A DNA stretch of 64,000 bases from Catellatospora sp. KI3 (GTDB lineage Bacteria > Actinomycetota > Actinomycetes > Mycobacteriales > Micromonosporaceae). Under the pieces are notes generated by a model, which had not been told where the DNA came from, ran no database searches, and was given only the letters and a program-made list of their open reading frames with translations. Made by a program: the position numbers and the translations under genes. Location of the stretch: assembly GCF_029948125.1 (NCBI RefSeq), contig NZ_JASAMB010000006.1:62001-126000 (forward strand), read 5' to 3'. Shown one piece after another: positions 1 to 64,000 of this stretch (the first letter of the stretch is position 1; each line of letters begins with the position of its first letter).

Positions 1-69
1 TTCCCGGCCCTGTTCATCGTGGTGATCGGGCCGGGGGTGCTGAACGTGATGGCGGCGTTCAGCCGCTGA
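1..69 (+). CDS. C-terminal end of a TadC-like type II secretion F-domain protein (partial)
   Basis: Only the last 22 codons are inside the window, reading FPALFIVVIGPGVLNVMAAF then Ser-Arg and a TGA stop. The FPALFIVVIGP segment resembles the last transmembrane helix of TadC/GspF-type platform proteins of the Flp/Tad pilus secretion system, which often end in a FPALFVVILGP-like sequence. The rest of the gene lies to the left, so the call rests on this short match alone. It runs convergently toward the downstream regulator gene, with only one base between the stop codons. Confidence 0.45.
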   Translation, partial: FPALFIVVIGPGVLNVMAAFSR

Positions 70-70
70 C

Positions 71-667
71 TCAGCGCCGGGTGGCGGCCAGGGCCTGCTC
101 GCGGCTGTGCACGCCGAGCTTGTCGTACAGGCGGCTGACATAGGTGCGGACCGTCGACTCGGCCAGCCGCATGCGCAGCGCGATCGCGGCCAGGCTGCCC
201 CCGGCGTGCAGCTCCCGCAGGATCTCCTCCTCGCGGGGGCTGAGCTGCTGGGTCGAGCTGCGGCGCCGGGCCAGCACGGCGGCCAGGTCCGGGGCGGTGA
301 ACGAGGCCGGGGCGACGGCGGCGTGGCGTACGGCGGCCATCAGCAGCTCGACCGGCCCGGTGCGCGGCAGGTACGCCGACAGCCCCGCCTGCAGCGAGCG
401 CAGCAGCAGGCTGTCCTCGGCCGGGCCGGTGAGCACCACGCCGAGCCGGGGCCGCTCCTCCCGCAGCTCGGCGGCGAGCGGCAGCGCGCCGGGGACCGCC
501 GCGTCGACGGTGACCACGTCCGGCTCGTACCCCCGGACCAGCTCGCGCAGCCTGACTTCGCCGGAGGCCTGGCCGACCAGTTCGATGCCGGGGTCGGCGG
601 CGCAGGCGGCCGCGTATCCGAACTGGACCATGGTCACCGGGTCCACCGTCACCAGCTTGATCGACAT
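71..667 (-). CDS. LuxR/NarL-family response regulator with atypical receiver domain
   Basis: A 198-residue protein with an N-terminal receiver-like domain (about residues 3-120) and a C-terminal LuxR helix-turn-helix (about 138-196, LSPREEEILRELHAGGSLAA then STVRTYVSRLYDKLGV). The likely phosphoacceptor is Asp55 in VVTVDAAVPG and the conserved Thr is T80. The usual acidic pair near the N-terminus is reduced to one Asp (D9), and the switch lysine is Arg102 (YLPRTG). It may therefore be phosphorylated poorly or work without phosphorylation. A good Shine-Dalgarno GAGGAG precedes the ATG. No partner kinase is adjacent. DNA targets cannot be inferred. Confidence 0.85.
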   Translation of the reverse strand: MSIKLVTVDPVTMVQFGYAAACAADPGIELVGQASGEVRLRELVRGYEPDVVTVDAAVPGALPLAAELREERPRLGVVLTGPAEDSLLLRSLQAGLSAYLPRTGPVELLMAAVRHAAVAPASFTAPDLAAVLARRRSSTQQLSPREEEILRELHAGGSLAAIALRMRLAESTVRTYVSRLYDKLGVHSREQALAATRR

Positions 668-796
668 CGCCCGCTCCTCGACGCTGAGTTACCTCTTCCT
701 ACGTAGCGTCCGACTGCGGTCCGGTGTCACTGCCGCGACAGGCGGGCCACCCCCTCAGGTGACGAACCGGTCCGTTCGTCGCCCGGCGGCGGCCGA

Positions 797-3700
797 TCAG
801 ATCAGGCGCAGCTGCTGGTCACGGGGTCGGCGCGGGCCCTGCTCGTTGAGCTGCTCGAGCAGCCCGGGGTCGATCGACTGCAGGAACGGGGTCGGCCGGC
901 AGTCGCGCTCGCTGCCGAACCGGGCCCGGCGCGCGGAGTGGCTGACGTACAGCCGGCGCTGCGCGCGGGTCAGGCCGACGAAGAACAGCCGCCGCTCCTC
1001 GGCGACGTCGGCCTCGGTCGGGGTGCTGCCGGGCATCCGCAGCGGCAGCAGGCCGTCCTCGCAGCCGGCCAGGAACACCACCGGGAACTCCAGCCCCTTG
1101 GCCGCGTGCAGGGTCAGCAGCGTCACCGCCTCGGCCCGCGGGTCGAGCGCGTCGACCTCGGCCCCGGTGGTCACGTCGGCCAGGAACCGGCCCAGGTCCG
1201 CGCCGCACCGCTGGGCCAGCGGCATGAGCAGGTCGACGGCCGACCACACCTCGTCCGGCTCGGGCGTGGCCCGGCCGAGCGCCGGGCGCTCGATGAGCAC
1301 CTTGGCGGTCAGCGTCAGCCGCGCCGCGACCGAGCCGTTCAGGCCGGTGGCCAGGCGCATCTCGGCGACCAGGGCGTTGACCCCGGCGCGGTCGCGCAGC
1401 CGGTCGTGCGAGCGCTTCTGCACCGGCACCCCGGCCCGCGACAGCACGTCGACGATCACGGCGGCCTGCGCGTCGGTGCGGTACAGCACCGCGATGTCGT
1501 TGAACGACACCGTCGCCCCGGTCATGCCCCGGGTGTCGGCCCGGGTCCGGTGCGACACCCCGCCGACCAGCTCGTCGACCTTGCGCGCGATGAACCCGGC
1601 CTCGTCGGCGGGGCTGTCGGCGGCGTACCGGCCGATGAGCGGGGCGTCCGGGTCGACCCGGGCCGGGTCCAGCCGGCGGCCCGGCACCAGCGACGTCGGC
1701 GCGATGGCCTGCACCGCCGCCGCCAGGATCGGCGCGGCCGAGCGGTAGTTGCGGGTCAGCCGCACCACCCGCGCGTCCACGAAGTCCCGGGAGAAGTCCA
1801 TGAAGAACGAGACGTCGGCGCCCCGGAACGAGTAGATCGCCTGGTCGGGGTCGCCGATCGCGCACAGGTTGCCGTCGCTGGGCACCAGCAGCCGCAGCAG
1901 CGCGTACTGGTCCGGGTCGACGTCCTGGTACTCGTCCACGAAGACCCACGGCCAGCGCGCGCGCAGCTTGTCGACCAGCGACGGCTGCGCCCGCAGCAGT
2001 GCGACGAGTCGCGGCACCAGCTCGTCCAGCAGGATCCCGTCGGGGCAGCCGGGCTCGTCGACCACCATCAGGTTCGGCTCCTGCTCACGCAGGACCGCCA
2101 GGGCCAGCGCGTGGAACGTCGACACGGTGACGTCGTCGGCGACCGGGCCGAGCAGCCCGGCGAGCCGGTGGCGCAGCTCGTCGGCGGCCCGGCGGGTGAA
2201 CGTGATCGCCAGGCACTCCTCCGGGTACACGTTCATCTCGGCGCACAGGTACGCCAGGCGGTGCGTCAGCGTGCGGGTCTTGCCGGTGCCCGGACCGGCC
2301 ACGATCAGCAGCGGGCCGCCCGGGGCGGAGGCGGCGACGCGCTGCATCGCGTCGAGTCGGTCCAGCAGCCCGGTGCCGACCTCCTCCATCCCGGCCAGCA
2401 TCGGCTCGAACGGCTCGTGCGGCGACGGCTCCGGCGGCAGCGGCGGCGCGCTGACCGGGCGGCGCGGCGTGGTCCGCCGCACCACCGGCTTGGCCGGGGC
2501 GGCCGCCTTCGGCTTGCGCGGCGCGGGCACCGCGGCGACGGGCAGGTCGAACAGGGTGTCCGGGGCGGCGCTGAGTGGGCGCAGCTCGTCGGGCTCGAAC
2601 AGGCGGATCACGCCGTACTCCCCGTCGTAGCCGGGGACGCGGTGCACGGCACCGGCGCGCAGGCGGCGCACCGACTCGCCGAGCAGCTCGCCCCCGACCG
2701 CCGCGACCTCGTCCAGCGGCACCTCGGTGAGGATCGACAGCTCCGGGCCCAGGGCCGCGACCAGGGCATTCACCCTGCCCTCGACGGTACGGGTCTTCGG
2801 GCCGACGCCCTCGATCTCGCCCACGAGCTCGGGCAGCTGCACCAGGTGCGTCACCGGCTTGGCGTTGGCGGGGGCGACCCCCTCCGCCCGGTCGGCCAGC
2901 GCCTCGACCCGGGCCAGCACGCCGATGGTCAGCGGCCGCGAGCACACCGGGCAGAGGCCGCCGGTCTCGCGCGACTGCGCGGGCGTCCAGTTGACGCCGC
3001 AGTCGCGGTGCCCGTCCCCGTGGTACTTGCCCTCTTCCGGGAAGAACTCGATGGTTCCGGCCATGCCCGGGCCCCCGGCCAGGGCGTTCTTGACCGCGTA
3101 GTAGTCCAGCGCGCAGTCGAAGCGGGTCGCCTCGCGGGCCAGGGCCTGCGGCGAGTGGGCGTCGGAATTGGACACCAGCGTGTAGGCGTCCAGGCTGGAC
3201 ACCCGGTGGTTCATCGCCGGGTCGCTGGACAGGCCGGTCTCCACCGCCGTGATGTGCCCGGCCAGGTCGGCGTAGCAGTCGGCGATGGCGTCGAAGCCCG
3301 ATTTAGAACCCAGTGCGGAGAACCAGGGCGTCCAGATGTGCGCGGGCACCAGGTACGCGTCCGGGCTGGCCTCAAGTGTGATCTCCAGCAGGTCGCGGGA
3401 GTCCAGGCCGAGGATCGGCCGACCGTCGCTGGCCAGATTGCCCACCCGGCCCAGGCGCTCGCGGAACCGCTGCGCGGCGTCCAGATCGGGCAGGTAGATG
3501 AGGTGATGCACCTTTCGGGTGCGGTCGCCCCGCTTGTAGATCGTGGAGATCTCGACGCTCAGCATGAACCGGGCCGGTTCCCCTGATGCCAGGCGCGGCG
3601 GCAGCTTCTGCGCCACGTCCCGCTCGGTCTCGGCGTTCAGCCGGTAGAGCCCCGGCTCCGCCTCGCGCAGATGGGTGCGCAGATGCTCGAACCAGGCCGG

Positions 3701-3877
3701 GTGGGTGACGTCACCGGTGCCCAGCAGCGCGATGCCCTTGCGCCGCGCCCACCAGGCGAGCACGGGCAGCTCAAGGTCCTTGCTGCACGCACGCGAGTAC
3801 CGCGAGTGGATATGCAGATCAGCAGTCCAGACGGGGGGCACACGGAATCCTGACACGCCCGCTGCCCCCGTCCCCAC
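797..3877 (-). CDS. Endonuclease Q-like PHP nuclease fused to a UvrD/PcrA superfamily 1 DNA helicase
   Basis: A 1026-residue two-part enzyme. Residues about 18-300 form a PHP phosphoesterase domain starting DLHIHSRYS, followed by a Cys-rich segment (CGVNW and CPVC) as in the Endonuclease Q family, which cuts 5' of deaminated bases. Residues about 505-1010 are a UvrD-type helicase: Walker A GPGTGKT near residue 528, DEYQD, GDPDQAIYSFRGAD, RNYRS, LTLHAAKGLEFPVVFLAGCE and LTRAQRRLYVSHS. The role is probably DNA repair with incision coupled to unwinding. The GTG at 3877 is the longest start. Internal GTGs before the PHP motif are possible, so the first 10-15 residues are uncertain. Confidence 0.85.
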   Translation of the reverse strand: MGTGAAGVSGFRVPPVWTADLHIHSRYSRACSKDLELPVLAWWARRKGIALLGTGDVTHPAWFEHLRTHLREAEPGLYRLNAETERDVAQKLPPRLASGEPARFMLSVEISTIYKRGDRTRKVHHLIYLPDLDAAQRFRERLGRVGNLASDGRPILGLDSRDLLEITLEASPDAYLVPAHIWTPWFSALGSKSGFDAIADCYADLAGHITAVETGLSSDPAMNHRVSSLDAYTLVSNSDAHSPQALAREATRFDCALDYYAVKNALAGGPGMAGTIEFFPEEGKYHGDGHRDCGVNWTPAQSRETGGLCPVCSRPLTIGVLARVEALADRAEGVAPANAKPVTHLVQLPELVGEIEGVGPKTRTVEGRVNALVAALGPELSILTEVPLDEVAAVGGELLGESVRRLRAGAVHRVPGYDGEYGVIRLFEPDELRPLSAAPDTLFDLPVAAVPAPRKPKAAAPAKPVVRRTTPRRPVSAPPLPPEPSPHEPFEPMLAGMEEVGTGLLDRLDAMQRVAASAPGGPLLIVAGPGTGKTRTLTHRLAYLCAEMNVYPEECLAITFTRRAADELRHRLAGLLGPVADDVTVSTFHALALAVLREQEPNLMVVDEPGCPDGILLDELVPRLVALLRAQPSLVDKLRARWPWVFVDEYQDVDPDQYALLRLLVPSDGNLCAIGDPDQAIYSFRGADVSFFMDFSRDFVDARVVRLTRNYRSAAPILAAAVQAIAPTSLVPGRRLDPARVDPDAPLIGRYAADSPADEAGFIARKVDELVGGVSHRTRADTRGMTGATVSFNDIAVLYRTDAQAAVIVDVLSRAGVPVQKRSHDRLRDRAGVNALVAEMRLATGLNGSVAARLTLTAKVLIERPALGRATPEPDEVWSAVDLLMPLAQRCGADLGRFLADVTTGAEVDALDPRAEAVTLLTLHAAKGLEFPVVFLAGCEDGLLPLRMPGSTPTEADVAEERRLFFVGLTRAQRRLYVSHSARRARFGSERDCRPTPFLQSIDPGLLEQLNEQGPRRPRDQQLRLI

Positions 3878-3921
3878 CCGCCACGCACATCCGTGACAGT
3901 TCTAACGGAAATCCCTGACAT

Positions 3922-5265
3922 TTACGGGGCGCGCAACTCCACCAGGGTCACGTCCGGCGGGGCGCCGACCCGGACGGGCGGTCCCCAGTAGCCGGCGCCG
4001 TTGGTGACGTACACCTTGGTGCCGTCGACGTCGCCGAGCCCTGAGATCACCGGCTGCTGCAGGGCCGCGATCAGGTTGAACGGCACCAGCTGGCCACCGT
4101 GAGTGTGGCCGGACAGCTGCAGGTCGACGCCGTGCTTCGCCGCCTCGTGGGCCTGGACGGGCTGGTGGGCCAGCAGCACCACCGGGCGGCTCAGGTCGCG
4201 GCCGTCCAGCGTACGGGCGAAATCAGGCCCCTTGCCCGGTCCCTCGCTCACGCCCGTCACGTCGTTGACCCCGGCCAGGTCCAGCCCGTGGATGGCCAGG
4301 CGCTCGTTGCGCAGCGCCCGCAGCCCCAGCCGCTCCACCTCGGCTACCCATTCCTCCGCGCCGGAGAAGTACTCGTGGTTGCCCGTGACGAAGTAGGCGC
4401 CGTTGCGCGAGCGCAGGTCACGCAGGGGCGCGGCCTCGTCGGCCAGCTCGGCGACGCTGCCGTCGACCAGGTCGCCGACGATCGCGACGATGTCGGCGTC
4501 CAGGCCGTTGAGCGCGTTCACGATGCGGCGGGTGTGGTCGATCCCGGTCAGCGGGCCGAGGTGGATGTCGCTGGCCAGCGCGATCCGGTAGCCGTCCATG
4601 CTGCGCGGCAGCTTCGCCAGCGGGATCTGGACCCGCTTGACGACCGGCCCGGACAGGGCGGTCCTCGCACCGTACGCGGTGATCCCGGTCGCGGTGAGCC
4701 CGGCGAAGATCGCCGCCCCCCGGGCCAGGAACAACCGCCTGCTCTCCGCGTCCCGCTCCGCCGACGCGTCCCGCTGGGGCCCTGGTTGGGGTTCGGGTTC
4801 AGGTTCGGGTGAGCTTGATCGTTCAAGTTGCCCCGCAATCGGGGGAATGACGGGCTCGGTTTCGCCCGATTGCCCGGCAACTTCGCTGATCTTGGGGAGT
4901 CCGACGGACTCCGCGACCAGGGTGGGCTGGGCGGGGGCGGGGGCGAAGGCGGCCCGGCGGCGGAGGGCGCGGTTGGCCAGGGCGCGGGGCAGCTCCAGCA
5001 CCAGCAGGATCAGCAGCAGGTAGAACATGACCGCCAGCCACAGGTACCCGGCCAGCGGAATGATCGTGCTCGTCTTGGCGCCGATCGCGCGGGGCAGGAT
5101 GAACGCGCCGAGCAGCAGCGCCACCAGCGCGAACATGATGGCGTTGCCGATCTTGCGGGCCCGGCCGGGCCGGGTGGTGTCGCGGACCATCCGCTTCCAC
5201 AGGTACCAGTGGATCGGTCCGACGACGAGCAGCACGATGCTGAAGAAGACCAGCGCCTGGAGCAC
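3922..5265 (-). CDS. Membrane-anchored metallophosphoesterase (YkuE-like)
   Basis: A 447-residue protein with three N-terminal membrane segments (about 1-22, 42-62, 70-95), a variable linker, a second hydrophobic stretch (RRLFLARGAAIFAGLTATG) and a calcineurin-like phosphoesterase domain. Metal-site motifs are ASDIHLGPL, GDLVDG, GNHEY, AHQP and SGHTHGGQL. The substrate is unknown; YkuE-type members act outside the cytoplasmic membrane. I chose GTG 5265 because GAAGGA lies 5 nt upstream and it leaves 22 nt after moaD; the longer ATG at 5328 would overlap moaD. The linker (about residues 125-150) is encoded by a palindromic DNA element also found near 34950. Confidence 0.85.
   Translation of the reverse strand: MLQALVFFSIVLLVVGPIHWYLWKRMVRDTTRPGRARKIGNAIMFALVALLLGAFILPRAIGAKTSTIIPLAGYLWLAVMFYLLLILLVLELPRALANRALRRRAAFAPAPAQPTLVAESVGLPKISEVAGQSGETEPVIPPIAGQLERSSSPEPEPEPQPGPQRDASAERDAESRRLFLARGAAIFAGLTATGITAYGARTALSGPVVKRVQIPLAKLPRSMDGYRIALASDIHLGPLTGIDHTRRIVNALNGLDADIVAIVGDLVDGSVAELADEAAPLRDLRSRNGAYFVTGNHEYFSGAEEWVAEVERLGLRALRNERLAIHGLDLAGVNDVTGVSEGPGKGPDFARTLDGRDLSRPVVLLAHQPVQAHEAAKHGVDLQLSGHTHGGQLVPFNLIAALQQPVISGLGDVDGTKVYVTNGAGYWGPPVRVGAPPDVTLVELRAP
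4817..4891. repeat. Palindromic element, family B copy 1, inside a coding sequence
   Basis: Two inverted arms of about 29 bp flank a 15-20 bp centre. The right arm carries GCCCGATTGCCCGGCAACTT and the left arm carries AAGTTGCCCCGCAATCGGGG, with two core mismatches. The same core makes up the intergenic palindrome at 34922-34980. Here it is in frame within the metallophosphoesterase gene and encodes its linker (VAGQSGE, then PPIAGQLER). It looks like insertion of a mobile palindrome into a tolerant linker. Confidence 0.7.
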
Positions 5266-5287
5266 GGCAGTCCTTCGGGTTCGGGGG

Positions 5288-5530
5288 TCAGCCGCCGGCG
5301 AACGGCGGAAGGACGTCCACTGTCGCACCGGCGGGGATCGGCGCGTGACGGTCGTGCCACGCTAGCCCGTCAACCAGGAAGCTGGCTGAAAGCAGCACCC
5401 GGGCGAGACCGTCGCCACGGTCCGCCCCCAGCTCCTTGATCAGCTGCCCCAGGTCCAGCCCGGCCGGGTACGACCCCTCGGGAACCCCGGCCGCCGCCCG
5501 GGCTCCGGCGAAGAAGCGCACAGTGATCAC
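5288..5530 (-). CDS. moaD: MoaD/ThiS-family sulfur carrier, molybdopterin synthase small subunit
   Basis: An 80-residue ubiquitin-fold protein starting MITVRFFAGARAAAG and ending PPFAGG. The C-terminal Gly-Gly is the tail that is adenylated and thiocarboxylated to deliver sulfur to precursor Z in molybdenum cofactor synthesis. The GTG start is preceded by GGAGGA, which lies inside the last codons of moaA, so the two genes should be translationally coupled. The sulfur-carrier fold is shared with ThiS; position directly after moaA favours MoaD. The large subunit MoaE is not in the window. Confidence 0.9.
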   Translation of the reverse strand: MITVRFFAGARAAAGVPEGSYPAGLDLGQLIKELGADRGDGLARVLLSASFLVDGLAWHDRHAPIPAGATVDVLPPFAGG

Positions 5531-5531
5531 G

Positions 5532-6536
5532 TCATCCTCCGATGGCGGACATGGGTCGGGTGGGCTGCAGGAAGTCCGGGTTGTCGATGCCGTGGCCGGG
5601 CAGCTTGCCCCACATCGCCTCGCGCCAGCGCTGCGCGATCTCCTCGTCCCCGGCCCCGCCGCGCAGCAGACCCCGCAGGTCGGTCTCGCCGCGCGCGAAC
5701 AGGCAGTTGCGCACCTGCCCGTCGGCGGTCAGCCGGGTCCGGTCGCAGTCGCCGCAGAACGGCCTGGTCACCGAGGCGATCACGCCGACCTTCGCCGGTC
5801 CGCCGCCGACCAGCCAGGTCTCGGCGGGGGCGCCCGCGCGCTCGGCCGGGTCGGGCGACAGCTCGAACTCGGCGTGCAGCGCGGCCAGGATCTCCTCGGC
5901 GGTGACCATGTCGGTCCGGCTCCAGCCGTGCTGGGCGTCCAGCGGCATCTGCTCGATGAAGCGCAGCTCGTACCCGTGCTTCAGGGCGAAGCGCAGCAGC
6001 GCCGGGGCCTCGTCGTCGTTGACGCCCCGCAGCAGCACCGTGTTCAGCTTGACCGGGGTCAGCCCCGCCTGCGCCGCGGCGGCGAGCCCCGCGACGACGT
6101 CGTCGAGGCGGCGGCGGTGTGCGATGGTCGCGAAGCGGTCGGGGTCGAGGGTGTCCAGCGAGACGTTGACCCGGTCGAGCCCGGCCTCGCGCAGGGGCGC
6201 GGCCAGGCGGTGCAGGCCGATCGCGTTGGTGGTCACCGACAGCTTCGGCCGGGGGCGCAGCGCGGCCGCCCCGGCGACGATGCCGACCAGGCCGGGGCGC
6301 AGCAGCGGCTCACCGCCGGTGAAGCGCACCTCGGTGACGCCGAGCCGGGTCACCGCGATCTCGACCAGGCGTAGCACCTCGTCGTCGGTGAGCACGTCGG
6401 CGTTGGGCAGCCAGGGCAGCCCTTCCGGTGGCATACAGTACGAACAGCGCAGATTGCACCGATCGGTCAGGGACACCCGCAGATCGACGGCACGCCGCCC
6501 GAAGCGGTCGACGAGCGCGGATCGTGTGGAGGTCAC
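5532..6536 (-). CDS. moaA: GTP 3',8-cyclase MoaA (radical SAM, molybdenum cofactor step 1)
   Basis: A 334-residue radical SAM enzyme that converts GTP to 3',8-cyclo-dihydro-GTP. The SAM-cluster motif is CNLRCSYC (Cys27, 31, 34) and the C-terminal cluster motif is CGDCDRTRLTADGQVRNCLF. It ends in Gly-Gly, the MoaA tail needed for activity. GTG 6536 is chosen over GTG 6542 because a TAACGT box ends 7 nt before it, as in leaderless mRNAs. The next gene is moaD; other moa genes are absent, while a MobA-like gene lies 2.4 kb away. Confidence 0.93.
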   Translation of the reverse strand: MTSTRSALVDRFGRRAVDLRVSLTDRCNLRCSYCMPPEGLPWLPNADVLTDDEVLRLVEIAVTRLGVTEVRFTGGEPLLRPGLVGIVAGAAALRPRPKLSVTTNAIGLHRLAAPLREAGLDRVNVSLDTLDPDRFATIAHRRRLDDVVAGLAAAAQAGLTPVKLNTVLLRGVNDDEAPALLRFALKHGYELRFIEQMPLDAQHGWSRTDMVTAEEILAALHAEFELSPDPAERAGAPAETWLVGGGPAKVGVIASVTRPFCGDCDRTRLTADGQVRNCLFARGETDLRGLLRGGAGDEEIAQRWREAMWGKLPGHGIDNPDFLQPTRPMSAIGG

Positions 6537-6543
6537 GTTCACG

Positions 6544-6549
6544 ACGTTA
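6544..6549 (-). promoter_or_regulatory. Candidate -10 box for leaderless moaA
   Basis: TAACGT on the minus strand ends 7 nt before GTG 6536. This spacing would place the transcription start at the start codon. No convincing -35 box is seen. Confidence 0.4.
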
Positions 6550-6609
6550 GCGCGCGTAACCGGAATGCGTGCGCACGGTCTACCTGGCAGGACGCCCGGT
6601 CGCCTCCAA

Positions 6610-6670
6610 GATCGCTATTTCCGGTCGAAAGCTGCAGCCGGGCGGCAGGTCCGGACCGGAAACAGCGATC
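6610..6670. repeat. Inverted repeat (family E) upstream of moaA
   Basis: Arms of 17 bp, GATCGCTATTTCCGGTC and GACCGGAAACAGCGATC, match except for one base pair and flank a 27-bp centre. It lies between the end of the fructosamine kinase-like gene (stop at 6740) and the moaA promoter. It could terminate the upstream gene or be another member of the palindromes found across the window. Confidence 0.6.
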
Positions 6671-6739
6671 AACTCGCTCCCGGGGGACGGGAACGTGAGG
6701 AGGCGGGCGACCGGTGCGGGTCGGCGGGCGGGATGGGTG

Positions 6740-7633
6740 TCAGGCGGTCAGGCCGAGGCAGGCGGTGGTCGTTTCGCGTACGCCCGGGGCGAAGGCGGCG
6801 CCGAACAGGGCCGTGTGCAGCAGGTACATCGACAGCTGGTGCAGCGGGACGCGCTCGCGCCAGCCCTCGGCCAGCGGCGAGACCTCCGCGTACGCGGCGA
6901 GGATGCGGTCCAGGTGCGGCGCCCCGCCCCACAGCCCCAGGTAGGCCAGGTCCGTCTCGCGGTGGCCGCCGTGCGCGGCCGGGTCGACCAGCCAGCAGCG
7001 GCCGTCGGCGTCCCACAGCAGGTTGCCGGTCCACAGGTCGCCGTGGATGCGCGCGGGCGGCTCGTCCGCGCCGATCCGGTCCAAGCCCGCCAGCACCCGC
7101 TCCACCCGGGCGGTGTCGGCGGCCTCCAGCGCCCCCCGGTCCACCGACAGCTTCAGGTACGCCGCCAGCCGCCGCCGGCCGTACCACTCGTGCCAGGCGC
7201 CCTCGACCTGCGTGTTGTCCATCGGCGCCGACCCGTGGAAGCCTGGCCACGGCGCCCCGAACGCCGGTGCCCCGGCCCGGTGCAGCGCCGCGAGCCCGCG
7301 CCCGAACTCCTCCGCACCGCGCGCGGTCGGCGAACCGTGCTCGACCCACGCCATGCCCAGCAGCTCCGGCGTCTCCACCAGCACCTCCGGCACCGGCACC
7401 GCCTCCGGCTCGGCGAGCCAGCGCAGCCCGTGCGCCTCGGCGGCGAAGAACCCGTCCGGGGCCGCGCCGGTGTTCTCCGGCCACGACTTGGCGAAGACCG
7501 ATTCGCCGTCGTCGAAGGTCAGCCGACTGGTGTGGCAGATCGAGCCGCCGTCCACCGGCGTCTCCCGGATGCGCTGATGGTGCAGGAACGTCGGCAGCAG
7601 ATGCGGGTGGGCCCGCAGGTAGGCCAGATCCAT
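6740..7633 (-). CDS. Fructosamine kinase / ketosamine-3-kinase family protein
   Basis: A 297-residue protein of the aminoglycoside phosphotransferase-like kinase fold. The catalytic loop is IHGDLWTGNLLWD and the metal-binding segment is LVDPAAHGGHRETDLAYLGLWGG, both typical of fructosamine-3-kinases, which phosphorylate sugar-amine adducts so that they decompose and free the amine. The nucleotide-binding part includes VFAKSW. The substrate in this organism is unknown. The ATG has no clear Shine-Dalgarno; GACAAT lies 7 nt upstream, a possible leaderless start. It appears to be a single-gene unit bounded by palindromes on both sides. Confidence 0.87.
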   Translation of the reverse strand: MDLAYLRAHPHLLPTFLHHQRIRETPVDGGSICHTSRLTFDDGESVFAKSWPENTGAAPDGFFAAEAHGLRWLAEPEAVPVPEVLVETPELLGMAWVEHGSPTARGAEEFGRGLAALHRAGAPAFGAPWPGFHGSAPMDNTQVEGAWHEWYGRRRLAAYLKLSVDRGALEAADTARVERVLAGLDRIGADEPPARIHGDLWTGNLLWDADGRCWLVDPAAHGGHRETDLAYLGLWGGAPHLDRILAAYAEVSPLAEGWRERVPLHQLSMYLLHTALFGAAFAPGVRETTTACLGLTA

Positions 7634-7790
7634 GGCACCGATTGTCCGGCCCGCGCAGACCGGCCCACCGACTGGCCCTCGTTGCGGCGCCGACCGGCAT
7701 CACCTGGCCCGTGACCGCGCCGTTCGCGCCTGAGCCATCCGGCTTGCCCGCGCATCCGGCTTACCCGCGCCGGTGGGGCGGGAGTTCGGC

Positions 7791-7847
7791 TGCGATAAGA
7801 AGGGGCCCTTCTGCTACGGAATGCGATAAGAAGGGTCCCTTCCTTAC
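7791..7847. repeat. Double-hairpin palindromic element, family C copy 1 (likely terminator)
   Basis: Two consecutive dyads centred on GGGGCCC and GGGTCCC, each flanked by GCGATAAGAAGG and CCTTC. The reverse complement of 46271-46325 gives the same arrangement (CGATAAGAAGG, dyad, AATGCGATAAGAAGGG, dyad, CCTTCCTT) with few differences. This copy lies at the 3' end of the DUF4192 gene and supplies its TAA stop codon (7844-7846), which fits a terminator role. Confidence 0.75.
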
Positions 7848-8866
7848 CGCCGGGGGCGGGTGCGGTGGCGGTGGAGGGGGGCGTTCGGGTCGGCGGGCCA
7901 GGGGCTGATGGTGTGCGGGGGCAGTCCCTGGGCGAGCGCGCCGGTCAGCAGGTGGGCGAGGCTGTAGTCGGGGTCGGTCCGCAGGGCCCGCTCCAGGGCC
8001 GCCCCGGCGAGCACGCCGTTCCCGCCGCGCCAGGCGCACCAGCCGAGCAGGGTGGCGATCGGGGCGACCAGGCCGGGCTCGCTGCGGCGGGTCAGGTCGA
8101 GCCAGAAGTCGAGCTGCCAGTCGGCGTCGTCGGTACGCGACCAGGCGTGGTCCCGGCAGGGCAGGTCGTGCAGCACGAGGCTGAGCCAGGCCGCCTCGTC
8201 GTCGTCGAGCCGCCCGCCCGCCGCGAACCCGTCCATCGCCCGGTCGATCGCGGCGGTCCCGGCCGTACGCAGCGCCTCGTGCTCGTCGTCGGCCTCCGCC
8301 AGCAGCGTGATCAGCCGCAGCTCGGCCCGGTCCACGGCCTGGGCCATGGCGATCGCGGCCAGGTTGCCGACCGGCTCCACCAGCCGCAGCACCGACTCGC
8401 GGTCGGGCAGCACGGTCATGCCCTCGAACGTCGCGGCGGCGGCCGCCGCGGTGGTGCTGAGGTCGAACAGCTCCCCCTCGGGCGGCGTGCAGTCGGCGCA
8501 GCGCAGGCAGTGGAAGCGGTCGCCGTCGCGGTGCAGCGCCTCGGCGATGTGGTATCCGCGCTGCTCCAGGCCCTGCGCCAGCTCGCGGGTGCGCTCGGCC
8601 GCCGCGGTGTGCGGACCGTACCCGACGAGCATGGCGGTGGTGACCGGGGCGCCCCGGCGCCCGGCACGGGTGAGCAGCCGGGCGAAGTCCCCCAGCGTCT
8701 CCGGCGCCGGGGTGGTGACGTCGGCGCGGGCGCCCACGCTGATGCGCCGGCCGCGCAGTCCGATCACGACGACGCTGTCGGCGGGGTGGAAGCCGAGCAT
8801 GTACGGCACGTACGCGATGAGGTCGGCGCGGTCGGTGAAGGTGTAGGTCGGGATCGAGGCGCTCAT
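7844..8866 (-). CDS. DUF4192 domain-containing protein
   Basis: A 340-residue cytoplasmic protein matching the actinobacterial DUF4192 family, recognisable from LIAYVPYMLGFHPADSVVVIGL near the N-terminus and the mid-protein FHCLRCADCTPPEG with two Cys pairs that could bind metal. The C-terminal half (LAGAALERALRTDPDYSLAHLL) looks like a tetratricopeptide-type helical segment. Biochemical function is unknown. The gene is divergent from the MobA-like gene, sharing about 95 bp of upstream DNA. Its stop codon lies inside a family C palindrome. Confidence 0.85.
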   Translation of the reverse strand: MSASIPTYTFTDRADLIAYVPYMLGFHPADSVVVIGLRGRRISVGARADVTTPAPETLGDFARLLTRAGRRGAPVTTAMLVGYGPHTAAAERTRELAQGLEQRGYHIAEALHRDGDRFHCLRCADCTPPEGELFDLSTTAAAAAATFEGMTVLPDRESVLRLVEPVGNLAAIAMAQAVDRAELRLITLLAEADDEHEALRTAGTAAIDRAMDGFAAGGRLDDDEAAWLSLVLHDLPCRDHAWSRTDDADWQLDFWLDLTRRSEPGLVAPIATLLGWCAWRGGNGVLAGAALERALRTDPDYSLAHLLTGALAQGLPPHTISPWPADPNAPLHRHRTRPRR

Positions 8867-8915
8867 ACGGCCAGCGTCGTGGCGGCGCCGTGCGGGAGCC
8901 AGCGATGATCGTTAA

Positions 8916-8946
8916 CCTGTGGACGACACGCCGGTTCATCCACAGG
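8916..8946. promoter_or_regulatory. Inverted repeat in the DUF4192 / MobA-like divergent promoter region
   Basis: CCTGTGGA (8916-8923) and TCCACAGG (8939-8946) form a perfect 8-bp inverted repeat with a 15-bp spacer. It sits between the two divergent genes, 16 nt before the chosen MobA-like start. It could be an operator or a pair of weak DnaA-box-like sites. No regulator can be named. Confidence 0.35.
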
Positions 8947-8961
8947 CGGAAGGGGGAGCAC

Positions 8962-9564
8962 TTGCTGCCGTACGCGGCGTTGGTGCTGGCCGGAGGCGCG
9001 GCCCGCCGGATGGGCGGGGCGCCCAAACCGCTGCTGCCCGTCGGCGGCGTACCGCTGCTGGCGCGGGTGCTCGCCGCGGTGCGCGGCGCCGACCCGATCG
9101 TGGTCGTCGGCCCGCCCGACCTGGACCCGCTGCTGCCGCCGGGCGTCCTGCGCACCCGCGAGCAGCCGCCCGGCGGCGGACCGGTGGCGGCCGTCGCGGC
9201 CGGGCTGGCGCTGTGCCCGCCCACCGGCCGGGTGCTCGTGGCCGGCGCCGACCTGCCGTTCCTGACCGCCGGCGGGATCGCGGACCTGCTCGCCGTCGAC
9301 GCGCCGGTGGTCATGTACGCCGACGAGCAGGGCCGGGCGCAGCACATGCTCTCGGTGTGGCGGGTGGAGGCGCTGCGCGCGGCAGTGCCGGAGGAGCCCG
9401 CCGGGGCCTCCATGCGCGGCCTGCTGCGCGACCTGGCACCCCACCTGGCCGCCTGGACCGGCACCGGACCGCCGCCGTGGTATGACTGCGACACCGTGCC
9501 CGACCTGCGCGCGGCGAACGACCTGAGCGAGACGGAGGGGCCCGATGGCCGTCGACCTGCCTGA
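8962..9564 (+). CDS. MobA-like molybdenum cofactor nucleotidyltransferase family protein
   Basis: A 200-residue NTP-transferase-fold protein with LVLAGGAARRMGGAPKPLLP at the N-terminus and GADLPFL further on, as in MobA/MocA enzymes that add GMP or CMP to molybdopterin. TTG 8962 is chosen because AGGGGGAG lies just upstream and the family begins right at this strand; the longer GTG at 8890 would add residues unlike the family. The gene overlaps the DUF6457 gene by 20 bp. With moaA-moaD nearby, a molybdenum cofactor role is likely, but members of this fold can transfer nucleotides to other substrates. Confidence 0.8.
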   Translation: MLPYAALVLAGGAARRMGGAPKPLLPVGGVPLLARVLAAVRGADPIVVVGPPDLDPLLPPGVLRTREQPPGGGPVAAVAAGLALCPPTGRVLVAGADLPFLTAGGIADLLAVDAPVVMYADEQGRAQHMLSVWRVEALRAAVPEEPAGASMRGLLRDLAPHLAAWTGTGPPPWYDCDTVPDLRAANDLSETEGPDGRRPA

Positions 9565-9787
9565 CTTCACCGCCGCTGCCTGCGCCGAACTGGGCCTGCC
9601 CGCCGACGCCGTGGACACCGGCCTGGTGCTGGACCTGGCCCGTGAGGTGGCCCACAACGCGGTACGCCCGGGTGCGCCGGTCAGCGCTTATCTGCTGGGC
9701 TTGGCCGTGGGCCGGGGTGGCGATGCGGACGAGCTCGCGGCACGTCTCATCGCGCTCGCGCAACGGCTCGGTCAGTCCAATCCCTGA
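9545..9787 (+). CDS. DUF6457 domain-containing protein
   Basis: An 80-residue all-helical protein (MAVDLPDFTAAACAELGL, later DLAREVAHNAVRPGAPVSAY). It matches the DUF6457 type that commonly accompanies or is fused to MobA-like proteins in actinobacteria. Its start lies inside the MobA-like gene, with GGAGGGG upstream of the ATG, so the pair is translationally coupled. A helper role in molybdenum cofactor maturation is an inference from this linkage only. Confidence 0.75.
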   Translation: MAVDLPDFTAAACAELGLPADAVDTGLVLDLAREVAHNAVRPGAPVSAYLLGLAVGRGGDADELAARLIALAQRLGQSNP

Positions 9788-9906
9788 CTACGCGAATACC
9801 GCTCCGGTCGGTAATGTCTGCGTGACAGGGGACCGGGCTTTCTGACGTATGCCGCGGCAGCGGTGGCTTGCCTGCACGGGGGCCACGCCCCAGGAGGAGG
9901 CGAGCG

Positions 9907-10932
9907 ATGACGGAACTGTCGAAACCCGGCCTGGCCGAGGCCGAGCTGCTGGACGAGCCCACCACGGCCGACCTGCACGAGAAGGTCACCGAGGCGTGGC
10001 GCGAGTTCGCCCGGGCCCTGGCCGCCGCCCTGCCCGAGCTGCCGCCCGGCAGCGAGCTGGAGCTGGCCCTGGACCCGACCGCGTCGGGCACCGGCAACGC
10101 GGTGTACGGCGTGAGCGTGGAGCGCCTGGAGGACGGCGCCCTGCAGGCCCGAGCGGTCAGCAACGCGAACCTGCCCGAGGGCTTCCGGTTGGAGCGCCCC
10201 GCGATCGCGGCCATGGTCGCGCTCGGCTGGTCGCCGCCCGGCGTCATCGCCGGGGCGAAGGAGAACTTCGGCCTGTCGGCGCAGCCCGAGGCGCTCGCCA
10301 CGATCATCACGCGCACCCTGCGCGACGTGTACGGCGCCCCGCACCCGGCCTTCCTCGTATACGAGGCGCACGACGCCCAGGAGGAGCCCGTCACCGTCGC
10401 TCCGCTGGGCACCGCTCGGCACGAGTCCACTCTGGACGCCTTCCTGCCCGCGATCGATTCGCTGGACGCCAGCGGGCTCGACCTCGCCGTCCGGGTGCGC
10501 ATCGTGGTCGCGGCACTGCTGAAGTCCGATCCGGACGAGCTGCAGGTCGACGGCGACGGGGACATCGGCATCCGGGCCGGCTCGGCGATGGTGTTCGTGC
10601 GGGTGCGCGAGAACCCGGCGCTGATCGACGTCTTCTCGCCGGTGCTGACCGAGATCGAGCCGACGGAGAAGCTGTTCGCCAAGCTGTCCGACCTGACCAA
10701 CCGGATGCCGATCGGCCGCCTGTACTGCACCTCCGGCACGGTGTGGGCGTCGATCCCGGTGTTCGGCCGCGACTTCCAGGCCAGCCACCTGGCGCTGGCC
10801 ATCCAGGTCATGACCGGCCTGGCCGACGAGCTGGACGACCGCCTGCACGGCGAGTTCGGCGGCAAGCGCTTCTTCGGCGAGGGCGACAAGCCGGCCCCGA
10901 TCGAGGAACCCCGCTTCGGCCAGTACCTCTGA
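9907..10932 (+). CDS. YbjN / type III chaperone-like domain protein with a C-terminal GQYL proteasome-docking-like motif
   Basis: A 341-residue cytoplasmic protein. The second half (RVRIVVAALLKSDPDELQVD, then IGIRAGSAMVFVRVRENPAL and VFSPVLTEIEPTEKLFAKL) resembles the YbjN/Tir-chaperone-like fold. The protein ends EEPRFGQYL. A C-terminal GQYL is the tail by which actinobacterial Mpa and Bpa dock on the 20S proteasome, and Bpa encoded 2 kb downstream ends GLGQYL. I infer a possible proteasome-linked chaperone or adaptor. The start ATG 9907 has AGGAGG six nt upstream; the ATG at 9868 lacks one. A strong 21-bp inverted repeat follows the gene. Confidence 0.75.
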   Translation: MTELSKPGLAEAELLDEPTTADLHEKVTEAWREFARALAAALPELPPGSELELALDPTASGTGNAVYGVSVERLEDGALQARAVSNANLPEGFRLERPAIAAMVALGWSPPGVIAGAKENFGLSAQPEALATIITRTLRDVYGAPHPAFLVYEAHDAQEEPVTVAPLGTARHESTLDAFLPAIDSLDASGLDLAVRVRIVVAALLKSDPDELQVDGDGDIGIRAGSAMVFVRVRENPALIDVFSPVLTEIEPTEKLFAKLSDLTNRMPIGRLYCTSGTVWASIPVFGRDFQASHLALAIQVMTGLADELDDRLHGEFGGKRFFGEGDKPAPIEEPRFGQYL

Positions 10933-10990
10933 CCAGCCCTACCCCGGCCCTGCACCATCTCGGCTCCTGCTCCACCCCCTGTTTCGCATG

Positions 10991-11049
10991 GACGTTGGCC
11001 TATTACATCGAAGACGATCTACGAAAAGTCGATGTAATAGGCCAACGTC
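10991..11049. repeat. Perfect 21-bp inverted repeat with 17-nt loop (family D)
   Basis: The left arm begins GACGTTGGCCTATTACATCG at 10991 and the right arm (11029-11049) is its exact reverse complement over 21 bp. The arms are far more AT-rich than the surroundings. The element lies between two convergent genes (stops at 10932 and 11124), so it may act as a bidirectional terminator. The perfect arms suggest a recent origin or selection for structure. Confidence 0.75.
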
Positions 11050-11123
11050 TATTTAAAGCGCGGGCGCCGGGCGCCGGGCGCCGAGGGCGGTGGGCGGTGG
11101 GGCGGGCCCGGGGCCGTGAGGGG

Positions 11124-11555
11124 TCAGTCGACCAGGCGGGAGAGGACGATCATGCTGCGGGTCGACGTGATGAAGGGTTCGGCGCGCAGCCGCTCCAGCG
11201 CCTGCTCCAGGTGGCTGATGTCGGCGGCGCGCAGGTGGACCAGCGCGTCCGCCTCGCCCGAGACCGTGTAGGCGCCGACCACCTCGGGGTGGCGGCGGGT
11301 GACCTGGGTGATCTGGGCCGGGGTGGTGCGGCCGGTGCAGAAGAGTTCGACGAAGGCCTCGGTGCCGCCGCCCACCGCCGCCGGATCGACCACGGCGGTG
11401 AAGCCTTTGATCACGCCACCGGAGCGCAGCCGGTCGACGCGACGCTTCACCGCCGGGGCCGACAGCGACACCGCGGTGCCGATCTCGGCGTACGTGGTGC
11501 GCGCGTCGGACAGCAGGGCCGCGATTATCCGCTGGTCAACGTCGTCCAACTTCAC
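11124..11555 (-). CDS. Lrp/AsnC-family transcriptional regulator
   Basis: A 143-residue protein with an N-terminal helix-turn-helix (LDDVDQRIIAALLSDARTTY, later SAPAVKRRVDRL) and a C-terminal RAM/ligand-binding domain (VVGAYTVSGEADALVHL). Such regulators sense amino acids. GTG 11555 overlaps the stop of the upstream solute-binding gene in a GTGA junction, so the two are co-translated. The regulator probably responds to the ligand of that binding protein, an inference from coupling. Longer starts in this frame lie inside the upstream gene and are rejected. Confidence 0.9.
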   Translation of the reverse strand: MKLDDVDQRIIAALLSDARTTYAEIGTAVSLSAPAVKRRVDRLRSGGVIKGFTAVVDPAAVGGGTEAFVELFCTGRTTPAQITQVTRRHPEVVGAYTVSGEADALVHLRAADISHLEQALERLRAEPFITSTRSMIVLSRLVD

Positions 11556-12730
11556 GCACCGAGCGTAGCGAGGTCGCTGATCAACACGTTCGACGGGATG
11601 GGACCGTCCATGGCGACGCGGCGCAGGTACCACTTCTGCTGCGGCGCACGGCCCTGCGTGAACTGCCAGTTGCCGCGCGGGCTGATGATCTGGCCGACGT
11701 TGCCGAGCGACTGGTTGATCTTGTCGGGCGTGGGCACGCTCGACCCGGCCAGGGTGAGCGCCTGGTCCAGCACCGCCGCCGCGTCGTACGAGGCGACCGC
11801 GTACGCCGTGGGTGTGCGCTGGTGCTGCGCCTGGAACTCCGACGAGAACGTGTGGTTGGACAGGTTGCTCAGGTCGGCCGAGTACTGCATCGCCGTGTAC
11901 AGGCCCATGGCGTTCTTGCCGAGCTGCTCCAGGGCCGGGCCCTCGGAGGACACGCCGGGGGCGTAGACGGCGCCCTTGTAGCCCGCCTCGGTCAGCGCCG
12001 CCATGAACGGGCCGATGTGCGAGGTGGGCAGGTTGCAGAAGATCGCGCCGGGGTTCCGGTTGGCGGCCTGGTCGGCGTACTGCGCGTAGGCGGCGGTGCT
12101 GGCCTTGGTGTTGGTGGGGACGCTGATCGGGTCGTTGGCGCCCGAACCGTACTCGCTGATGAAAGCGTCCATCAGCTCGCCGGTGGCGGCGTTGTCGATG
12201 CCGACCAGCGCGACCTTGCCCATCACCCGGCGCCGCAGGTACGACGCGACCGCCTTGGCGGGCTCGTCGCTGAGGAACGCGGTGCGCCAGATGTGGATCG
12301 CGCTGGGCATCTTGGCGGGCGCGGTGTGCGTCGCCAGCAGCGGGATCTTCGCGGCCTCGACCGTGTCGCGGACGTGCGGCAGCAGATCGGGGTTGGCCAC
12401 GCCCACGACGGCGAGCACCTGCTTCTCGTGCAGCCGCTTGAGCGCGTCCAGGCCGCTCTTGGGGGTGTCGCCCTCGTCCTCGGTGATGATCTCGACCGGG
12501 TGCCCGTCGAGGACGCTGCCGTGCAGCTGGAGGTAGAGCTTGAAGCCGATCTCGAGGTCGACGCCGATGGCCTTGTTGGCGCCCGTCTGCGGCGTCAGCA
12601 GGCCGATGCGGACGGCGCTCTTGGGGCTGTCGTCGGGCGTGGTCGTGCAGCCGGAGAGTGCGCCGGTGAGACCCGCGACGCCCGCGCCGGTCAGCAGCCC
12701 GAGCAGCCTGCGACGGTCGAGGCCGTCCAA
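11552..12730 (-). CDS. ABC-type branched-chain amino acid-like solute-binding lipoprotein
   Basis: A 392-residue periplasmic-binding protein of the LivJ type. The N-terminus has twin arginines (DRRRLLGLL), a hydrophobic stretch and a lipobox LSGC, so export (possibly Tat) and lipidation are expected. The domain starts VRIGLLTPQTGANKAIG and continues through VVGVANPDLLPHVRDTVEAA. TTG 12730 is chosen because GGAGG lies 5 nt upstream and it puts the signal peptide at the N-terminus. No permease or ATPase genes are near, so it may serve a distant transporter or act as a sensor for the coupled Lrp regulator. Confidence 0.88.
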   Translation of the reverse strand: MDGLDRRRLLGLLTGAGVAGLTGALSGCTTTPDDSPKSAVRIGLLTPQTGANKAIGVDLEIGFKLYLQLHGSVLDGHPVEIITEDEGDTPKSGLDALKRLHEKQVLAVVGVANPDLLPHVRDTVEAAKIPLLATHTAPAKMPSAIHIWRTAFLSDEPAKAVASYLRRRVMGKVALVGIDNAATGELMDAFISEYGSGANDPISVPTNTKASTAAYAQYADQAANRNPGAIFCNLPTSHIGPFMAALTEAGYKGAVYAPGVSSEGPALEQLGKNAMGLYTAMQYSADLSNLSNHTFSSEFQAQHQRTPTAYAVASYDAAAVLDQALTLAGSSVPTPDKINQSLGNVGQIISPRGNWQFTQGRAPQQKWYLRRVAMDGPIPSNVLISDLATLGA

Positions 12731-12881
12731 TGTGTCCTCCAGAGTGATCCTGCCGACGTTCGTGGAACGCCCTGGCGTCGCCGATGTGCGTTGCAATCAT
12801 GAGGTCTTTCGACCCACTGTGGCGTTCTACCGCGTCCCGCCACGTACGTCAATGATCAACATCGGTCGGGCTCTCAGGATC

Positions 12882-12887
12882 TAGGAT
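12882..12887 (+). promoter_or_regulatory. Candidate -10 box of the bpa promoter
   Basis: TAGGAT lies about 29 nt before the chosen GTG start of bpa. It overlaps the alternative ATG at 12886, which argues that translation starts at GTG 12916, where GGAGGAGG is present. Confidence 0.4.
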
Positions 12888-12915
12888 GGGTGGGTTCCTG
12901 ACGGAGGAGGTCGGC

Positions 12916-13461
12916 GTGACCCAGCAGCACCCTGATGAGAAGAGTGTGGTGGTCGTGGGCCCGGACGGGCGCCCGATCGGCACGGTGGAGGTCGGCGGGG
13001 ACGGATCTGCCGCCGGAATCGGCGAGGAAGACCCGGGACGCCTGATCGAGCAGCCCGCGAAGGTCATGCGGATCGGGAGCATGATCAAGCAGTTGCTGGA
13101 GGAGGTGCGCGCCGCGCCGCTGGACGAGGCGGGCCGCCAGCGGCTGGTCGAGATCCACCGCCGGTCGATCATCGAGCTGGAGGACGGGCTGTCGCCCGAG
13201 CTGCGCGACGAGCTGGAGCGGATCTCGGTCGACTTCACCGAGGGCGCGACCCCGTCGGAGTCCGAGCTGCGGATCGCCCAGGCCCAGCTGGTCGGCTGGC
13301 TGGAGGGCCTGTTCCACGGCATCCAGGCCGCGCTGGTGGCGCAGCAGATGGCCGCCCGCATGCAGCTGGAGCAGATGCGCAACATCCCCGCCCTGCCCCC
13401 CGGCGCCACCGGCGCGGACCCGAACAAGCCGGGCCGCGGCGGCCTGGGCCAGTACCTCTGA
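12916..13461 (+). CDS. bpa: Bacterial proteasome activator Bpa (PafE)
   Basis: A 181-residue protein of the actinobacterial Bpa/PafE family. This ring-forming, ATP-independent activator opens the 20S proteasome gate for unfolded substrates. The helical core is highly recognisable: VMRIGSMIKQLLEEVRAAPL, then SELRIAQAQLVGWLEGLFHG and QMAARMQLEQMR. The protein ends GLGQYL, and this tail inserts into proteasome alpha-ring pockets. GTG 12916 has GGAGGAGG upstream; the ATG at 12886 overlaps the likely -10 box. The gene is divergent from the solute-binding gene and ends 5 nt before a family A palindrome. Confidence 0.95.
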   Translation: MTQQHPDEKSVVVVGPDGRPIGTVEVGGDGSAAGIGEEDPGRLIEQPAKVMRIGSMIKQLLEEVRAAPLDEAGRQRLVEIHRRSIIELEDGLSPELRDELERISVDFTEGATPSESELRIAQAQLVGWLEGLFHGIQAALVAQQMAARMQLEQMRNIPALPPGATGADPNKPGRGGLGQYL

Positions 13462-13466
13462 CGTGC

Positions 13467-13528
13467 TGCGGTTTCGGGGAAACTGCACGAATCACGCCGC
13501 GGGTTCCAGCACTTTCCCCGAAACCGCA
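13467..13528. repeat. Palindromic element, family A copy 1
   Basis: Arms of 20 bp, TGCGGTTTCGGGGAAACTGC and GCACTTTCCCCGAAACCGCA, pair with one mismatch around a 22-nt centre. The same sequence, including the flanking GAAT and TTCCAG, recurs at 56719-56780. It lies between convergent bpa and the HAD gene, the position of a bidirectional terminator. Confidence 0.75.
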
Positions 13529-13559
13529 CCATCGCCACCGCCGCGCGGGCGGCCCGCGG

Positions 13560-14387
13560 TCAGCGGGTGCGTTTGAGGAGTTCGTCGAGGTAGACGGCGA
13601 CGCCGTCGCGGTCGTTGGAGAGGGTCGTCTCGTCGGCCAGGGCGATCACCTCGGGGTGCGCGTTCGCCACCGCGACCCGGTGCCCGGCCCACTCGAACAT
13701 CGGGATGTCGTTGGGCATGTCCCCGAAGACCAGCACCTCGGCCGGGTCGATGCCCAGCTCCGCTGCGACGACCGCCAGGCCGCTGGCCTTGTCCACGTTC
13801 GGCGGGGTGATCTCCACCCAGCCGAGGCCGGAGTGGGTGAACGCGGCCGTCTCCGGCCCCACCAGACCCCGCGCGGTACGCAGCAGCGCGTCGGAGTCGT
13901 CGTCCCCGCCGACCCGGACGAACGCCTTGATGATGTCGTGCGACAGCGACTGCGCCCGGTCCTGGACCTGCACGTCGTCCGGGTACGGCCAGTCCGTCAC
14001 GTCGTCGCCCCAGATCGGCGAACTCGGCGTGTCCAGCGCCTCGATCAGCAGCTTGACCGGCCCCAGCCGCCGCTCCAGTGCCTCCACCAGCGCGGTCAGC
14101 GTCGCGCCGGGCAGCCGGGCGTCGCGCAGGATGCGCGGGGCACCTGGATCGCGCAGGTCGAGCACCCGGCCGCCGCCGCCCAGCACCAGCAGGTCGGCGT
14201 GTGGCAGGTCGATGCGGCTCAGCTCCTCCAGCCGCGGGCCGCGGCCGGTGGCGCCGACGATGGGGATCCCGGCCGCACGCACCCGGTCGAAGACCGAGTG
14301 CGTGAAGCCGCTGACCGTGGCGTCGGACCGGACGACCGTGCCGTCCAGGTCCGTCGCGACGAGTTTCGGTAGACCTTGCCGCAGCAC
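13560..14387 (-). CDS. HAD-IIB (Cof-like) family phosphatase
   Basis: A 275-residue haloacid dehalogenase-superfamily hydrolase. Motif I is LVATDLDGTVVRSD with the nucleophile Asp near residue 10, motif II is the Thr in IVGATGRG, the Lys motif is NVDKASGL and motif IV is VFGDMPNDIPMFE. Together these give a Cof-type phosphatase acting on small phosphorylated metabolites; the substrate is unknown. GTG 14387 lies 4 nt after the serS stop, so the gene is probably co-transcribed with serS; the ATG at 14426 would overlap serS by more than 30 nt. Confidence 0.9.
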   Translation of the reverse strand: MLRQGLPKLVATDLDGTVVRSDATVSGFTHSVFDRVRAAGIPIVGATGRGPRLEELSRIDLPHADLLVLGGGGRVLDLRDPGAPRILRDARLPGATLTALVEALERRLGPVKLLIEALDTPSSPIWGDDVTDWPYPDDVQVQDRAQSLSHDIIKAFVRVGGDDDSDALLRTARGLVGPETAAFTHSGLGWVEITPPNVDKASGLAVVAAELGIDPAEVLVFGDMPNDIPMFEWAGHRVAVANAHPEVIALADETTLSNDRDGVAVYLDELLKRTR

Positions 14388-14391
14388 GCGC

Positions 14392-15660
14392 TCAGGACCC
14401 AGCCTTGACGGGCTCCAGCACGTCACGGCCGCCGACGAAGGGCTGCAGCGCCTTGGGTACGCGCACCGAGCCGTCCGGCTGCTGGTGCTGCTCCAGCAGC
14501 GCCACCATCATGCGGGTGGTGGCCAGGGTGCCGTTGAGCGTCGCCACGGTCTGCGGCTTGCCGTCGGCGTCGCGGTAGCGGGTGTTCAGGCGGCGCGCCT
14601 GGAACGTGGTGCAGTTCGAGGTCGAGGTGACCTCCATGTAGCGGTTCTGCGTCGGCAGCCAGGCCTCGCAGTCGAACTTGCGCGCGGCCGACGAGCCGAG
14701 GTCGCCGGCGGCCACGTCGATGACGCGGTAGGCGAGCTCGAGCTTGCCGAGCATCTCCTCCTCCCACGCCAGCAGCCGCTGGTGCTCCTGCGCGGCCTCC
14801 TCCGGCGGGCAGTACGAGAACATCTCGACCTTGTCGAACTGGTGCACCCGGATGATGCCCCGGGTGTCCTTGCCGTACGACCCCGCCTCGCGGCGGAAGC
14901 AGCTCGACCAGCCGGCGTACCGCAGCGGCCCGTTCAGCGCCAGGATCTCGTCCTTGTGGTACGCCGCCAGCGGCACCTCGCTGGTGCCCACCAGGTACAG
15001 GTCGTCGGCGGGCAGGTGGTAGACCTCGGCGGCGTGCGAGCCGAGGAACCCGGTGCCCTCCATCGACTCCGGCTTCACCAGCACCGGCGGGATGACCGGG
15101 GTGAACCCGGCCTCGACCGCCTGCCACAGGCCGAGCTGCAGCAGCCCGAGCTGCAGCAGCGCGCCCACGCCGGTCAGGTAGTAGAACCGGGCACCGGAGA
15201 CCTTCGCGCCGCGCTCGGTGTCGATCGCGCCGAGCAGCTCGCCGAGGGCCAGGTGGTCGCGGGCGTCGGCCGGCTCGGGGCGGGTGCCGACCTCGCGCAG
15301 CACGACGTAGTCGTCCTCGCCGCCGCCGGGCGCGCCGTCCTGCACCACGTTGGCGATGGCGAACTGCGCCGCACGCAGCACCTGCTCGGCTTCGGTCACC
15401 GCGGCCTGGGCCGCCTTGACGTCGGCGGCCAGGGTCTTGGTGCGGGCGAGCAGGGCGGCCTTCTCGTCCCCGGCCGCCTTGGGCATGAGCTTGCCGAGCT
15501 GGTTCTGCTCCGCTCGCAGCGCCTCGAAGGCGGACACCGCGGAGCGGCGGGCCTCGTCAGCGTGCAGCAGGGCGTCCACAGCTTCGACAGCGTCTCCGCG
15601 CAGCCGCTGGCTGGCGCGTACCGCCTCGGGGTCCTCCCGGACCAGGCGCAGATCAATCAC
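14392..15660 (-). CDS. serS: Serine--tRNA ligase
   Basis: A 422-residue class II aminoacyl-tRNA synthetase. The N-terminal coiled-coil arm that grips the tRNA(Ser) variable arm covers about residues 25-105 ([20 protein letters not shown] onward). Class II motif 2 appears as [20 protein letters not shown], and serine site residues lie in [14 protein letters not shown] and the C-terminal [18 protein letters not shown] 15660 gives the standard serS N-terminus. TACGCT ends 8 nt upstream, suggesting a leaderless transcript. It is followed by the HAD phosphatase gene in an apparent operon. Confidence 0.97.
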
Positions 15661-15698
15661 GTCGAAAAGCGTACCGGCCGAGGGTCTGGCTTCTCGCG

Positions 15699-16373
15699 TC
15701 AGTATTCCCGCACGAACGGCGCGGCGGTGGCGACCGTCAATTCGATCTCGCCCGGCCCGGTCTGCGTGGGCGGTGTGCTGGCGGCGTCCCGGGCGGCCGG
15801 GGTCCGTTCGAGCGCACCGCGCAGGTGCATGCTCACGAAGGCCAGGCCCAGCAGCAGCGGGGCGGCCAGCGCCGCCCACAGGCCCCGCTCGAGCGAGACG
15901 GTGACCTTCACCGTCATCTCCTGCGGGAACAGGGCCAGCTGCGGCACGCCGGACAGGTCGGTCATCTTGTACGCGGCGGCCCCGAGCAGCACCAGCAGCA
16001 CGGCGCACAGCCCCAGCCCGGCCGCCCGCGCCGCCGCGCGGGCCGCCACCGGGCCGGCGAGCACGACCGCGACCAGCGCGCCGAGCAGCCCCAGCGAGAC
16101 CAGGTAGGTGTCGCCGACCCCGCTGGACCACACGTCGTTGGCCACGGACCCGATGCCGGAGAACGAGGACTCCATCGGCTCCGGCGGCGAGGCGGCGATC
16201 TGCCATTCGCCGAACAGGGAGGCCGCGGCGGCCGCCCCGCCCAGCACCAGCAGCGTGTTCGCCGTGCGGGGGTCCGCGACGAGCTGTCGCCAGCCGCGCG
16301 GGGGCAGCTCCGGGCCGTCGAAGTCGTCGTCGAACTCCACCACGTCGAGGTGCTCGTCCATGGGCCGCATCAT
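15699..16373 (-). CDS. Uncharacterised integral membrane protein
   Basis: About 224 residues with an acidic cytoplasmic N-terminus ([20 protein letters not shown]) followed by four probable membrane helices: [55 protein letters not shown] and [19 protein letters not shown]. It ends in a Pro/Thr-rich tail. I do not recognise the family. Three closely spaced ATGs (16373, 16370, 16361) are possible starts and none has a clear Shine-Dalgarno. It ends 38 nt before the serS start on the same strand and may share that transcript. Confidence 0.7.
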
Positions 16374-16451
16374 CGCACGTGGACGCATACGCGCGGACCC
16401 CCTGCGACGGGAGTGCCGCAAGGGGTCCGCGATCTGGCGGTACGGGGCGGG

Positions 16452-17189
16452 TCAGCCGCCGAGCAGGCCGCCGAGCAGGCCGCCCTGCTGCTGGTTGCCG
16501 CCGGAGCCGCCGGCCACGGCGCCACCGGGGAACTCCTCCGACGGCTGCACGACCACGAAGCCCTGGCCGGCGAAGCTCATCGTGAACGCCTCACCGGTGG
16601 TGCGGCCCAGCAGCGTGCCGATGCCGAGCTGGTCGGCGCGGTGGTAGCCGGTCTGCAGGTTGGCCGACCAGCAGATGGCCGCCTGCGGGTCGGCGTAGGT
16701 GGGCTGGTCCACCGTCAGCACGACCGGCGTGCCCTTGGTGGTGATGGCCAGACGGCCCTGGCCGCTGAAGACGCAGTTGAACATGCCGGCGGCCGAGAAC
16801 ATGCCCATGCCCTGGACCATCTTGATGTCGTAGTTCAGCGTCGACTCGAACGCCAGCACGTTGGAGCCGTTCACGCTCAGCGAGTCGCCGGGGGCGAGGT
16901 CGACCAGGTGCACGTCGGCGGCCCGGTCGGCCAGGAACACGTCGCCGCGGCCGGAGAGCTTCATCAGCGGCACACCCTCACCGGTGAGCTTGCTCTTGAG
17001 CCACTTGGCGGCACCGCCCGAGCCCAGCGCCTGGAACTGCACCTGGCCCTGGTAGGCGACCATGGCGCCGGTACGGGCCATGACCTCGCCGTTGAGCTCG
17101 ATCTTCAGCATCTTGGAGTTCTGCAGCCGCAGACCCGGAGTGGCGGACTCCTTCTCCAGGTTCTCAGCGGCGAAGAGAGCACTCTGCAT
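16452..17189 (-). CDS. AIM24 family protein
   Basis: A 245-residue protein of the AIM24/TerD-like beta-sandwich family. Typical segments are [40 protein letters not shown] and [17 protein letters not shown]. It ends in a Gly-rich tail ([10 protein letters not shown]). Members are widespread in actinobacteria and described mainly by fold; the yeast name refers to mitochondrial inheritance, and the bacterial role is unknown. The start ATG 17189 has AAGGA eight nt upstream; the longer GTG frame at 17252 is less likely. Confidence 0.85.
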
Positions 17190-17275
17190 GTCGTCATCCT
17201 TCGGAGGGGGACGGGGCACCTTAAACGCTACGAGCGTAGGTGACCTGCACAAGAATCGGCCGTCAGCTTGCCGAC

Positions 17276-17629
17276 TCAGCCCCAGCCGAGATCGTGCAGG
17301 CGGTGGTCGTCGATGCCGAAGTGATGGGCGATCTCGTGTACGACGGTGACGGCGACCTCCTCGACGACGTCGTCCTCGGTGTCGCAGATGCGCAGGATCG
17401 GATGCCGGTAGATGGTGATCCGGTCGGGCAGCACCCCGGCGTAGTCCCAGCCCCGGTCGGTGAGGGCGTAGCCCTCGTACAGGCCGAGCAGCTCCGGTTC
17501 GCCGGGGGGTGAGTCGTCCTCGACCAGGATGACGACGTTGCGCATCAGGTCGAGCAGTTCCTGCGGCACCTCGTCGAGCGCGTCGGAGACCAGCTCCTCG
17601 AACCGCTCGCGGCTCATCTCGACCGGCAT
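17276..17629 (-). CDS. Minimal zincin-like metallopeptidase family protein (PF06262 type)
   Basis: A 117-residue cytoplasmic protein with the zinc site HEIAHHFGIDDHRLHDLGW, an HExxH motif followed by the third ligand region. The N-terminal half MSRERFEELVSDALDEVPQE matches the small actinobacterial zincin family. Whether it cleaves proteins is unknown. It starts 2 nt after the pheA stop, so it is in the pheA transcript. An alternative ATG 12 nt downstream (MSRERF) would also fit. Confidence 0.85.
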   Translation of the reverse strand: MPVEMSRERFEELVSDALDEVPQELLDLMRNVVILVEDDSPPGEPELLGLYEGYALTDRGWDYAGVLPDRITIYRHPILRICDTEDDVVEEVAVTVVHEIAHHFGIDDHRLHDLGWG

Positions 17630-17631
17630 GC

Positions 17632-18588
17632 TCAGGACAGTTCGCCGTGCCGCAGCCGCCCGAGCCAGGCGGCCGAGTCGGCGTAGTCCGGGTCGGACAG
17701 CCCCGCCGGCGGCGGCACCGGGCGCTCGGGCATGCCGCCGGGCAGGCCCGCGCGGGGGTACGACCCGAGGAAGCGCACGCCCGCGCAGAGCCGCCGCAGT
17801 CCCTGCAGCGCCTCGCCGACCCGCGCCTCGGCGACGTGGCCGGTGCAGTCGAGGAAGAAGACGTAGCGGCCCAGGCGCTCGCCGGTGGGGCGCGACTCGA
17901 TGCGGGTCAGGTTGACCCCGCGCACCGCCAGCTCGGTGAGCACGGCCAGCAGCGCGCCGACCCGGTCGTGCGAGATCCACACGGCCAGCGAGGTGACGTC
18001 GTTGCCGGTGGGCTCGGGCGGCACGCCGGGGCGGGACAGCAGCACGAAGCGGGTGGCCGCGTCGGGGTGGTCGGCGATCTTGTCGGCGAGCTGCTGCAGC
18101 CCGAACCGCGGCACGGCGATCGGGGCGCAGATGGCGGCGTCGAACTCGCCGGCGGCCGCGGCGGCGGCGGCGGCGCCGTTGGACAGCACATCGGACACGG
18201 TGGCCTCGGCCGCGTACGTCCGCAGCCAGGCGCGGCACTGGGTGGACGCCTGCGGGTGCGCCGCGATGGTGCGCACCCGCGCCAGGGTCGTCTCCTGCCG
18301 GGCGGCGAGCACGAACTCGACCGGGATGACCACCTCGCGGGTGATGACCAGCGGTTCGCCGTCGGCGAGCTCGTCGAAGGTGACGCCGACGGCGCCGCCG
18401 ATCGAGTTCTCCCACGGCACCAGGGCCGCGTCGGCGTCACCGGTGCGCACCGCCTCCAGCGCCTCGGGCACGCTGCGGGCGGGGGTCCGGATGCCCTTGA
18501 GCGCGGCGGGCAGGGTCAGCAGCGCCTGCTCGGCGAAGGTGCTCTCCGGGCCCAGGTAGACGAACCGGGTGGGCGGGACTCCAGGCAT
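17632..18588 (-). CDS. pheA: Prephenate dehydratase
   Basis: A 318-residue enzyme converting prephenate to phenylpyruvate in phenylalanine synthesis. The PDT catalytic domain spans about residues 8-190 (FVYLGPESTFAEQALLTLP, then ATRFVLLSRPG with the catalytic Thr-Arg-Phe). An ACT regulatory domain follows, with LTRIESRPTGERLGRYVFFL, the site where Phe inhibits. There is no chorismate mutase domain, as usual in actinobacteria. The start ATG 18588 has TACGCT ending 6 nt upstream, a likely leaderless start. The zincin gene follows in the same transcript. Confidence 0.95.
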   Translation of the reverse strand: MPGVPPTRFVYLGPESTFAEQALLTLPAALKGIRTPARSVPEALEAVRTGDADAALVPWENSIGGAVGVTFDELADGEPLVITREVVIPVEFVLAARQETTLARVRTIAAHPQASTQCRAWLRTYAAEATVSDVLSNGAAAAAAAAGEFDAAICAPIAVPRFGLQQLADKIADHPDAATRFVLLSRPGVPPEPTGNDVTSLAVWISHDRVGALLAVLTELAVRGVNLTRIESRPTGERLGRYVFFLDCTGHVAEARVGEALQGLRRLCAGVRFLGSYPRAGLPGGMPERPVPPPAGLSDPDYADSAAWLGRLRHGELS

Positions 18589-18594
18589 GTGATC

Positions 18595-18600
18595 AGCGTA
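18595..18600 (-). promoter_or_regulatory. Candidate -10 box for leaderless pheA
   Basis: TACGCT on the minus strand ends 6 nt before ATG 18588, and there is no Shine-Dalgarno. This matches the leaderless pattern seen repeatedly in this window. Confidence 0.45.
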
Positions 18601-18614
18601 CGCCGCGCGCCGGG

Positions 18615-19127
18615 TCAGCAGCCCGCGGTGAGGCGGATGCCGGCCGGGGCGAAGTTGCGGACCTCGATGGTGCAGATGTCGGTGCCCGCGGTGACCACGG
18701 TCAGCTTGTCCGGGGCGCCCTTGGTCACCACCTGCAGCGGCTCGCGGCCGGTCACCGACAGCACCGTGTACTGCCAGGTTCCGGCGCACATCGGCGGCCC
18801 GACGACGTTGACCTTGCCTTTCGCGGGCAGGATGCGGCTGGTGCGCCGCAGCGCGGCGATGACCTGGTCGGCGCCGGGCCGCCCGAGGCACTCGGTCGCG
18901 GTGATCTCGGGAAAGGCAACGGACGTGGCGGTCGCGGGCGGGGCGGTGGGGGGCGGGCTGAATCCCGGCGGTAGGCCCGCCGAGGTGGCCGGAGTGGACG
19001 GACTGGGCACCGGTGCGCCGGGCTTGGGCTGCAACTCGGGCGGCACACCGCAGCCGCCGAGCAGGGCCGTCCCGGTCAGCCCGGCGGCGACGAGCACGGC
19101 GAGGATTCGCGTCGGACGCAGGGGCAT
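18615..19127 (-). CDS. Putative lipoprotein of unknown function
   Basis: A 170-residue secreted protein. The signal peptide MPLRPTRILAVLVAAGLTGT is followed by lipobox LLGGC, then a Pro/Ser/Thr-rich linker of about 45 residues and a C-terminal domain with four Cys (CLGRPG, MCAGTW, DICTIEV, AGC) that could form disulfides. I do not recognise the family. ATG 19127 has TACTCT ending 8 nt upstream, so translation may be leaderless; the upstream extension is not needed. Confidence 0.75.
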   Translation of the reverse strand: MPLRPTRILAVLVAAGLTGTALLGGCGVPPELQPKPGAPVPSPSTPATSAGLPPGFSPPPTAPPATATSVAFPEITATECLGRPGADQVIAALRRTSRILPAKGKVNVVGPPMCAGTWQYTVLSVTGREPLQVVTKGAPDKLTVVTAGTDICTIEVRNFAPAGIRLTAGC

Positions 19128-19162
19128 GGGGATGGAGAGTAGCGCGGATCGGGCCGTTCGGC

Positions 19163-19597
19163 TCACACCGCGGCGAAGAAGCTGAGCGAACCGACCACGG
19201 TGCCGCCCTGCCACAGTGGAGTGGCGACGGCGTCGAGGGTGCGGCTGGCCGCGCCTTCCTCGGTGCGTACGCGCATCAGGCCGCGGGCCGGGCCTTTAGA
19301 GGCGAGCGCGAGCAGCGGGGGGATCTGCTCGCGCTCCGCTTCACCGAGCTCCTTGCCGGCCGCGGTGAAATCGATGAGGCACAGCACGCCCGGTTCGAGG
19401 ATGTGGCGTCCCGTGAGTTCGCTGGGACGCTCGGCGCCCACCAGCCGCGTCCACGCGGTGGAGGTGGCGACGATGAATCCTTCGGAGTTGACGACCAGAC
19501 ACGACTCCTCCGCCGAGGAGACCGGCGCCGACCACGTGGTGAGCGGATCGGCTGCGATCGGCTCCAGGGGGGAGAGCGAGAGCTCGATGTGGGTCAT
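19163..19597 (-). CDS. PAS-like sensor domain protein
   Basis: A 144-residue single-domain protein. ESCLVVNSEGFIVATSTAWT, then RLVGAERPSELTGRHILEP and the C-terminal ATPLWQGGTVVGSLSFFAAV fit a PAS fold (a default sensor module), with no attached output domain visible. It may bind a small molecule or a partner signalling protein. The ATG lacks a Shine-Dalgarno, but TAACGT ends 8 nt upstream (leaderless pattern). The call rests on sequence flavour rather than a strong family match. Confidence 0.6.
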   Translation of the reverse strand: MTHIELSLSPLEPIAADPLTTWSAPVSSAEESCLVVNSEGFIVATSTAWTRLVGAERPSELTGRHILEPGVLCLIDFTAAGKELGEAEREQIPPLLALASKGPARGLMRVRTEEGAASRTLDAVATPLWQGGTVVGSLSFFAAV

Positions 19598-19608
19598 CGC
19601 TGCTCACG

Positions 19609-20346
19609 TTACCCGCGCTGGGTGCCCTTGTCACCGGGTGCGCTGCCCTCGGGGTGCCACGTGTATCCGCTGGCCCCGGGGTAGGGCTGGTTGACCCAGA
19701 TCGCTGGGTTGCGGGCCACTTGGGACAGTTTGGCGGCGGTGGCGTGGCTGATCCGGCTCCCGGTCGACTCGAGCACCCGGTCCAGCTCGCGGAACGAGGT
19801 GACGATGCACTCCTTGGGCAGCCCGTTCACGCTGATGGGTCCACTGCCGAGGAAGGCGAGCACCGCGAAGACCTTGACGTCCTGGCCGATCGCGGCGGAG
19901 ATCGCCTTGGCCACCCGCTTGGCGTCGCGCCGGGCCTGGGAGATGTAGGGCGGGCGCCGGCCGCCGATCTGCACCACGTCGCCGGCGATGAGCACCCGGC
20001 TGCGGCCGTGCTGCGCCAGCGAGACGCTGAAGATGCCGCCGGGGCCGATGGCCATGAAGCCCATCGCGGGCGGCTGCTTGGGCTTGCCGGGCTCACCGCC
20101 GCTGGTGCGGGCCAGTTCGGGCAGGTGCGGCCACTCGATGACGTGCCAGTCGCGGCCGAGCCGGTGGATGGCGCGGTCCTCGGTAGCCGACATGAGGCGC
20201 AGCGCGCGGTCGGTGCGGCGCTGACGGGCCCAGGCGAGCGGTGAGACGCGTGGCGCGGGGGCGACGTCCGTGGAGGGCGACACCGGCTGAGCGGGACGGC
20301 CGAAGGTCGGACGTCCGAGCGGCGCGCGATCGGGGTAGACGGTCAT
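19609..20346 (-). CDS. NERD-like (nuclease-related domain) protein
   Basis: A 245-residue protein. A basic N-terminal region (SPLAWARQRRTDRALRLM) precedes a domain with WHVIEWPHLPEL, GFMAIGPGGIFSVSLAQHG and VKVFAVLAFLGSGPISVNGL, a layout resembling NERD nuclease-like domains (buried beta strands with GPGGIF/V). The catalytic pattern is not clearly intact, so nuclease activity is doubtful. The start ATG 20346 has CGGAGG about 6 nt upstream. No partner genes suggest a pathway. Confidence 0.55.
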   Translation of the reverse strand: MTVYPDRAPLGRPTFGRPAQPVSPSTDVAPAPRVSPLAWARQRRTDRALRLMSATEDRAIHRLGRDWHVIEWPHLPELARTSGGEPGKPKQPPAMGFMAIGPGGIFSVSLAQHGRSRVLIAGDVVQIGGRRPPYISQARRDAKRVAKAISAAIGQDVKVFAVLAFLGSGPISVNGLPKECIVTSFRELDRVLESTGSRISHATAAKLSQVARNPAIWVNQPYPGASGYTWHPEGSAPGDKGTQRG

Positions 20347-20527
20347 GGTGTGCCTCCGTGAGGGGCGGGACGCCACGCATTGAGTTAGGTGTCCCTTACC
20401 GTACGTGTCGAAACGTCGATGCGTTAAGGGGTTGGGACGGGACTGTGCGCGAGTGAATTGATGAATGTCCGGTTCAACTTCATTCCTCGCGCTCCTCCGC
20501 GCCGGTACGCGGGACATCCTCGCACGA

Positions 20528-20581
20528 CGCCCCGGCTCCCTTCATCTCCGTCGATGCCGACGTGAATCGGGAGCCGGGGCG
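20528..20581 (-). terminator. Stem-loop after the DUF5926 gene
   Basis: CGCCCCGGCTCCC and GGGAGCCGGGGCG form a perfect 13-bp stem, 8 nt beyond the DUF5926 stop codon. There is no T-tract, as is common for actinobacterial terminators. Confidence 0.6.
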
Positions 20582-20588
20582 GCGGTGC

Positions 20589-21467
20589 TCAGCGCAGGTT
20601 GAGCTGGCGGCCCAGCAGGCCCTGCTTGGCGCGGCGCTGGTCAGCGGTGAGCGGCTCGTCGACCGCCTTCGCGGCGGCGTACCGGGCGGCCGTGGCGGCC
20701 AGCGGCTCCTCCCACGCGTCCGCCTCGTCGCCGTGCGGCAGGTCCCACACGGGGACGAGCAGGCCGTGCGCGCGGAACATGCCCGCGAACTTGGTCTGCT
20801 CGGTGAGCTTGAGCTCGCCCGCCGCGCTCAGCCGGGCCAGCGCGTTCATCGCCACGTCCTCGGCGTCGGGCAGCACCCAGCGCACGTGCGCCTTCTCCGG
20901 CACCCGGCACCAGTACGCCGCCGGTGCCGCGCTCAGCGCGACCGTCGGGTACACCGAGGAGTTGGCCGCCTCCAGCGAGGCGTTGACCTCGGCGTCGCGC
21001 TCCTGGTCGGCGTCGAGCCAGAAGTCGAAGCCGTCGTGCACCGTGATCTCCAGCGGCGCGTCGACCAGGATGTCGCCCAGGCGCGGGCCCTCGCCGGGCA
21101 GCGGCGGCACCGCCACCGGAGCGCCGGGCTCGGCCTCCAGCGCCGACAGCAGCGCCACCGCGAGGTCGCGGTTGACGTCGCCGGAGCGCTCGTGCCGCTG
21201 CAGGCCGAGCAGCACCCGGCCGTCGGTCTTGGTCAGCGCGGGCCAGGCCATGGGCAGGATGGTGGCGAGCGTGATCTGGCGGTCGCCGTACTTCTCCGCG
21301 TACTGCGGGGCCAGGGTCAGCGGCGCGGTGGCGGCCGGGACCAGCTCGCGCAGCGCCACCCACTCGGCCTCGTCGGCCAGCCCTTCGAACGGGCGGGCGA
21401 CGAAGATGTCGCGGACCTTGGGCTGCTTGGGCTCCTTGCGGCTCTCCAGCCGACTCTTCTTACTCAC
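20589..21467 (-). CDS. DUF5926 family protein
   Basis: A 292-residue cytoplasmic protein matching the actinobacterial DUF5926 family: a basic start MSKKSRLESRKEPKQPKVRD, then IFVARPFEGLADEAEWVALR, and later DGFDFWLDADQERDAEVNAS. Function is unknown. The GTG start lies 4 nt after the stop of the anti-sigma-like ATPase gene, so it is probably the last gene of that transcript. TAAGCT ending 6 nt upstream could give a separate leaderless promoter. The N-terminal Lys/Arg-rich segment may contact nucleic acid, which is speculation. Confidence 0.75.
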   Translation of the reverse strand: MSKKSRLESRKEPKQPKVRDIFVARPFEGLADEAEWVALRELVPAATAPLTLAPQYAEKYGDRQITLATILPMAWPALTKTDGRVLLGLQRHERSGDVNRDLAVALLSALEAEPGAPVAVPPLPGEGPRLGDILVDAPLEITVHDGFDFWLDADQERDAEVNASLEAANSSVYPTVALSAAPAAYWCRVPEKAHVRWVLPDAEDVAMNALARLSAAGELKLTEQTKFAGMFRAHGLLVPVWDLPHGDEADAWEEPLAATAARYAAAKAVDEPLTADQRRAKQGLLGRQLNLR

Positions 21468-21471
21468 GCGG

Positions 21472-21888
21472 TCAGCTTAGTTCCGCCCAAACGCTCTGCC
21501 CGAGACCGTCCCGCTCGACACCCCACCGGATGGCGAGCGCGTCGACGATGGTCAGGCCGCGCCCGTCCGGGTCCTCGACCCCGGCCACGCGCGGGCGCGG
21601 CACCTGGGTCGCCCCGCCGTCGGTGACGCGGACCTCGATCACGGCGTTGCCGTCGATCGAGCGCAGCCGCCAGGCCAGCCGGACCACGCCGCCGGGCAGG
21701 GGATCGGCGTGCCGGACCGCGTTGCCGACCAGCTCGGCCGCGACCGAGACCACGTCGTCGAGCAGGCCCGGGGGGACCGCGTCGGCCAGGGCGGCGGCGA
21801 GGCGGTGCCGGGCCTGCTGCGCACCCCGGGCATGGTGCGGAACCACCACGCACCAGGCCCGCTCAGCGACAGCCATCGACACGATCAT
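21472..21888 (-). CDS. ATP-binding protein, anti-sigma regulatory factor-like (HATPase_c_2)
   Basis: A 138-residue GHKL-fold protein. The N box is ELVGNAVRHA and the G box DPDGRGLTIVDAL; there is no phosphoacceptor His, so it resembles RsbW-type serine kinases / anti-sigma factors common in actinobacteria. Its ATG overlaps the histidine kinase stop codon (ATGA), with GGGAGG just upstream, so the two proteins should be made in equal amounts. No sigma or anti-sigma antagonist gene is adjacent. An alternative start is the ATG 12 nt further in. Confidence 0.88.
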   Translation of the reverse strand: MIVSMAVAERAWCVVVPHHARGAQQARHRLAAALADAVPPGLLDDVVSVAAELVGNAVRHADPLPGGVVRLAWRLRSIDGNAVIEVRVTDGGATQVPRPRVAGVEDPDGRGLTIVDALAIRWGVERDGLGQSVWAELS

Positions 21889-23108
21889 GCCTCCCTGGAT
21901 GCGGCCGCATCCCTCTTTCCGTCACCTCGCGGCAGCCGTACCTCTGCGACCGTACCTCCCCCATCCCGGGGACGTAAGGACACCCAACCGTTTTGTCGCT
22001 CAATAGTCTTTCGGACGAGATAAAGACCCAGTCCGGCACCACCGTACCGCCGACCGTCGCCACTGTCCGCCTGCCAGAAGCGATCGAACACCCGATGGGA
22101 CTGGTCCGGTGGGATGCCGATGCCTCGATCGAGCACCCGGAAGAGCACGGTGCGCCCCTCCTCGGCCGCGGTGACCACCACCGGTTCGTCGCCGGGCGAG
22201 TACTTCTCGGCGTTGGTGACCAGCTCGGTGAGGACGGTCGGGATGGTGGTCCGGTCGCCGTGCGCCGGTGCCAGCGCGGGCGGCAGCTCCAGCCACAGCC
22301 GGCGGCGCAGGTCTGCGGGCAGCCCGGCCGCGGCGTGGCGCAGCGCGGCGAGCAGGTCGAACGGGGCGGGCCGCAGCGTGCCGACGGCGGTGCCGGTGCT
22401 GGCGGCGAGCAGCCGGTCGACCAGCCGGGCCAGCTCGTCGGTGCGCTGGCCGATGACCCGGGCGGCGTCGTGGCGGGCCTCGTCGTCCAGCTGGTCCCAG
22501 TGGTCGCGCAGCGTGTCGGCGTACCCCTTGATCACGGTGACCGGGGTGCGCAGCTCGTGGCTGGTGACCGCGATGAACAGGTCCCGGTCGGCCAGCTCCG
22601 GGGCCTCCACCGCGGCCTGCACCGGCAGGCCGGCGCCCTCCCGGTAGAACTGCGCGACCGTCGTGCCGAGCAGCGTCATCACGGCGAGCCGGTCCGGGTC
22701 GGCCGCGCCGTCCTCGGTGAAGAACGCCGCCAGCAGCGCCACCGGCGCACCCGCCACGTCGACGCGGTGCACCAGGACCCAGGGCGAGCCCACCTCGGCG
22801 AGCTGCTCGGCCGTGTCGGGATCGACCTCGCTGAGTTCCAGCCGGTAGTTGGCCGCGCCGGGGCGGCAGGCGGTGGTGACCACGTGCGGGCGCAGGGGCC
22901 GCCCGATGGCCCAGGCGGCGCTCCCGGCTGCCGCGATGATCCGGCCGCCCTCGCCGTGCAGCTCGGCCAGCGCCATCCCGGGCACGCCGAGCGCGTACTG
23001 GCCGAGGTGGACCAGGCGGTCGACGGCGGCCAGGCCGCCGGAGCGCGTCCGCGGGTCGTCGAAGAGCGCGGCGATACCCAGCGTCAGCTCGCGGTACGCC
23101 ACCTCCAC
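21885..23108 (-). CDS. Sensor histidine kinase without membrane domain
   Basis: A 407-residue protein. Residues about 1-175 are a GAF-like input domain (YRELTLGIAALFDDPRTRSG onward) with no membrane segment. The dimerisation domain has the H box VTSHELRTPVTVIKGYADTL, and the catalytic domain has N box ELVTNAEKYSPG, G1 DRGIGIPPD and G2 GGAGLGLYLV. No response regulator gene is adjacent, so its target is unknown. It is translationally coupled to the anti-sigma-like ATPase downstream. GTG 23108 is a reasonable start; GTG 23102 is an equal alternative. Confidence 0.88.
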   Translation of the reverse strand: MEVAYRELTLGIAALFDDPRTRSGGLAAVDRLVHLGQYALGVPGMALAELHGEGGRIIAAAGSAAWAIGRPLRPHVVTTACRPGAANYRLELSEVDPDTAEQLAEVGSPWVLVHRVDVAGAPVALLAAFFTEDGAADPDRLAVMTLLGTTVAQFYREGAGLPVQAAVEAPELADRDLFIAVTSHELRTPVTVIKGYADTLRDHWDQLDDEARHDAARVIGQRTDELARLVDRLLAASTGTAVGTLRPAPFDLLAALRHAAAGLPADLRRRLWLELPPALAPAHGDRTTIPTVLTELVTNAEKYSPGDEPVVVTAAEEGRTVLFRVLDRGIGIPPDQSHRVFDRFWQADSGDGRRYGGAGLGLYLVRKTIERQNGWVSLRPRDGGGTVAEVRLPRGDGKRDAAASREA

Positions 23109-23173
23109 AGACAGGAATCCTGCCGGTTGGAAGCAATCCGCGCCAGAGTCCGGTCGTGCCGATAGTTGCGGAT

Positions 23174-23944
23174 TCACCGACCGAGGTGGGACAGCACCTC
23201 CGCGGGCCGGTCGGTGATCAGCCCGTCGACGCCCAGCTTCAGCAGCAGATCGACGTCGTCGAGCTCGTTGACGGTCCAGACGTACACCTGGTGGCCACCG
23301 GCCTTGAGCCGCCGGACCAGGTCCGGGCGGCGGCGCACCAGCTCCAGGCCCGGCCCGGCGATGCGGGTGCCGAACGGCAGCCGCCGGATGCGCAGACCGG
23401 GCGGGAGCAGGTCCATCAGCTGCACCGTGGGCAGCGACGGCAGCAGCTCCCGGGACCGCCGCACCGCCAGCGGCGAGAACGACATCACGGTCACCTTCAG
23501 CCGCGGCTGCGCGCCGCTGGTCAGCCCGTGCCGGTTGAGCTGCGCGCGCAGCCGGTACTCGACGGCCTTGCCGTACCGGTTGGGGTGCTTGGTCTCGACC
23601 AGCAGGCGCACCGGGCGGCCTGCCTCGCGCAGCGTGTCGAGCAGGTCGTCCAGGGTCAGCACCTCGGCCGGCGACCCGCCCGGGTGCCAGGACCCGAAGT
23701 CGTACGCGCGCAGCTGGGCCAGCGTCAACCCGGCCATCGGGCCCCGGCCGTCGCTGACCCGGTCGAGCCGGCGGTCGTGCAGGCAGACCAGGTGGCCGTC
23801 GCGGGTCAGCCGCACGTCGCACTCGACCCCGTCGGCCCCGTCCGCCAGCGCCCGCCGGTACGCGGCCAGCGTGTGCTCGGGCAGCGCGAAGGAGGCGCCG
23901 CGGTGGGCGAAGACCAGCGGCGCCGGGTCGGGGTAACCGGCCAT
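23174..23944 (-). CDS. glpQ: Glycerophosphodiester phosphodiesterase
   Basis: A 256-residue GDPD-family TIM-barrel enzyme that hydrolyses glycerophosphodiesters to glycerol-3-phosphate plus alcohol. Catalytic residues are visible: FAHRGASFALPEHT (His and Arg), ADGVECDVRLTRDGHLVCLHD (Glu, Asp and the second His) and LLVETKHPNRYG (Glu, Lys). There is no signal peptide, so it is probably cytoplasmic. It starts 2 nt after the rhodanese stop codon, so the two share a transcript. Substrate could be phospholipid headgroups or teichoic-acid-type polymers. Confidence 0.9.
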   Translation of the reverse strand: MAGYPDPAPLVFAHRGASFALPEHTLAAYRRALADGADGVECDVRLTRDGHLVCLHDRRLDRVSDGRGPMAGLTLAQLRAYDFGSWHPGGSPAEVLTLDDLLDTLREAGRPVRLLVETKHPNRYGKAVEYRLRAQLNRHGLTSGAQPRLKVTVMSFSPLAVRRSRELLPSLPTVQLMDLLPPGLRIRRLPFGTRIAGPGLELVRRRPDLVRRLKAGGHQVYVWTVNELDDVDLLLKLGVDGLITDRPAEVLSHLGR

Positions 23945-23946
23945 GC

Positions 23947-24279
23947 TCAGACGATCTGCGGCCGGCCGCCGTCGGCGACCAGCGGGCGGCCCGCCGCGGC
24001 CCAGCCCATCATGCCGCCGTCGAGGTTGGTGACGTTGTCCCAGCCCTGCTGGCGCAGGTACGCCACGACCTGGCCGGACCGGCCGCCCACCCGGCACACC
24101 ACGACGACCGCGCGGTCCTGCGGGACCTCGGTCATCCGGGCCGGGATCTCCATCATCGGCAGGTGCACGGCACCCGGGGCGTGCCCGGCGTTCCACTCTT
24201 CGTCCTCGCGGACGTCGAGCAGGTACGCGTCGGCGGGCACTTCGGCAACGGTCACGGTGGGGATCTGCGCAGCGAACAC
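23947..24279 (-). CDS. Rhodanese-like domain protein
   Basis: A 110-residue single-domain sulfurtransferase-type protein. Motifs are YLLDVREDEEWNAGHAPGAV and the active loop VVVCRVGGRSGQVV with the catalytic Cys that carries the persulfide. It ends WAAAGRPLVADGGRPQIV. Such proteins move sulfur or take part in redox and cyanide chemistry; the partner here is unknown. GTG 24279 is chosen since the domain starts right after it. It lies 17 nt after an LCP gene and 2 nt before glpQ. Confidence 0.9.
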   Translation of the reverse strand: MFAAQIPTVTVAEVPADAYLLDVREDEEWNAGHAPGAVHLPMMEIPARMTEVPQDRAVVVVCRVGGRSGQVVAYLRQQGWDNVTNLDGGMMGWAAAGRPLVADGGRPQIV

Positions 24280-24296
24280 GCCTGCCAGTGTAGAGG

Positions 24297-25499
24297 TCAG
24301 ATCGAATTGACCCAGTGCGGATGCTCCCGGGCCCAGGCGGTGACCGTCCCGTCGCGCATCGCCTGGAACAGGCCGCCCGCCTCGTCGTCCAGCACCACGT
24401 ACGACACCCCGTCGATGTTGGTGATGTGCGAGGGCACCCGGATGCCCACCAGGCCGTCGGGCCGGATGTTGCGCAGGGCCAGGACCAGCTCGGTGATGCT
24501 GGCCGCGCCCGTGTCGACGGTGAGCGACCGGCCGATGCCGCGGATCAGCAGGTCCAGCTTGATCGGGTTGCGGGCCACTCCGCTGGCCAGCGCCTTGTCC
24601 AGCACCGCCTTGACGAGCTGCTGCTGGTGGCGCTGGCGGTCGTAGTCGCCGTTGGGCAGGCCGTACCGCTGGCGGGAGAAGTCCAGCGCCTCGGCGCCGG
24701 TCATGTCGCGGCAGCCGACGGCGAACACGCGGCCGGTGTGGATCGAGGTGATCGGGGCGTCGACGCACATGTTGATGCCGCCGAGGGTGTCGATCACCTT
24801 CACGAACCCGCCGAAGTCGATCACGGCGGCGCCGTCGAACCTGATCCCGGTCAGGTCGGTCAGCGTCGCCGAGAGCAGCTGCACGCCGCCGCTGCCGGCG
24901 CCGCCGTACTCGAAGGCGGCGTTGATCTTGTCTTTGGCGCCCCGGTAGCCGGTGATCGGGAACGCGGGTATCTCCACCCGCAGGTCGCGCGGGATGGAGA
25001 TCAGGTGGGCCTGGGTGAGCGCGGAGTTGACCTGGACGATCAGGATCGTGTCCGAGCGCTGCCCGGCGGCCGGATTGGCGGCCCGCAGATCCGAGCCGAT
25101 GAGCAGGTAGTTGAGCGGCCCGGCGACGTTGCGCCAGCCGACGGAGGAGTCCAGGTCGCGGGCTCGCTCGTCGAGCAGCACGTCGTGGCCGACGGCCGAC
25201 TCGTACCGGTGCAGCAGGGCGCGGCCGGCGAGCAGCCCGCCGCCGACCATCAGCACCAGCACCACCATCAGCACCGCGGTGAGCCGGCGCCAGCTCCGGC
25301 GCCGCACCGGCGGCGCGGCGGCCGGGCCGGTGCGGCTCGCGACCGGAGGGGGCCCCTGGCGCGGCGGTTCGGGCCAGCCCAGGCCGGACGGGGGCTGGTC
25401 GGAGCGGACGGGTGCGGCACCCGGCCAGCCGACACCGCTGGGCCGCGTCCCGCTCGCACCGGCGCCAGGTCGTTCTCGCCGCCATGCGGGCACGGACAT
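24297..25499 (-). CDS. LytR-CpsA-Psr (LCP) family cell wall polymer ligase 1
   Basis: A 400-residue membrane protein: a Pro-rich cytoplasmic N-terminus (about 1-70), one membrane helix (TAVLMVVLVLMVGGGLLAGR) and an external LCP domain. Domain landmarks are NYLLIGSDLRAANP, RSDTILIVQVNS, ISIPRDLRVEIPAFPITG, KINAAFEYGG and ALDFSRQRYGLPNGDYDRQR. The family transfers lipid-linked glycopolymers to peptidoglycan. A near-perfect AAGGAGG precedes the ATG. It is the last of four consecutive LCP genes, followed by rhodanese. Confidence 0.92.
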   Translation of the reverse strand: MSVPAWRRERPGAGASGTRPSGVGWPGAAPVRSDQPPSGLGWPEPPRQGPPPVASRTGPAAAPPVRRRSWRRLTAVLMVVLVLMVGGGLLAGRALLHRYESAVGHDVLLDERARDLDSSVGWRNVAGPLNYLLIGSDLRAANPAAGQRSDTILIVQVNSALTQAHLISIPRDLRVEIPAFPITGYRGAKDKINAAFEYGGAGSGGVQLLSATLTDLTGIRFDGAAVIDFGGFVKVIDTLGGINMCVDAPITSIHTGRVFAVGCRDMTGAEALDFSRQRYGLPNGDYDRQRHQQQLVKAVLDKALASGVARNPIKLDLLIRGIGRSLTVDTGAASITELVLALRNIRPDGLVGIRVPSHITNIDGVSYVVLDDEAGGLFQAMRDGTVTAWAREHPHWVNSI

Positions 25500-25575
25500 G
25501 ACGCCCTCCTTGGAAGCGAGAAACCCTCACTGCCCAGGGTATGGACGCCAGCCCCCCACTTCCCGGCAATGGAAA

Positions 25576-26787
25576 CTATTTCTCGTTATTGACCAGTTCC
25601 GGGTTCATCAGCACGAACTGACCGAGATTGTCAGTTTTAGCGGCCTGGAACATCTGCATCGTGAGCTGGTCCAGCCCTTCGCCGCCCTCGGCGGTGTTGT
25701 AGTTGCCGCCGTTGGTCTTGAGCAGCACCAGGTCGGCCCCGGCCAGGTCCTTCATGGTGAACAGGAAGTCGATCGGCTCGCTGGCACCGGTGTCCAGCAG
25801 CATCGACTTGCCGACCGCCTTGATCAGGTTGTTCACCTTGCCGAAGTCGCGCAGCATCTCCGCCGACGCCGCCTTCTTGGCCATCGCCTTGATGAGCTGC
25901 TGCTGGTGCCGCTGGCGGGCGTAGTCGCCGGTGCCGTCGGCGGCGTGCTTGCGGATCCGGGAGAAGTCCAGCGCCTCCCAGCCCGACATGCTGCGGCAGC
26001 CCTTCCGGTGCACGAACTCCTTGCCCAGCAGGCCGCGGTCCTTCTCGACCTTCAGGTTGTCGTTGCCCGAGCCCGCCACATACTGCGGCCTGCCGTCGAT
26101 CATGAAGTAGTGCGAGGACTTGGTGTCGGCCTCGACGCAGAGGTAGACCGAGCCGAGCGCCTCGATGACCTGCTTGAACCCGGCGAAGTCGATGACCGCG
26201 GCGCCGTCGAACTGGATGCCGGTCAGGTTGCGCACCGTCTCGTACGTCAGCTTCAGGCCGCCCGTCCAGCCGCCGCCCTTCTGCGCCCCGAAGAAGAAGG
26301 CCGCGTTGGCCTTGTCCTTGTGCCCGCCGTACCCGTTGCCCGCCGCCGGGATGTCCACCAGCGCGTCACGCGGGATGGACATCAGGTACGCCTGGTCGTG
26401 GGTGGCCGGGATGTGCAGCAGCATGATGGTGTCGGCTCGGGCGTCGTCGGCCCGCTGGCCGGCCCGGGTGTCGATGCCCAGCAGCAGCATGTCGATCGCG
26501 CCCTTGAGCGCCTCGCCCTCGGGCGCGGCCGCGTCGTCGATCACGTTCGCGGTCTGCAGGTTGTCCTCGACGCTGCCCACGAACGACCGGACGCCGACGA
26601 TCGCCCCGCCCGCTGCCAGCATCAGCAGGGCACCGAAGGTGACGGCGAGCTTGGACCACAGTGGCGCGCGCCCGCGCCTGCCCCGTTTGCGGGAAGCGGC
26701 CGTGCCGCCCGCTCCCCCGGGCCGCGTGCGCTGCCTCGGCACGCCGCCCGTCGTCCTCTTGCTGCCCTTCGGTGCCTTCTTCGCCAC
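25576..26787 (-). CDS. LCP family cell wall polymer ligase 2
   Basis: A 403-residue membrane protein. The N-terminus is strongly basic (KKAPKGSKRTTGG to RKRGRRGRAPL), followed by one helix (FGALLMLAAGGAIVGVRSFV) and an external LCP domain: DMLLLGIDTRAGQRADDARA, TIMLLHIPATHDQAYLMSIP, KANAAFFFGAQKGGGW and ALDFSRIRKHAADGTGDYAR. It shares an insert and a Cys-Arg motif (KGCRSMSGWEALDFSR) with LCP 3, so the two look like recent duplicates. The GTG start has GGAGG upstream. The gap to LCP 3 is 42 nt, so co-transcription is likely. Confidence 0.92.
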   Translation of the reverse strand: MAKKAPKGSKRTTGGVPRQRTRPGGAGGTAASRKRGRRGRAPLWSKLAVTFGALLMLAAGGAIVGVRSFVGSVEDNLQTANVIDDAAAPEGEALKGAIDMLLLGIDTRAGQRADDARADTIMLLHIPATHDQAYLMSIPRDALVDIPAAGNGYGGHKDKANAAFFFGAQKGGGWTGGLKLTYETVRNLTGIQFDGAAVIDFAGFKQVIEALGSVYLCVEADTKSSHYFMIDGRPQYVAGSGNDNLKVEKDRGLLGKEFVHRKGCRSMSGWEALDFSRIRKHAADGTGDYARQRHQQQLIKAMAKKAASAEMLRDFGKVNNLIKAVGKSMLLDTGASEPIDFLFTMKDLAGADLVLLKTNGGNYNTAEGGEGLDQLTMQMFQAAKTDNLGQFVLMNPELVNNEK

Positions 26788-26829
26788 GTGACCTCCTAGG
26801 TCCGTGCGGTGCCGGTCAGCGGGGATGCG

Positions 26830-28086
26830 CTACTTCTCGTTGTTGACGAACTCCGGGTTGAGCAGGGTGAACTGGCCGAGCGTGTCGGTCTTGGCGGCGT
26901 TGAACATCTGCATGGTGCCCTCGTTCAGCGCCTCGCCGCCCGAGCCGGTGCTGTTGAACCAGCCCGCGTTGGTCTTGAGCAGCACCAGGTCCGCGCTGGC
27001 GAGGTCCTTCAGCGAGAACAGGAAGTCGATCAGCGGGCGGCCCTTGGTGTCCAGGATCAGCGAGCTGCCGACGGCGCTGGTCAGCGCCGTGATCTTGTTG
27101 ACGTCGGTCAGCACGCCGCTGCTGGCGGCCTTCTTGGCCATCGCCTTGATGAGCTGCTGCTGGTGCCGCTGGCGGCCGTAGTCGCCGTCGTCCAGCGACT
27201 TGCGGATGCGCGAGTAGTCCAGGGCCTCCCAGCCCTGCATCTCGCGGCAGCCCTTCTTGTGCACGTACGCCTTGAGCCCCTGCGAGTGGGCCTTCTGCTC
27301 GTTGACGTAGGTCACCTTGCCGTTGACGTGGTAGTAGTGCAGCGACTCCGAGTCGCTCTCCACGCAGATGTTCACGGTGCCCAGCGCGTTGATGATCTTG
27401 GAGAAGCCGCCGAAGTCGATGACCGCGGCCCCGTCGAACTGGATGCCGGTCAGCTTGGTGACGGTCTTGGCGGTCAGCGCCATGCCGCCCTCCCAGCCGC
27501 CGCCGTTCTGCGCGCCGAAGTAGAAGGCCGCGTTGATGCGGTCGGTGCCGCCGTTGTAGCGGGTCTTGCTGTTGGCCGGGATCTCGACCATCGAGTCGCG
27601 CGGGATCGACATCAGGTATGCCTGGTCGTGGCTGGCCGGGATGTGCAGCAGCAGGATCGTGTCGGCGCGGGCGTTGTTGCGCTCCTGGGTGGCGCGCACG
27701 TCGATGCCCAGCAGCAGCAGGTCGATCGCGCCGGTCAGGGCGTCGCCCTCGGGGCCGGTGTCCTTGCCCGCCTCGTCGAGCACGTTGACGACCTGGACGC
27801 TGTCCTCCAGCTTGCCGACGAACGTCTTCACCCCGACGATGGCGCCGCCGGCGACCATCATCAGCAGCGCGCCGAAGGTGAGCGTCAGCTTGGCCCACAG
27901 CGGGCTGCGCTCACGCTTCTTCTTCTTGCCCGAGCCCTTCTTCTTGCCGCTCGGCTTCTTCAGCGAGTGACCGGCGGCGCGGGGCGCAGGGTCGTCGTAC
28001 TCGTCATACGCGTCGGGGGCCTGCCCCCGGCTGCGCTGCTTGGGAACAGCGTTTTTCGCACCGCCTCGCCGAGCCTTGCTTGCCAC
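26830..28086 (-). CDS. LCP family cell wall polymer ligase 3
   Basis: A 418-residue membrane protein, close paralogue of LCP 2 (TFGALLM, GAIVGV, LLLGIDVRATQERNNARADT, LMSIPRDSMVEIP, INAAFYFGAQNGGGWEGG, KGCREMQGWEALDYSRIRK, ending LLNPEFVNNEK like its neighbour's LMNPELVNNEK). The N-terminus is Lys-rich (KKPSGKKKGSGKKKKRERSP) and should stay in the cytoplasm beside the single helix. The GTG start has GGGGGA upstream. The 120-nt gap to LCP 4 could hold a separate promoter. Confidence 0.92.
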   Translation of the reverse strand: MASKARRGGAKNAVPKQRSRGQAPDAYDEYDDPAPRAAGHSLKKPSGKKKGSGKKKKRERSPLWAKLTLTFGALLMMVAGGAIVGVKTFVGKLEDSVQVVNVLDEAGKDTGPEGDALTGAIDLLLLGIDVRATQERNNARADTILLLHIPASHDQAYLMSIPRDSMVEIPANSKTRYNGGTDRINAAFYFGAQNGGGWEGGMALTAKTVTKLTGIQFDGAAVIDFGGFSKIINALGTVNICVESDSESLHYYHVNGKVTYVNEQKAHSQGLKAYVHKKGCREMQGWEALDYSRIRKSLDDGDYGRQRHQQQLIKAMAKKAASSGVLTDVNKITALTSAVGSSLILDTKGRPLIDFLFSLKDLASADLVLLKTNAGWFNSTGSGGEALNEGTMQMFNAAKTDTLGQFTLLNPEFVNNEK

Positions 28087-28206
28087 CAGATCCCCCGGTC
28101 CCTATGCCGTAGACCGGGCCACTGTAATAGGTGCACCTGCGAGGCGGCGAGGGGTGCATAGAGCAATCTGAATCGATTTGCCCTATTTGCGGAGAAAGTC
28201 ATTGCG

Positions 28207-29574
28207 TCAGCTTTTGTTCGGCGGCGCAGGTGACGGGCTCGTGTGAGCTGCGACCCATTCCTTCACCTTGTCGTTGGCGACCGCCTGGTAGAGCTCGATC
28301 GCCTTGGCGCGGTCGGAGACCACGACGCTCTCCCCGTTGACCATCTGGCTGCCCAGGTGAGGGCTGGTCATGAAGGTCAGGTCCTGGCTGCGGATGCCGC
28401 GGAACTGCACCGCCATGTCGACCAGGTGGAAGTCGTTGTCCACGGTGACCGCGCTGGTCATCGCCTCCAGGAAGCCGTGCAGCTTGCTGGGGTTGGTCAG
28501 GGTGCCGCCGCTGGCCGCCTTGTCCAGCAGGGCCTTGAGCAGTTGCTGCTGGTGGCGCATCCGGGCGAAGTCGCCGTCGGGGAACTGCTTGCGCTGCCGT
28601 GCGTAGTCGAGCGCCTCCTCGCCGTTGAGGTGCATCGTGCCCTTGGTGAAGACGCGCTTCGGCTTGTGGATCGAGGTGATCGTGCGCTCGATGTCCATGT
28701 CGACGCCGCCCAGCGCGTCGACCACGTCCTTGAAGCCGCCGAAGTCGATCAGCATGACGTGGTCCATCCGCACCGAGGTGAAGCACTCGACCGTCTTGAC
28801 CAGCAGCGGCATGCCGCCCCAGGCGTACGCGGCGTTGATCTTCGCCTTGCGGTTGCCGCACTCGGCGTCGGTGGCCTGGTGCGGGATGTACACGTGCAGG
28901 TCGCGCGGCATGGAGATGAGGTACGCGCGGTCCTGGCTGGCCGGCACGTGCATCAGGATGATCGTGTCGGTGCGCCACTCGCCGCCCCGGTCGGTGGGCG
29001 CGTCCGGGTCGCGCGAGTCGCTGCCCACCAGCAGGATGTTCATCGCCCCGTCGGCCTTCTTGGCCGGGCGGCCGCCGGTCAGCGCCGAGAACGGGTCGGT
29101 GCGGGACAGGTCGCCCTCGACACTCTTGGCGTACAGCCACGCCCCGCCCAGGCCGAGGCCGCCGCAGAGCGCCAGCGCGACGAGGGCCACCAGGGCGATC
29201 CGGCCCCAGCGCGGCCTGACCTTCTTCTTGGCCGAGCCGTACGTGCTGCCCGCGGCCGCCACCGGCACCCGGGCCGAACCCGACCGCCCGCGCCCGGCCG
29301 CCGAGGCACCCGGCCGCGACGGACCGGAGGGCCGCGAAGACGCCGAGCCGCGCGCCGGGACGGAGGCCATGCCGCGCGGGGTCCCCTCGTTCCAGGGCCG
29401 CGACGTGCCCTTGCGGTCACTGCCGCCGGTCACGCGCGGAGTGCCCTCGGGCGGGGTCGAGCCGCCCACGGAGGCCCGGCCCACCGAGGCGCGGCCGCTC
29501 GGGCGCTGCGGAGGCCGGCCCGCGTCGTCCTGGGGCGCGGCGTCCTCGGGCTGGTCGGGCGTATCCGTAGACAT
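28207..29574 (-). CDS. LCP family cell wall polymer ligase 4
   Basis: A 455-residue membrane protein, the first of the four tandem LCP genes. The first 135 residues are disordered and rich in Pro, Ser, Gly and Arg. One helix follows (IALVALVALALCGGLGLGGA), then the external LCP domain: NILLVGSDSRDPDAPTDRGG, DTIILMHVPASQDRAYLISM, KINAAYAWGGMPLLVKTVEC and ALDYARQRKQFPDGDFARMR. ATG 29574 has TAGGCT ending 7 nt upstream and no Shine-Dalgarno, so a leaderless start is likely. It diverges from LCP 2/3 and probably serves a different polymer. Confidence 0.92.
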   Translation of the reverse strand: MSTDTPDQPEDAAPQDDAGRPPQRPSGRASVGRASVGGSTPPEGTPRVTGGSDRKGTSRPWNEGTPRGMASVPARGSASSRPSGPSRPGASAAGRGRSGSARVPVAAAGSTYGSAKKKVRPRWGRIALVALVALALCGGLGLGGAWLYAKSVEGDLSRTDPFSALTGGRPAKKADGAMNILLVGSDSRDPDAPTDRGGEWRTDTIILMHVPASQDRAYLISMPRDLHVYIPHQATDAECGNRKAKINAAYAWGGMPLLVKTVECFTSVRMDHVMLIDFGGFKDVVDALGGVDMDIERTITSIHKPKRVFTKGTMHLNGEEALDYARQRKQFPDGDFARMRHQQQLLKALLDKAASGGTLTNPSKLHGFLEAMTSAVTVDNDFHLVDMAVQFRGIRSQDLTFMTSPHLGSQMVNGESVVVSDRAKAIELYQAVANDKVKEWVAAHTSPSPAPPNKS

Positions 29575-29687
29575 GAGAACCAGCCTACGAGGCGGTTGCG
29601 ACAACGCCAGGAAGCAGCGGCCTGTGGCGTGCCCAGCTCAGCGGCGGTACGCGCGGGTTTTGCCCCGATGTTGATCGTGAGCAGAAT

Positions 29688-30188
29688 TCACGACAGTGTC
29701 GCGTACCTGCCACGGTGGTGCAGCAGCGGCGGGTCGGCCGGGCCGAGCGTGATCTCGACCAGCGTCGCCTCCACCAGCAGCCCCCACCCGAACGGCCGGG
29801 CCCCGTCCAGCCGGCACCCGACCCAGGTCGCCGACCCCGCCGGGACCGGCCCGTACGCCGTCTCCTGCCAGGGCTCCTGCCGGAACAGGCCGCCGGGCGC
29901 CGGCATCAGCCCGGCGAACCGGTCGGCCAGCTGCCGGTTCGCGGGTCCCAGCGGCGTCACCGCGAACACGCCCGCGGCCTCGATCGCGGGCCACAGCTCC
30001 GACTCGTCGTCGACCAGGCCGAGCAGGCGGCCCGGCTCCCCGTCCGCGACCAGGCTGGACGACACCGTCAGCCCGGCCGGGCCGGGCGCCGTCCACAGGC
30101 TCACGGTCATCGCGAAGCGACCCCGGAGCCGGCGCACAGGGTTGCGCGCCGACTCCGGGGTCGCGAACGGATCACTGTCGTGGATCAC
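29688..30188 (-). CDS. Flavin reductase-like (FMN-binding split barrel) protein
   Basis: A 166-residue protein of the flavin reductase fold: FAMTVSLWTAPGPAGLTVSS, LGLVDDESELWPAIEAAGVF, VTPLGPANRQLADRFAG and a C-terminal strand ATLVEITLGPADPPLLHHRG. These segments shape the flavin site of short-chain flavin reductases, which supply reduced flavin to monooxygenases or bind flavin. No oxygenase lies nearby. It starts 19 nt after bkdC on the same strand and may be the last gene of that operon. The GTG start has a weak GGCGAG upstream. Confidence 0.8.
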   Translation of the reverse strand: MIHDSDPFATPESARNPVRRLRGRFAMTVSLWTAPGPAGLTVSSSLVADGEPGRLLGLVDDESELWPAIEAAGVFAVTPLGPANRQLADRFAGLMPAPGGLFRQEPWQETAYGPVPAGSATWVGCRLDGARPFGWGLLVEATLVEITLGPADPPLLHHRGRYATLS

Positions 30189-30207
30189 TTGGCTCGCCGG
30201 TGACCGC

Positions 30208-31596
30208 TCAGGTCCAGGCCAGCATGGCCGCCTCGGGGTCGGTGAGGAAGGCGCCGATGTCCCGCAGGAACTTCGAGCCCAGCTCGCCGTCGACGATGCG
30301 GTGGTCGAAGGACAGCCCCAGCGTGGTGATCTGGCGCAGCTTCACCTTGCCCTTGTGCGCCCACGGCTGCTCCCGTACGACGCCGAAGGCCAGGATCGCC
30401 GTCTCGCCCGGGGGCAGGATCGGCGTGCCGGTGTCGACGCCGAAGACGCCCACGTTCGTGACGGTGAACGTGCCGCCGGTCATCGCCGACGGCGGCGTCT
30501 TGCCCGACTTCGCCACGTTGACCAGGTCGGTCATCGCCTCGGCGAGCTCGCGTAGGGACAGCCGGCCCGCGTCGGCGATGTTCGGCACGATCAGGCCGCG
30601 CTCGGTCGCCGCTGCGATGCCCAGGTTCACGTAGTCCTTGACCACGATCTCCTGCGCCGCCTCGTCCCAGGTCGAGTTGACCATCGGGTGCCGCTTCGCG
30701 GCCAGCAGCACGGCCTTCGCGACCAGCAGCAGCGGCGAGACGCGGACGTCACGCCACTCGCGGTCGGCCTTGAGCCGCTCCAGCGCCTTCATCGACCGGG
30801 TCATGTCGACCGTGAGGAACTCGGTCACGTGGGGGGCGGTGAAGGCCGAGGCGACCATGTTGGCCGCGGTCAGCTTCCGTACCCCCTTGATCGGGATCCG
30901 GGTCTCGCGCGCACCCGGCACCGACGGCACGGCCGCGACCAGCGCGGGAGCCGACTGCGCGGACTGCACGTCGTCGCGGGTGATCGAGCCCTGCGGCCCG
31001 GTGCCCGTGATCGTGGCCAGGTCGACGCCGAGCTGGCGGGCCAGCATCCGCACCGGCGGCTTGGCCAGCACGCCACCGGCCTTGTGCACGCCGTTGACCG
31101 GGGCCGGGGCCGCCGGGGCGGGCTTCGGGGCGACCGGAGCCGGGGCGGGCGCGACCGGAGCCGCGGCCGCCGGGGCGGGCGCCGGGGCGTCGGTCTTGCG
31201 GGCCCGGCGGGTGGCCGGACCGCTGCGCGGACCGTACCCGACCAGCACCGCGGTACGTCCGCTGGCGGTCGTCTCGCCGATCAGGCCGCCGGTGGCGACC
31301 TCCTCGGCCTTGGCGGCCGCGCCCTGGCTCATGTCGTCGGCCGGGGCCGACGGGCCGCCGGTGTCGATGGAGATGATCGGCGAACCGACCTCCACCACGG
31401 CACCCTCGGGGTGGAAGATCTTCACGACCGTGCCGGCCCACTTCGCCGGGATCTCGACCGCGGCCTTGGCGGTCTCCACCTCGACGATGGGCTGGTTCAG
31501 CTCGATGACGTCGCCCTCGGCGACGAGCCACTTGAGGATCTCGCCCTCGGTCAGACCCTCACCGAGGTCGGGCAGCGGGAACTGGTTGACAGCCAT
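30208..31596 (-). CDS. bkdC: Branched-chain 2-oxoacid dehydrogenase E2 (dihydrolipoamide acyltransferase)
   Basis: A 462-residue E2 component. One lipoyl domain (about 1-80) has the lipoylated Lys in VEVETAKAAVEIPAKWAG. After an Ala/Pro linker, a peripheral subunit-binding domain (VRMLARQLGVDLATITGTGP) holds E1 or E3. The catalytic domain ends with the active His in SFDHRIVDGELG. The complex turns branched-chain 2-oxoacids into acyl-CoA, used as fatty acid starter units or for catabolism. It is third after bkdA and bkdB, 10 nt from bkdB. An acetyl-type pyruvate complex is the alternative; the E1 motifs favour branched-chain. Confidence 0.85.
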   Translation of the reverse strand: MAVNQFPLPDLGEGLTEGEILKWLVAEGDVIELNQPIVEVETAKAAVEIPAKWAGTVVKIFHPEGAVVEVGSPIISIDTGGPSAPADDMSQGAAAKAEEVATGGLIGETTASGRTAVLVGYGPRSGPATRRARKTDAPAPAPAAAAPVAPAPAPVAPKPAPAAPAPVNGVHKAGGVLAKPPVRMLARQLGVDLATITGTGPQGSITRDDVQSAQSAPALVAAVPSVPGARETRIPIKGVRKLTAANMVASAFTAPHVTEFLTVDMTRSMKALERLKADREWRDVRVSPLLLVAKAVLLAAKRHPMVNSTWDEAAQEIVVKDYVNLGIAAATERGLIVPNIADAGRLSLRELAEAMTDLVNVAKSGKTPPSAMTGGTFTVTNVGVFGVDTGTPILPPGETAILAFGVVREQPWAHKGKVKLRQITTLGLSFDHRIVDGELGSKFLRDIGAFLTDPEAAMLAWT

Positions 31597-31606
31597 GAGC
31601 GCCCCC

Positions 31607-32590
31607 TCACCAGCCGAACGAGCGGTCGACGGCGTCGAGCACGCGGTCCAGGTCAGGCAGGAACTCCTCCTCCACCCGGGAGGCCGGGTAGGGGATGTCG
31701 TAGCCGGTCACCCGCAGCACCGGAGCCTCCAGGGAGTAGAAGCACTCCTCGGAGATGCGGGCCGCGAGCTCGGCGCCCATGCCCAGGTTGCCCGCCGCCT
31801 CGTGCACGACCACGGCGCGGCCGGTCCGGCGGACCGAGTCGTATACCGGGGCCATGTCCAGCGGGGACAGCGAGCGCAGGTCGATGACCTCCAGGTTGCG
31901 GCCGTCCTCGGCCGCCGCGGTGGCGGCGTCCAGGGCGGTGCGGACCATCGGGCCGTACGCGAGCACGGTGGCGTCGGTGCCCGGGCGCACCACGCGGGAG
32001 GCGTGCAGCGGGAACGCCGACGACAGCGTCGCCGAGGTGTCCACCTCGCCCTTCTCCCAGTAGCGCCGCTTGGGCTCGAAGAAGACGATCGGGTCGTCGC
32101 TGGCCACGGCCTGCTGGATCATCCAGTACGCGTCGGACGGGTTGCTGCACGCCACGACCTTGAGGCCGGCGGTGTGCGCGAAGTACGCCTCGGGCGACTC
32201 GGAGTGGTGCTCGACCGCGCCGATGCCGCCGCCGAACGGGATCCGGATGACCATGGGCAGCTTGACCTTGCCCTGGGACCGGTAGTGCAGCTTGGCCACC
32301 TGGCAGACGATCTGGTCGTACGCCGGGTAGACGAAGCCGTCGAACTGGATCTCCACGACGGGGCGGTAGCCGCGCAGGGCCAGGCCGATCGCCGTACCCA
32401 CGATGCCGGCCTCGGCCAGCGGCGTGTCGATGACCCGCTCGTCGCCGAAGTCCTTCTGCAGGCCGTCGGTGATGCGGAAGACGCCGCCGAGCTTGCCGAC
32501 GTCCTCGCCCATGATGAGGACCTTGCTGTCGTCCTCCATGGCGCGGCGCAGACCCAGGTTGAGGGCCTTGCCAAGGGTGAGCGTCTCCAT
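31607..32590 (-). CDS. bkdB: 2-oxoacid dehydrogenase E1 beta subunit (branched-chain type)
   Basis: A 327-residue transketolase-like subunit: MGEDVGKLGGVFRITDGLQK, ERVIDTPLAEAGIVGTAIGL, VEIQFDGFVYPAYDQIVCQV, GAVEHHSESPEAYFAHTAGL and DLRSLSPLDMAPVYDSVRRT. It forms the thiamine diphosphate heterotetramer with the alpha subunit, with the cofactor at the subunit interface. It lies between bkdA (1 nt gap) and bkdC, so the three are one operon. The substrate assignment rests on the alpha subunit and operon. Confidence 0.88.
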   Translation of the reverse strand: METLTLGKALNLGLRRAMEDDSKVLIMGEDVGKLGGVFRITDGLQKDFGDERVIDTPLAEAGIVGTAIGLALRGYRPVVEIQFDGFVYPAYDQIVCQVAKLHYRSQGKVKLPMVIRIPFGGGIGAVEHHSESPEAYFAHTAGLKVVACSNPSDAYWMIQQAVASDDPIVFFEPKRRYWEKGEVDTSATLSSAFPLHASRVVRPGTDATVLAYGPMVRTALDAATAAAEDGRNLEVIDLRSLSPLDMAPVYDSVRRTGRAVVVHEAAGNLGMGAELAARISEECFYSLEAPVLRVTGYDIPYPASRVEEEFLPDLDRVLDAVDRSFGW

Positions 32591-32591
32591 G

Positions 32592-33734
32592 TCAGTGGCT
32601 CCCCTCGAACGAGGCGTGGTAGGCCTGGAACTGCTTCTTCTGCGCGTCCACCAGCGGCGAGCCGTTGGGGTAGACGTGGTCGAACATGGTCGCCGGATCC
32701 GGGTCGGGCATGGACAGCACCCGCTCGCGCAGCGCCACCGCCTCGACCTTGGCCCGCTCGTCGACCTGGGCGAAGAACGCCTCGTCGGCCAGGCCCTGCT
32801 TCTCCAGCAGCAGGCGCATCCGGATGACCGGGTCCTTGGCCTGCCACGCCTCGACCTCGCTGGCCACGCGGTAGCGCGTCGGGTCGTCGGAGGTGGTGTG
32901 CGCGCCCATGCGGTACGTGTATGCCTCGATCAGGGTCGGGCCCTGGCCGTGGCGCGCGTTGTCCAGCGCTGCGCGGGTCACCGCGTACGTCGCGAGCACG
33001 TCGTTGCCGTCCACCCGGATGCCGGGGAAGCCGAAGCCGGCCGCGCGCTGGTACAGCGGGATGCGGGTCTGGCGCTCCAGCGGCTCGGAGATCGCGTACT
33101 GGTTGTTCTGGCAGAAGAACACGATCGGGGCGTGGTAGACGCTGCCGAAGATGAACGCCTCGTTGACGTCGCCCTGGCTGGTCGCGCCGTCGCCGAAGAA
33201 GGCGATGACGGCCTCGCTGGTCTCGTCGTCGTCGCCGACCTTGCCGTCCTTGGCGATGCCCATGGCGTAGCCGGTCGCGTGCAGCGTCTGCGCGCCGATC
33301 ACGATCGTGTACGTGTTGAACCGGTTGGCCACCGGGTCCCAACCGCCCTGGTCCACGCCCCGGAACAGGCCCAGCGGCATGATCGGGTCGATGTTGCGGC
33401 AGTAGAGGACGCCGTGCTCCCGGTAGGTCGGGAAGGCCATGTCCTGCGGGCGCAGCGCCCGGCCGGAGCCGACCTGCGCCGCCTCCTGGCCCAGCAGGCT
33501 GGCCCAGATGCCGAGCTCACCCTGGCGCTGCAGCGCGGTCGCCTCGGCGTCGAGCTTGCGGACCGTGACCAGGTCGCGGTAGAGACCGCGCAGCTCGTCA
33601 TCGGTGAAGTCGACGGAGTACTCGGGGTGCTCGACTCGCTCGCCCTCAGGGGTGAGGAGCTGTACGAACTCCGGCTCGGGGGGGCCCGAGCGCTTGCCGC
33701 CGCGGCGCGGGGCCGCGCGCTCGACTCTGGTCAT
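32592..33734 (-). CDS. bkdA: 2-oxoacid dehydrogenase E1 alpha subunit (branched-chain type)
   Basis: A 380-residue thiamine-diphosphate enzyme subunit. The cofactor motif is AFFGDGATSQGDVNEAFIFG followed by FCQNNQYAIS. The loop EAYTYRMGAHTTSDDPTRYR is typical of branched-chain rather than pyruvate-specific E1 alpha. ATG 33734 has GGGAGA upstream; a longer frame to 33980 crosses the promoter region and is rejected. First gene of bkdABC. A phosphorylation-loop Ser is expected in the family, but regulation cannot be judged here. Confidence 0.88.
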   Translation of the reverse strand: MTRVERAAPRRGGKRSGPPEPEFVQLLTPEGERVEHPEYSVDFTDDELRGLYRDLVTVRKLDAEATALQRQGELGIWASLLGQEAAQVGSGRALRPQDMAFPTYREHGVLYCRNIDPIMPLGLFRGVDQGGWDPVANRFNTYTIVIGAQTLHATGYAMGIAKDGKVGDDDETSEAVIAFFGDGATSQGDVNEAFIFGSVYHAPIVFFCQNNQYAISEPLERQTRIPLYQRAAGFGFPGIRVDGNDVLATYAVTRAALDNARHGQGPTLIEAYTYRMGAHTTSDDPTRYRVASEVEAWQAKDPVIRMRLLLEKQGLADEAFFAQVDERAKVEAVALRERVLSMPDPDPATMFDHVYPNGSPLVDAQKKQFQAYHASFEGSH

Positions 33735-34048
33735 CCGTGTCTCCCTGTCAGTGGTGCGTCGGCGGCGGGGTGTGCTGCCGCGCATCGGTCGGCGCCACGT
33801 CACGCTCCTCGTGGGGCGAAGACGCCTGGCTACGGCAGATTCACGAGCCCGGGGTACATGGAGACCACGGCCACGCTGCCGCCTGGCCCCCATACTGCCG
33901 TATTCGTGGCGGCAGTCACAGGCCGGGCAGGTGATATTGGCAACCCGCAGCTGAAAAACAGGGGCCGGAGAATGCCCCAAATAACCGGATCATGGCTGTC
34001 AATCGGTCATTCTGTGCTAATTCCCCCCGTGCCCCGAGGAGCACAGCG
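33735..34048. other. Divergent intergenic region between bkdA and the His-rich protein gene
   Basis: No gene is supported here. It should hold promoters for both divergent units. One inverted repeat, ACTGCCG (33894-33900) and CGGCAGT (33910-33916), is a possible operator. The last part (about 33930-34010) is more AT-rich than the rest of the window, as in promoters. No Lrp-type gene adjoins the bkd operon, although such regulators often control bkd genes elsewhere. Confidence 0.5.
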
Positions 34049-34903
34049 ATGTCCGACGACAGCTTCCTGGACCGTGTCTTCGGTCCTCCACCGCAGGTGG
34101 CGGCCATGAACACGGCCGCACCACCAGCCCCGCCGGAGTCACCGCCCGCGGCACCGCGCCGCCGACGGCGGGCCGCACTCACGTCCCGCCGCTACGCGCT
34201 GCTCGTGGCCGCGATGGTCGGGCTGACCGCGCTGCCCACCTGGATCGTGCTGCGCGCCGGAATGGACGGGCTCGACCCCGACTTCGGCGCCCGCCTGGCC
34301 GGGCCGGTGCGCGCGTTCACCGTCCCCGGCGAGCCGCAGCGGCTGCTGCCGGAGTACCCCCAGCAGCGGCCGACGCGCCCCGCGCCGCAGTCCGATCCGG
34401 TCACCGGACGGCCCGCCGGACCGCTGGTCATCGCGGCGGGGCCGCCGCGCGAGGTCAACGGCGCCGAGCCGGTGCTGGAGCGCCGCCGTACGGCCAAGCC
34501 GCCCGCGCCGCGCCCGGTCTGGCACCCCGCCAAGCCCGCCAAGCCCGCGAAACCCGGCCGGCCTACCGGCCCGGTCGGCCGCCCCGGCGGCGACCACGCG
34601 GGCCCGCGCAACTGCCCGCCCCACCACCGCCCCGGCTCCCGCCCAGGCCACGGTCACGGCCGTGGCCCAGGCCACGGTCACGGTCACGCCCCGGGCCACG
34701 GTCACGGGCACGGACCAGGTCACGGTCGGGGTTCGCGGCCGGGCCACGGGCAGGGTTCCTGGACCCCCGGTGACCCGATCCACCTCAAGCACCCGAAGGT
34801 CAAACACCCCGGGGCCGGGCACCTCAAGGTCGAACGGCCGAAGGTCAAGCACCCCAGGGTCAAGCGGCCGCACTCGCGGCACGTCGGCCACGGGCACGGC
34901 TGA
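34049..34903 (+). CDS. Single-pass membrane protein with a His/Gly-rich repeat tail
   Basis: A 284-residue protein. A short cytoplasmic start (MSDDSFLDRVFGPPPQ), a basic stretch RRRRRAALTSRR and one helix (YALLVAAMVGLTALPTWIVL) place most of it outside. The outer part is Pro-rich and then a run of GHGH-type repeats (about residues 195-235) followed by Lys/His/Pro repeats (HPKVKHPGAGHLKVERPKVK) and ends VGHGHG. The dense histidines could bind Zn, Ni or Cu, or the tail may contact wall polymers by charge. No family is recognised. The ATG has GAGGAG upstream. It ends 18 nt before a family B palindrome. Confidence 0.75.
   Translation: MSDDSFLDRVFGPPPQVAAMNTAAPPAPPESPPAAPRRRRRAALTSRRYALLVAAMVGLTALPTWIVLRAGMDGLDPDFGARLAGPVRAFTVPGEPQRLLPEYPQQRPTRPAPQSDPVTGRPAGPLVIAAGPPREVNGAEPVLERRRTAKPPAPRPVWHPAKPAKPAKPGRPTGPVGRPGGDHAGPRNCPPHHRPGSRPGHGHGRGPGHGHGHAPGHGHGHGPGHGRGSRPGHGQGSWTPGDPIHLKHPKVKHPGAGHLKVERPKVKHPRVKRPHSRHVGHGHG
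34636..34757 (+). repeat. In-frame tandem low-complexity repeat encoding Gly-His units
   Basis: Imperfect copies of CCACGGTCACGG and related 6-12 nt units encode the PGHGHG repeats of the His-rich membrane protein. The units are in frame and degenerate. They look like replication slippage in a coding region rather than a mobile repeat. Confidence 0.7.
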
Positions 34904-34921
34904 CGCCGCGCAAGGTCAACT

Positions 34922-34980
34922 GAATTGCCGGGCAATCGGGCGTATCCGAGGTGCTGATACGCCCGATTGCCCGGCAACTT
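34922..34980. repeat. Palindromic element, family B copy 2 (intergenic)
   Basis: Arms of 25 bp pair with two mismatches around a 9-nt centre: the left contains GCCGGGCAATCGGGCGTATC and the right GATACGCCCGATTGCCCGGC. The outer part CAAGTTGCC and the core are shared with the coding copy at 4817-4891. It lies between convergent genes (stops at 34903 and 35025), so a bidirectional terminator role is possible. Confidence 0.78.
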
Positions 34981-35024
34981 GAACTATCTTGAAACCCCGC
35001 CTGGCCCGGTCGGGGTGTGGCGGG

Positions 35025-36323
35025 TCAGGACAGGGTGGTGCGGGCGCGTTCGTACGACGCCAGCACGCGCCGCACCGGCTCCACGACGTACCGCAGCGCG
35101 ACCTTGTCGATCTCGGCTCGGCGCAGCGTCTCGCCGCGGGCGTCGGCGCGCTTCTTGCCACCCGGCAGCCACATCCGGCGGGGGCGCTGCGCGTCGGCCG
35201 AGGCCAGCGCCTGCCCGAGCGCGGCGGGCAGCTCGGCCAGCCGCGACACCGAGGCCCGGCGCACCGCCTCCGGCCACGGGCCGGACAGCCCCACCGACGC
35301 ACTCGCCGAGTAGGCCTGGATCGCCTGCTCGATGCGGGCCGCGTCGGTCCCCGCCGACACGAGGCCGCGCACCAGCGGCGCCACCGACGGCGGGCTTGCC
35401 GGGGCGCCGACCAGCTTGCCCAGGTCGGCCAGGGCCACGTTCAGGTCGCGGTCGATCGACTCCCGCACGATGGCGCCCGAGGCGATCATCGGCTCCAGCA
35501 CGGCGCGCAGGTGCGCCACGCCCTGGTGCCCCCCGGCCGCCTGCTCGGTGGTGAACGGGCTGGGCTTCGGCTTGACCGGCTTGTGCTTGGTGACGGGCAG
35601 CACCGGCACCGTGGCGGTGGCCGAGGTGGCCACCAGCGGCACTTCGGTGAGGCCGCCCTCGTCGAGCAGCTGGCGCAGGTCGGCGCCGACCTTGGGCAGC
35701 TGGGCCGGCTGCAGCCGGTCGGTCTGGTTGAGCGCCACGACCAGGCCGGACCGCTGGCTGGCGAGCTGGCGGAGGTAGCCCTCGTGCACGAGCTGGTCGG
35801 CGTACTTCTGCGGGTCGCAGATCCAGACCACCACGTCGACCAGGTGCAGCAGGCGGTCGACCTCGACCCGGTGCCGGGGCTCCATCGAGTCCACGTCCGG
35901 CAGGTCGAGCAGGATCATGCCGCGCAGGCCGACCTCGTCGTTGGCGTCCAGCGCCGACTCGCGGGTGAACCGCCGCCGCGCGGAGACGCCGAGCCAGTCG
36001 AGCAGCTCGTCGGCCTGGCTGAGGCTGCCCCACACGCAGGCGTACGGCTCGGAGGTGGTGGGTCGCAGGATGCCCGCAGGCGACCGGTCGATGGTCGTGA
36101 ACGCGTTGAACATGCTGGACTTGCCGCTGCCCGTGGTGCCCGCCAGCGCGATCGTGGTGAAGGCGGTGGGCAGGCGCAGCCGGTCGGCCGACCGCTCGGC
36201 CACGGCTCGCGCGTACGCCAGCGCGGGCTCGTCGGGCAGGTGCTCCGAGGCCAGGTCCACGAACTGCTGGAGCCGGTCGAGCCTGGTGCCGACGGACTCA
36301 CCGCTGGGGGTGGGGCTGGTCAC
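35025..36323 (-). CDS. Dynamin-like / YfjP-type GTPase, second of a pair
   Basis: A 432-residue P-loop GTPase. G1 is LAGTTGSGKSSMFNAFTTID, the switch region has LRPTTSEPYACVWG, G3 is LLDLPDVDSMEPRHRVEVDR and G4 is NQTD. A helical C-terminal part follows and ends RRVLASYERARTTLS. It overlaps the first GTPase gene by 4 nt (ATGA). Paired GTPases of this type are common in actinobacteria and are thought to form heteromers near membranes. Longer homologues I recall carry C-terminal membrane helices, which I do not see here. Confidence 0.8.
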   Translation of the reverse strand: MTSPTPSGESVGTRLDRLQQFVDLASEHLPDEPALAYARAVAERSADRLRLPTAFTTIALAGTTGSGKSSMFNAFTTIDRSPAGILRPTTSEPYACVWGSLSQADELLDWLGVSARRRFTRESALDANDEVGLRGMILLDLPDVDSMEPRHRVEVDRLLHLVDVVVWICDPQKYADQLVHEGYLRQLASQRSGLVVALNQTDRLQPAQLPKVGADLRQLLDEGGLTEVPLVATSATATVPVLPVTKHKPVKPKPSPFTTEQAAGGHQGVAHLRAVLEPMIASGAIVRESIDRDLNVALADLGKLVGAPASPPSVAPLVRGLVSAGTDAARIEQAIQAYSASASVGLSGPWPEAVRRASVSRLAELPAALGQALASADAQRPRRMWLPGGKKRADARGETLRRAEIDKVALRYVVEPVRRVLASYERARTTLS

Positions 36324-37009
36324 GGATCCCTCCTCACGCTCTCTTCAGCCGACCCGGCGCCGACCCTTGACTCGGCAAGTTTCGCACTCGCTGTCTTGTG
36401 GAGGAACTCCCAGATGGGGGTGACGATCCGCTCGGCGAGCATCCCCTGCCTGTCCAGCGTCGACTCGGCGACGACGAACAGCGGCACGGGCTCGCCCAGC
36501 AGCTGGGTGAGGTGCGGCAGGATCTCGTCGGCCGAGTGGTGCGGCACCCGGTTGAGCACGACGGCCAGGTCGACCCGGCGGCGCTGCGCGGCGCGCAGGT
36601 GCCGCCACGCCTCGGCGTCAGCGTACCGGGCCGCGGTGGTCATGAAGATCCAGAGGTCGGCCTGGTCGAACAGGCTCTCGGTGAGCTCGCGGCTGCCCTG
36701 GTCGATGGAGTTGAGGTCGGGGGCGTCCACCAGCGCGAGGTTGGGCGGCAGCGCCGGGGACGCGATCGGGTGCAGGTCGTGCCGGGGCGCGCTGGCCCAG
36801 CTGCGGGTATGGCAGACGAGGACGGGACGGCGGGTGGTGGGGCGCAGGAAGCCGGTGGCGCTGACGGGCGCGCGCACCAGGCTGTTCACCAGGGTCGACT
36901 TGCCCGCACCGGTGGGGCCGCCGACGATCGCGAGCAGCGGCCCAACCGCCCCAGCGCTCGGGAGGGGGCCGTGGGGGCCCGGTCCGGCGGGCGCAGAGTG
37001 GTCATACAC
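36320..37009 (-). CDS. Short dynamin-like GTPase, first of a pair
   Basis: A 229-residue P-loop GTPase domain with almost nothing added. G1 is GGPTGAGKSTLVNSLVRAPV, switch SATGFLRPTTRRPVLVCHT, G3 LVDAPDLNSIDQGSRELTES and G4-like VLNRVPHH. An in-frame TAG lies just before GTG 37009, so the short N-terminus is genuine. From memory, relatives are about 500 residues, so this copy has lost the flanking helical regions. TAGGCT ends 6 nt upstream, suggesting a leaderless start. It diverges from dnaK. Confidence 0.75.
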   Translation of the reverse strand: MYDHSAPAGPGPHGPLPSAGAVGPLLAIVGGPTGAGKSTLVNSLVRAPVSATGFLRPTTRRPVLVCHTRSWASAPRHDLHPIASPALPPNLALVDAPDLNSIDQGSRELTESLFDQADLWIFMTTAARYADAEAWRHLRAAQRRRVDLAVVLNRVPHHSADEILPHLTQLLGEPVPLFVVAESTLDRQGMLAERIVTPIWEFLHKTASAKLAESRVGAGSAEESVRRDP

Positions 37010-37057
37010 AGCAGAAGCCTAAGCGGAAAAGGGACACCTCACCAGGACAGCGTCGAA

Positions 37058-37078
37058 GTTGAGTGTGACCCACTCAAC
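37058..37078. promoter_or_regulatory. HAIR operator 1 for HspR upstream of dnaK
   Basis: GTTGAGT, 7 nt, ACTCAAC: a perfect inverted repeat matching the HspR-associated inverted repeat consensus CTTGAGT-N7-ACTCAAG except for the outer base pair. It lies just upstream of the TTGACA -35 box. Confidence 0.88.
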
Positions 37079-37085
37079 CACGCGC

Positions 37086-37116
37086 TTGACACTGCGCGCT
37101 CCCGTGTCAGTATTGA
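37086..37116 (+). promoter_or_regulatory. dnaK operon promoter
   Basis: TTGACA at 37086-37091 is a consensus -35 box. A -10 region falls in AGTATTGA (37109-37116), which is a weak match. The promoter lies between HAIR 1 and HAIR 2, so HspR bound at both would block RNA polymerase. Confidence 0.6.
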
Positions 37117-37132
37117 GCCATCCGGACTCAAC
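37112..37132. promoter_or_regulatory. HAIR operator 2 for HspR overlapping the dnaK -10 region
   Basis: ATTGAGC, 7 nt, ACTCAAC: an imperfect HAIR site. It overlaps the -10 region, a direct occlusion position. Confidence 0.75.
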
Positions 37133-37170
37133 TTGACTCCGGGCAGTGTGGATCTTGGAGGAACACGAAC

Positions 37171-39008
<1,838 letters not shown>

Positions 39009-39012
<4 letters not shown>

Positions 39013-39803
39013 CCGGAGCACAGGACTCGCCCGCGGCCGACGAGCAGTCGGCCGCGGGCGAGGGCATCGTCATCAGGAACAAGCGCAAGATCACCCCGAG
39101 CGGAGCGACCATGTCCGAGCAGCCGGAGACCCCGGCCGCCCCGGCGGCGGCCGACCCCGTGCAGGAAGCCCCTGCCCAGGCCACCACCCCTGAACAGCCC
39201 GAGGCGGCAGCCGTGCCCGGCGACGGGCCGGAGGCCGCGGAGACCGTCGACGCCCAGGCGGCCGAGCCCGCCGCGGCCGAGGAGGCCGAGGAGGTGGCGG
39301 CGGCCGAGCCGGTCGAGGGCGAGCTGGTCGAACCGGCTGAGCCCGCGGCCGAGCCGGTCGGCGGCCTCGGGGCGGAGCTGGCACAGGTCCGTACCGCGCT
39401 CGAGGAGCGCACCGCGGACCTGCAGCGGGTGACCGCCGAGTACGCCAACTACCGCAAGCGGGTGGAGCGCGACCGCACGGTCTCGGCCGAGCTCGCGACC
39501 GGCCAGGTGCTGGCGTCGCTGCTGCCGATCCTGGACGACCTGGACCGGGCCCGTGACCACGGTGACCTGTCCGGCCCGTTCGGGGCGGTGGCCGACCAGC
39601 TCAACACGGCGGTGGCGAAGTTCGGGCTGGTCGCGTTCGGCGAGAAGGGCGACGCCTTCGACCCCAACCGGCACGAGGCGGTGGCCCACCTGACCTCGGC
39701 CGACGTGACCGAGCCGACCTGCATCGACGTGATGCGCCGGGGCTACCTGCTGGGCGAGCGCCTGCTCCGCCCCGCGATGGTGGCCGTAGCCGCGCCGGAG
39801 TGA
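39009..39803 (+). CDS. grpE: Nucleotide exchange factor GrpE
   Basis: A 264-residue DnaK exchange factor. GTG 39009 overlaps the dnaK stop (GTGA). The N-terminal [15 protein letters not shown] resembles the start of mycobacterial GrpE (VTVTDKRRIDPETGE), which supports this start over ATG 39111. An Ala/Glu/Pro-rich disordered stretch of about 80 residues follows, then the coiled coil and head: [57 protein letters not shown] and [19 protein letters not shown]. Confidence 0.96.
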
Positions 39804-39812
39804 CACCATGAC

Positions 39813-39854
39813 GGAGCCCCCGCGCCCCTCCTCTTCCGGAGGCGCCGGGGGCTC
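39813..39854 (+). terminator. Stem-loop between grpE and dnaJ
   Basis: GGAGCCCCCGCGCCCCTCC and GGAGGCGCCGGGGGCTCC form a long GC-rich hairpin with a short loop between the two operon genes, directly before the dnaJ Shine-Dalgarno. No T-tract follows, so partial termination or mRNA processing is more likely than full termination. Confidence 0.55.
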
Positions 39855-39882
39855 CGATCACGACCTGGGGAGGGGGTAACGG

Positions 39883-41037
39883 ATGAGCTCGAAAGACTGG
39901 CTGGAGAAGGACTTCTACGCCGTGCTCGGCGTGGCGAAGGACGCCCCCGCCGCCGAGGTGAAGAAGGCCTACCGCAGGCTCGCCCGCGAGCTGCATCCGG
40001 ACCACAATCCCGGAAACGCCGCCGCGGAGGAGCGCTTCAAGGCGGTGTCGGAGGCGTACGACGTGCTGTCCGACGACAACCGCCGCCGTGAGTACGACGA
40101 GATGCGCTCGCTGTTCGAGTCCGGCGCGTTCCGCCGCAGCGCCCGGGGCGGCGCGGGCGGCCAGCACCAGTTCGACGTGTCCGACCTGTTCGGCCAGGGC
40201 GGCGGCCGCGACCAGCGGTTCGGCGGCGCCAGCTTCTCCGACCTGTTCGGATCGATCTTCTCGGGCGGGGCGGGCACCGCGCCGCGCGGCCCGGGTCGCG
40301 GGCGCGACGTCGAGGCCGAGATCTTCCTGGACTTCGCCGACGCGGTGCAGGGCACCACCCAGCCGCTGACGCTGCGCACCCTCGGCGTCTGCGAGACCTG
40401 CCACGGCGACGGCGCCAAGCCCGGCACTCGGCCGCGCACCTGCACGCACTGCAACGGCACCGGTGTGGTCAATCGCAACCAGGGCGCGTTCGGCTTCTCC
40501 GAGGCCTGCCGCGACTGCCAGGGCGTGGGCACGGTGGTGGACCAGAAGTGCCCCGAGTGCCACGGCACCGGCGGGGTCACCAAGACCCGCACGCTGACCG
40601 TGCGGATCCCGGCCGGGGTCGCCGACGGGCAGCGGATCCGGCTGGCCGGGCGCGGCGAGCCGGGCGAGCGCGGCGGTCCGCCCGGCGACCTGTACGTGCG
40701 GGCGATCGTGCGGCCCGACAACATGTTCGGCCGCAGCGGCGACGACCTCACCGTCACCATCCCGGTGACGTACGCGGAGTCGGCGCTGGGTGCCGAGGTG
40801 CGGGTGCCCACGTTGGACGGCATGGTCAAGGTGAAGGTGCCGCCGGGCACCCCGAGCGGCCGGCTGCTGCGCGTACGCGGGCGCGGTGTGCCCAAACGTG
40901 ATGGCGGCACGGGCGATCTGCTGGTTACCGTGGAGATCGTGGTCCCGCAGCAGCTGTCGGAGGAGGCCCGCGAGGCCCTGCTCCGGTTCGCGGAGCTGGC
41001 TCCGCCGCTGCGGCGCGACCATCTGGAGCGGAGGTGA
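39883..41037 (+). CDS. dnaJ: Co-chaperone DnaJ (Hsp40, type I)
   Basis: A 384-residue type I J-protein. The J domain contains the HPD motif ([11 protein letters not shown]), followed by a Gly/Phe-rich region, four zinc-finger repeats ([32 protein letters not shown]) and the C-terminal peptide-binding domains. It activates the DnaK ATPase and delivers substrates. The ATG follows GGGGAGGGGG. The hspR start overlaps its stop codon. This operon-type DnaJ is usually DnaJ1 where actinobacteria carry two. Confidence 0.97.
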
Positions 41038-41450
41038 ACGGCGTGGACGAGCAGGCCAAGGTGTTCCTGATCTCGGTCGCGGCGCAGCTGGCCGGGATGC
41101 ACCCGCAGACGCTGCGGCAGTACGACCGGATGGGCCTGGTCGAGCCGGGCCGCTCGCCGGGCGGCGGCCGGCGCTACAGCATGCGCGACGTGGAGCTGCT
41201 GCGCGAGATCCAGCGGCTGAGCCAGGAGGACGGCGTCAACCTGGCCGGAGTCAAGCGGATCATCGACCTGGAGCGGATGGCGCTGGAGCTGCGCGAGCAG
41301 CTGATCCAGGCGCAGGAGCAGCTGGCGTACGCGCAGCAGCGGCTGGCGCAGCTGGAGACCATCTCCGCGTTCCCGCGCACCGAGCTGCTGCCGTCGACGC
41401 GCACCTCGACCGCGCTGGTGGTGTGGCGGCCGCGTTCGTCGGAAGGCTGA
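41034..41450 (+). CDS. hspR: Heat shock repressor HspR (MerR family)
   Basis: A 138-residue MerR-type repressor: [40 protein letters not shown], then a coiled dimerisation helix LEQ-rich region ([20 protein letters not shown]). It binds HAIR sites and, in the established model, needs DnaK as co-repressor. GTG 41034 overlaps the dnaJ stop (GTGA); GTG 41043 is an alternative. It should repress its own operon and clpB, since all three HAIR sites lie in this window. Confidence 0.96.
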
Positions 41451-41467
41451 GCCCGGCCGGGCTCAGC
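41446..41467 (+). terminator. Perfect palindrome at the hspR stop codon
   Basis: GCTGAGCCCGG joined to CCGGGCTCAGC gives a perfect 11+11 inverted repeat containing the hspR TGA (41448-41450). It probably terminates the dnaK operon transcript. Confidence 0.65.
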
Positions 41468-41471
41468 CCGG

Positions 41472-41504
41472 TATCCTCGTTGTGGGACGAGTCCGATTTA
41501 TCGG
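41472..41504 (+). promoter_or_regulatory. Candidate promoter and 5'-UTR hairpin of the MT0933-type gene
   Basis: TATCCT (41472-41477) is a possible -10 box. The leader then holds a small hairpin, GTCCGA-TTTA-TCGGAC, 15 nt before the Shine-Dalgarno GGAGGGGG. This would give the small gene its own transcript after the hspR terminator. Confidence 0.4.
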
Positions 41505-41524
41505 ACGTCCCGGAGGGGGTACCG

Positions 41525-41719
41525 ATGGGCATTATGGACAAGGCCAAGGACGCGCTCGGGATCACCGATGACAAGGTCGATCAGCTTGGTGACAAGGCCA
41601 AGGGCGCCGTCGACTCCGCTGGCGACAAAGTCGACGACGCTACGGGCGGCAAGTTCAAGGACCAGGTCGACAAGGGCCAGGACACGGCCAAGGACGCGAT
41701 CGACAAGATGACGTCGTAG
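41525..41719 (+). CDS. MT0933/Rv0909-type antitoxin-like (CsbD-like) small protein
   Basis: A 64-residue hydrophilic protein, MGIMDKAKDALGITDDKVDQ then repeated Lys/Asp-rich amphipathic segments (GDKAKGAVDSAGDKVDDATG, KDQVDKGQDTAKDAIDKM). It matches the MT0933_antitox family, named for an antitoxin of a type II pair, and also looks like CsbD/LEA stress proteins. No toxin gene (Rv0910-type) is next to it, so it may be a stress protein rather than an antitoxin. GGAGGGGG precedes the ATG. It lies directly after the heat-shock operon. Confidence 0.75.
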   Translation: MGIMDKAKDALGITDDKVDQLGDKAKGAVDSAGDKVDDATGGKFKDQVDKGQDTAKDAIDKMTS

Positions 41720-41760
41720 CTGCTGCGACGGCATGCGGAATCGTTCGTGCCGCAGTACGG

Positions 41761-41794
41761 AGAGCTCCCCCGGGCGGTGGCCCAGCGGAGCTCT
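41761..41794. terminator. Stem-loop between convergent genes
   Basis: AGAGCTCC and GGAGCTCT form a perfect 8-bp stem with an 18-nt loop, midway between the MT0933-type gene and the convergent 143-residue gene. Confidence 0.5.
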
Positions 41795-41812
41795 TCGACG
41801 TCTGTGCCGGTG

Positions 41813-42244
41813 TTACTGCAGGCGGCGCGAGTGCCGCACCAGACCGCCCTCGCACCAGTCGTGGTACTCGAACAGGTGCGGGCGGGCCAGCAGCACCCGC
41901 GTGTTGTGCGACCAGGTCGCCATCAGCTCGTCGCCCTCCTCCTCGGCCTCTTCCACCAGCTTGCGCAGCTTGCGGCGGGGGTGGGCCTTGAAGCCGGTGC
42001 GGATCGCGTCGGCGGCGTAGATGTACAGGCAGTGCAGGGCGAAGCGGCGGGCCGGGCAGCTGGTGTCCATGGCCACGTCGAACAGCGTGCCGACGAGGCG
42101 GTCGCCGGAGACCAGCAGGTCCCAGTCCGGCGGCAGGGAGCTCAGCGGAACCGAATCAGGCGAGTACGCCCAGGTCCGAAGCTCGTTCGCAGTCGGGTCG
42201 ACCGGGTTGGCGAAACCGCGGAAGACAGCCGGGGGAGCGCTCAT
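41813..42244 (-). CDS. Uncharacterised 143-residue protein
   Basis: A soluble protein with no signal peptide or membrane helix. It starts MSAPPAVFRGFANPVDPTAN and contains LPPDWDLLVSGDRLVGTLFD, then a helical part FALHCLYIYAADAIRTGFKA, an acidic EEAEEEGDEL and a C-terminal EYHDWCEGGLVRHSRRL. I do not recognise the family. The ATG is preceded by a good GGAGGACA. It diverges from the BNR lipoprotein gene and converges with the MT0933-type gene. Confidence 0.75.
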   Translation of the reverse strand: MSAPPAVFRGFANPVDPTANELRTWAYSPDSVPLSSLPPDWDLLVSGDRLVGTLFDVAMDTSCPARRFALHCLYIYAADAIRTGFKAHPRRKLRKLVEEAEEEGDELMATWSHNTRVLLARPHLFEYHDWCEGGLVRHSRRLQ

Positions 42245-42424
42245 CTTGTCCTCCGGTGAGTGAAGGGCGCGGCAGATTGCCAGCGGCGCTGCTGCGGCGA
42301 CACGCTAGCCTGCCTGCCCAGGTCAAGGGAAGGTTCACGCAGACACTTTCATCAACCTGTTACTCACCGCTACGTCGACGACGCGGTACGGGAACCGCGC
42401 CCGAACCCGGTGACTCGTCTGGGC

Positions 42425-43573
42425 ATGACCACCATCCCGCGCGCGCTGCTGCTCGCCGCCGCCGTCCTCACGGCGGCCGCGGCCTGCACTCCTGCCGGCT
42501 CCGCCACGCCCGGTCCCACCTCGTCGGGCTCCCCACCGGTCGCCGCCGCCCCCGGCGCGGTCCGCGTCGTCGACGTCACCGCCAAGGTCGCCATTCCGGA
42601 CCGGTTCGACACCCCCTGGTTCGAGTTCAGCGACGCCCAGCACGGATACGCCCTGGTCACCTGGTGCCAGACCGACGGGTACGACTGCGCCGCGCGCCTG
42701 CTGGCCACCGCCGACGGCGGCCGGTCCTGGCAGCAGCGGCGGCTGCCGGTCGACCGGGCCAAGAACATCCAGCTGTACGAGAGCACCCCGCAGCGGGTGA
42801 TCGTGTGGACCGACCCCGAGGGCTACCGCGCCTCCGCCGACGGCGGCCTGACCTACGGCCCGGCCACCCCGACCGTGCCCCGCGACCACGCGGGCGCCCG
42901 GGCCCGCTACGGACTGGAGTACCCGGCCAACGGCGACGCGGTGCTGCTGGAGTACCGCACCGGTCGGCAGCTCAAGGTGCCGAGCGGCTTCCCGCCCGGC
43001 ACCGCCCGGGTCGCCCCCGACGACACGATCTGGGTGACCAACCTGGTGAGCAAGCCCCGGACCACCGCACGCAGCACGGACGGCGGCGCCACCTGGCAGA
43101 CCCTGCCCGTGCCGGACCAGCCCGGCCGCCCGCTGTTCATGCTGCAGGTGCTCGTCTCGGCCGACGGCCGCGACACCTGGCTGGTCGGCGACCAGGAGCC
43201 GCCGGACCTCGGCGGCGGCACCGCGCTGCTGCGCGGCTCGGTGCTCAAGCAGACCGGCCTGCCGCTGGTGTGGCGCCTGGACGGCGCGGACTGGGTGCCG
43301 GTGCCGATCACCGGCGTCGACGAGCAGCTGAGCCAGTCCTACGCGGTGGCCCCGGCCGGGGCCGGGCTGCTGGCCCTCGGCGGCCCGGAGGCCGGGCTCT
43401 ACCTGGGGCGGGACGGAATCGTCCGGGTGCCGGGCACGCCCCGGCTGGACTGGGTGAGCACCCTGCCGGACGGAACCCTGCGCGGTTCCAGCGGCTCGGG
43501 CGGGGTCCTGCTCGGCGTCGGCAGCGGCGCGAACCGGGAGTGGCGCGTGCTCTCGATCATCGCCGGAGGTTGA
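42425..43573 (+). CDS. BNR/sialidase-like repeat lipoprotein
   Basis: A 382-residue secreted protein. The signal peptide MTTIPRALLLAAAVLTAAAA ends in a lipobox-like AAAC. The mature part has Asp-box repeats of beta-propellers: TADGGRSWQQ, SADGGLTYG and STDGGATWQT, as in sialidases and in photosystem II assembly factor-like propellers. Catalytic sialidase residues are not evident, so a binding or structural role is more likely. ATG 42425 starts the signal peptide; the GTG 15 nt upstream is an alternative. No clear Shine-Dalgarno. Confidence 0.75.
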   Translation: MTTIPRALLLAAAVLTAAAACTPAGSATPGPTSSGSPPVAAAPGAVRVVDVTAKVAIPDRFDTPWFEFSDAQHGYALVTWCQTDGYDCAARLLATADGGRSWQQRRLPVDRAKNIQLYESTPQRVIVWTDPEGYRASADGGLTYGPATPTVPRDHAGARARYGLEYPANGDAVLLEYRTGRQLKVPSGFPPGTARVAPDDTIWVTNLVSKPRTTARSTDGGATWQTLPVPDQPGRPLFMLQVLVSADGRDTWLVGDQEPPDLGGGTALLRGSVLKQTGLPLVWRLDGADWVPVPITGVDEQLSQSYAVAPAGAGLLALGGPEAGLYLGRDGIVRVPGTPRLDWVSTLPDGTLRGSSGSGGVLLGVGSGANREWRVLSIIAGG

Positions 43574-43643
43574 TGCGCGCTGGTGGCGCCGGGGTGACCG
43601 GCGCCACCCCAGGCATGTGCTCCCGCCACGCTGGCAACAATAA

Positions 43644-43664
43644 GTTGAGCGCGCTAGGCTCAAC
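43644..43664. promoter_or_regulatory. HAIR operator for HspR upstream of clpB
   Basis: GTTGAGC, 7 nt, GCTCAAC: a perfect inverted repeat of HAIR type, extended to AAGTTGAGC / GCTCAACTT. It contains TAGGCT (43655-43660), a possible -10 box, so HspR binding would cover the promoter. The clpB ATG follows 23 nt later. Confidence 0.85.
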
Positions 43665-43687
43665 TTTGTTCGCCGAAGAGGGAGCGT

Positions 43688-46267
<2,580 letters not shown>

Positions 46268-46270
46268 CCG

Positions 46271-46325
46271 CAAGGAAGGGCCCCTTCTTATCGCATTGCG
46301 AGGTAGAAGGGGCCCTTCTTATCGG
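46271..46325. repeat. Double-hairpin palindromic element, family C copy 2 (likely terminator)
   Basis: In reverse complement this reads CGATAAGAAGG, a GGCCCC dyad, then AATGCGATAAGAAGGG, a second dyad and CCTTCCTTG, closely matching 7791-7847. It begins 4 nt after the clpB stop, a terminator position. The orientation relative to the preceding gene is the same for both copies: the CCTTCCTT end is nearest the gene. Confidence 0.75.
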
Positions 46326-46402
46326 GGCTCATCCTGCGGGTGGAGGCGGGATCGGCCCAGGGGAGCAGGCACGGGTGGTCGCGGGCCGTTACGGTGGCGG
46401 GC

Positions 46403-47041
46403 ATGTCGTACACGCCAACCCCTCCGAGCGGCTACACCGTCCCGCCCGCGCCCGGCGCGCGGCCCGGCTCGGTCACGGTCTCCGCCATGCTGCTCCATCT
46501 CGTCGCCGCCCTGCTCGTGATCAACGCGGCGATCCAGGTCTATGCCGCCACCCAGATTCCCACCGGCCTGATCGAGGACATCTACCGGGACGCCGGTGCG
46601 GACGCGGAGATGGCGTCGTCGTTCGGCAGCATCGTCGCGGTCTTCTCCTACCTCGGCGCCGCCGTCTACGTGCTGGTCGCGATCACGTTCGTGGTGCTGG
46701 GCCTGTTCACGGGCAAGGGCAAGCAGTGGGCCCGGATCACCGCGTGGGTCTTCAGCGGCCTGGGCATCTGCTGCTACGGCTGCAACATCGCCAGCGCCGG
46801 GGCCAACGGCATGCTCTCCGGCATGAGCGGGCAGAACACCAGCGGCATCGACCAGGCCGAGATCACCAGCCGGCTCGCCGAGGTCACCCCGGCCTGGGTG
46901 ACGCCGGTGTCGACGGTGCTGGCCGTGGTCGGCCTGCTGGCGCTGATCGCCGTGGCGGTGCTGCTCGCGCTGCCGCCGTCGAACGGCTTCTTCCGCAAGC
47001 CCGCCCCGGAGTGGGTCCCGCCGACCTACCCGACGGTCTGA
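46403..47041 (+). CDS. Four-helix membrane protein, paralogue A
   Basis: A 212-residue membrane protein with a Pro-rich cytoplasmic start (MSYTPTPPSGYTVPPAPGAR) and four probable helices: SAMLLHLVAALLVINAAIQV, AAVYVLVAITFVVLGLFTG, ITAWVFSGLGICCYGCNIAS and STVLAVVGLLALIAVAVLLA. It ends PPTYPTV. The layout matches paralogue B 130 nt downstream. Function unknown. ATG 46403 has TACGGT ending 7 nt upstream, a leaderless pattern. Confidence 0.8.
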   Translation: MSYTPTPPSGYTVPPAPGARPGSVTVSAMLLHLVAALLVINAAIQVYAATQIPTGLIEDIYRDAGADAEMASSFGSIVAVFSYLGAAVYVLVAITFVVLGLFTGKGKQWARITAWVFSGLGICCYGCNIASAGANGMLSGMSGQNTSGIDQAEITSRLAEVTPAWVTPVSTVLAVVGLLALIAVAVLLALPPSNGFFRKPAPEWVPPTYPTV

Positions 47042-47050
47042 CCTCGCGGC

Positions 47051-47079
47051 ACACGGGAGGCGCGCGCCGCCTCCCGTGT
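47051..47079. terminator. Perfect 12-bp stem-loop after membrane protein A
   Basis: ACACGGGAGGCG and CGCCTCCCGTGT pair perfectly with a 5-nt loop, 10 nt after the stop codon. No T-tract follows. Confidence 0.65.
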
Positions 47080-47172
47080 ACGCGGTATCGCCATTCAAGC
47101 CCCAAAAACCCTCGAAGCCGGTAATTTCCGATCTGGAGCGGCAGTCCGGTCGCCGGTATCGGGGGTTTGTCC

Positions 47173-47853
47173 ATGTCCACAGCAGCGCCCACGCCCGAGC
47201 AACCCGCCAACCCCGTGCCTCCGGCACACCCGGCGCACGTCCACCCGTCGCGCGTACGCCCGCTGGTCGTGCAGATCGCCGCGGCCATCCTCGCCCTGCT
47301 CGGCCTGCTGGCCCTGGCCACGGGCATCATCCAGCTCGCCGCCATCCCCGGTGTGATCAACCGGTTCAAGGTACGGGCGGCGGTGGAAGGCGTCTCGGGG
47401 CAGAACGTCCTGAGCCTGTCCAACGGCATCAAGGGCACCCTGATCGGCACCGCGCTGCTGTACTTCATCGTGGCGCTGGTGCTGTTCGCCCTGGCCTGGG
47501 GGGTGTGGCAGGGCAACCGGGTCGCCCGCATCCTGACCTGGGTGGTGTGCGGGCTCGGCATCATCGTCGCCTGCTGCAGCCTCTCCAGCGCCGCCAGCCT
47601 CGGCACGAACAACGTCACGCTGCAGGGCGGCGACCCGGAGATGGCCCAGGCGGCGCAGTCGCTGCTGAAATCCTTCCCGGCTTGGTGGGCCGGGCTCACC
47701 GGGGTCTCCTCAGTGGCGCAGGCGCTGGGCTACATTGCCACTGCGGTGCTGCTGGCGCTGCCCGCGGCGAACGTCTTCTTCAACCGGGACCGGCCCGCGA
47801 CGCTGCCGCCGGCCGCCACGCCCCCTCCCGTGTCACCGCCGACCAACGCCTGA
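47173..47853 (+). CDS. Four-helix membrane protein, paralogue B
   Basis: A 226-residue protein of the same type as its upstream neighbour: Pro-rich start (STAAPTPEQPANPVPPAHPA) and helices LVVQIAAAILALLGLLALAT, ALLYFIVALVLFALAWGVWQ, RILTWVVCGLGIIVACCSLS and ALGYIATAVLLALPAANVFF, with a Pro-rich C-terminus. The two probably arose by duplication and have diverged strongly. Function unknown. ATG 47173 follows GGGGG nine nt upstream. It precedes an SDR gene by 11 nt. Confidence 0.8.
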   Translation: MSTAAPTPEQPANPVPPAHPAHVHPSRVRPLVVQIAAAILALLGLLALATGIIQLAAIPGVINRFKVRAAVEGVSGQNVLSLSNGIKGTLIGTALLYFIVALVLFALAWGVWQGNRVARILTWVVCGLGIIVACCSLSSAASLGTNNVTLQGGDPEMAQAAQSLLKSFPAWWAGLTGVSSVAQALGYIATAVLLALPAANVFFNRDRPATLPPAATPPPVSPPTNA

Positions 47854-47864
47854 GGTGAGCGCCG

Positions 47865-48737
47865 ATGTCCTCCGCCAACAGCACCGCCGAGCTGCCCGTG
47901 ACCGAGGCCGAACCGGCCCCTGAGCCGCAGGCCGCGGGCGGGCCCCGCACCGCGGTCGTCACCGGCGCCACCGCTGGGATCGGGCGCGCGTTCGCGGTGC
48001 GCCTGGCCTCCGACGGCTGGGATCTGGTGCTCGTGGCCCGGGACGAGGTCCGGCTGGCGGAATTCACCGAGGCGCTCACCCGCACCTACGGCATCCGGGC
48101 CGGTTTCATCGCGGCGGATCTGGCCACCGCGGCCGGATGCGAGCTGGTGGAGGCGCGTCTGCGGGACACCTCGAAGCCGGTGGAACTGCTGGTCAACAAC
48201 GCCGGGCTGTCGCTGAACACACCGTTCCTGCAATCCACTGTGGAGAAGGAACTGCATCTGCTCGCGGTCAACGTCGAGGCGGTGATGCGGCTGACGCTCG
48301 CGGTGCTGCCGGGAATGGTGGCGCGCCGCCGCGGGGATGTCATCAACGTCTCATCCGTGGCCGGGTTCGGCGCGGCGATGCCCGGCAGCACCTATCCGGC
48401 GAGTAAGGCTTGGGTCACCAATTTCAGTGAATCGGTGGCCCTTTCGGTGGCGCATCACGGCGTCCGGGTGTTGGCGCTGTGCCCCGGTTTCACGCGTACG
48501 GAATTCCACGACCGGGCCGGTATCAACATGACGAAGACCCCGGACTGGATGTGGCTGCAAGCGCCTGAAGTCGTCTCGGACGCGCTGCGTGACCTGCGGC
48601 GGGGCCGCACTGTGAGCGTGCCGAACTGGAAGTACAAAGTCGTGGTGAGCTTCATGCGGCACAGCCCGACTCGCCTACTGCGCCGCCTTGCCCGAGGTGC
48701 CCGGGTGCGTACCGGACGCGACACGGAAGGGCGATAG
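47865..48737 (+). CDS. Short-chain dehydrogenase/reductase
   Basis: A 290-residue classical SDR. The cofactor motif is VVTGATAGIGRAFAVRLASD (TGxxxGIG), NNAG follows, and the catalytic Ser and Tyr-x-x-x-Lys are in NVSSVAGFG and YPASK. The N-terminal 27 residues are a disordered Pro/Ala tail, and the C-terminus is basic (RHSPTRLLRRLARGARVRTG). The substrate is unknown; Arg in the cofactor region (VARDE) suggests NADP(H). It follows membrane protein B by 11 nt and precedes pyrE, so it may be in their transcript. Confidence 0.9.
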   Translation: MSSANSTAELPVTEAEPAPEPQAAGGPRTAVVTGATAGIGRAFAVRLASDGWDLVLVARDEVRLAEFTEALTRTYGIRAGFIAADLATAAGCELVEARLRDTSKPVELLVNNAGLSLNTPFLQSTVEKELHLLAVNVEAVMRLTLAVLPGMVARRRGDVINVSSVAGFGAAMPGSTYPASKAWVTNFSESVALSVAHHGVRVLALCPGFTRTEFHDRAGINMTKTPDWMWLQAPEVVSDALRDLRRGRTVSVPNWKYKVVVSFMRHSPTRLLRRLARGARVRTGRDTEGR

Positions 48738-48784
48738 TTGCCGCAGCAAGTACACCCCCGGATCACGCTCCCAGGATCGGGAGG

Positions 48785-48790
48785 TAGTGT
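48785..48790 (+). promoter_or_regulatory. Candidate -10 box for leaderless pyrE
   Basis: TAGTGT ends 7 nt before the pyrE ATG and no Shine-Dalgarno is present, so the transcript may begin at the start codon. Confidence 0.45.
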
Positions 48791-48797
48791 GCCACCC

Positions 48798-49328
48798 ATG
48801 TCCGACCGCGACGACTTGCGTAAATTCATCACTGATCTCGCGGTGGTGCGAGGAAAGGTCACTCTTTCCTCGGGCCTCGAAGCGGATTACTACGTGGACC
48901 TGCGCCGGATCACGCTGCACCATGCCGCTGCGCCCCTGGTCGGGCGGGTGCTCAATGAGCTCACCGCCGACTGGGATTACGACGCGGTGGGTGGGCTGAC
49001 CCTGGGTGCGGATCCGGTCGCCGCCGCCATGCTGCACACCTCGGCGCGTCCGCTGGACGCTTTCGTGGTGCGCAAGGCGGGTAAGGCGCACGGGTTGCAG
49101 CGCCGTATCGAAGGGCCGGACGTATCCGGTCGCCGGGTGCTCGCTGTCGAGGACACTTCGACTACAGGCAGTAGTGTTCTCGCCGCGATTGATGCACTGC
49201 GGGAGGCGGGTGCCGAGGTCATCGGTGTTGCGGTTATTGTCGATCGAGGCGCGGGCGATACGGTGCGTGCTGCCGGACTGTCGTACCGGGCCGCCTATAC
49301 GTTGGCGGACCTTGGCCTGTCGGCCTAA
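48798..49328 (+). CDS. pyrE: Orotate phosphoribosyltransferase
   Basis: A 176-residue type I phosphoribosyltransferase that joins orotate to PRPP in pyrimidine synthesis. The PRPP-binding loop is RRVLAVEDTSTTGSSVLAAI, and the substrate region includes LSSGLEADYYVDLRRITLHH and VRKAGKAHGLQRRIEG. ATG 48798 has no Shine-Dalgarno but a TAGTGT box 7 nt upstream; a longer TTG frame to 48738 is less likely. Codon choice is slightly less GC-rich here than in most of the window. The remaining pyr genes are elsewhere. Confidence 0.95.
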   Translation: MSDRDDLRKFITDLAVVRGKVTLSSGLEADYYVDLRRITLHHAAAPLVGRVLNELTADWDYDAVGGLTLGADPVAAAMLHTSARPLDAFVVRKAGKAHGLQRRIEGPDVSGRRVLAVEDTSTTGSSVLAAIDALREAGAEVIGVAVIVDRGAGDTVRAAGLSYRAAYTLADLGLSA

Positions 49329-49393
49329 CGGAACTCCGATCCGTACCTGCTAATATGTAGGTGGATCGATGCTGGTTTGGAAGGAAGATACAC

Positions 49394-49762
49394 GTGGGTA
49401 CAGCTCTGGTGGAAACCCCGCTGCCTCAGATCTCGCCGCTCGCCGGCGAGCCGATTGAACGTGCCGACGCCGAGCGACTCGCCGGTGTGCTCAAGGCGCT
49501 CGCTGACCCGGCCCGGCTCCGGCTGCTCAGCCTCATCCAGTCCGCCCCCGAGGGCGAGGCGTGCGTCTGTGACCTGACCGCTCCGCTGGGCCTGTCCCAG
49601 CCCACGGTCAGCCACCACCTGCGCATCCTCACCGAGGCGGGCCTGCTGAACCGTGACAAGCGTGGTGTGTGGGCCTACTACAGCCTGGTGCCGTCGGCCA
49701 TCGCCACGGTCGCCGAGCTGCTGACCCCGCCCCGCAAGCGAGCCACCAAGAAGGCTCGCTGA
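49394..49762 (+). CDS. ArsR/SmtB-family metalloregulator-like repressor
   Basis: A 122-residue winged-helix regulator: LAGVLKALADPARLRLLSLI, GEACVCDLTAPLGLSQPTVS, HHLRILTEAGLLNRDKRGVW and a basic C-terminus KRATKKAR. The CVCDL motif before the recognition helix matches As(III)-sensing ArsR proteins. No arsenic resistance gene lies nearby, so it may act at a distant locus or have another ligand. GTG 49394 has AGGAAG upstream. The AT-rich segment TAATATGTA about 40 nt before it is a candidate operator. Confidence 0.88.
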   Translation: MGTALVETPLPQISPLAGEPIERADAERLAGVLKALADPARLRLLSLIQSAPEGEACVCDLTAPLGLSQPTVSHHLRILTEAGLLNRDKRGVWAYYSLVPSAIATVAELLTPPRKRATKKAR

Positions 49763-49784
49763 CGCTGGGCCCGACGGCCTGCTC

Positions 49785-49831
49785 GCGCCGCGAGGTGCGC
49801 TCTCCATCGCGGAGAGTGCGCCCCGCGGCGC
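49785..49831 (+). terminator. Long stem-loop after the arsR-like gene
   Basis: GCGCCGCGAGGTGCGCTCTCC pairs with GGAGAGTGCGCCCCGCGGCGC in a roughly 21-bp stem with two or three mismatches and a short loop, followed by CTTTGCG. It probably terminates the arsR transcript. Confidence 0.6.
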
Positions 49832-50017
49832 TTTGCGTATGCCCGAATCACCGTCGATATATCGCAATGCACCTGGCCGACTACCTTCGGTCAAACTTGC
49901 CGTCAGCACGTTACAGCAGGCCGCAGTACCTCTAAGCTGACGCGAAGTTTCGGCGTGCTGCCGCCGCGGTAACCCCCGCCGCCGGCCCGGCGCCGCCGCA
50001 TCCACTGGGAGTAACCC

Positions 50018-51742
50018 ATGTCTGGACGTCATATCCGTCGTGGCTGGGGTGAACCTGAGGCACCCCCGCGCCGCCGCGGCCTGTTCGCGCGCCGCGCCGT
50101 ACGGATACCAGTGATCATCATCGGTGCGCTGTCGCTCTGCGGTGTCGCCACGGTAGTGCTCAAGTCGGTCAGCGCCGACGCCGACGGCTGCGGCAGCGGG
50201 GGTATCAACCTCACCGTCGCCGCCGACCCCTCCGTCGCCCCCGCCGTCACCGAGATCGCGGCGCGCTGGGCCACCACCAACCCCGTCGTCGGCCAGGACT
50301 GCGTCCGGGTCGACGTCATCTCCAAGCCCGCCTACGACCTGGCCAACTCGCTGGGCACGTGGGCCGGCGGGCAGGTCGATGTGGCCGACCAGCCCGCGCC
50401 GACCCCCGAGGACGACGACCTGCCCGTGGTCTGGATCCCCGACTCGTCGTACTGGCTGGGCCGGGTGCGCGCGGTCGACCGCGACATCTTCGAGGCCGAG
50501 GCGCCCTCGCTGGCGACCAGCCCGATCGTGCTGGCCGTGCCGGAGACCGCGGCCCGCCAGCTCTCCGCGCAGCTGGCCAAGGGGGTCGACCCGGCCATGC
50601 TCAAGGGCCTGCTCTTCGGCGAGCACTCGGCGCTGAAGCTGGGCGTCGTCGAGCCGCGCCGCGACACCGCCGGGATGGTCGGCGCGATGATGCTGGCCCA
50701 GGCCGTGGTCGCCTCGGAAGCCGACCTGCCCGCGCTGGTGCAGGCGTTCCGCGGCGTCGGCGGGCCGGTCGCCGACACCGGCGAGCTGTGGAAGCAGTTC
50801 GGGAAGGGCATGAACGGGGCGCCGGTCAGCGAGCAGGCCGTGGTGGCCTTCAACGCGACCGGCCCGTCCGCGCCGATGGCGGCCGTGAACCTCGCCGGCG
50901 CGCCGACGCTCGACTTCCCGTACGCCGTGCGTGCCCGCCAGCCGCGGCCGGTGGTGGCCGCGGCGGCCCTGTTCCGGGCGGCGCTGACCAGCGGCGACTA
51001 CGCGGGGATCTTCGCCAAGCGGGGGCTGCGCAAGCCGGACGGCACCGCCTCGACCGGTTTCCCGGTCGGCCACGGCGTCACCTCCTCCAGCGTGTTCGTG
51101 CAGCCGCTCACCGACATGAACCAGGTCCGCAGCGTGCTGACGGTCTGGATCGCGGCCAAGACGCCGTCGCGGGTCATCGCGCTGGTCGACGTGACCTCCT
51201 CGATGAACCGGACCATGACCGGCAACGGCAACACCGCCCCGCGGATGCAGGTGATGCGCTCGGCGGCCGCCGACGGCCTGAAGCTGTTCACCGACGACAG
51301 CGAGGTCGGCCTGTGGGCCTTCGCGGGCCCCGGGCACCAGCCGGTGGTGCCCCTGGCCAAGCTGTCGAAGTCGCAGCGGGACCTGCTCAACGGCGCCGTG
51401 AACACGGCGCAGCCGACGTTCACCGACGCGTGCCCGCTGTACAAGGCGATCATCGACGGCTACCGGGCGATGGTGCAGGGCTACGACCCGATGCGCAGCA
51501 ACACGCTGGTGATCTTCACCGATGGCAAGGACAACACCGGGATGCAGCTGCGGGCCATGCAGAAGGAGCTGGAGAAGCTGGCCGACGTGACCCGTCCGGT
51601 GCGGGTGGTGCTGCTGGGTCTCGGCCCGGACGTGAAGCTGTCCGACCTCCAGGCGATCGCCTCCACCACCGGTGGCGCCGCGTTCCAGGTCAGCGACCCG
51701 AAGCAGATGCGGGCCATCTTCCTCAAGGCGCTGCTGGCCTGA
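50018..51742 (+). CDS. Membrane-anchored solute-binding-like protein with C-terminal von Willebrand A domain
   Basis: A 574-residue protein. One N-terminal helix (IPVIIIGALSLCGVATVVLK) anchors it. A type 2 periplasmic-binding-like domain follows (about 60-350: VAADPSVAPAVTEIAARWAT). The C-terminal VWA domain starts VIALVDVTSSMNR, with a MIDAS of DxTxS form (Asp, Thr, Ser) instead of the usual DxSxS, plus VIFTDGKDNTG. Such fusions in actinobacteria may bind a ligand and a protein partner outside the cell. ATG 50018 has GGGAG upstream. A strong bidirectional terminator follows. Confidence 0.85.
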   Translation: MSGRHIRRGWGEPEAPPRRRGLFARRAVRIPVIIIGALSLCGVATVVLKSVSADADGCGSGGINLTVAADPSVAPAVTEIAARWATTNPVVGQDCVRVDVISKPAYDLANSLGTWAGGQVDVADQPAPTPEDDDLPVVWIPDSSYWLGRVRAVDRDIFEAEAPSLATSPIVLAVPETAARQLSAQLAKGVDPAMLKGLLFGEHSALKLGVVEPRRDTAGMVGAMMLAQAVVASEADLPALVQAFRGVGGPVADTGELWKQFGKGMNGAPVSEQAVVAFNATGPSAPMAAVNLAGAPTLDFPYAVRARQPRPVVAAAALFRAALTSGDYAGIFAKRGLRKPDGTASTGFPVGHGVTSSSVFVQPLTDMNQVRSVLTVWIAAKTPSRVIALVDVTSSMNRTMTGNGNTAPRMQVMRSAAADGLKLFTDDSEVGLWAFAGPGHQPVVPLAKLSKSQRDLLNGAVNTAQPTFTDACPLYKAIIDGYRAMVQGYDPMRSNTLVIFTDGKDNTGMQLRAMQKELEKLADVTRPVRVVLLGLGPDVKLSDLQAIASTTGGAAFQVSDPKQMRAIFLKALLA

Positions 51743-51755
51743 GGTCGTACCCGCG

Positions 51756-51801
51756 AAAAAAGATCGCCGTCCCGGACCTGCCCGGGACGGCGATCTTTTT
51801 T
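51756..51801. terminator. Bidirectional rho-independent terminator
   Basis: AAAAAAGATCGCCGTCCCGG and CCCGGGACGGCGATCTTTTTT form a GC-rich stem flanked by A and T tracts, so it can terminate both convergent genes (stops at 51742 and 51810). It is the only canonical U-tract terminator I see in the window. Confidence 0.92.
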
Positions 51802-51809
51802 CGCTCCGA

Positions 51810-52562
51810 TCAGAGGGCGGAGACCTTCTCGGCGTGGTTCGGGGTCTCGCCGCCGCGGCGCTTGGCGCGGCGCTCGCGGATGACCTCGACGGCGATCGGG
51901 ATCAGCGAGATCGCGACGATGAGCAGCACCAGCGGGATGATGTACCGGTCGATCTTGTCGGCGCCGCCGATCAGGTCGATGATCCGGTTGGCCAGCAGGT
52001 AGCCCAGCAGCAGGATGCCGTCCACCCACAGGATCGCGCCGACGACGTTCCAGAGCAGGAACTGGCGCGCCGGCATGCCGAGCACGCCCGCGACCGGGTT
52101 CATGAAGGTGCGCACGATCGGCATGAAGCGGGCCAGCACGATGGCGCGGCGGGGGCCGAACTTCTGGAAGTAGTGCTCCGCCTTGGCCACGTACTCCTGC
52201 TTGAACAGGCGGGAGTCGGGCTTGTTGAACATGCGGCGGCCGTACTTCGCGCCGAGCCAGTGGCCGAGCTGCGCACCGATGATCGCGCACAGCGGGCCCA
52301 GCACGAGCAGCCACCCGATCGGCAGCGAGAGGTCGTACTCGGTCATCACGCCGGCGGCGATCATGCCGGCGACGAAGAGGAGCGAGTCGCCCGGGAGGAA
52401 GAAGCCGACCATCAGGCCGGTCTCGGCGAAGAGGATGAAGCACACCCCGAACAGCGCGGCCGGGCCGAACAAGCGCAGCCAGTCGGTCGGGTCAAGCACG
52501 TCGAAGGTGGCGGACGCGAGGGGGTCCCCGGCCAGGGTCTGCAGAGTGTCGACTACGGTCAC
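51810..52562 (-). CDS. DedA/SNARE-associated family membrane protein
   Basis: A 250-residue membrane protein of the DedA family. Landmarks are GLMVGFFLPGDSLLFVAGMI (with the conserved FxPGxxxL), GAQLGHWLGAKYGRRMF and VLARFMPIVRTFMNPVAGVL, and the C-terminus is basic. DedA proteins are implicated in undecaprenyl-phosphate or phospholipid flipping. That would connect it to the many LCP proteins here, which use lipid-linked substrates, though this is inference. GTG 52562 has TAGTCT ending 8 nt upstream, a leaderless pattern; longer frames run into the sigma gene. Confidence 0.9.
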   Translation of the reverse strand: MTVVDTLQTLAGDPLASATFDVLDPTDWLRLFGPAALFGVCFILFAETGLMVGFFLPGDSLLFVAGMIAAGVMTEYDLSLPIGWLLVLGPLCAIIGAQLGHWLGAKYGRRMFNKPDSRLFKQEYVAKAEHYFQKFGPRRAIVLARFMPIVRTFMNPVAGVLGMPARQFLLWNVVGAILWVDGILLLGYLLANRIIDLIGGADKIDRYIIPLVLLIVAISLIPIAVEVIRERRAKRRGGETPNHAEKVSAL

Positions 52563-52622
52563 GCCGCTAAAGACTACCGGGCAATGTTCCCGACGCCTGG
52601 ACACGTCCTTGGAGTCGAGGGG

Positions 52623-53129
52623 GTGACTGTGACCTACGAGGAGTTCGCCACCGCCCGGCTGGCCGCGCTGTCGCGATACGCGGTCATGCTCACGGGTGAC
52701 CAGCATCTCGCGCAGGACCTGGTGCAGGAGACGATGGTGCGGGCGCAGCTGCATTGGCGCAAGGTGTCGCGGGCCGAGTCGCCCGAGCGCTACGTGAAGC
52801 GCATGATGATCAACCAGTACCTGGACTGGCGCCGCGGTTCCTGGTTCCGCCGGGTGTTCCTGCGCGCCGAACCGGACGAAACGGTCGCCGTGCCGCACGA
52901 CCTGGCCGAGCGCAGCGCCCAGCGCGACGCGATCTGGTCCGTGCTGGCCACGCTGCCTCGCCAGCAGCGCGCCGCGCTGGTGCTGCGCTACTACGAAGAC
53001 CTCGCCGACGCGGAGATCGCCGACATGCTCGGCTGCACCGTCGGCACCGCCCGCGGCTACATCTCCAAGGCGCTCACCCGGCTGCGCGAGTCGGCCGGGG
53101 CGCAGCTCAGCATGGGAGCGATGCGATGA
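52623..53129 (+). CDS. SigE-family ECF RNA polymerase sigma factor
   Basis: A 168-residue sigma factor of the actinobacterial SigE type. Region 2 has LTGDQHLAQDLVQETMVRAQ and YVKRMMINQYLDWRRG; region 4 has LPRQQRAALVLRYYEDLADA and MLGCTVGTARGYISKALTRL. GTG 52623 and GTG 52629 both follow GAGGGGG; either is possible. The stop codon overlaps the LCP gene start (ATGA), so the two are made together. No separate anti-sigma factor gene is visible; the membrane LCP protein occupies that place. Confidence 0.92.
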   Translation: MTVTYEEFATARLAALSRYAVMLTGDQHLAQDLVQETMVRAQLHWRKVSRAESPERYVKRMMINQYLDWRRGSWFRRVFLRAEPDETVAVPHDLAERSAQRDAIWSVLATLPRQQRAALVLRYYEDLADAEIADMLGCTVGTARGYISKALTRLRESAGAQLSMGAMR

Positions 53130-54163
53130 TCGAGGAAGAGCTGCGGGCGGTGTTCCGGGCCCACGAGGCGCAGGCGCCCGAGCCGGAGCCGCTGCGGCGG
53201 GCCATCGACACCGAGACCGGGCGGCGGCGCCGACGCCGGACCGCGGTCCGGACCAGCCTGGCCGGGGTGCTCGCGGCGCTCGTCATCGCGGTGCCGGCCA
53301 CCCTGTGGCGCGGGGCCGACGTGCTGCCCGGCCCGGTCACCGGCCTGACCGGCTTCGCCCGGCCGTCGCCCGAGCCGGTGCCCTCCGGCGCGCTCAACCT
53401 GCTCCTGCTCGGGCTCGACCAGATCGGCGTGATGCCCGACGCGCGCGCCGACACCGTCGCGCTGCTGCACCTGCCCGCCGACGGGCACGCGGCGTACCTG
53501 GTGGCGCTGCCGCGCGACCTGGCGGTGGACATCCCGGAGCACGGGCGGCACCGGCTCAACGCCGCGTACACGTACGGCGGGGTCGCGCTGGCCCGGCGGA
53601 CCGTCGAGCAGGCCACCGGCGTGCGCGTGGACGCCGTCGCGACGGTCAAGCTCAGCTCGGTGCGCAGCATCGTCGACGACCTCGGCGGGGTGCCGGTGTG
53701 CCTGCCCGCGAGCGTGAAGTCGCGCCACACCGGGCACGTCTACCCGGCGGGCTGCCGTGACCTGGCCGGGGCCGAGGCGGCCGACCTGCTGCGGCAGCGG
53801 GGCAACGGCGTGCCCGACGGCGCCTACGGCCGCGACCGCAACGGCCAGCGGGTGCTGCTCGGCCTGGCCCAGCGCGCCGCCGAGCTGAACCTGCTACTGG
53901 ACGCGGGCAAGCTGCACCGGCTGCTCGGCACCCCGGGGGTCAGCCTGGACACCGGCGGGATGAGCCTGCTGGGCCTGGCGATGCGGCTCAACCGGGTCGA
54001 CCGCGCCGAGATCACCGGCATCACCCAGCCCGGCTTCCGCGCCGACGGCCACGGCCGGGAGCTGCTCGACGAGCAGGTGGGGCCGCAGCTGCTGGCGGCA
54101 CTGCGCCAGGACGGCATGGCGTCCTTCGCCGCCACGCATCCGGACTGGCTGCTTCACACGTAG
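53126..54163 (+). CDS. LCP family protein coupled to the ECF sigma factor (LCP 5)
   Basis: A 345-residue single-pass membrane protein. The short cytoplasmic N-terminus (MIEEELRAVFRAHEAQAPEP) and basic RRRRRR precede one helix (AGVLAALVIAVPATLWRG), then an external LCP domain: NLLLLGLDQIGVMPDARADT, LVALPRDLAVDIPEHGRHRL, NAAYTYGGVALARRTVEQAT and DLLRQRGNGVPDGAYGRDRN. The N-terminus is the part placed to contact the sigma factor, like an anti-sigma region, but this is inference. It overlaps the convergent small gene by 10 nt at the 3' end. Confidence 0.88.
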   Translation: MIEEELRAVFRAHEAQAPEPEPLRRAIDTETGRRRRRRTAVRTSLAGVLAALVIAVPATLWRGADVLPGPVTGLTGFARPSPEPVPSGALNLLLLGLDQIGVMPDARADTVALLHLPADGHAAYLVALPRDLAVDIPEHGRHRLNAAYTYGGVALARRTVEQATGVRVDAVATVKLSSVRSIVDDLGGVPVCLPASVKSRHTGHVYPAGCRDLAGAEAADLLRQRGNGVPDGAYGRDRNGQRVLLGLAQRAAELNLLLDAGKLHRLLGTPGVSLDTGGMSLLGLAMRLNRVDRAEITGITQPGFRADGHGRELLDEQVGPQLLAALRQDGMASFAATHPDWLLHT

Positions 54164-54357
54164 TCGTCCTCGGCGGGCACGGCCACGACCCGCTGCTCGA
54201 CCTGATCCCACTCCGAGGCCGGGGGCAGCGACGCCTCCGGCGCTCCGATGGGCTGGTCGGGCAGCGCGTTGAGGAGGTCCTCGTCGGCGAGGGGATCGGC
54301 CAGGGCGGCCTGCTCGAGCGCGTCGGCCTCGGGCACGCCTGCCGCGTTCTCGGTCAT
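54154..54357 (-). CDS. Small acidic protein of unknown function
   Basis: A 67-residue acidic protein: MTENAAGVPEADALEQAALA, then DEDLLNALPDQPIGAPEASL and the end VVAVPAEDDYV. No membrane helix or known motif. The ATG has no Shine-Dalgarno, but TACCGT ends 6 nt upstream (leaderless pattern). Its 3' end overlaps the LCP 5 gene by 10 nt in the convergent direction. Good actinobacterial codon bias supports it as real, but I do not recognise the family. Confidence 0.6.
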   Translation of the reverse strand: MTENAAGVPEADALEQAALADPLADEDLLNALPDQPIGAPEASLPPASEWDQVEQRVVAVPAEDDYV

Positions 54358-54425
54358 TGCTTCACGGTACGACCGCACTTGCCGGTTCGCCAGCAGATGT
54401 TGCTATCGGCGTACAAGATGACCAT

Positions 54426-54812
54426 ATGGGGTTTCTGATCCGTTGGGTGATCAATGCCGTGGCATTGGCGGTCACCGTCTGGGTGGTGAAGGGCATCGAC
54501 GTGTACGGCTCGACGACCGTGCGCAACGTCCTCACCCTGATCGCCGTGGCGCTGATCTTCGGCGTGGTGAACGCGGTGCTCAAACCGATCATCCACGTGC
54601 TGGGCTGCGTCTTCTACGTGCTCACCCTCGGCCTGTTCGCGCTGCTGGTCAACGCGCTGCTGTTCATGCTGGTCGGCTGGCTGTCGAACCTGCTGCGGCT
54701 GCCGTTCCACGTCGAGGGCTTCTGGCCCGCGTTCTGGGGTGCGATCGTGATGGCCGTGGTGAGCTGGGCGCTGAGCCTGCTGGTCCCGGACCGGATCGAG
54801 CAGCCCGCCTGA
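54426..54812 (+). CDS. Phage holin family 4-type membrane protein
   Basis: A 128-residue protein with four hydrophobic helices: GFLIRWVINAVALAVTVWVV, RNVLTLIAVALIFGVVNAVL, FYVLTLGLFALLVNALLFML and WGAIVMAVVSWALSLLVPD. The pattern, with KPIIHVLGCVFYVLTLGLFA in the middle, matches the PF04020 family annotated as mycobacteriophage holin family IV, common in bacterial chromosomes with no phage near. A lysis role is unlikely here. It lies 153 nt upstream of fba. Confidence 0.85.
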   Translation: MGFLIRWVINAVALAVTVWVVKGIDVYGSTTVRNVLTLIAVALIFGVVNAVLKPIIHVLGCVFYVLTLGLFALLVNALLFMLVGWLSNLLRLPFHVEGFWPAFWGAIVMAVVSWALSLLVPDRIEQPA

Positions 54813-54965
54813 GGCGATCGCGCGCCGGACACCAGGGGTGAATTCGCCAGGTCAAGTGACGTAGGCAATACTCCTGTAACGAGGACAGCGCGGTCTTCCC
54901 GCAGCCGCCACGGCAGGCGACACCACCGCCGCGGTCATCCGCGAACACGCTAGGAGCGTTCACAG

Positions 54966-55988
<1,023 letters not shown>

Positions 55989-56004
55989 TCCACCCGGATC
56001 GCCA

Positions 56005-56044
56005 CGGCGGTCCCGGCCCGCGTTCGCGCCGGCCGGGGCCGCCG
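56005..56044 (+). terminator. Stem-loop after fba
   Basis: CGGCGGTCCCGGCC and GGCCGGGGCCGCCG pair with small imperfections, starting 16 nt after the fba stop codon. Probable fba terminator; no T-tract. Confidence 0.55.
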
Positions 56045-56164
56045 TTCGCGTCCGCGGAAGACGTGAGTCCGACAACACCGGCGCCGCACGCGCCGCGCTG
56101 CACCCAAGCGCTGACGGGAATCGGTACGATCGTCCGGATCCGCGTCTAGACAAGGAGACCCGCC

Positions 56165-56683
56165 GTGCTGGGCATCGAGGGGTACGAGCCAATGTGGCAC
56201 CACGATGCGAACGCGCTGGCCGGGGCGCACCGTCATCGGTTCGCGCGCATCATCGGACAGCCGCTGGTCGGCTCCTGGCTCATGTGGGACCTCGACTCGC
56301 AGTGCTGGTTCACCGGCGGACCCGTCGTCCTGGGCTTCCCCGACGCCAACATCGAGATCACCCACCGCAAGTTCGACGAGTGCGCCATCAGCTGGGACAC
56401 CATCGACATGCAGGCCTCGCTGGACTGGCCCGGCCTGCGCCTGGACTGGTGGGCCGACACCCACCCGGCCATCCTGTCGGCGCGCGGGCGGCCGCTCACC
56501 CGCGTCAACATCATCGAGCGGATCAGCCCCAACTCCTGGCGCCCCCAGGTCCTGCACGCCGTCGAGTTCTTCTTCGGCGACCAGCGCCTCGCCCTCTTCA
56601 ACGCCATGGACGAGAACGGCCTCTCCGGCGACCCGGAGGTCTCCCTCCCCGTCGGCTTCTGGCGCCGCATCCCCATCGCCTGA
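56165..56683 (+). CDS. Uncharacterised 172-residue protein
   Basis: A soluble protein rich in Trp and His: MLGIEGYEPMWHHDANALAG, VGSWLMWDLDSQCWFTGGPV, GLRLDWWADTHPAILSARGR and HAVEFFFGDQRLALFNAMDE. There is no signal peptide, membrane helix or recognisable catalytic motif, and I cannot name a family. GTG 56165 has AGGAGA six nt upstream, a good start. It has its own upstream region and ends before a family A palindrome, so it appears to be a single-gene unit. Confidence 0.75.
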   Translation: MLGIEGYEPMWHHDANALAGAHRHRFARIIGQPLVGSWLMWDLDSQCWFTGGPVVLGFPDANIEITHRKFDECAISWDTIDMQASLDWPGLRLDWWADTHPAILSARGRPLTRVNIIERISPNSWRPQVLHAVEFFFGDQRLALFNAMDENGLSGDPEVSLPVGFWRRIPIA

Positions 56684-56718
56684 CCCGCGCCCCGCGCCGC
56701 GCCCGCGCCAAGATCGGG

Positions 56719-56780
56719 TGCAGTTTCGGGGAAAGTGCAGGAATCTTGGCGCGAATTCCAGCACTTTCCCCGAAACTGCA
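56719..56780. repeat. Palindromic element, family A copy 2
   Basis: Arms of 26 bp with one mismatch: the left starts TGCAGTTTCGGGGAAAGTGC and the right ends GCACTTTCCCCGAAACTGCA, around a 10-nt centre. Compared with 13467-13528, the core TTTCGGGGAAA, the GTGC and GAAT steps and the TTCCAGCACTTTCCCCGAAA arm are the same. It lies between convergent genes (stops at 56683 and 56881). Confidence 0.78.
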
Positions 56781-56880
56781 TGATCAACTGGGTGCGGCGC
56801 GCGCGGCGGTACGCCAGCTGCTCGGCGTCCACCCGACAGGGCGCGGGCGCGTGGCCGGACGGGTGGTCAGGGCGGCCGGG

Positions 56881-57993
56881 TCAGGGTGTCGGCGGGCAGA
56901 GGATCGCCAGTGCCTCGTCGACGTCGTCGGTCACGTGGACCAGGTCGGCCGCGCCGGCGCCGGACAGCAGGGTGCGGAGCAGGGCCGGGGCCGGGATGTC
57001 CTCGGTCCAGAAGCGGCGGCCGAGGAAGACGAAGGGGCCGCTGTCGCCGTCGCTGGCGTAGTAGGTCTTCGTGGCGGCCTGGAAGACCTCCTGCACCGTG
57101 CCCGCCCGGCCGGGGGCGAAGACGATGCCGCCACGGGACACGCGCAGGATCACGTCCTCGCGGATCGCGTTGGAGAAGTACTTGGCGATCTGGCCCGCGA
57201 AGACGTTGGCGGGTTCGTGGCCGTACAGCCAGGTGGGGACGGACAGGCCGCCCGCCCACGGGTCGTCGGTCGGGTGCGCGGCCTGCAGCTTCAGCGCGGC
57301 CCGGGTGTACGTGTCGTGCTGGCGGAAGTCCGGCGCCCGCTCCAGCTCGCCGATCGCCCCGGTGAGGGTCGCGGCGTCGTACCCGGCCAGTGCGGAGCCC
57401 AGGTTCGCGGCCTCCATCACGCCCGGCCCGCCGCCCGTGACGACCAGCCGCCCGGCTCTGGCCAGCCCGTGCCCCAACGCCGCCGCCAGCCGGTACGCCG
57501 CAGAGCCGCGCGGCTCGGCGTGCCCGCCCATCACCCCGATCCGGTGCGAGCTCGGCACGTCGGCCAGCGCGTCCGACAGCGCGTTGTCGATGCCGTGGTC
57601 GTGCAGCCGCTGCGCCAGCGCCTCGCGCACCCCGGCGTTCGGCCCGCCCTCGGCCACGAAGTGCCGGTAGACGCGGGTGTCGTACATGTTCTCGAAGCCG
57701 CCGTCGGCGAAGCCGGCCACCAGGTCGGCCGAGGTGTACAGCCGGGCCGGGTGCGTCGGGTACGGCGCCCAGTCGGCGGCCGGCACCACGTGCGCGCCCC
57801 GGCGTACCAGCGCGGCCTCGGCGGCCAGGGTCGGGAAGGTGCAGCCGATGAAGACGGCGTCCTTCACCTTCACGTGCGACAGGTCGGCGGCGACGGTGAG
57901 GCCCTGCACGGTCAGCCCGGCCAGACTGTGCCTGGCCAGGTGCTCGGCGAGCTCCTCCTGGGATTCGATCTCGAGCGGGGTGGTGGACGGCAT
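56881..57993 (-). CDS. LOG-family Rossmann-fold protein
   Basis: A 370-residue protein. The C-terminal two-thirds fit the LOG (lysine decarboxylase-like / cytokinin-activating) fold: IGVMGGHAEPRGSAAYRLAA, VVTGGGPGVMEAANLGSALA and GIVFAPGRAGTVQEVF. The usual PGGxGTxxE is here PGRAGTxxE, so the catalytic Glu remains but one Gly is Arg. The N-terminal 115 residues (TVQGLTVAADLSHVKVKDAV) are extra compared with short LOG proteins. True substrate unknown. Actinobacterial relatives commonly show this longer layout, from memory. Confidence 0.85.
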   Translation of the reverse strand: MPSTTPLEIESQEELAEHLARHSLAGLTVQGLTVAADLSHVKVKDAVFIGCTFPTLAAEAALVRRGAHVVPAADWAPYPTHPARLYTSADLVAGFADGGFENMYDTRVYRHFVAEGGPNAGVREALAQRLHDHGIDNALSDALADVPSSHRIGVMGGHAEPRGSAAYRLAAALGHGLARAGRLVVTGGGPGVMEAANLGSALAGYDAATLTGAIGELERAPDFRQHDTYTRAALKLQAAHPTDDPWAGGLSVPTWLYGHEPANVFAGQIAKYFSNAIREDVILRVSRGGIVFAPGRAGTVQEVFQAATKTYYASDGDSGPFVFLGRRFWTEDIPAPALLRTLLSGAGAADLVHVTDDVDEALAILCPPTP

Positions 57994-58068
57994 CAGCCGA
58001 GTATGCCCGTGACGAATCGCTCAACCGCGTCGAGGGACATCCCGTCGGGTTTTCGGTTGAATGACCGT

Positions 58069-58476
58069 ATGCGCAACCTGATGCCCGAGCCGCCCGCCAC
58101 GCTGCTGCCCGCCGACGAGGCGGCCGAAGCGGCCCTGGCCGCCGCCGCCGACCCCATGCCCGTGGCCGCCGCGCACCCGACGTTCAGCGGCGCGTGGGCC
58201 GCGCTGGCCCAGGGCGCGCTCGCCGCCGACCAGCCCGTCACCGCGTACGCCTACGCCCGCACCGGCTACCACCGGGGCCTGGACCAGCTGCGCCGCAGCG
58301 GCTGGAAAGGCCACGGGCCGGTGCCGTGGTCGCACGAGCCCAACCAGGGCTTCCTGCGCTGCCTGCACGCGCTGTCGGTCGCCGCCGCGGAGATCGGCGA
58401 GGCCGACGAGGCAGCCCGCTGCGCCCAGTTCCTCCGCGACTGCGACCCCGCCGCCTTCGACGCCCTCAACAGCTGA
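58069..58476 (+). CDS. DUF3151 family protein
   Basis: A 135-residue soluble protein: MRNLMPEPPATLLPADEAAE, then HPTFSGAWAALAQGALAADQ, PVTAYAYARTGYHRGLDQLR, GFLRCLHALSVAAAEIGEAD and FLRDCDPAAFDALNS. This matches the actinobacterial DUF3151 family, small all-helical proteins usually encoded near fba and purA, as here. Function unknown. The ATG has no Shine-Dalgarno. A CUUC-loop hairpin follows the stop codon. Confidence 0.9.
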   Translation: MRNLMPEPPATLLPADEAAEAALAAAADPMPVAAAHPTFSGAWAALAQGALAADQPVTAYAYARTGYHRGLDQLRRSGWKGHGPVPWSHEPNQGFLRCLHALSVAAAEIGEADEAARCAQFLRDCDPAAFDALNS

Positions 58477-58488
58477 GCTGAGTTGCCG

Positions 58489-58508
58489 GCGCCCGCCTTC
58501 GCGGGCGC
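58489..58508 (+). terminator. Stem-loop with CTTC loop after the DUF3151 gene
   Basis: GCGCCCGC-CTTC-GCGGGCGC, a perfect 8-bp stem with a stable tetraloop, 12 nt after the stop codon. Probable terminator. Confidence 0.6.
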
Positions 58509-58658
58509 GGGCTTCCGTCCCTACCGTGATTCGGGCCCACCTCCGGTGGGCGGCGATGGCAGCCGCGCGTCGCTGCATCGCTGCGCGATGTCACGCTCCT
58601 TCGCGGCAACCATCGGCGGACGGAATCCGGTCGGTGGTCGGTGTCCTTGGTGGGCGAG

Positions 58659-60632
58659 CTACAACCCCTCGGCTACTGCTGCTGCGATGCGGAGCCAGGC
58701 GTCCTGGGACTCGTCGGACAGGCGGCCGTAGTCGATGGGCTCGCCCGAGTCGAGCATGCGCTCGTACGGGGCGATGAGGACGGCTCGGGTGCGGGCCGCG
58801 AAGTGGCGCTCGATCGCCGGGATGTCCAGCTCCTTGCGGCTGGGCGGCAGCGACACGATGGTGACCGCCTGGCGGACCAGACGGCTGCGGCCGGTCTGCT
58901 CCAGGTGGTCGAGCATCCGGGCGGCGGTCTCGGCCGAGTCGTTGCGGGCCGACATGGTCACCACGAGCTGGTCGGTCGCGTCGATCGCGGCCTGCCAGTT
59001 CTCCGCGCGTACGTTGTTGCCGGTGTCCACCATGATCAGCTTGTAGAAGCGGCTGACCACCTCGCGGATCTCCGAGAAGGCGTGCGCGGTCAGCATCTCG
59101 CCCGCGGTCGCCGACTCGTCGCTGGCCAGCACCTCGAACATGCCGTCGCCCTGCGCGCGCACGTACTGCGACAGGTCGCCGACGCGGCTCTGCGCCCCGG
59201 TGAACTGGCCCAGGTCGCGCATCAGGTCGCGCACCGTACGCGAGTGGAAGTCCTGCTGCGAGCGCATGCCCAGGGTGCCCTGGGTCTCGTTGTTGTCCCA
59301 CGCCAGCACGTACCCGCCGCGCTTGCGGCCGAAGGTCATCGCCAGCAGCAGCACCGCCACGGTCTTGCCCGCGCCGCCCTTGGGGTTGACCACGGTGATC
59401 TGGCGCAGGCCGCCGAAGTTGCGGCGGACCAGATCGGTGGCGCGGCGGACCTCCTGCTCACGCTGGCCCGGGTTCAGGTTCACCAGCCCGAACGTCGCGC
59501 TGCGCAGCGCGGCCTGGATGCCCATCCGGGCCACCGGGTCGGCCGGGCGCTGGGCCCGCCGCCGCGCGAACTCCTCGGCCGTGGGCAGGTAGACCTCGCC
59601 CGCGCCCGGGACGGCCGGGGCGCCGGGGATGACCGGGGGCACCGGCTGGCCCGGCGGCGGGGCGGGGACCGGACCGCTCGACTGCGGCACGGGCCATACC
59701 CCCGGCTGGGTCTGCTGGGGCGGCACGGCCGTGACCGGCGGGCGCTGCACGGGTGGCACCGCCGGGGCCCGGCCGGACGGCGCGGAACCCGGCTGTCCCT
59801 GACCGGCGTGGCCCGGCCCGCCCTGGGTCTGCACCACCGGCTGCGCCTGCACCACCGGCTGCGCCTGCACCGCCGGTTGGACCTGCGCGAACGGCTGCGG
59901 CTGCGCTGAGGGCTGGGCCTGCACCAGCGGCTGCGCTGGGGGCTGCGGCTCCGTGGGGGGCGTCTGCGCCGGAGCCTGGTTGATGCCGCTGGCCTGGGGC
60001 TGCCGGACCGGCAACTGGGGCGGCCGGGACTGCCCAGCCGGGCCCCGGTCCGCGAACTCCGACCAGGAGTCCGGGTCGTCGGGCCGGGCAGCCGGGGCGT
60101 CCGGGCCGATCAGGGGCAGCGCCGGGTCGCGGCGGTCCAGGGGATGCGACACGGGCTCGTCGTATACGGGCACCGGGATGGGGCCGGGCGGCAGGTGCGG
60201 CGGGGGCACCGGCGGCGGGCCGAACGGTGACGCCGGTCCGGCCTGGTCCGCCCCGGCCAGCGGCAGCCGCGGCGTGGCTCCGGGCGCGGCACCCGCCTGC
60301 GGCTGGGGCTGCGCGGTGGCGGGCTGGTGCGGCTGGACCGGGATCGGGGCGGCATGCGGCTGCACCGGGATCGCGTTCGTCTGCAGCGGCACCGGCGCGG
60401 CGCCCTGCGGCCGCGCGGGCGGCAGCGGGAACGCCGCGGTCTGGTCCAGCGGCACCGACTGCGGGCCCGCCAGCGGGATGCCCGCCTGCGGCGCGGACAC
60501 CGGCATCGGTACGCCGGCGACCGGCTGCTCGCCCGGACGGCGGACCGGTGCCGAGGCGCGCGCACCGGCCGGCCGGTTGGCCTCCTCCGCCGGGCCGCTG
60601 ATCTCGTCCGGCGGCCACTCCCACTCGGTCAT
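58659..60632 (-). CDS. MinD/ParA-like ATPase with long Pro/Gln-rich N-terminal region
   Basis: A 657-residue protein. The first 370 residues are disordered and rich in Pro, Gln and Ala, including VVQAQPVVQAQPVVQTQ repeats. The C-terminal ATPase has the deviant Walker A VVNPKGGAGKTVAVLLLAMT, switch-like WDNNETQGTLGMRSQQDF and KLIMVDTGNNVRAENWQAAI. It resembles the EspI/MinD-like proteins of mycobacterial type VII loci, but no ESX genes are near here. A role in positioning or in secretion is possible. The ATG has GGGGAGA upstream. Confidence 0.85.
   Translation of the reverse strand: MTEWEWPPDEISGPAEEANRPAGARASAPVRRPGEQPVAGVPMPVSAPQAGIPLAGPQSVPLDQTAAFPLPPARPQGAAPVPLQTNAIPVQPHAAPIPVQPHQPATAQPQPQAGAAPGATPRLPLAGADQAGPASPFGPPPVPPPHLPPGPIPVPVYDEPVSHPLDRRDPALPLIGPDAPAARPDDPDSWSEFADRGPAGQSRPPQLPVRQPQASGINQAPAQTPPTEPQPPAQPLVQAQPSAQPQPFAQVQPAVQAQPVVQAQPVVQTQGGPGHAGQGQPGSAPSGRAPAVPPVQRPPVTAVPPQQTQPGVWPVPQSSGPVPAPPPGQPVPPVIPGAPAVPGAGEVYLPTAEEFARRRAQRPADPVARMGIQAALRSATFGLVNLNPGQREQEVRRATDLVRRNFGGLRQITVVNPKGGAGKTVAVLLLAMTFGRKRGGYVLAWDNNETQGTLGMRSQQDFHSRTVRDLMRDLGQFTGAQSRVGDLSQYVRAQGDGMFEVLASDESATAGEMLTAHAFSEIREVVSRFYKLIMVDTGNNVRAENWQAAIDATDQLVVTMSARNDSAETAARMLDHLEQTGRSRLVRQAVTIVSLPPSRKELDIPAIERHFAARTRAVLIAPYERMLDSGEPIDYGRLSDESQDAWLRIAAAVAEGL
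59825..59890 (-). repeat. In-frame 18-bp tandem repeat in the MinD/ParA-like gene
   Basis: The plus strand shows CACCACCGGCTGCGCCTG repeated in tandem, then a diverged copy. It encodes the VVQAQP units. The repeats are in frame and confined to the disordered region, so they are slippage products and not a mobile element. Confidence 0.7.
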
Positions 60633-60755
60633 GCCAGTCTCCCCAGGTCAGTCCGTGCCACCCGGGTTCCCTCCCGCCTTCGGCGGGGACGACCCGGGTC
60701 CGCGTTTCCCGGGGCTCAGCCTAACCAGTGCGCGCAGCCTTGAAACCCACCCATT

Positions 60756-63112
<2,357 letters not shown>

Positions 63113-63149
63113 CCCCCACCCGCCCTGCCCCACCCCACCCCCGCTATAG

Positions 63150-63216
63150 CCCGTTGATCATGAACTTATGGCACGGCTCGACGGCGTGTCCTGTGCACAG
63201 GTTCCTGATCAACGGG
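63150..63216. repeat. Inverted repeat (family F) after purA
   Basis: CCCGTTGATCATGAAC (63150-63165) and GTTCCTGATCAACGGG (63201-63216) pair with one mismatch. The centre contains the palindrome CCTGTGCACAGG. It lies 38 nt after the purA stop and could terminate purA or belong to the palindrome set of this genome. Confidence 0.6.
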
Positions 63217-63220
63217 CGGG

Positions 63221-63229
63221 TTATCCACA
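63221..63229 (+). other. Isolated DnaA-box-like sequence
   Basis: TTATCCACA is an exact match to the E. coli R1-type DnaA box. Only one copy is seen here and no dnaA/dnaN genes are near, so it is not an origin. It may be chance or a minor regulatory site. Confidence 0.25.
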
Positions 63230-63282
63230 GGGTTTTGCACAGGGGTTGAGCGGGCCGCTCGCTGTGGGCGAGGTTGTTCGTC

Positions 63283-64000
63283 ATGCTCGCAGTGCAACGA
63301 CTGGTGGAACGGCAGGACGGGCTGATCACCGCGGCTCAGTGTCGTGAGTTGCGGTTGTCGACCGGGCAGGTCAAGTGGTACCTGCGCCATGGGCTGTGGC
63401 GGGTGATCAGTCGTGGCGTCTACCTGGTGGACGCGGACATCAAGGGTGATGCGCCACCGGGCGCCAGGGCGATGGTCCGGGCCGCGGTACTGACCGGCGG
63501 TCCGCACGCGGTCGCCGTGCTGGAAAGCGCCGCAGTCATCCACGGTCTGCACGGTCTGCGGCTTGACGGCCGGTTGCATGTCAGCCTGCCCGGGAAGCTG
63601 GCGGTGCCCAGGCGGCTCGGCGATACCAGCGTCGTGCCGCACCAGCTCACGCTGGCCGAGGGCGAGGTGATGACCGTGGACGGAATCGCCGTCACCACGC
63701 CGCTGCGTACCGTCGCTGATCTGATGCTCAAGGTCGATCGGCTGGCGGCGGTGTCCGTGCTCGACTCGGCCCTCCATCAGGGACTGTTCACCGAGGACGA
63801 TTTCCCGCGACTGCACGGTGCGCTCGACGGTCGGCGCGGGGCTGTCCGCGCCCGCACCTGGGTCGATCTTGCCGACGGCCTCGCCGAATCGCCGTTGGAG
63901 ACCCGGTCTCGGCTGCGTTGCGTCGACGGCAAGGTGCCGCCCGACGAACTGCAGGCGGTGATAGTCGACTCCGTCGGCGTGGCGATCGCACGGGTGGACC
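63283..64000 (+). CDS. AbiEi-type antitoxin / DUF559-like protein (partial, runs off the right edge)
   Basis: An open reading frame of 239 codons that continues past the window. The N-terminal part (MLAVQRLVERQDGLITAAQC then VKWYLRHGLWRVISRGVYLV) is the winged-helix AbiEi antitoxin-type domain. Further on, DLADGLAESPLETRSRLRCV fits the start of a DUF559/Vsr-like nuclease fold common in actinobacterial proteins of this type. No AbiEii toxin partner is visible. ATG 63283 has GGCGAGG nine nt upstream. It is in an intergenic setting after purA. Confidence 0.75.
   Translation, partial: MLAVQRLVERQDGLITAAQCRELRLSTGQVKWYLRHGLWRVISRGVYLVDADIKGDAPPGARAMVRAAVLTGGPHAVAVLESAAVIHGLHGLRLDGRLHVSLPGKLAVPRRLGDTSVVPHQLTLAEGEVMTVDGIAVTTPLRTVADLMLKVDRLAAVSVLDSALHQGLFTEDDFPRLHGALDGRRGAVRARTWVDLADGLAESPLETRSRLRCVDGKVPPDELQAVIVDSVGVAIARVD

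What the first reader, a model, noticed from the sequence alone, without database searches (positions are those of the whole stretch)
9907..10932. YbjN/chaperone-like protein with a C-terminal GQYL: candidate new proteasome-docking factor
The protein ends EEPRFGQYL. In actinobacteria a C-terminal GQYL is how Mpa and Bpa engage the 20S proteasome, and bpa is encoded 2 kb away with the ending GLGQYL. A YbjN/Tir-chaperone-like fold with this tail is not a proteasome partner I know. It could deliver or hold substrates for the proteasome.
Basis: partly seen in the sequence, partly recalled or inferred. Interest (0 to 1): 0.75.

Follow-up and report, generated by a model that had tools for sequence, protein, structure and literature searches.

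The report
Chaperone-like protein with proteasome-docking tail
A chaperone-like bacterial protein ends in the same kind of short tail that two known proteins use to plug into the protein-shredding proteasome, and many of its relatives among the actinobacteria keep that tail, so it is a strong but untested candidate for a new proteasome partner.

Summary
The gene at 9907-10932 (+) encodes 341 residues (Pfam TY-Chap3 + TY-Chap1) ending FGQYL; bpa, ending GLGQYL, starts 1.95 kb downstream. In the 8.2-Mb genome GQYL-stop occurs three times: ARC/Mpa, Bpa and this protein.

The tail is conserved, but as GxYL. All 80 named-genome orthologues read end G[QM]YL, with synonymous codon change, behind a linker of varying length; 15 further same-family genomes and five of family f13 have GMYL; two of another order have GGYL. 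Of 96 TY-Chap1 loci read across the phylum, 31 end in Y[LI]; with f13, ten families carry it. Bpa tails vary likewise (GQYL in 30 of 47), and papers say the Q is replaceable.

Co-occurrence is weak evidence: 28 of 31 tailed genomes have PrcAB matches (three incomplete ones have other proteasome-system genes), but so do 37 of 48 tail-less ones (p = 0.23); phylogenetic correction has no power. Eleven tailed genomes lack a recognisable Bpa.

Best reading: a peptide-binding chaperone docked on the 20S alpha-ring by its tail. Binding is untested; its role (client delivery, assembly or gate control) is inferred.

The parts
9907..10932 (+). TY-Chap3 + TY-Chap1 protein, 341 aa, C-terminal FGQYL
9991..10356 (+). 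TY-Chap3 domain (residues 29-150)
   Evidence: PF22552, E=4.4e-25
10483..10878 (+). TY-Chap1 domain (residues 193-324)
   Evidence: PF22551, E=1.3e-41; profile match to PDB 2plg, E=2.1e-4
10879..10917 (+). linker between chaperone domain and tail: its first residues (EGDKP) are conserved in the family, the rest varies in length and sequence; low confidence in the model
   Evidence: column entropies of 41 rows; pLDDT under 50 for residues 315-341 of a weak model
10918..10929 (+). GQYL tail, candidate 20S proteasome-docking motif
12886..13461 (+). bpa, bacterial proteasome activator, ends GLGQYL
   Evidence: PF10759, E=5.1e-72
8890..9564 (+). MobA-like nucleotidyltransferase upstream; one also lies upstream of the orthologue in the f13 genome G012 (synteny)
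   Evidence: PF12804 in both (layout)

Best explanation
The protein is a peptide-binding chaperone-like protein (two YbjN/T3SS-chaperone-type domains) tethered to the 20S proteasome. Its last four residues, on a flexible linker, would insert between two PrcA subunits as the GQYL tails of ARC and Bpa do: the penultimate Tyr in the pocket, the terminal carboxylate on the pocket lysine. Docked there it would hold or hand over unfolded or damaged clients and help open the gate without ATP, in parallel with Bpa. Shown here: the domains, the tail, its selection and its spread. Inferred: docking (about 0.75); given docking, client delivery or activation about 0.5, assembly or gate control about 0.35. 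The confidence below is for docking with some chaperone-type role; the first rival shares the docking step.
For: Tail G[QM]YL in 80 of 80 named-genome orthologues, with synonymous codon change; GMYL in 15 of 15 other same-family and 5 of 5 f13 proteins; GGYL in the 2 f35 orthologues. 31 of 96 TY-Chap1 loci read end in Y[LI]. Only ARC, Bpa and this protein end GQYL in the own genome. Bpa tails span overlapping variants: GQYL 30, GPYL 7, GMYL 4 and six singletons, of 47; ARC is GQYL in 54 of 54 genomes with a readable end. Published: Q of GQYL is freely mutable (passages of PMC6017811 and PMC12288473, both citing Jastrab 2015); Bpa has a like layout, conserved core, 15-20 poorly conserved residues, then GQYL (passages of PMC4254994). 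28 of 31 tailed genomes have two or more PF00227 matches; the other three have PrcB+ARC+Bpa with the contig ending after prcB (G158), ARC (G823) or Bpa (G682).
Against: No binding data. 65 of 96 TY-Chap1 loci read lack the tail; 37 of 48 tail-less genomes have PrcAB matches and Fisher p is 0.23. The tree-based pair test has only 2 usable pairs and no power. Three same-family genomes of genus g4 have PrcAB, ARC and Bpa but no orthologue. Outside the window's family no genomic link to proteasome genes was noticed. Some distant tails (SGYL, TGYL, GGYL, SPYL) were not seen in Bpa. A protein with one or two tails would lack the avidity of a ring. Chaperone activity rests on Pfam and on one paper's prediction.
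Confidence: 0.68

Rival explanations
1. It is a proteasome assembly or gate-control factor, like PAC1-PAC2/Pba1-Pba2: the tail binds the alpha-ring of half-proteasomes, helping assembly or keeping the gate shut until maturation, rather than delivering clients.
For: Eukaryotic and archaeal assembly factors work through HbYX tails (passage of PMC4254994; listing); archaeal PbaB is both chaperone and ATP-independent activator through its C-terminal segments (abstract of PMC3605417). Tailed TY-Chap1 is present in 11 genomes without a recognisable Bpa.
Against: Patchy spread: 336 of 394 class genomes have no TY-Chap1 match (their proteasome genes were mostly not tested), 37 tail-less TY-Chap1 genomes have PrcAB matches, and three same-family genomes with PrcAB, ARC and Bpa lack the orthologue, so it is no general need. 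No Pfam match to a PAC family.
Confidence: 0.2
2. The conserved C-terminus serves something else (a degron, another peptide-binding partner), and likeness to GQYL is convergence.
For: HbYX-type ends occur in 0.72% of bacterial proteins by one survey (passages of PMC11475706). Tailed and tail-less genomes differ little in prcAB (p=0.23).
Against: Variants overlap with those of Bpa; the tail stands behind a stretch of varying length, so it is unlikely to be a fold element; it occurs in ten families and in no clearly proteasome-less genome.
Confidence: 0.2
3. Chance: a few unrelated C-termini happen to read GxYL.
For: The control pattern is nearly as frequent as GQYL-stop in the raw genome (2 against 3).
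Against: 80 of 80 orthologues keep it with synonymous change; no called ORF of the 80 neighbourhoods ends YL or YI except with GQYL or GMYL.
Confidence: 0.02

Closest known systems
Bpa/PafE, bacterial proteasome activator
   Same: C-terminal GxYL behind a poorly conserved stretch, overlapping range of tail variants, neighbouring gene in this window
   Different: No PF10759 match here; Bpa is a ring-former (papers), this protein has YbjN/T3SS-chaperone-type domains and unknown assembly
Mpa/ARC proteasomal ATPase
   Same: GQYL tail
   Different: No AAA+ domain found; ARC's tail was GQYL in every readable case, this family's is GxYL
Archaeal PbaB and eukaryotic PAC1-PAC2/Pba1-Pba2
   Same: Non-ring chaperone-like proteins with HbYX-type tails acting on the 20S alpha-ring (works like)
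   Different: No sequence relation found; membership not claimed
TY-Chap1/TY-Chap3, YbjN and T3SS chaperone superfamily (PF22551, PF22552; PMC9503650)
   Same: Domain membership
   Different: Described there in ADP-ribose conflict systems (10 TY-Chap and 0 proteasome mentions in the main text); the conserved proteasome-type tail is new to me
Cpa, Cdc48-like protein of actinobacteria
   Same: A further published actinobacterial proteasome interactor
   Different: AAA+ ATPase without the GQYL tail (passages)

Membership tests
TY-Chap1 / TY-Chap3 (YbjN-like) domain families | Score above Pfam gathering cut-off | tested here: met
   141.7 and 89.1 bits against cut-offs of 27
TY-Chap1 / TY-Chap3 (YbjN-like) domain families | TY-chaperone fold | tested here: inconclusive
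   Model mean pLDDT 57; first Foldseek hit is the T3SS chaperone InvB, E=0.04, not significant; profile match to 2plg, E=2.1e-4
GQYL/HbYX proteasome interactors | Conserved C-terminal GxYL-type motif at the very end of the protein | tested here: met
   80 of 80 named-genome orthologues G[QM]YL
GQYL/HbYX proteasome interactors | Present only where prcAB is present | tested here: inconclusive
   28 of 31 tailed genomes have 2 or more PF00227 matches; the other 3 carry PrcB+ARC+Bpa, ARC, or Bpa; but 37 of 48 tail-less also have 2 or more
GQYL/HbYX proteasome interactors | Tail-dependent binding to 20S | not testable with these tools
   needs experiment
Bpa family | PF10759 domain | tested here: not met
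   No PF10759 match
Proteasomal AAA ATPases (Mpa/ARC, Cpa) | AAA+ module | tested here: not met
   Only TY-Chap domains found

The most novel reading that the evidence does not exclude
Tailed TY-Chap1 proteins are a third, phylum-wide class of bacterial proteasome-docking factor, an ATP-independent chaperone-adaptor that gained or lost its docking tail repeatedly and stands in for Bpa in lineages without one: 11 of the 25 tailed genomes had no PF10759 match (against 0 of 5 tail-less ones in the same call). I lowered the probability from 0.35 after seeing that most genomes of that call had been chosen for their tails.
Probability: 0.3. Interest if true: 0.88.

Novelty: new variant of a known kind. 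Interest (0 to 1): 0.72.

Why it matters
Mpa/ARC, Bpa and Cpa are the bacterial proteasome interactors named in the passages I read. Bpa was found by a search for conserved C-terminal tails that started from M. tuberculosis genes, so a family absent from that species would have been missed (I did not test its presence there by name). A chaperone-fold docking factor would suggest a route by which unpupylated, unfolded clients reach the proteasome, and would give actinobacteria a counterpart of PbaB/PAC-type factors. It makes a cheap test: one pull-down with and without four residues.

Tried and rejected
Strict GQYL conservation was rejected: among the loci read only Catellatospora and three near genera have Q; the rest have M, G and others. 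Co-occurrence as proof was rejected: Fisher p=0.23 over 79 genomes, 0.24 over those at least 90% complete. With the three incomplete tailed genomes rescued by PrcB/ARC/Bpa it is p=0.003 (0.045 for genomes at least 90% complete), but the rescue was not applied alike to tail-less genomes, and related rows are not independent. Structure model: low confidence, so its fold matches are not used as evidence. Operon logic: no proteasome gene was noticed beside the gene outside the window's family, from crude ORFs of 13 loci judged by eye and 10 proteins scanned, one of them from the window. The TTG start at 9868 was set aside for ATG 9907 with AGGAGG. Family and genus codes from the genome search are unnamed; I do not name them.

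Rows dropped: of 71 class-wide TY-Chap1 matches one weak one (G469:C189) was not read; of 40 phylum-wide rows 9 repeat the class set and 5 weak ones were not read. The tree left out 16 low-scoring class rows and added three rows from A1. The prcAB search covered 79 of 87 TY-Chap1 genomes; the 8 left out had only matches under the family cut-off. Tails of ARC and Bpa were read in 59 chosen genomes (29), not in a random sample. Phyla other than Actinomycetota were not searched, apart from the 14 named control genomes of the TY-Chap1 searches, where it rang in none.

Full report
OBSERVATION. The gene at 9907-10932 (+) starts at ATG behind AGGAGG, encodes 341 residues and ends EEPRFGQYL. Pfam places TY-Chap3 at 29-150 and TY-Chap1 at 193-324; NCBIfam has nothing. 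A protein search finds one copy in the 8.2-Mb genome; a profile search adds one weak partial match (E=4e-5). bpa (PF10759, E=5.1e-72) is 1,954 bp downstream on the same strand and ends GLGQYL. A whole-genome search for GQYL-stop finds three sites: the ARC/Mpa-type ATPase, this gene, Bpa. The control pattern gives two sites, so the count alone proves nothing; that all three real sites are gene ends of this kind is the telling part.

ORTHOLOGUES. In 150 genomes of the order, full-length relatives were found in 16 of the 19 same-family genomes listed, own included (the others 66-70% identical), and in 5 genomes of one other family, f13 (52-56%). All 15 other same-family proteins and all 5 f13 proteins end GMYL; a second, interrupted copy in G145 (L033) does not. 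The f13 proteins carry an extra N-terminal region of about 140 residues with no Pfam match in the two scanned. A scan of named genomes kept 80 of 204 loci; the nearest is Catellatospora tritici at 95%, and from the genera listed I take all 80 to be Micromonosporaceae (family recalled, not looked up). All 80 end G[QM]YL: 9 Q (Catellatospora, Allorhizocola, Rhizocola, Catelliglobosispora), 71 M. At the codon level G is 80/80 with 3 codons, Y 80/80 with 2, L 80/80 with 4. Between the motif GG[KR]RF and the tail lie 13-22 residues: first a conserved stretch, then one with column entropies up to 3 bits and gaps. bpa is downstream on the same strand in 75 of the 80, always ending GQYL; the other five loci end 0.2 to 6 kb after the gene. 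In four loci looked at, the genes between vary: some have a lipoprotein-like gene, an Lrp-type regulator and a substrate-binding protein gene (names judged by eye).

WIDER FAMILY. With the orthologue profile in 394 genomes of the class, two genomes of another order (f35) have full-length relatives ending GGYL; the other relatives found there that are not orthologues mostly lack such a tail. TY-Chap1 (PF22551) occurs in 58 of 394 class genomes and 37 of 396 phylum genomes (the samples overlap). Of 70 class loci read 12 end in Y[LI]: GMYL/GQYL in f1 (3), GGYL in f35 (2), f32 (1) and f25 (3), GLYL in f41 (1), SPYL in f49 (2). Of 26 further phylum loci read 19 do: SGYL/TGYL in f68 (14), PGYL (2) and GAYL (1) in f61, GGYL and AGYI in f67. 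These 31 proteins end 13-44 residues behind the Pfam match. On a tree of 83 TY-Chap1 domains the tail needs 6 changes, at least 2 forced by well-supported branches, so it was gained or lost more than once; few columns, many open forks.

THE TAIL AS A DOCKING MOTIF. ARC ends GQYL in 54 of 54 genomes with a readable end. Bpa, shown to dock in mycobacteria (PMC4254994 passages), varies: GQYL 30, GPYL 7, GMYL 4, GQYI, GAYL, GNYL, GHYL, STYL and PGYI one each, of 47. GMYL is thus a natural Bpa tail in some families; GGYL, SGYL, TGYL and SPYL were not seen in Bpa. Two papers (passages read) state that Q can be replaced (PMC6017811, PMC12288473; the primary paper was not held). In the Bpa paper (passages) a stretch of 15-20 less conserved residues precedes the conserved GQYL, much the layout seen here.

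CO-OCCURRENCE. Of 79 TY-Chap1 genomes tested, 28 of 31 tailed and 37 of 48 tail-less have two or more PF00227 matches: p=0.23. The three tailed exceptions: G158, where the contig ends just after prcB and ARC and Bpa are present; G823, 88% complete, with ARC; G682, 83% complete, with Bpa. Counted as proteasome-bearing, they give 31 of 31 against 37 of 48, p=0.003, but the rescue was one-sided and rows are related; the paired test on the tree has no power. So: consistent, not proof. Against the idea of a core component, three same-family genomes (genus g4) have PrcAB, ARC and Bpa but no orthologue.

BPA-LESS GENOMES. Of 30 genomes searched, 25 of them chosen for a tailed TY-Chap1, 11 have no PF10759 match (two f49, nine f68); all 11 are among the 25 tailed (tails). 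All 14 tailed genomes have Bpa, so 28 of 39 tailed genomes examined have it. A diverged Bpa could have been missed.

MECHANISM. TY-Chap domains were proposed in 2022 as peptide-binding chaperones in ADP-ribose conflict systems (PMC9503650, passages), with no mention of the proteasome. A chaperone-like body on a flexible, docking tail suggests client holding or delivery at the 20S entrance; archaeal PbaB, a chaperone and ATP-independent activator, is the closest working parallel (PMC3605417, abstract). Assembly or gate control is the main rival. My fold model is weak (pLDDT 57), its first match being a T3SS chaperone at E=0.04.

NOVELTY. Searches for GQYL+proteasome (12 papers), TY-Chap (2), YbjN/proteasome/actinobacteria (two of three terms; 15 of 1,081 listed), YbjN+proteasome (0 papers) and HbYX+Pup+actinobacteria (10) showed no title or abstract linking this family to the proteasome, and the YbjN+proteasome pair occurs in no held paper; most subscription papers and all bioRxiv preprints are outside the library. 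A database of HbYX proteins (PMC11475706, passages) lists 982 in Actinobacteria; I could not see whether this family is among them.

Noticed in passing
window 10991-11049: Perfect 21-bp inverted repeat with a 17-base loop between the convergent ends of this gene and the Lrp-type gene; not seen in the 170 bases behind the gene in the six Catellatospora loci printed, though several show other hairpins there. Possibly a bidirectional terminator.
   Followed up: partly
Bpa loci L174-L201 and L309-L327: The Bpa tail is not always GQYL: GPYL, GMYL, GAYL, GNYL, GHYL, GQYI, STYL and PGYI occur, while ARC stays GQYL in every readable case.
   Followed up: yes
L021-L024 (family f13), L117, L118 (family f35): Orthologues there have an extra N-terminal stretch of roughly 140 residues; neither of the two f13 proteins scanned has a Pfam match in it.
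   Followed up: partly
genomes G313, G383 (f49) and nine f68 genomes: No recognisable Bpa by PF10759, yet a tailed TY-Chap1 is present.
   Followed up: partly
L358, L359, L366 (family f68): The tailed TY-Chap1 gene lies near WhiB and penicillin-binding-protein genes (scanned in L358) and an ArsA-type ATPase gene (scanned in L359); the setting looks repeated by eye.
   Followed up: partly
L033 (G145:C12): A second, interrupted TY-Chap1 copy (one internal stop in the match) without the tail, in a genome that also has the tailed gene.
   Followed up: no
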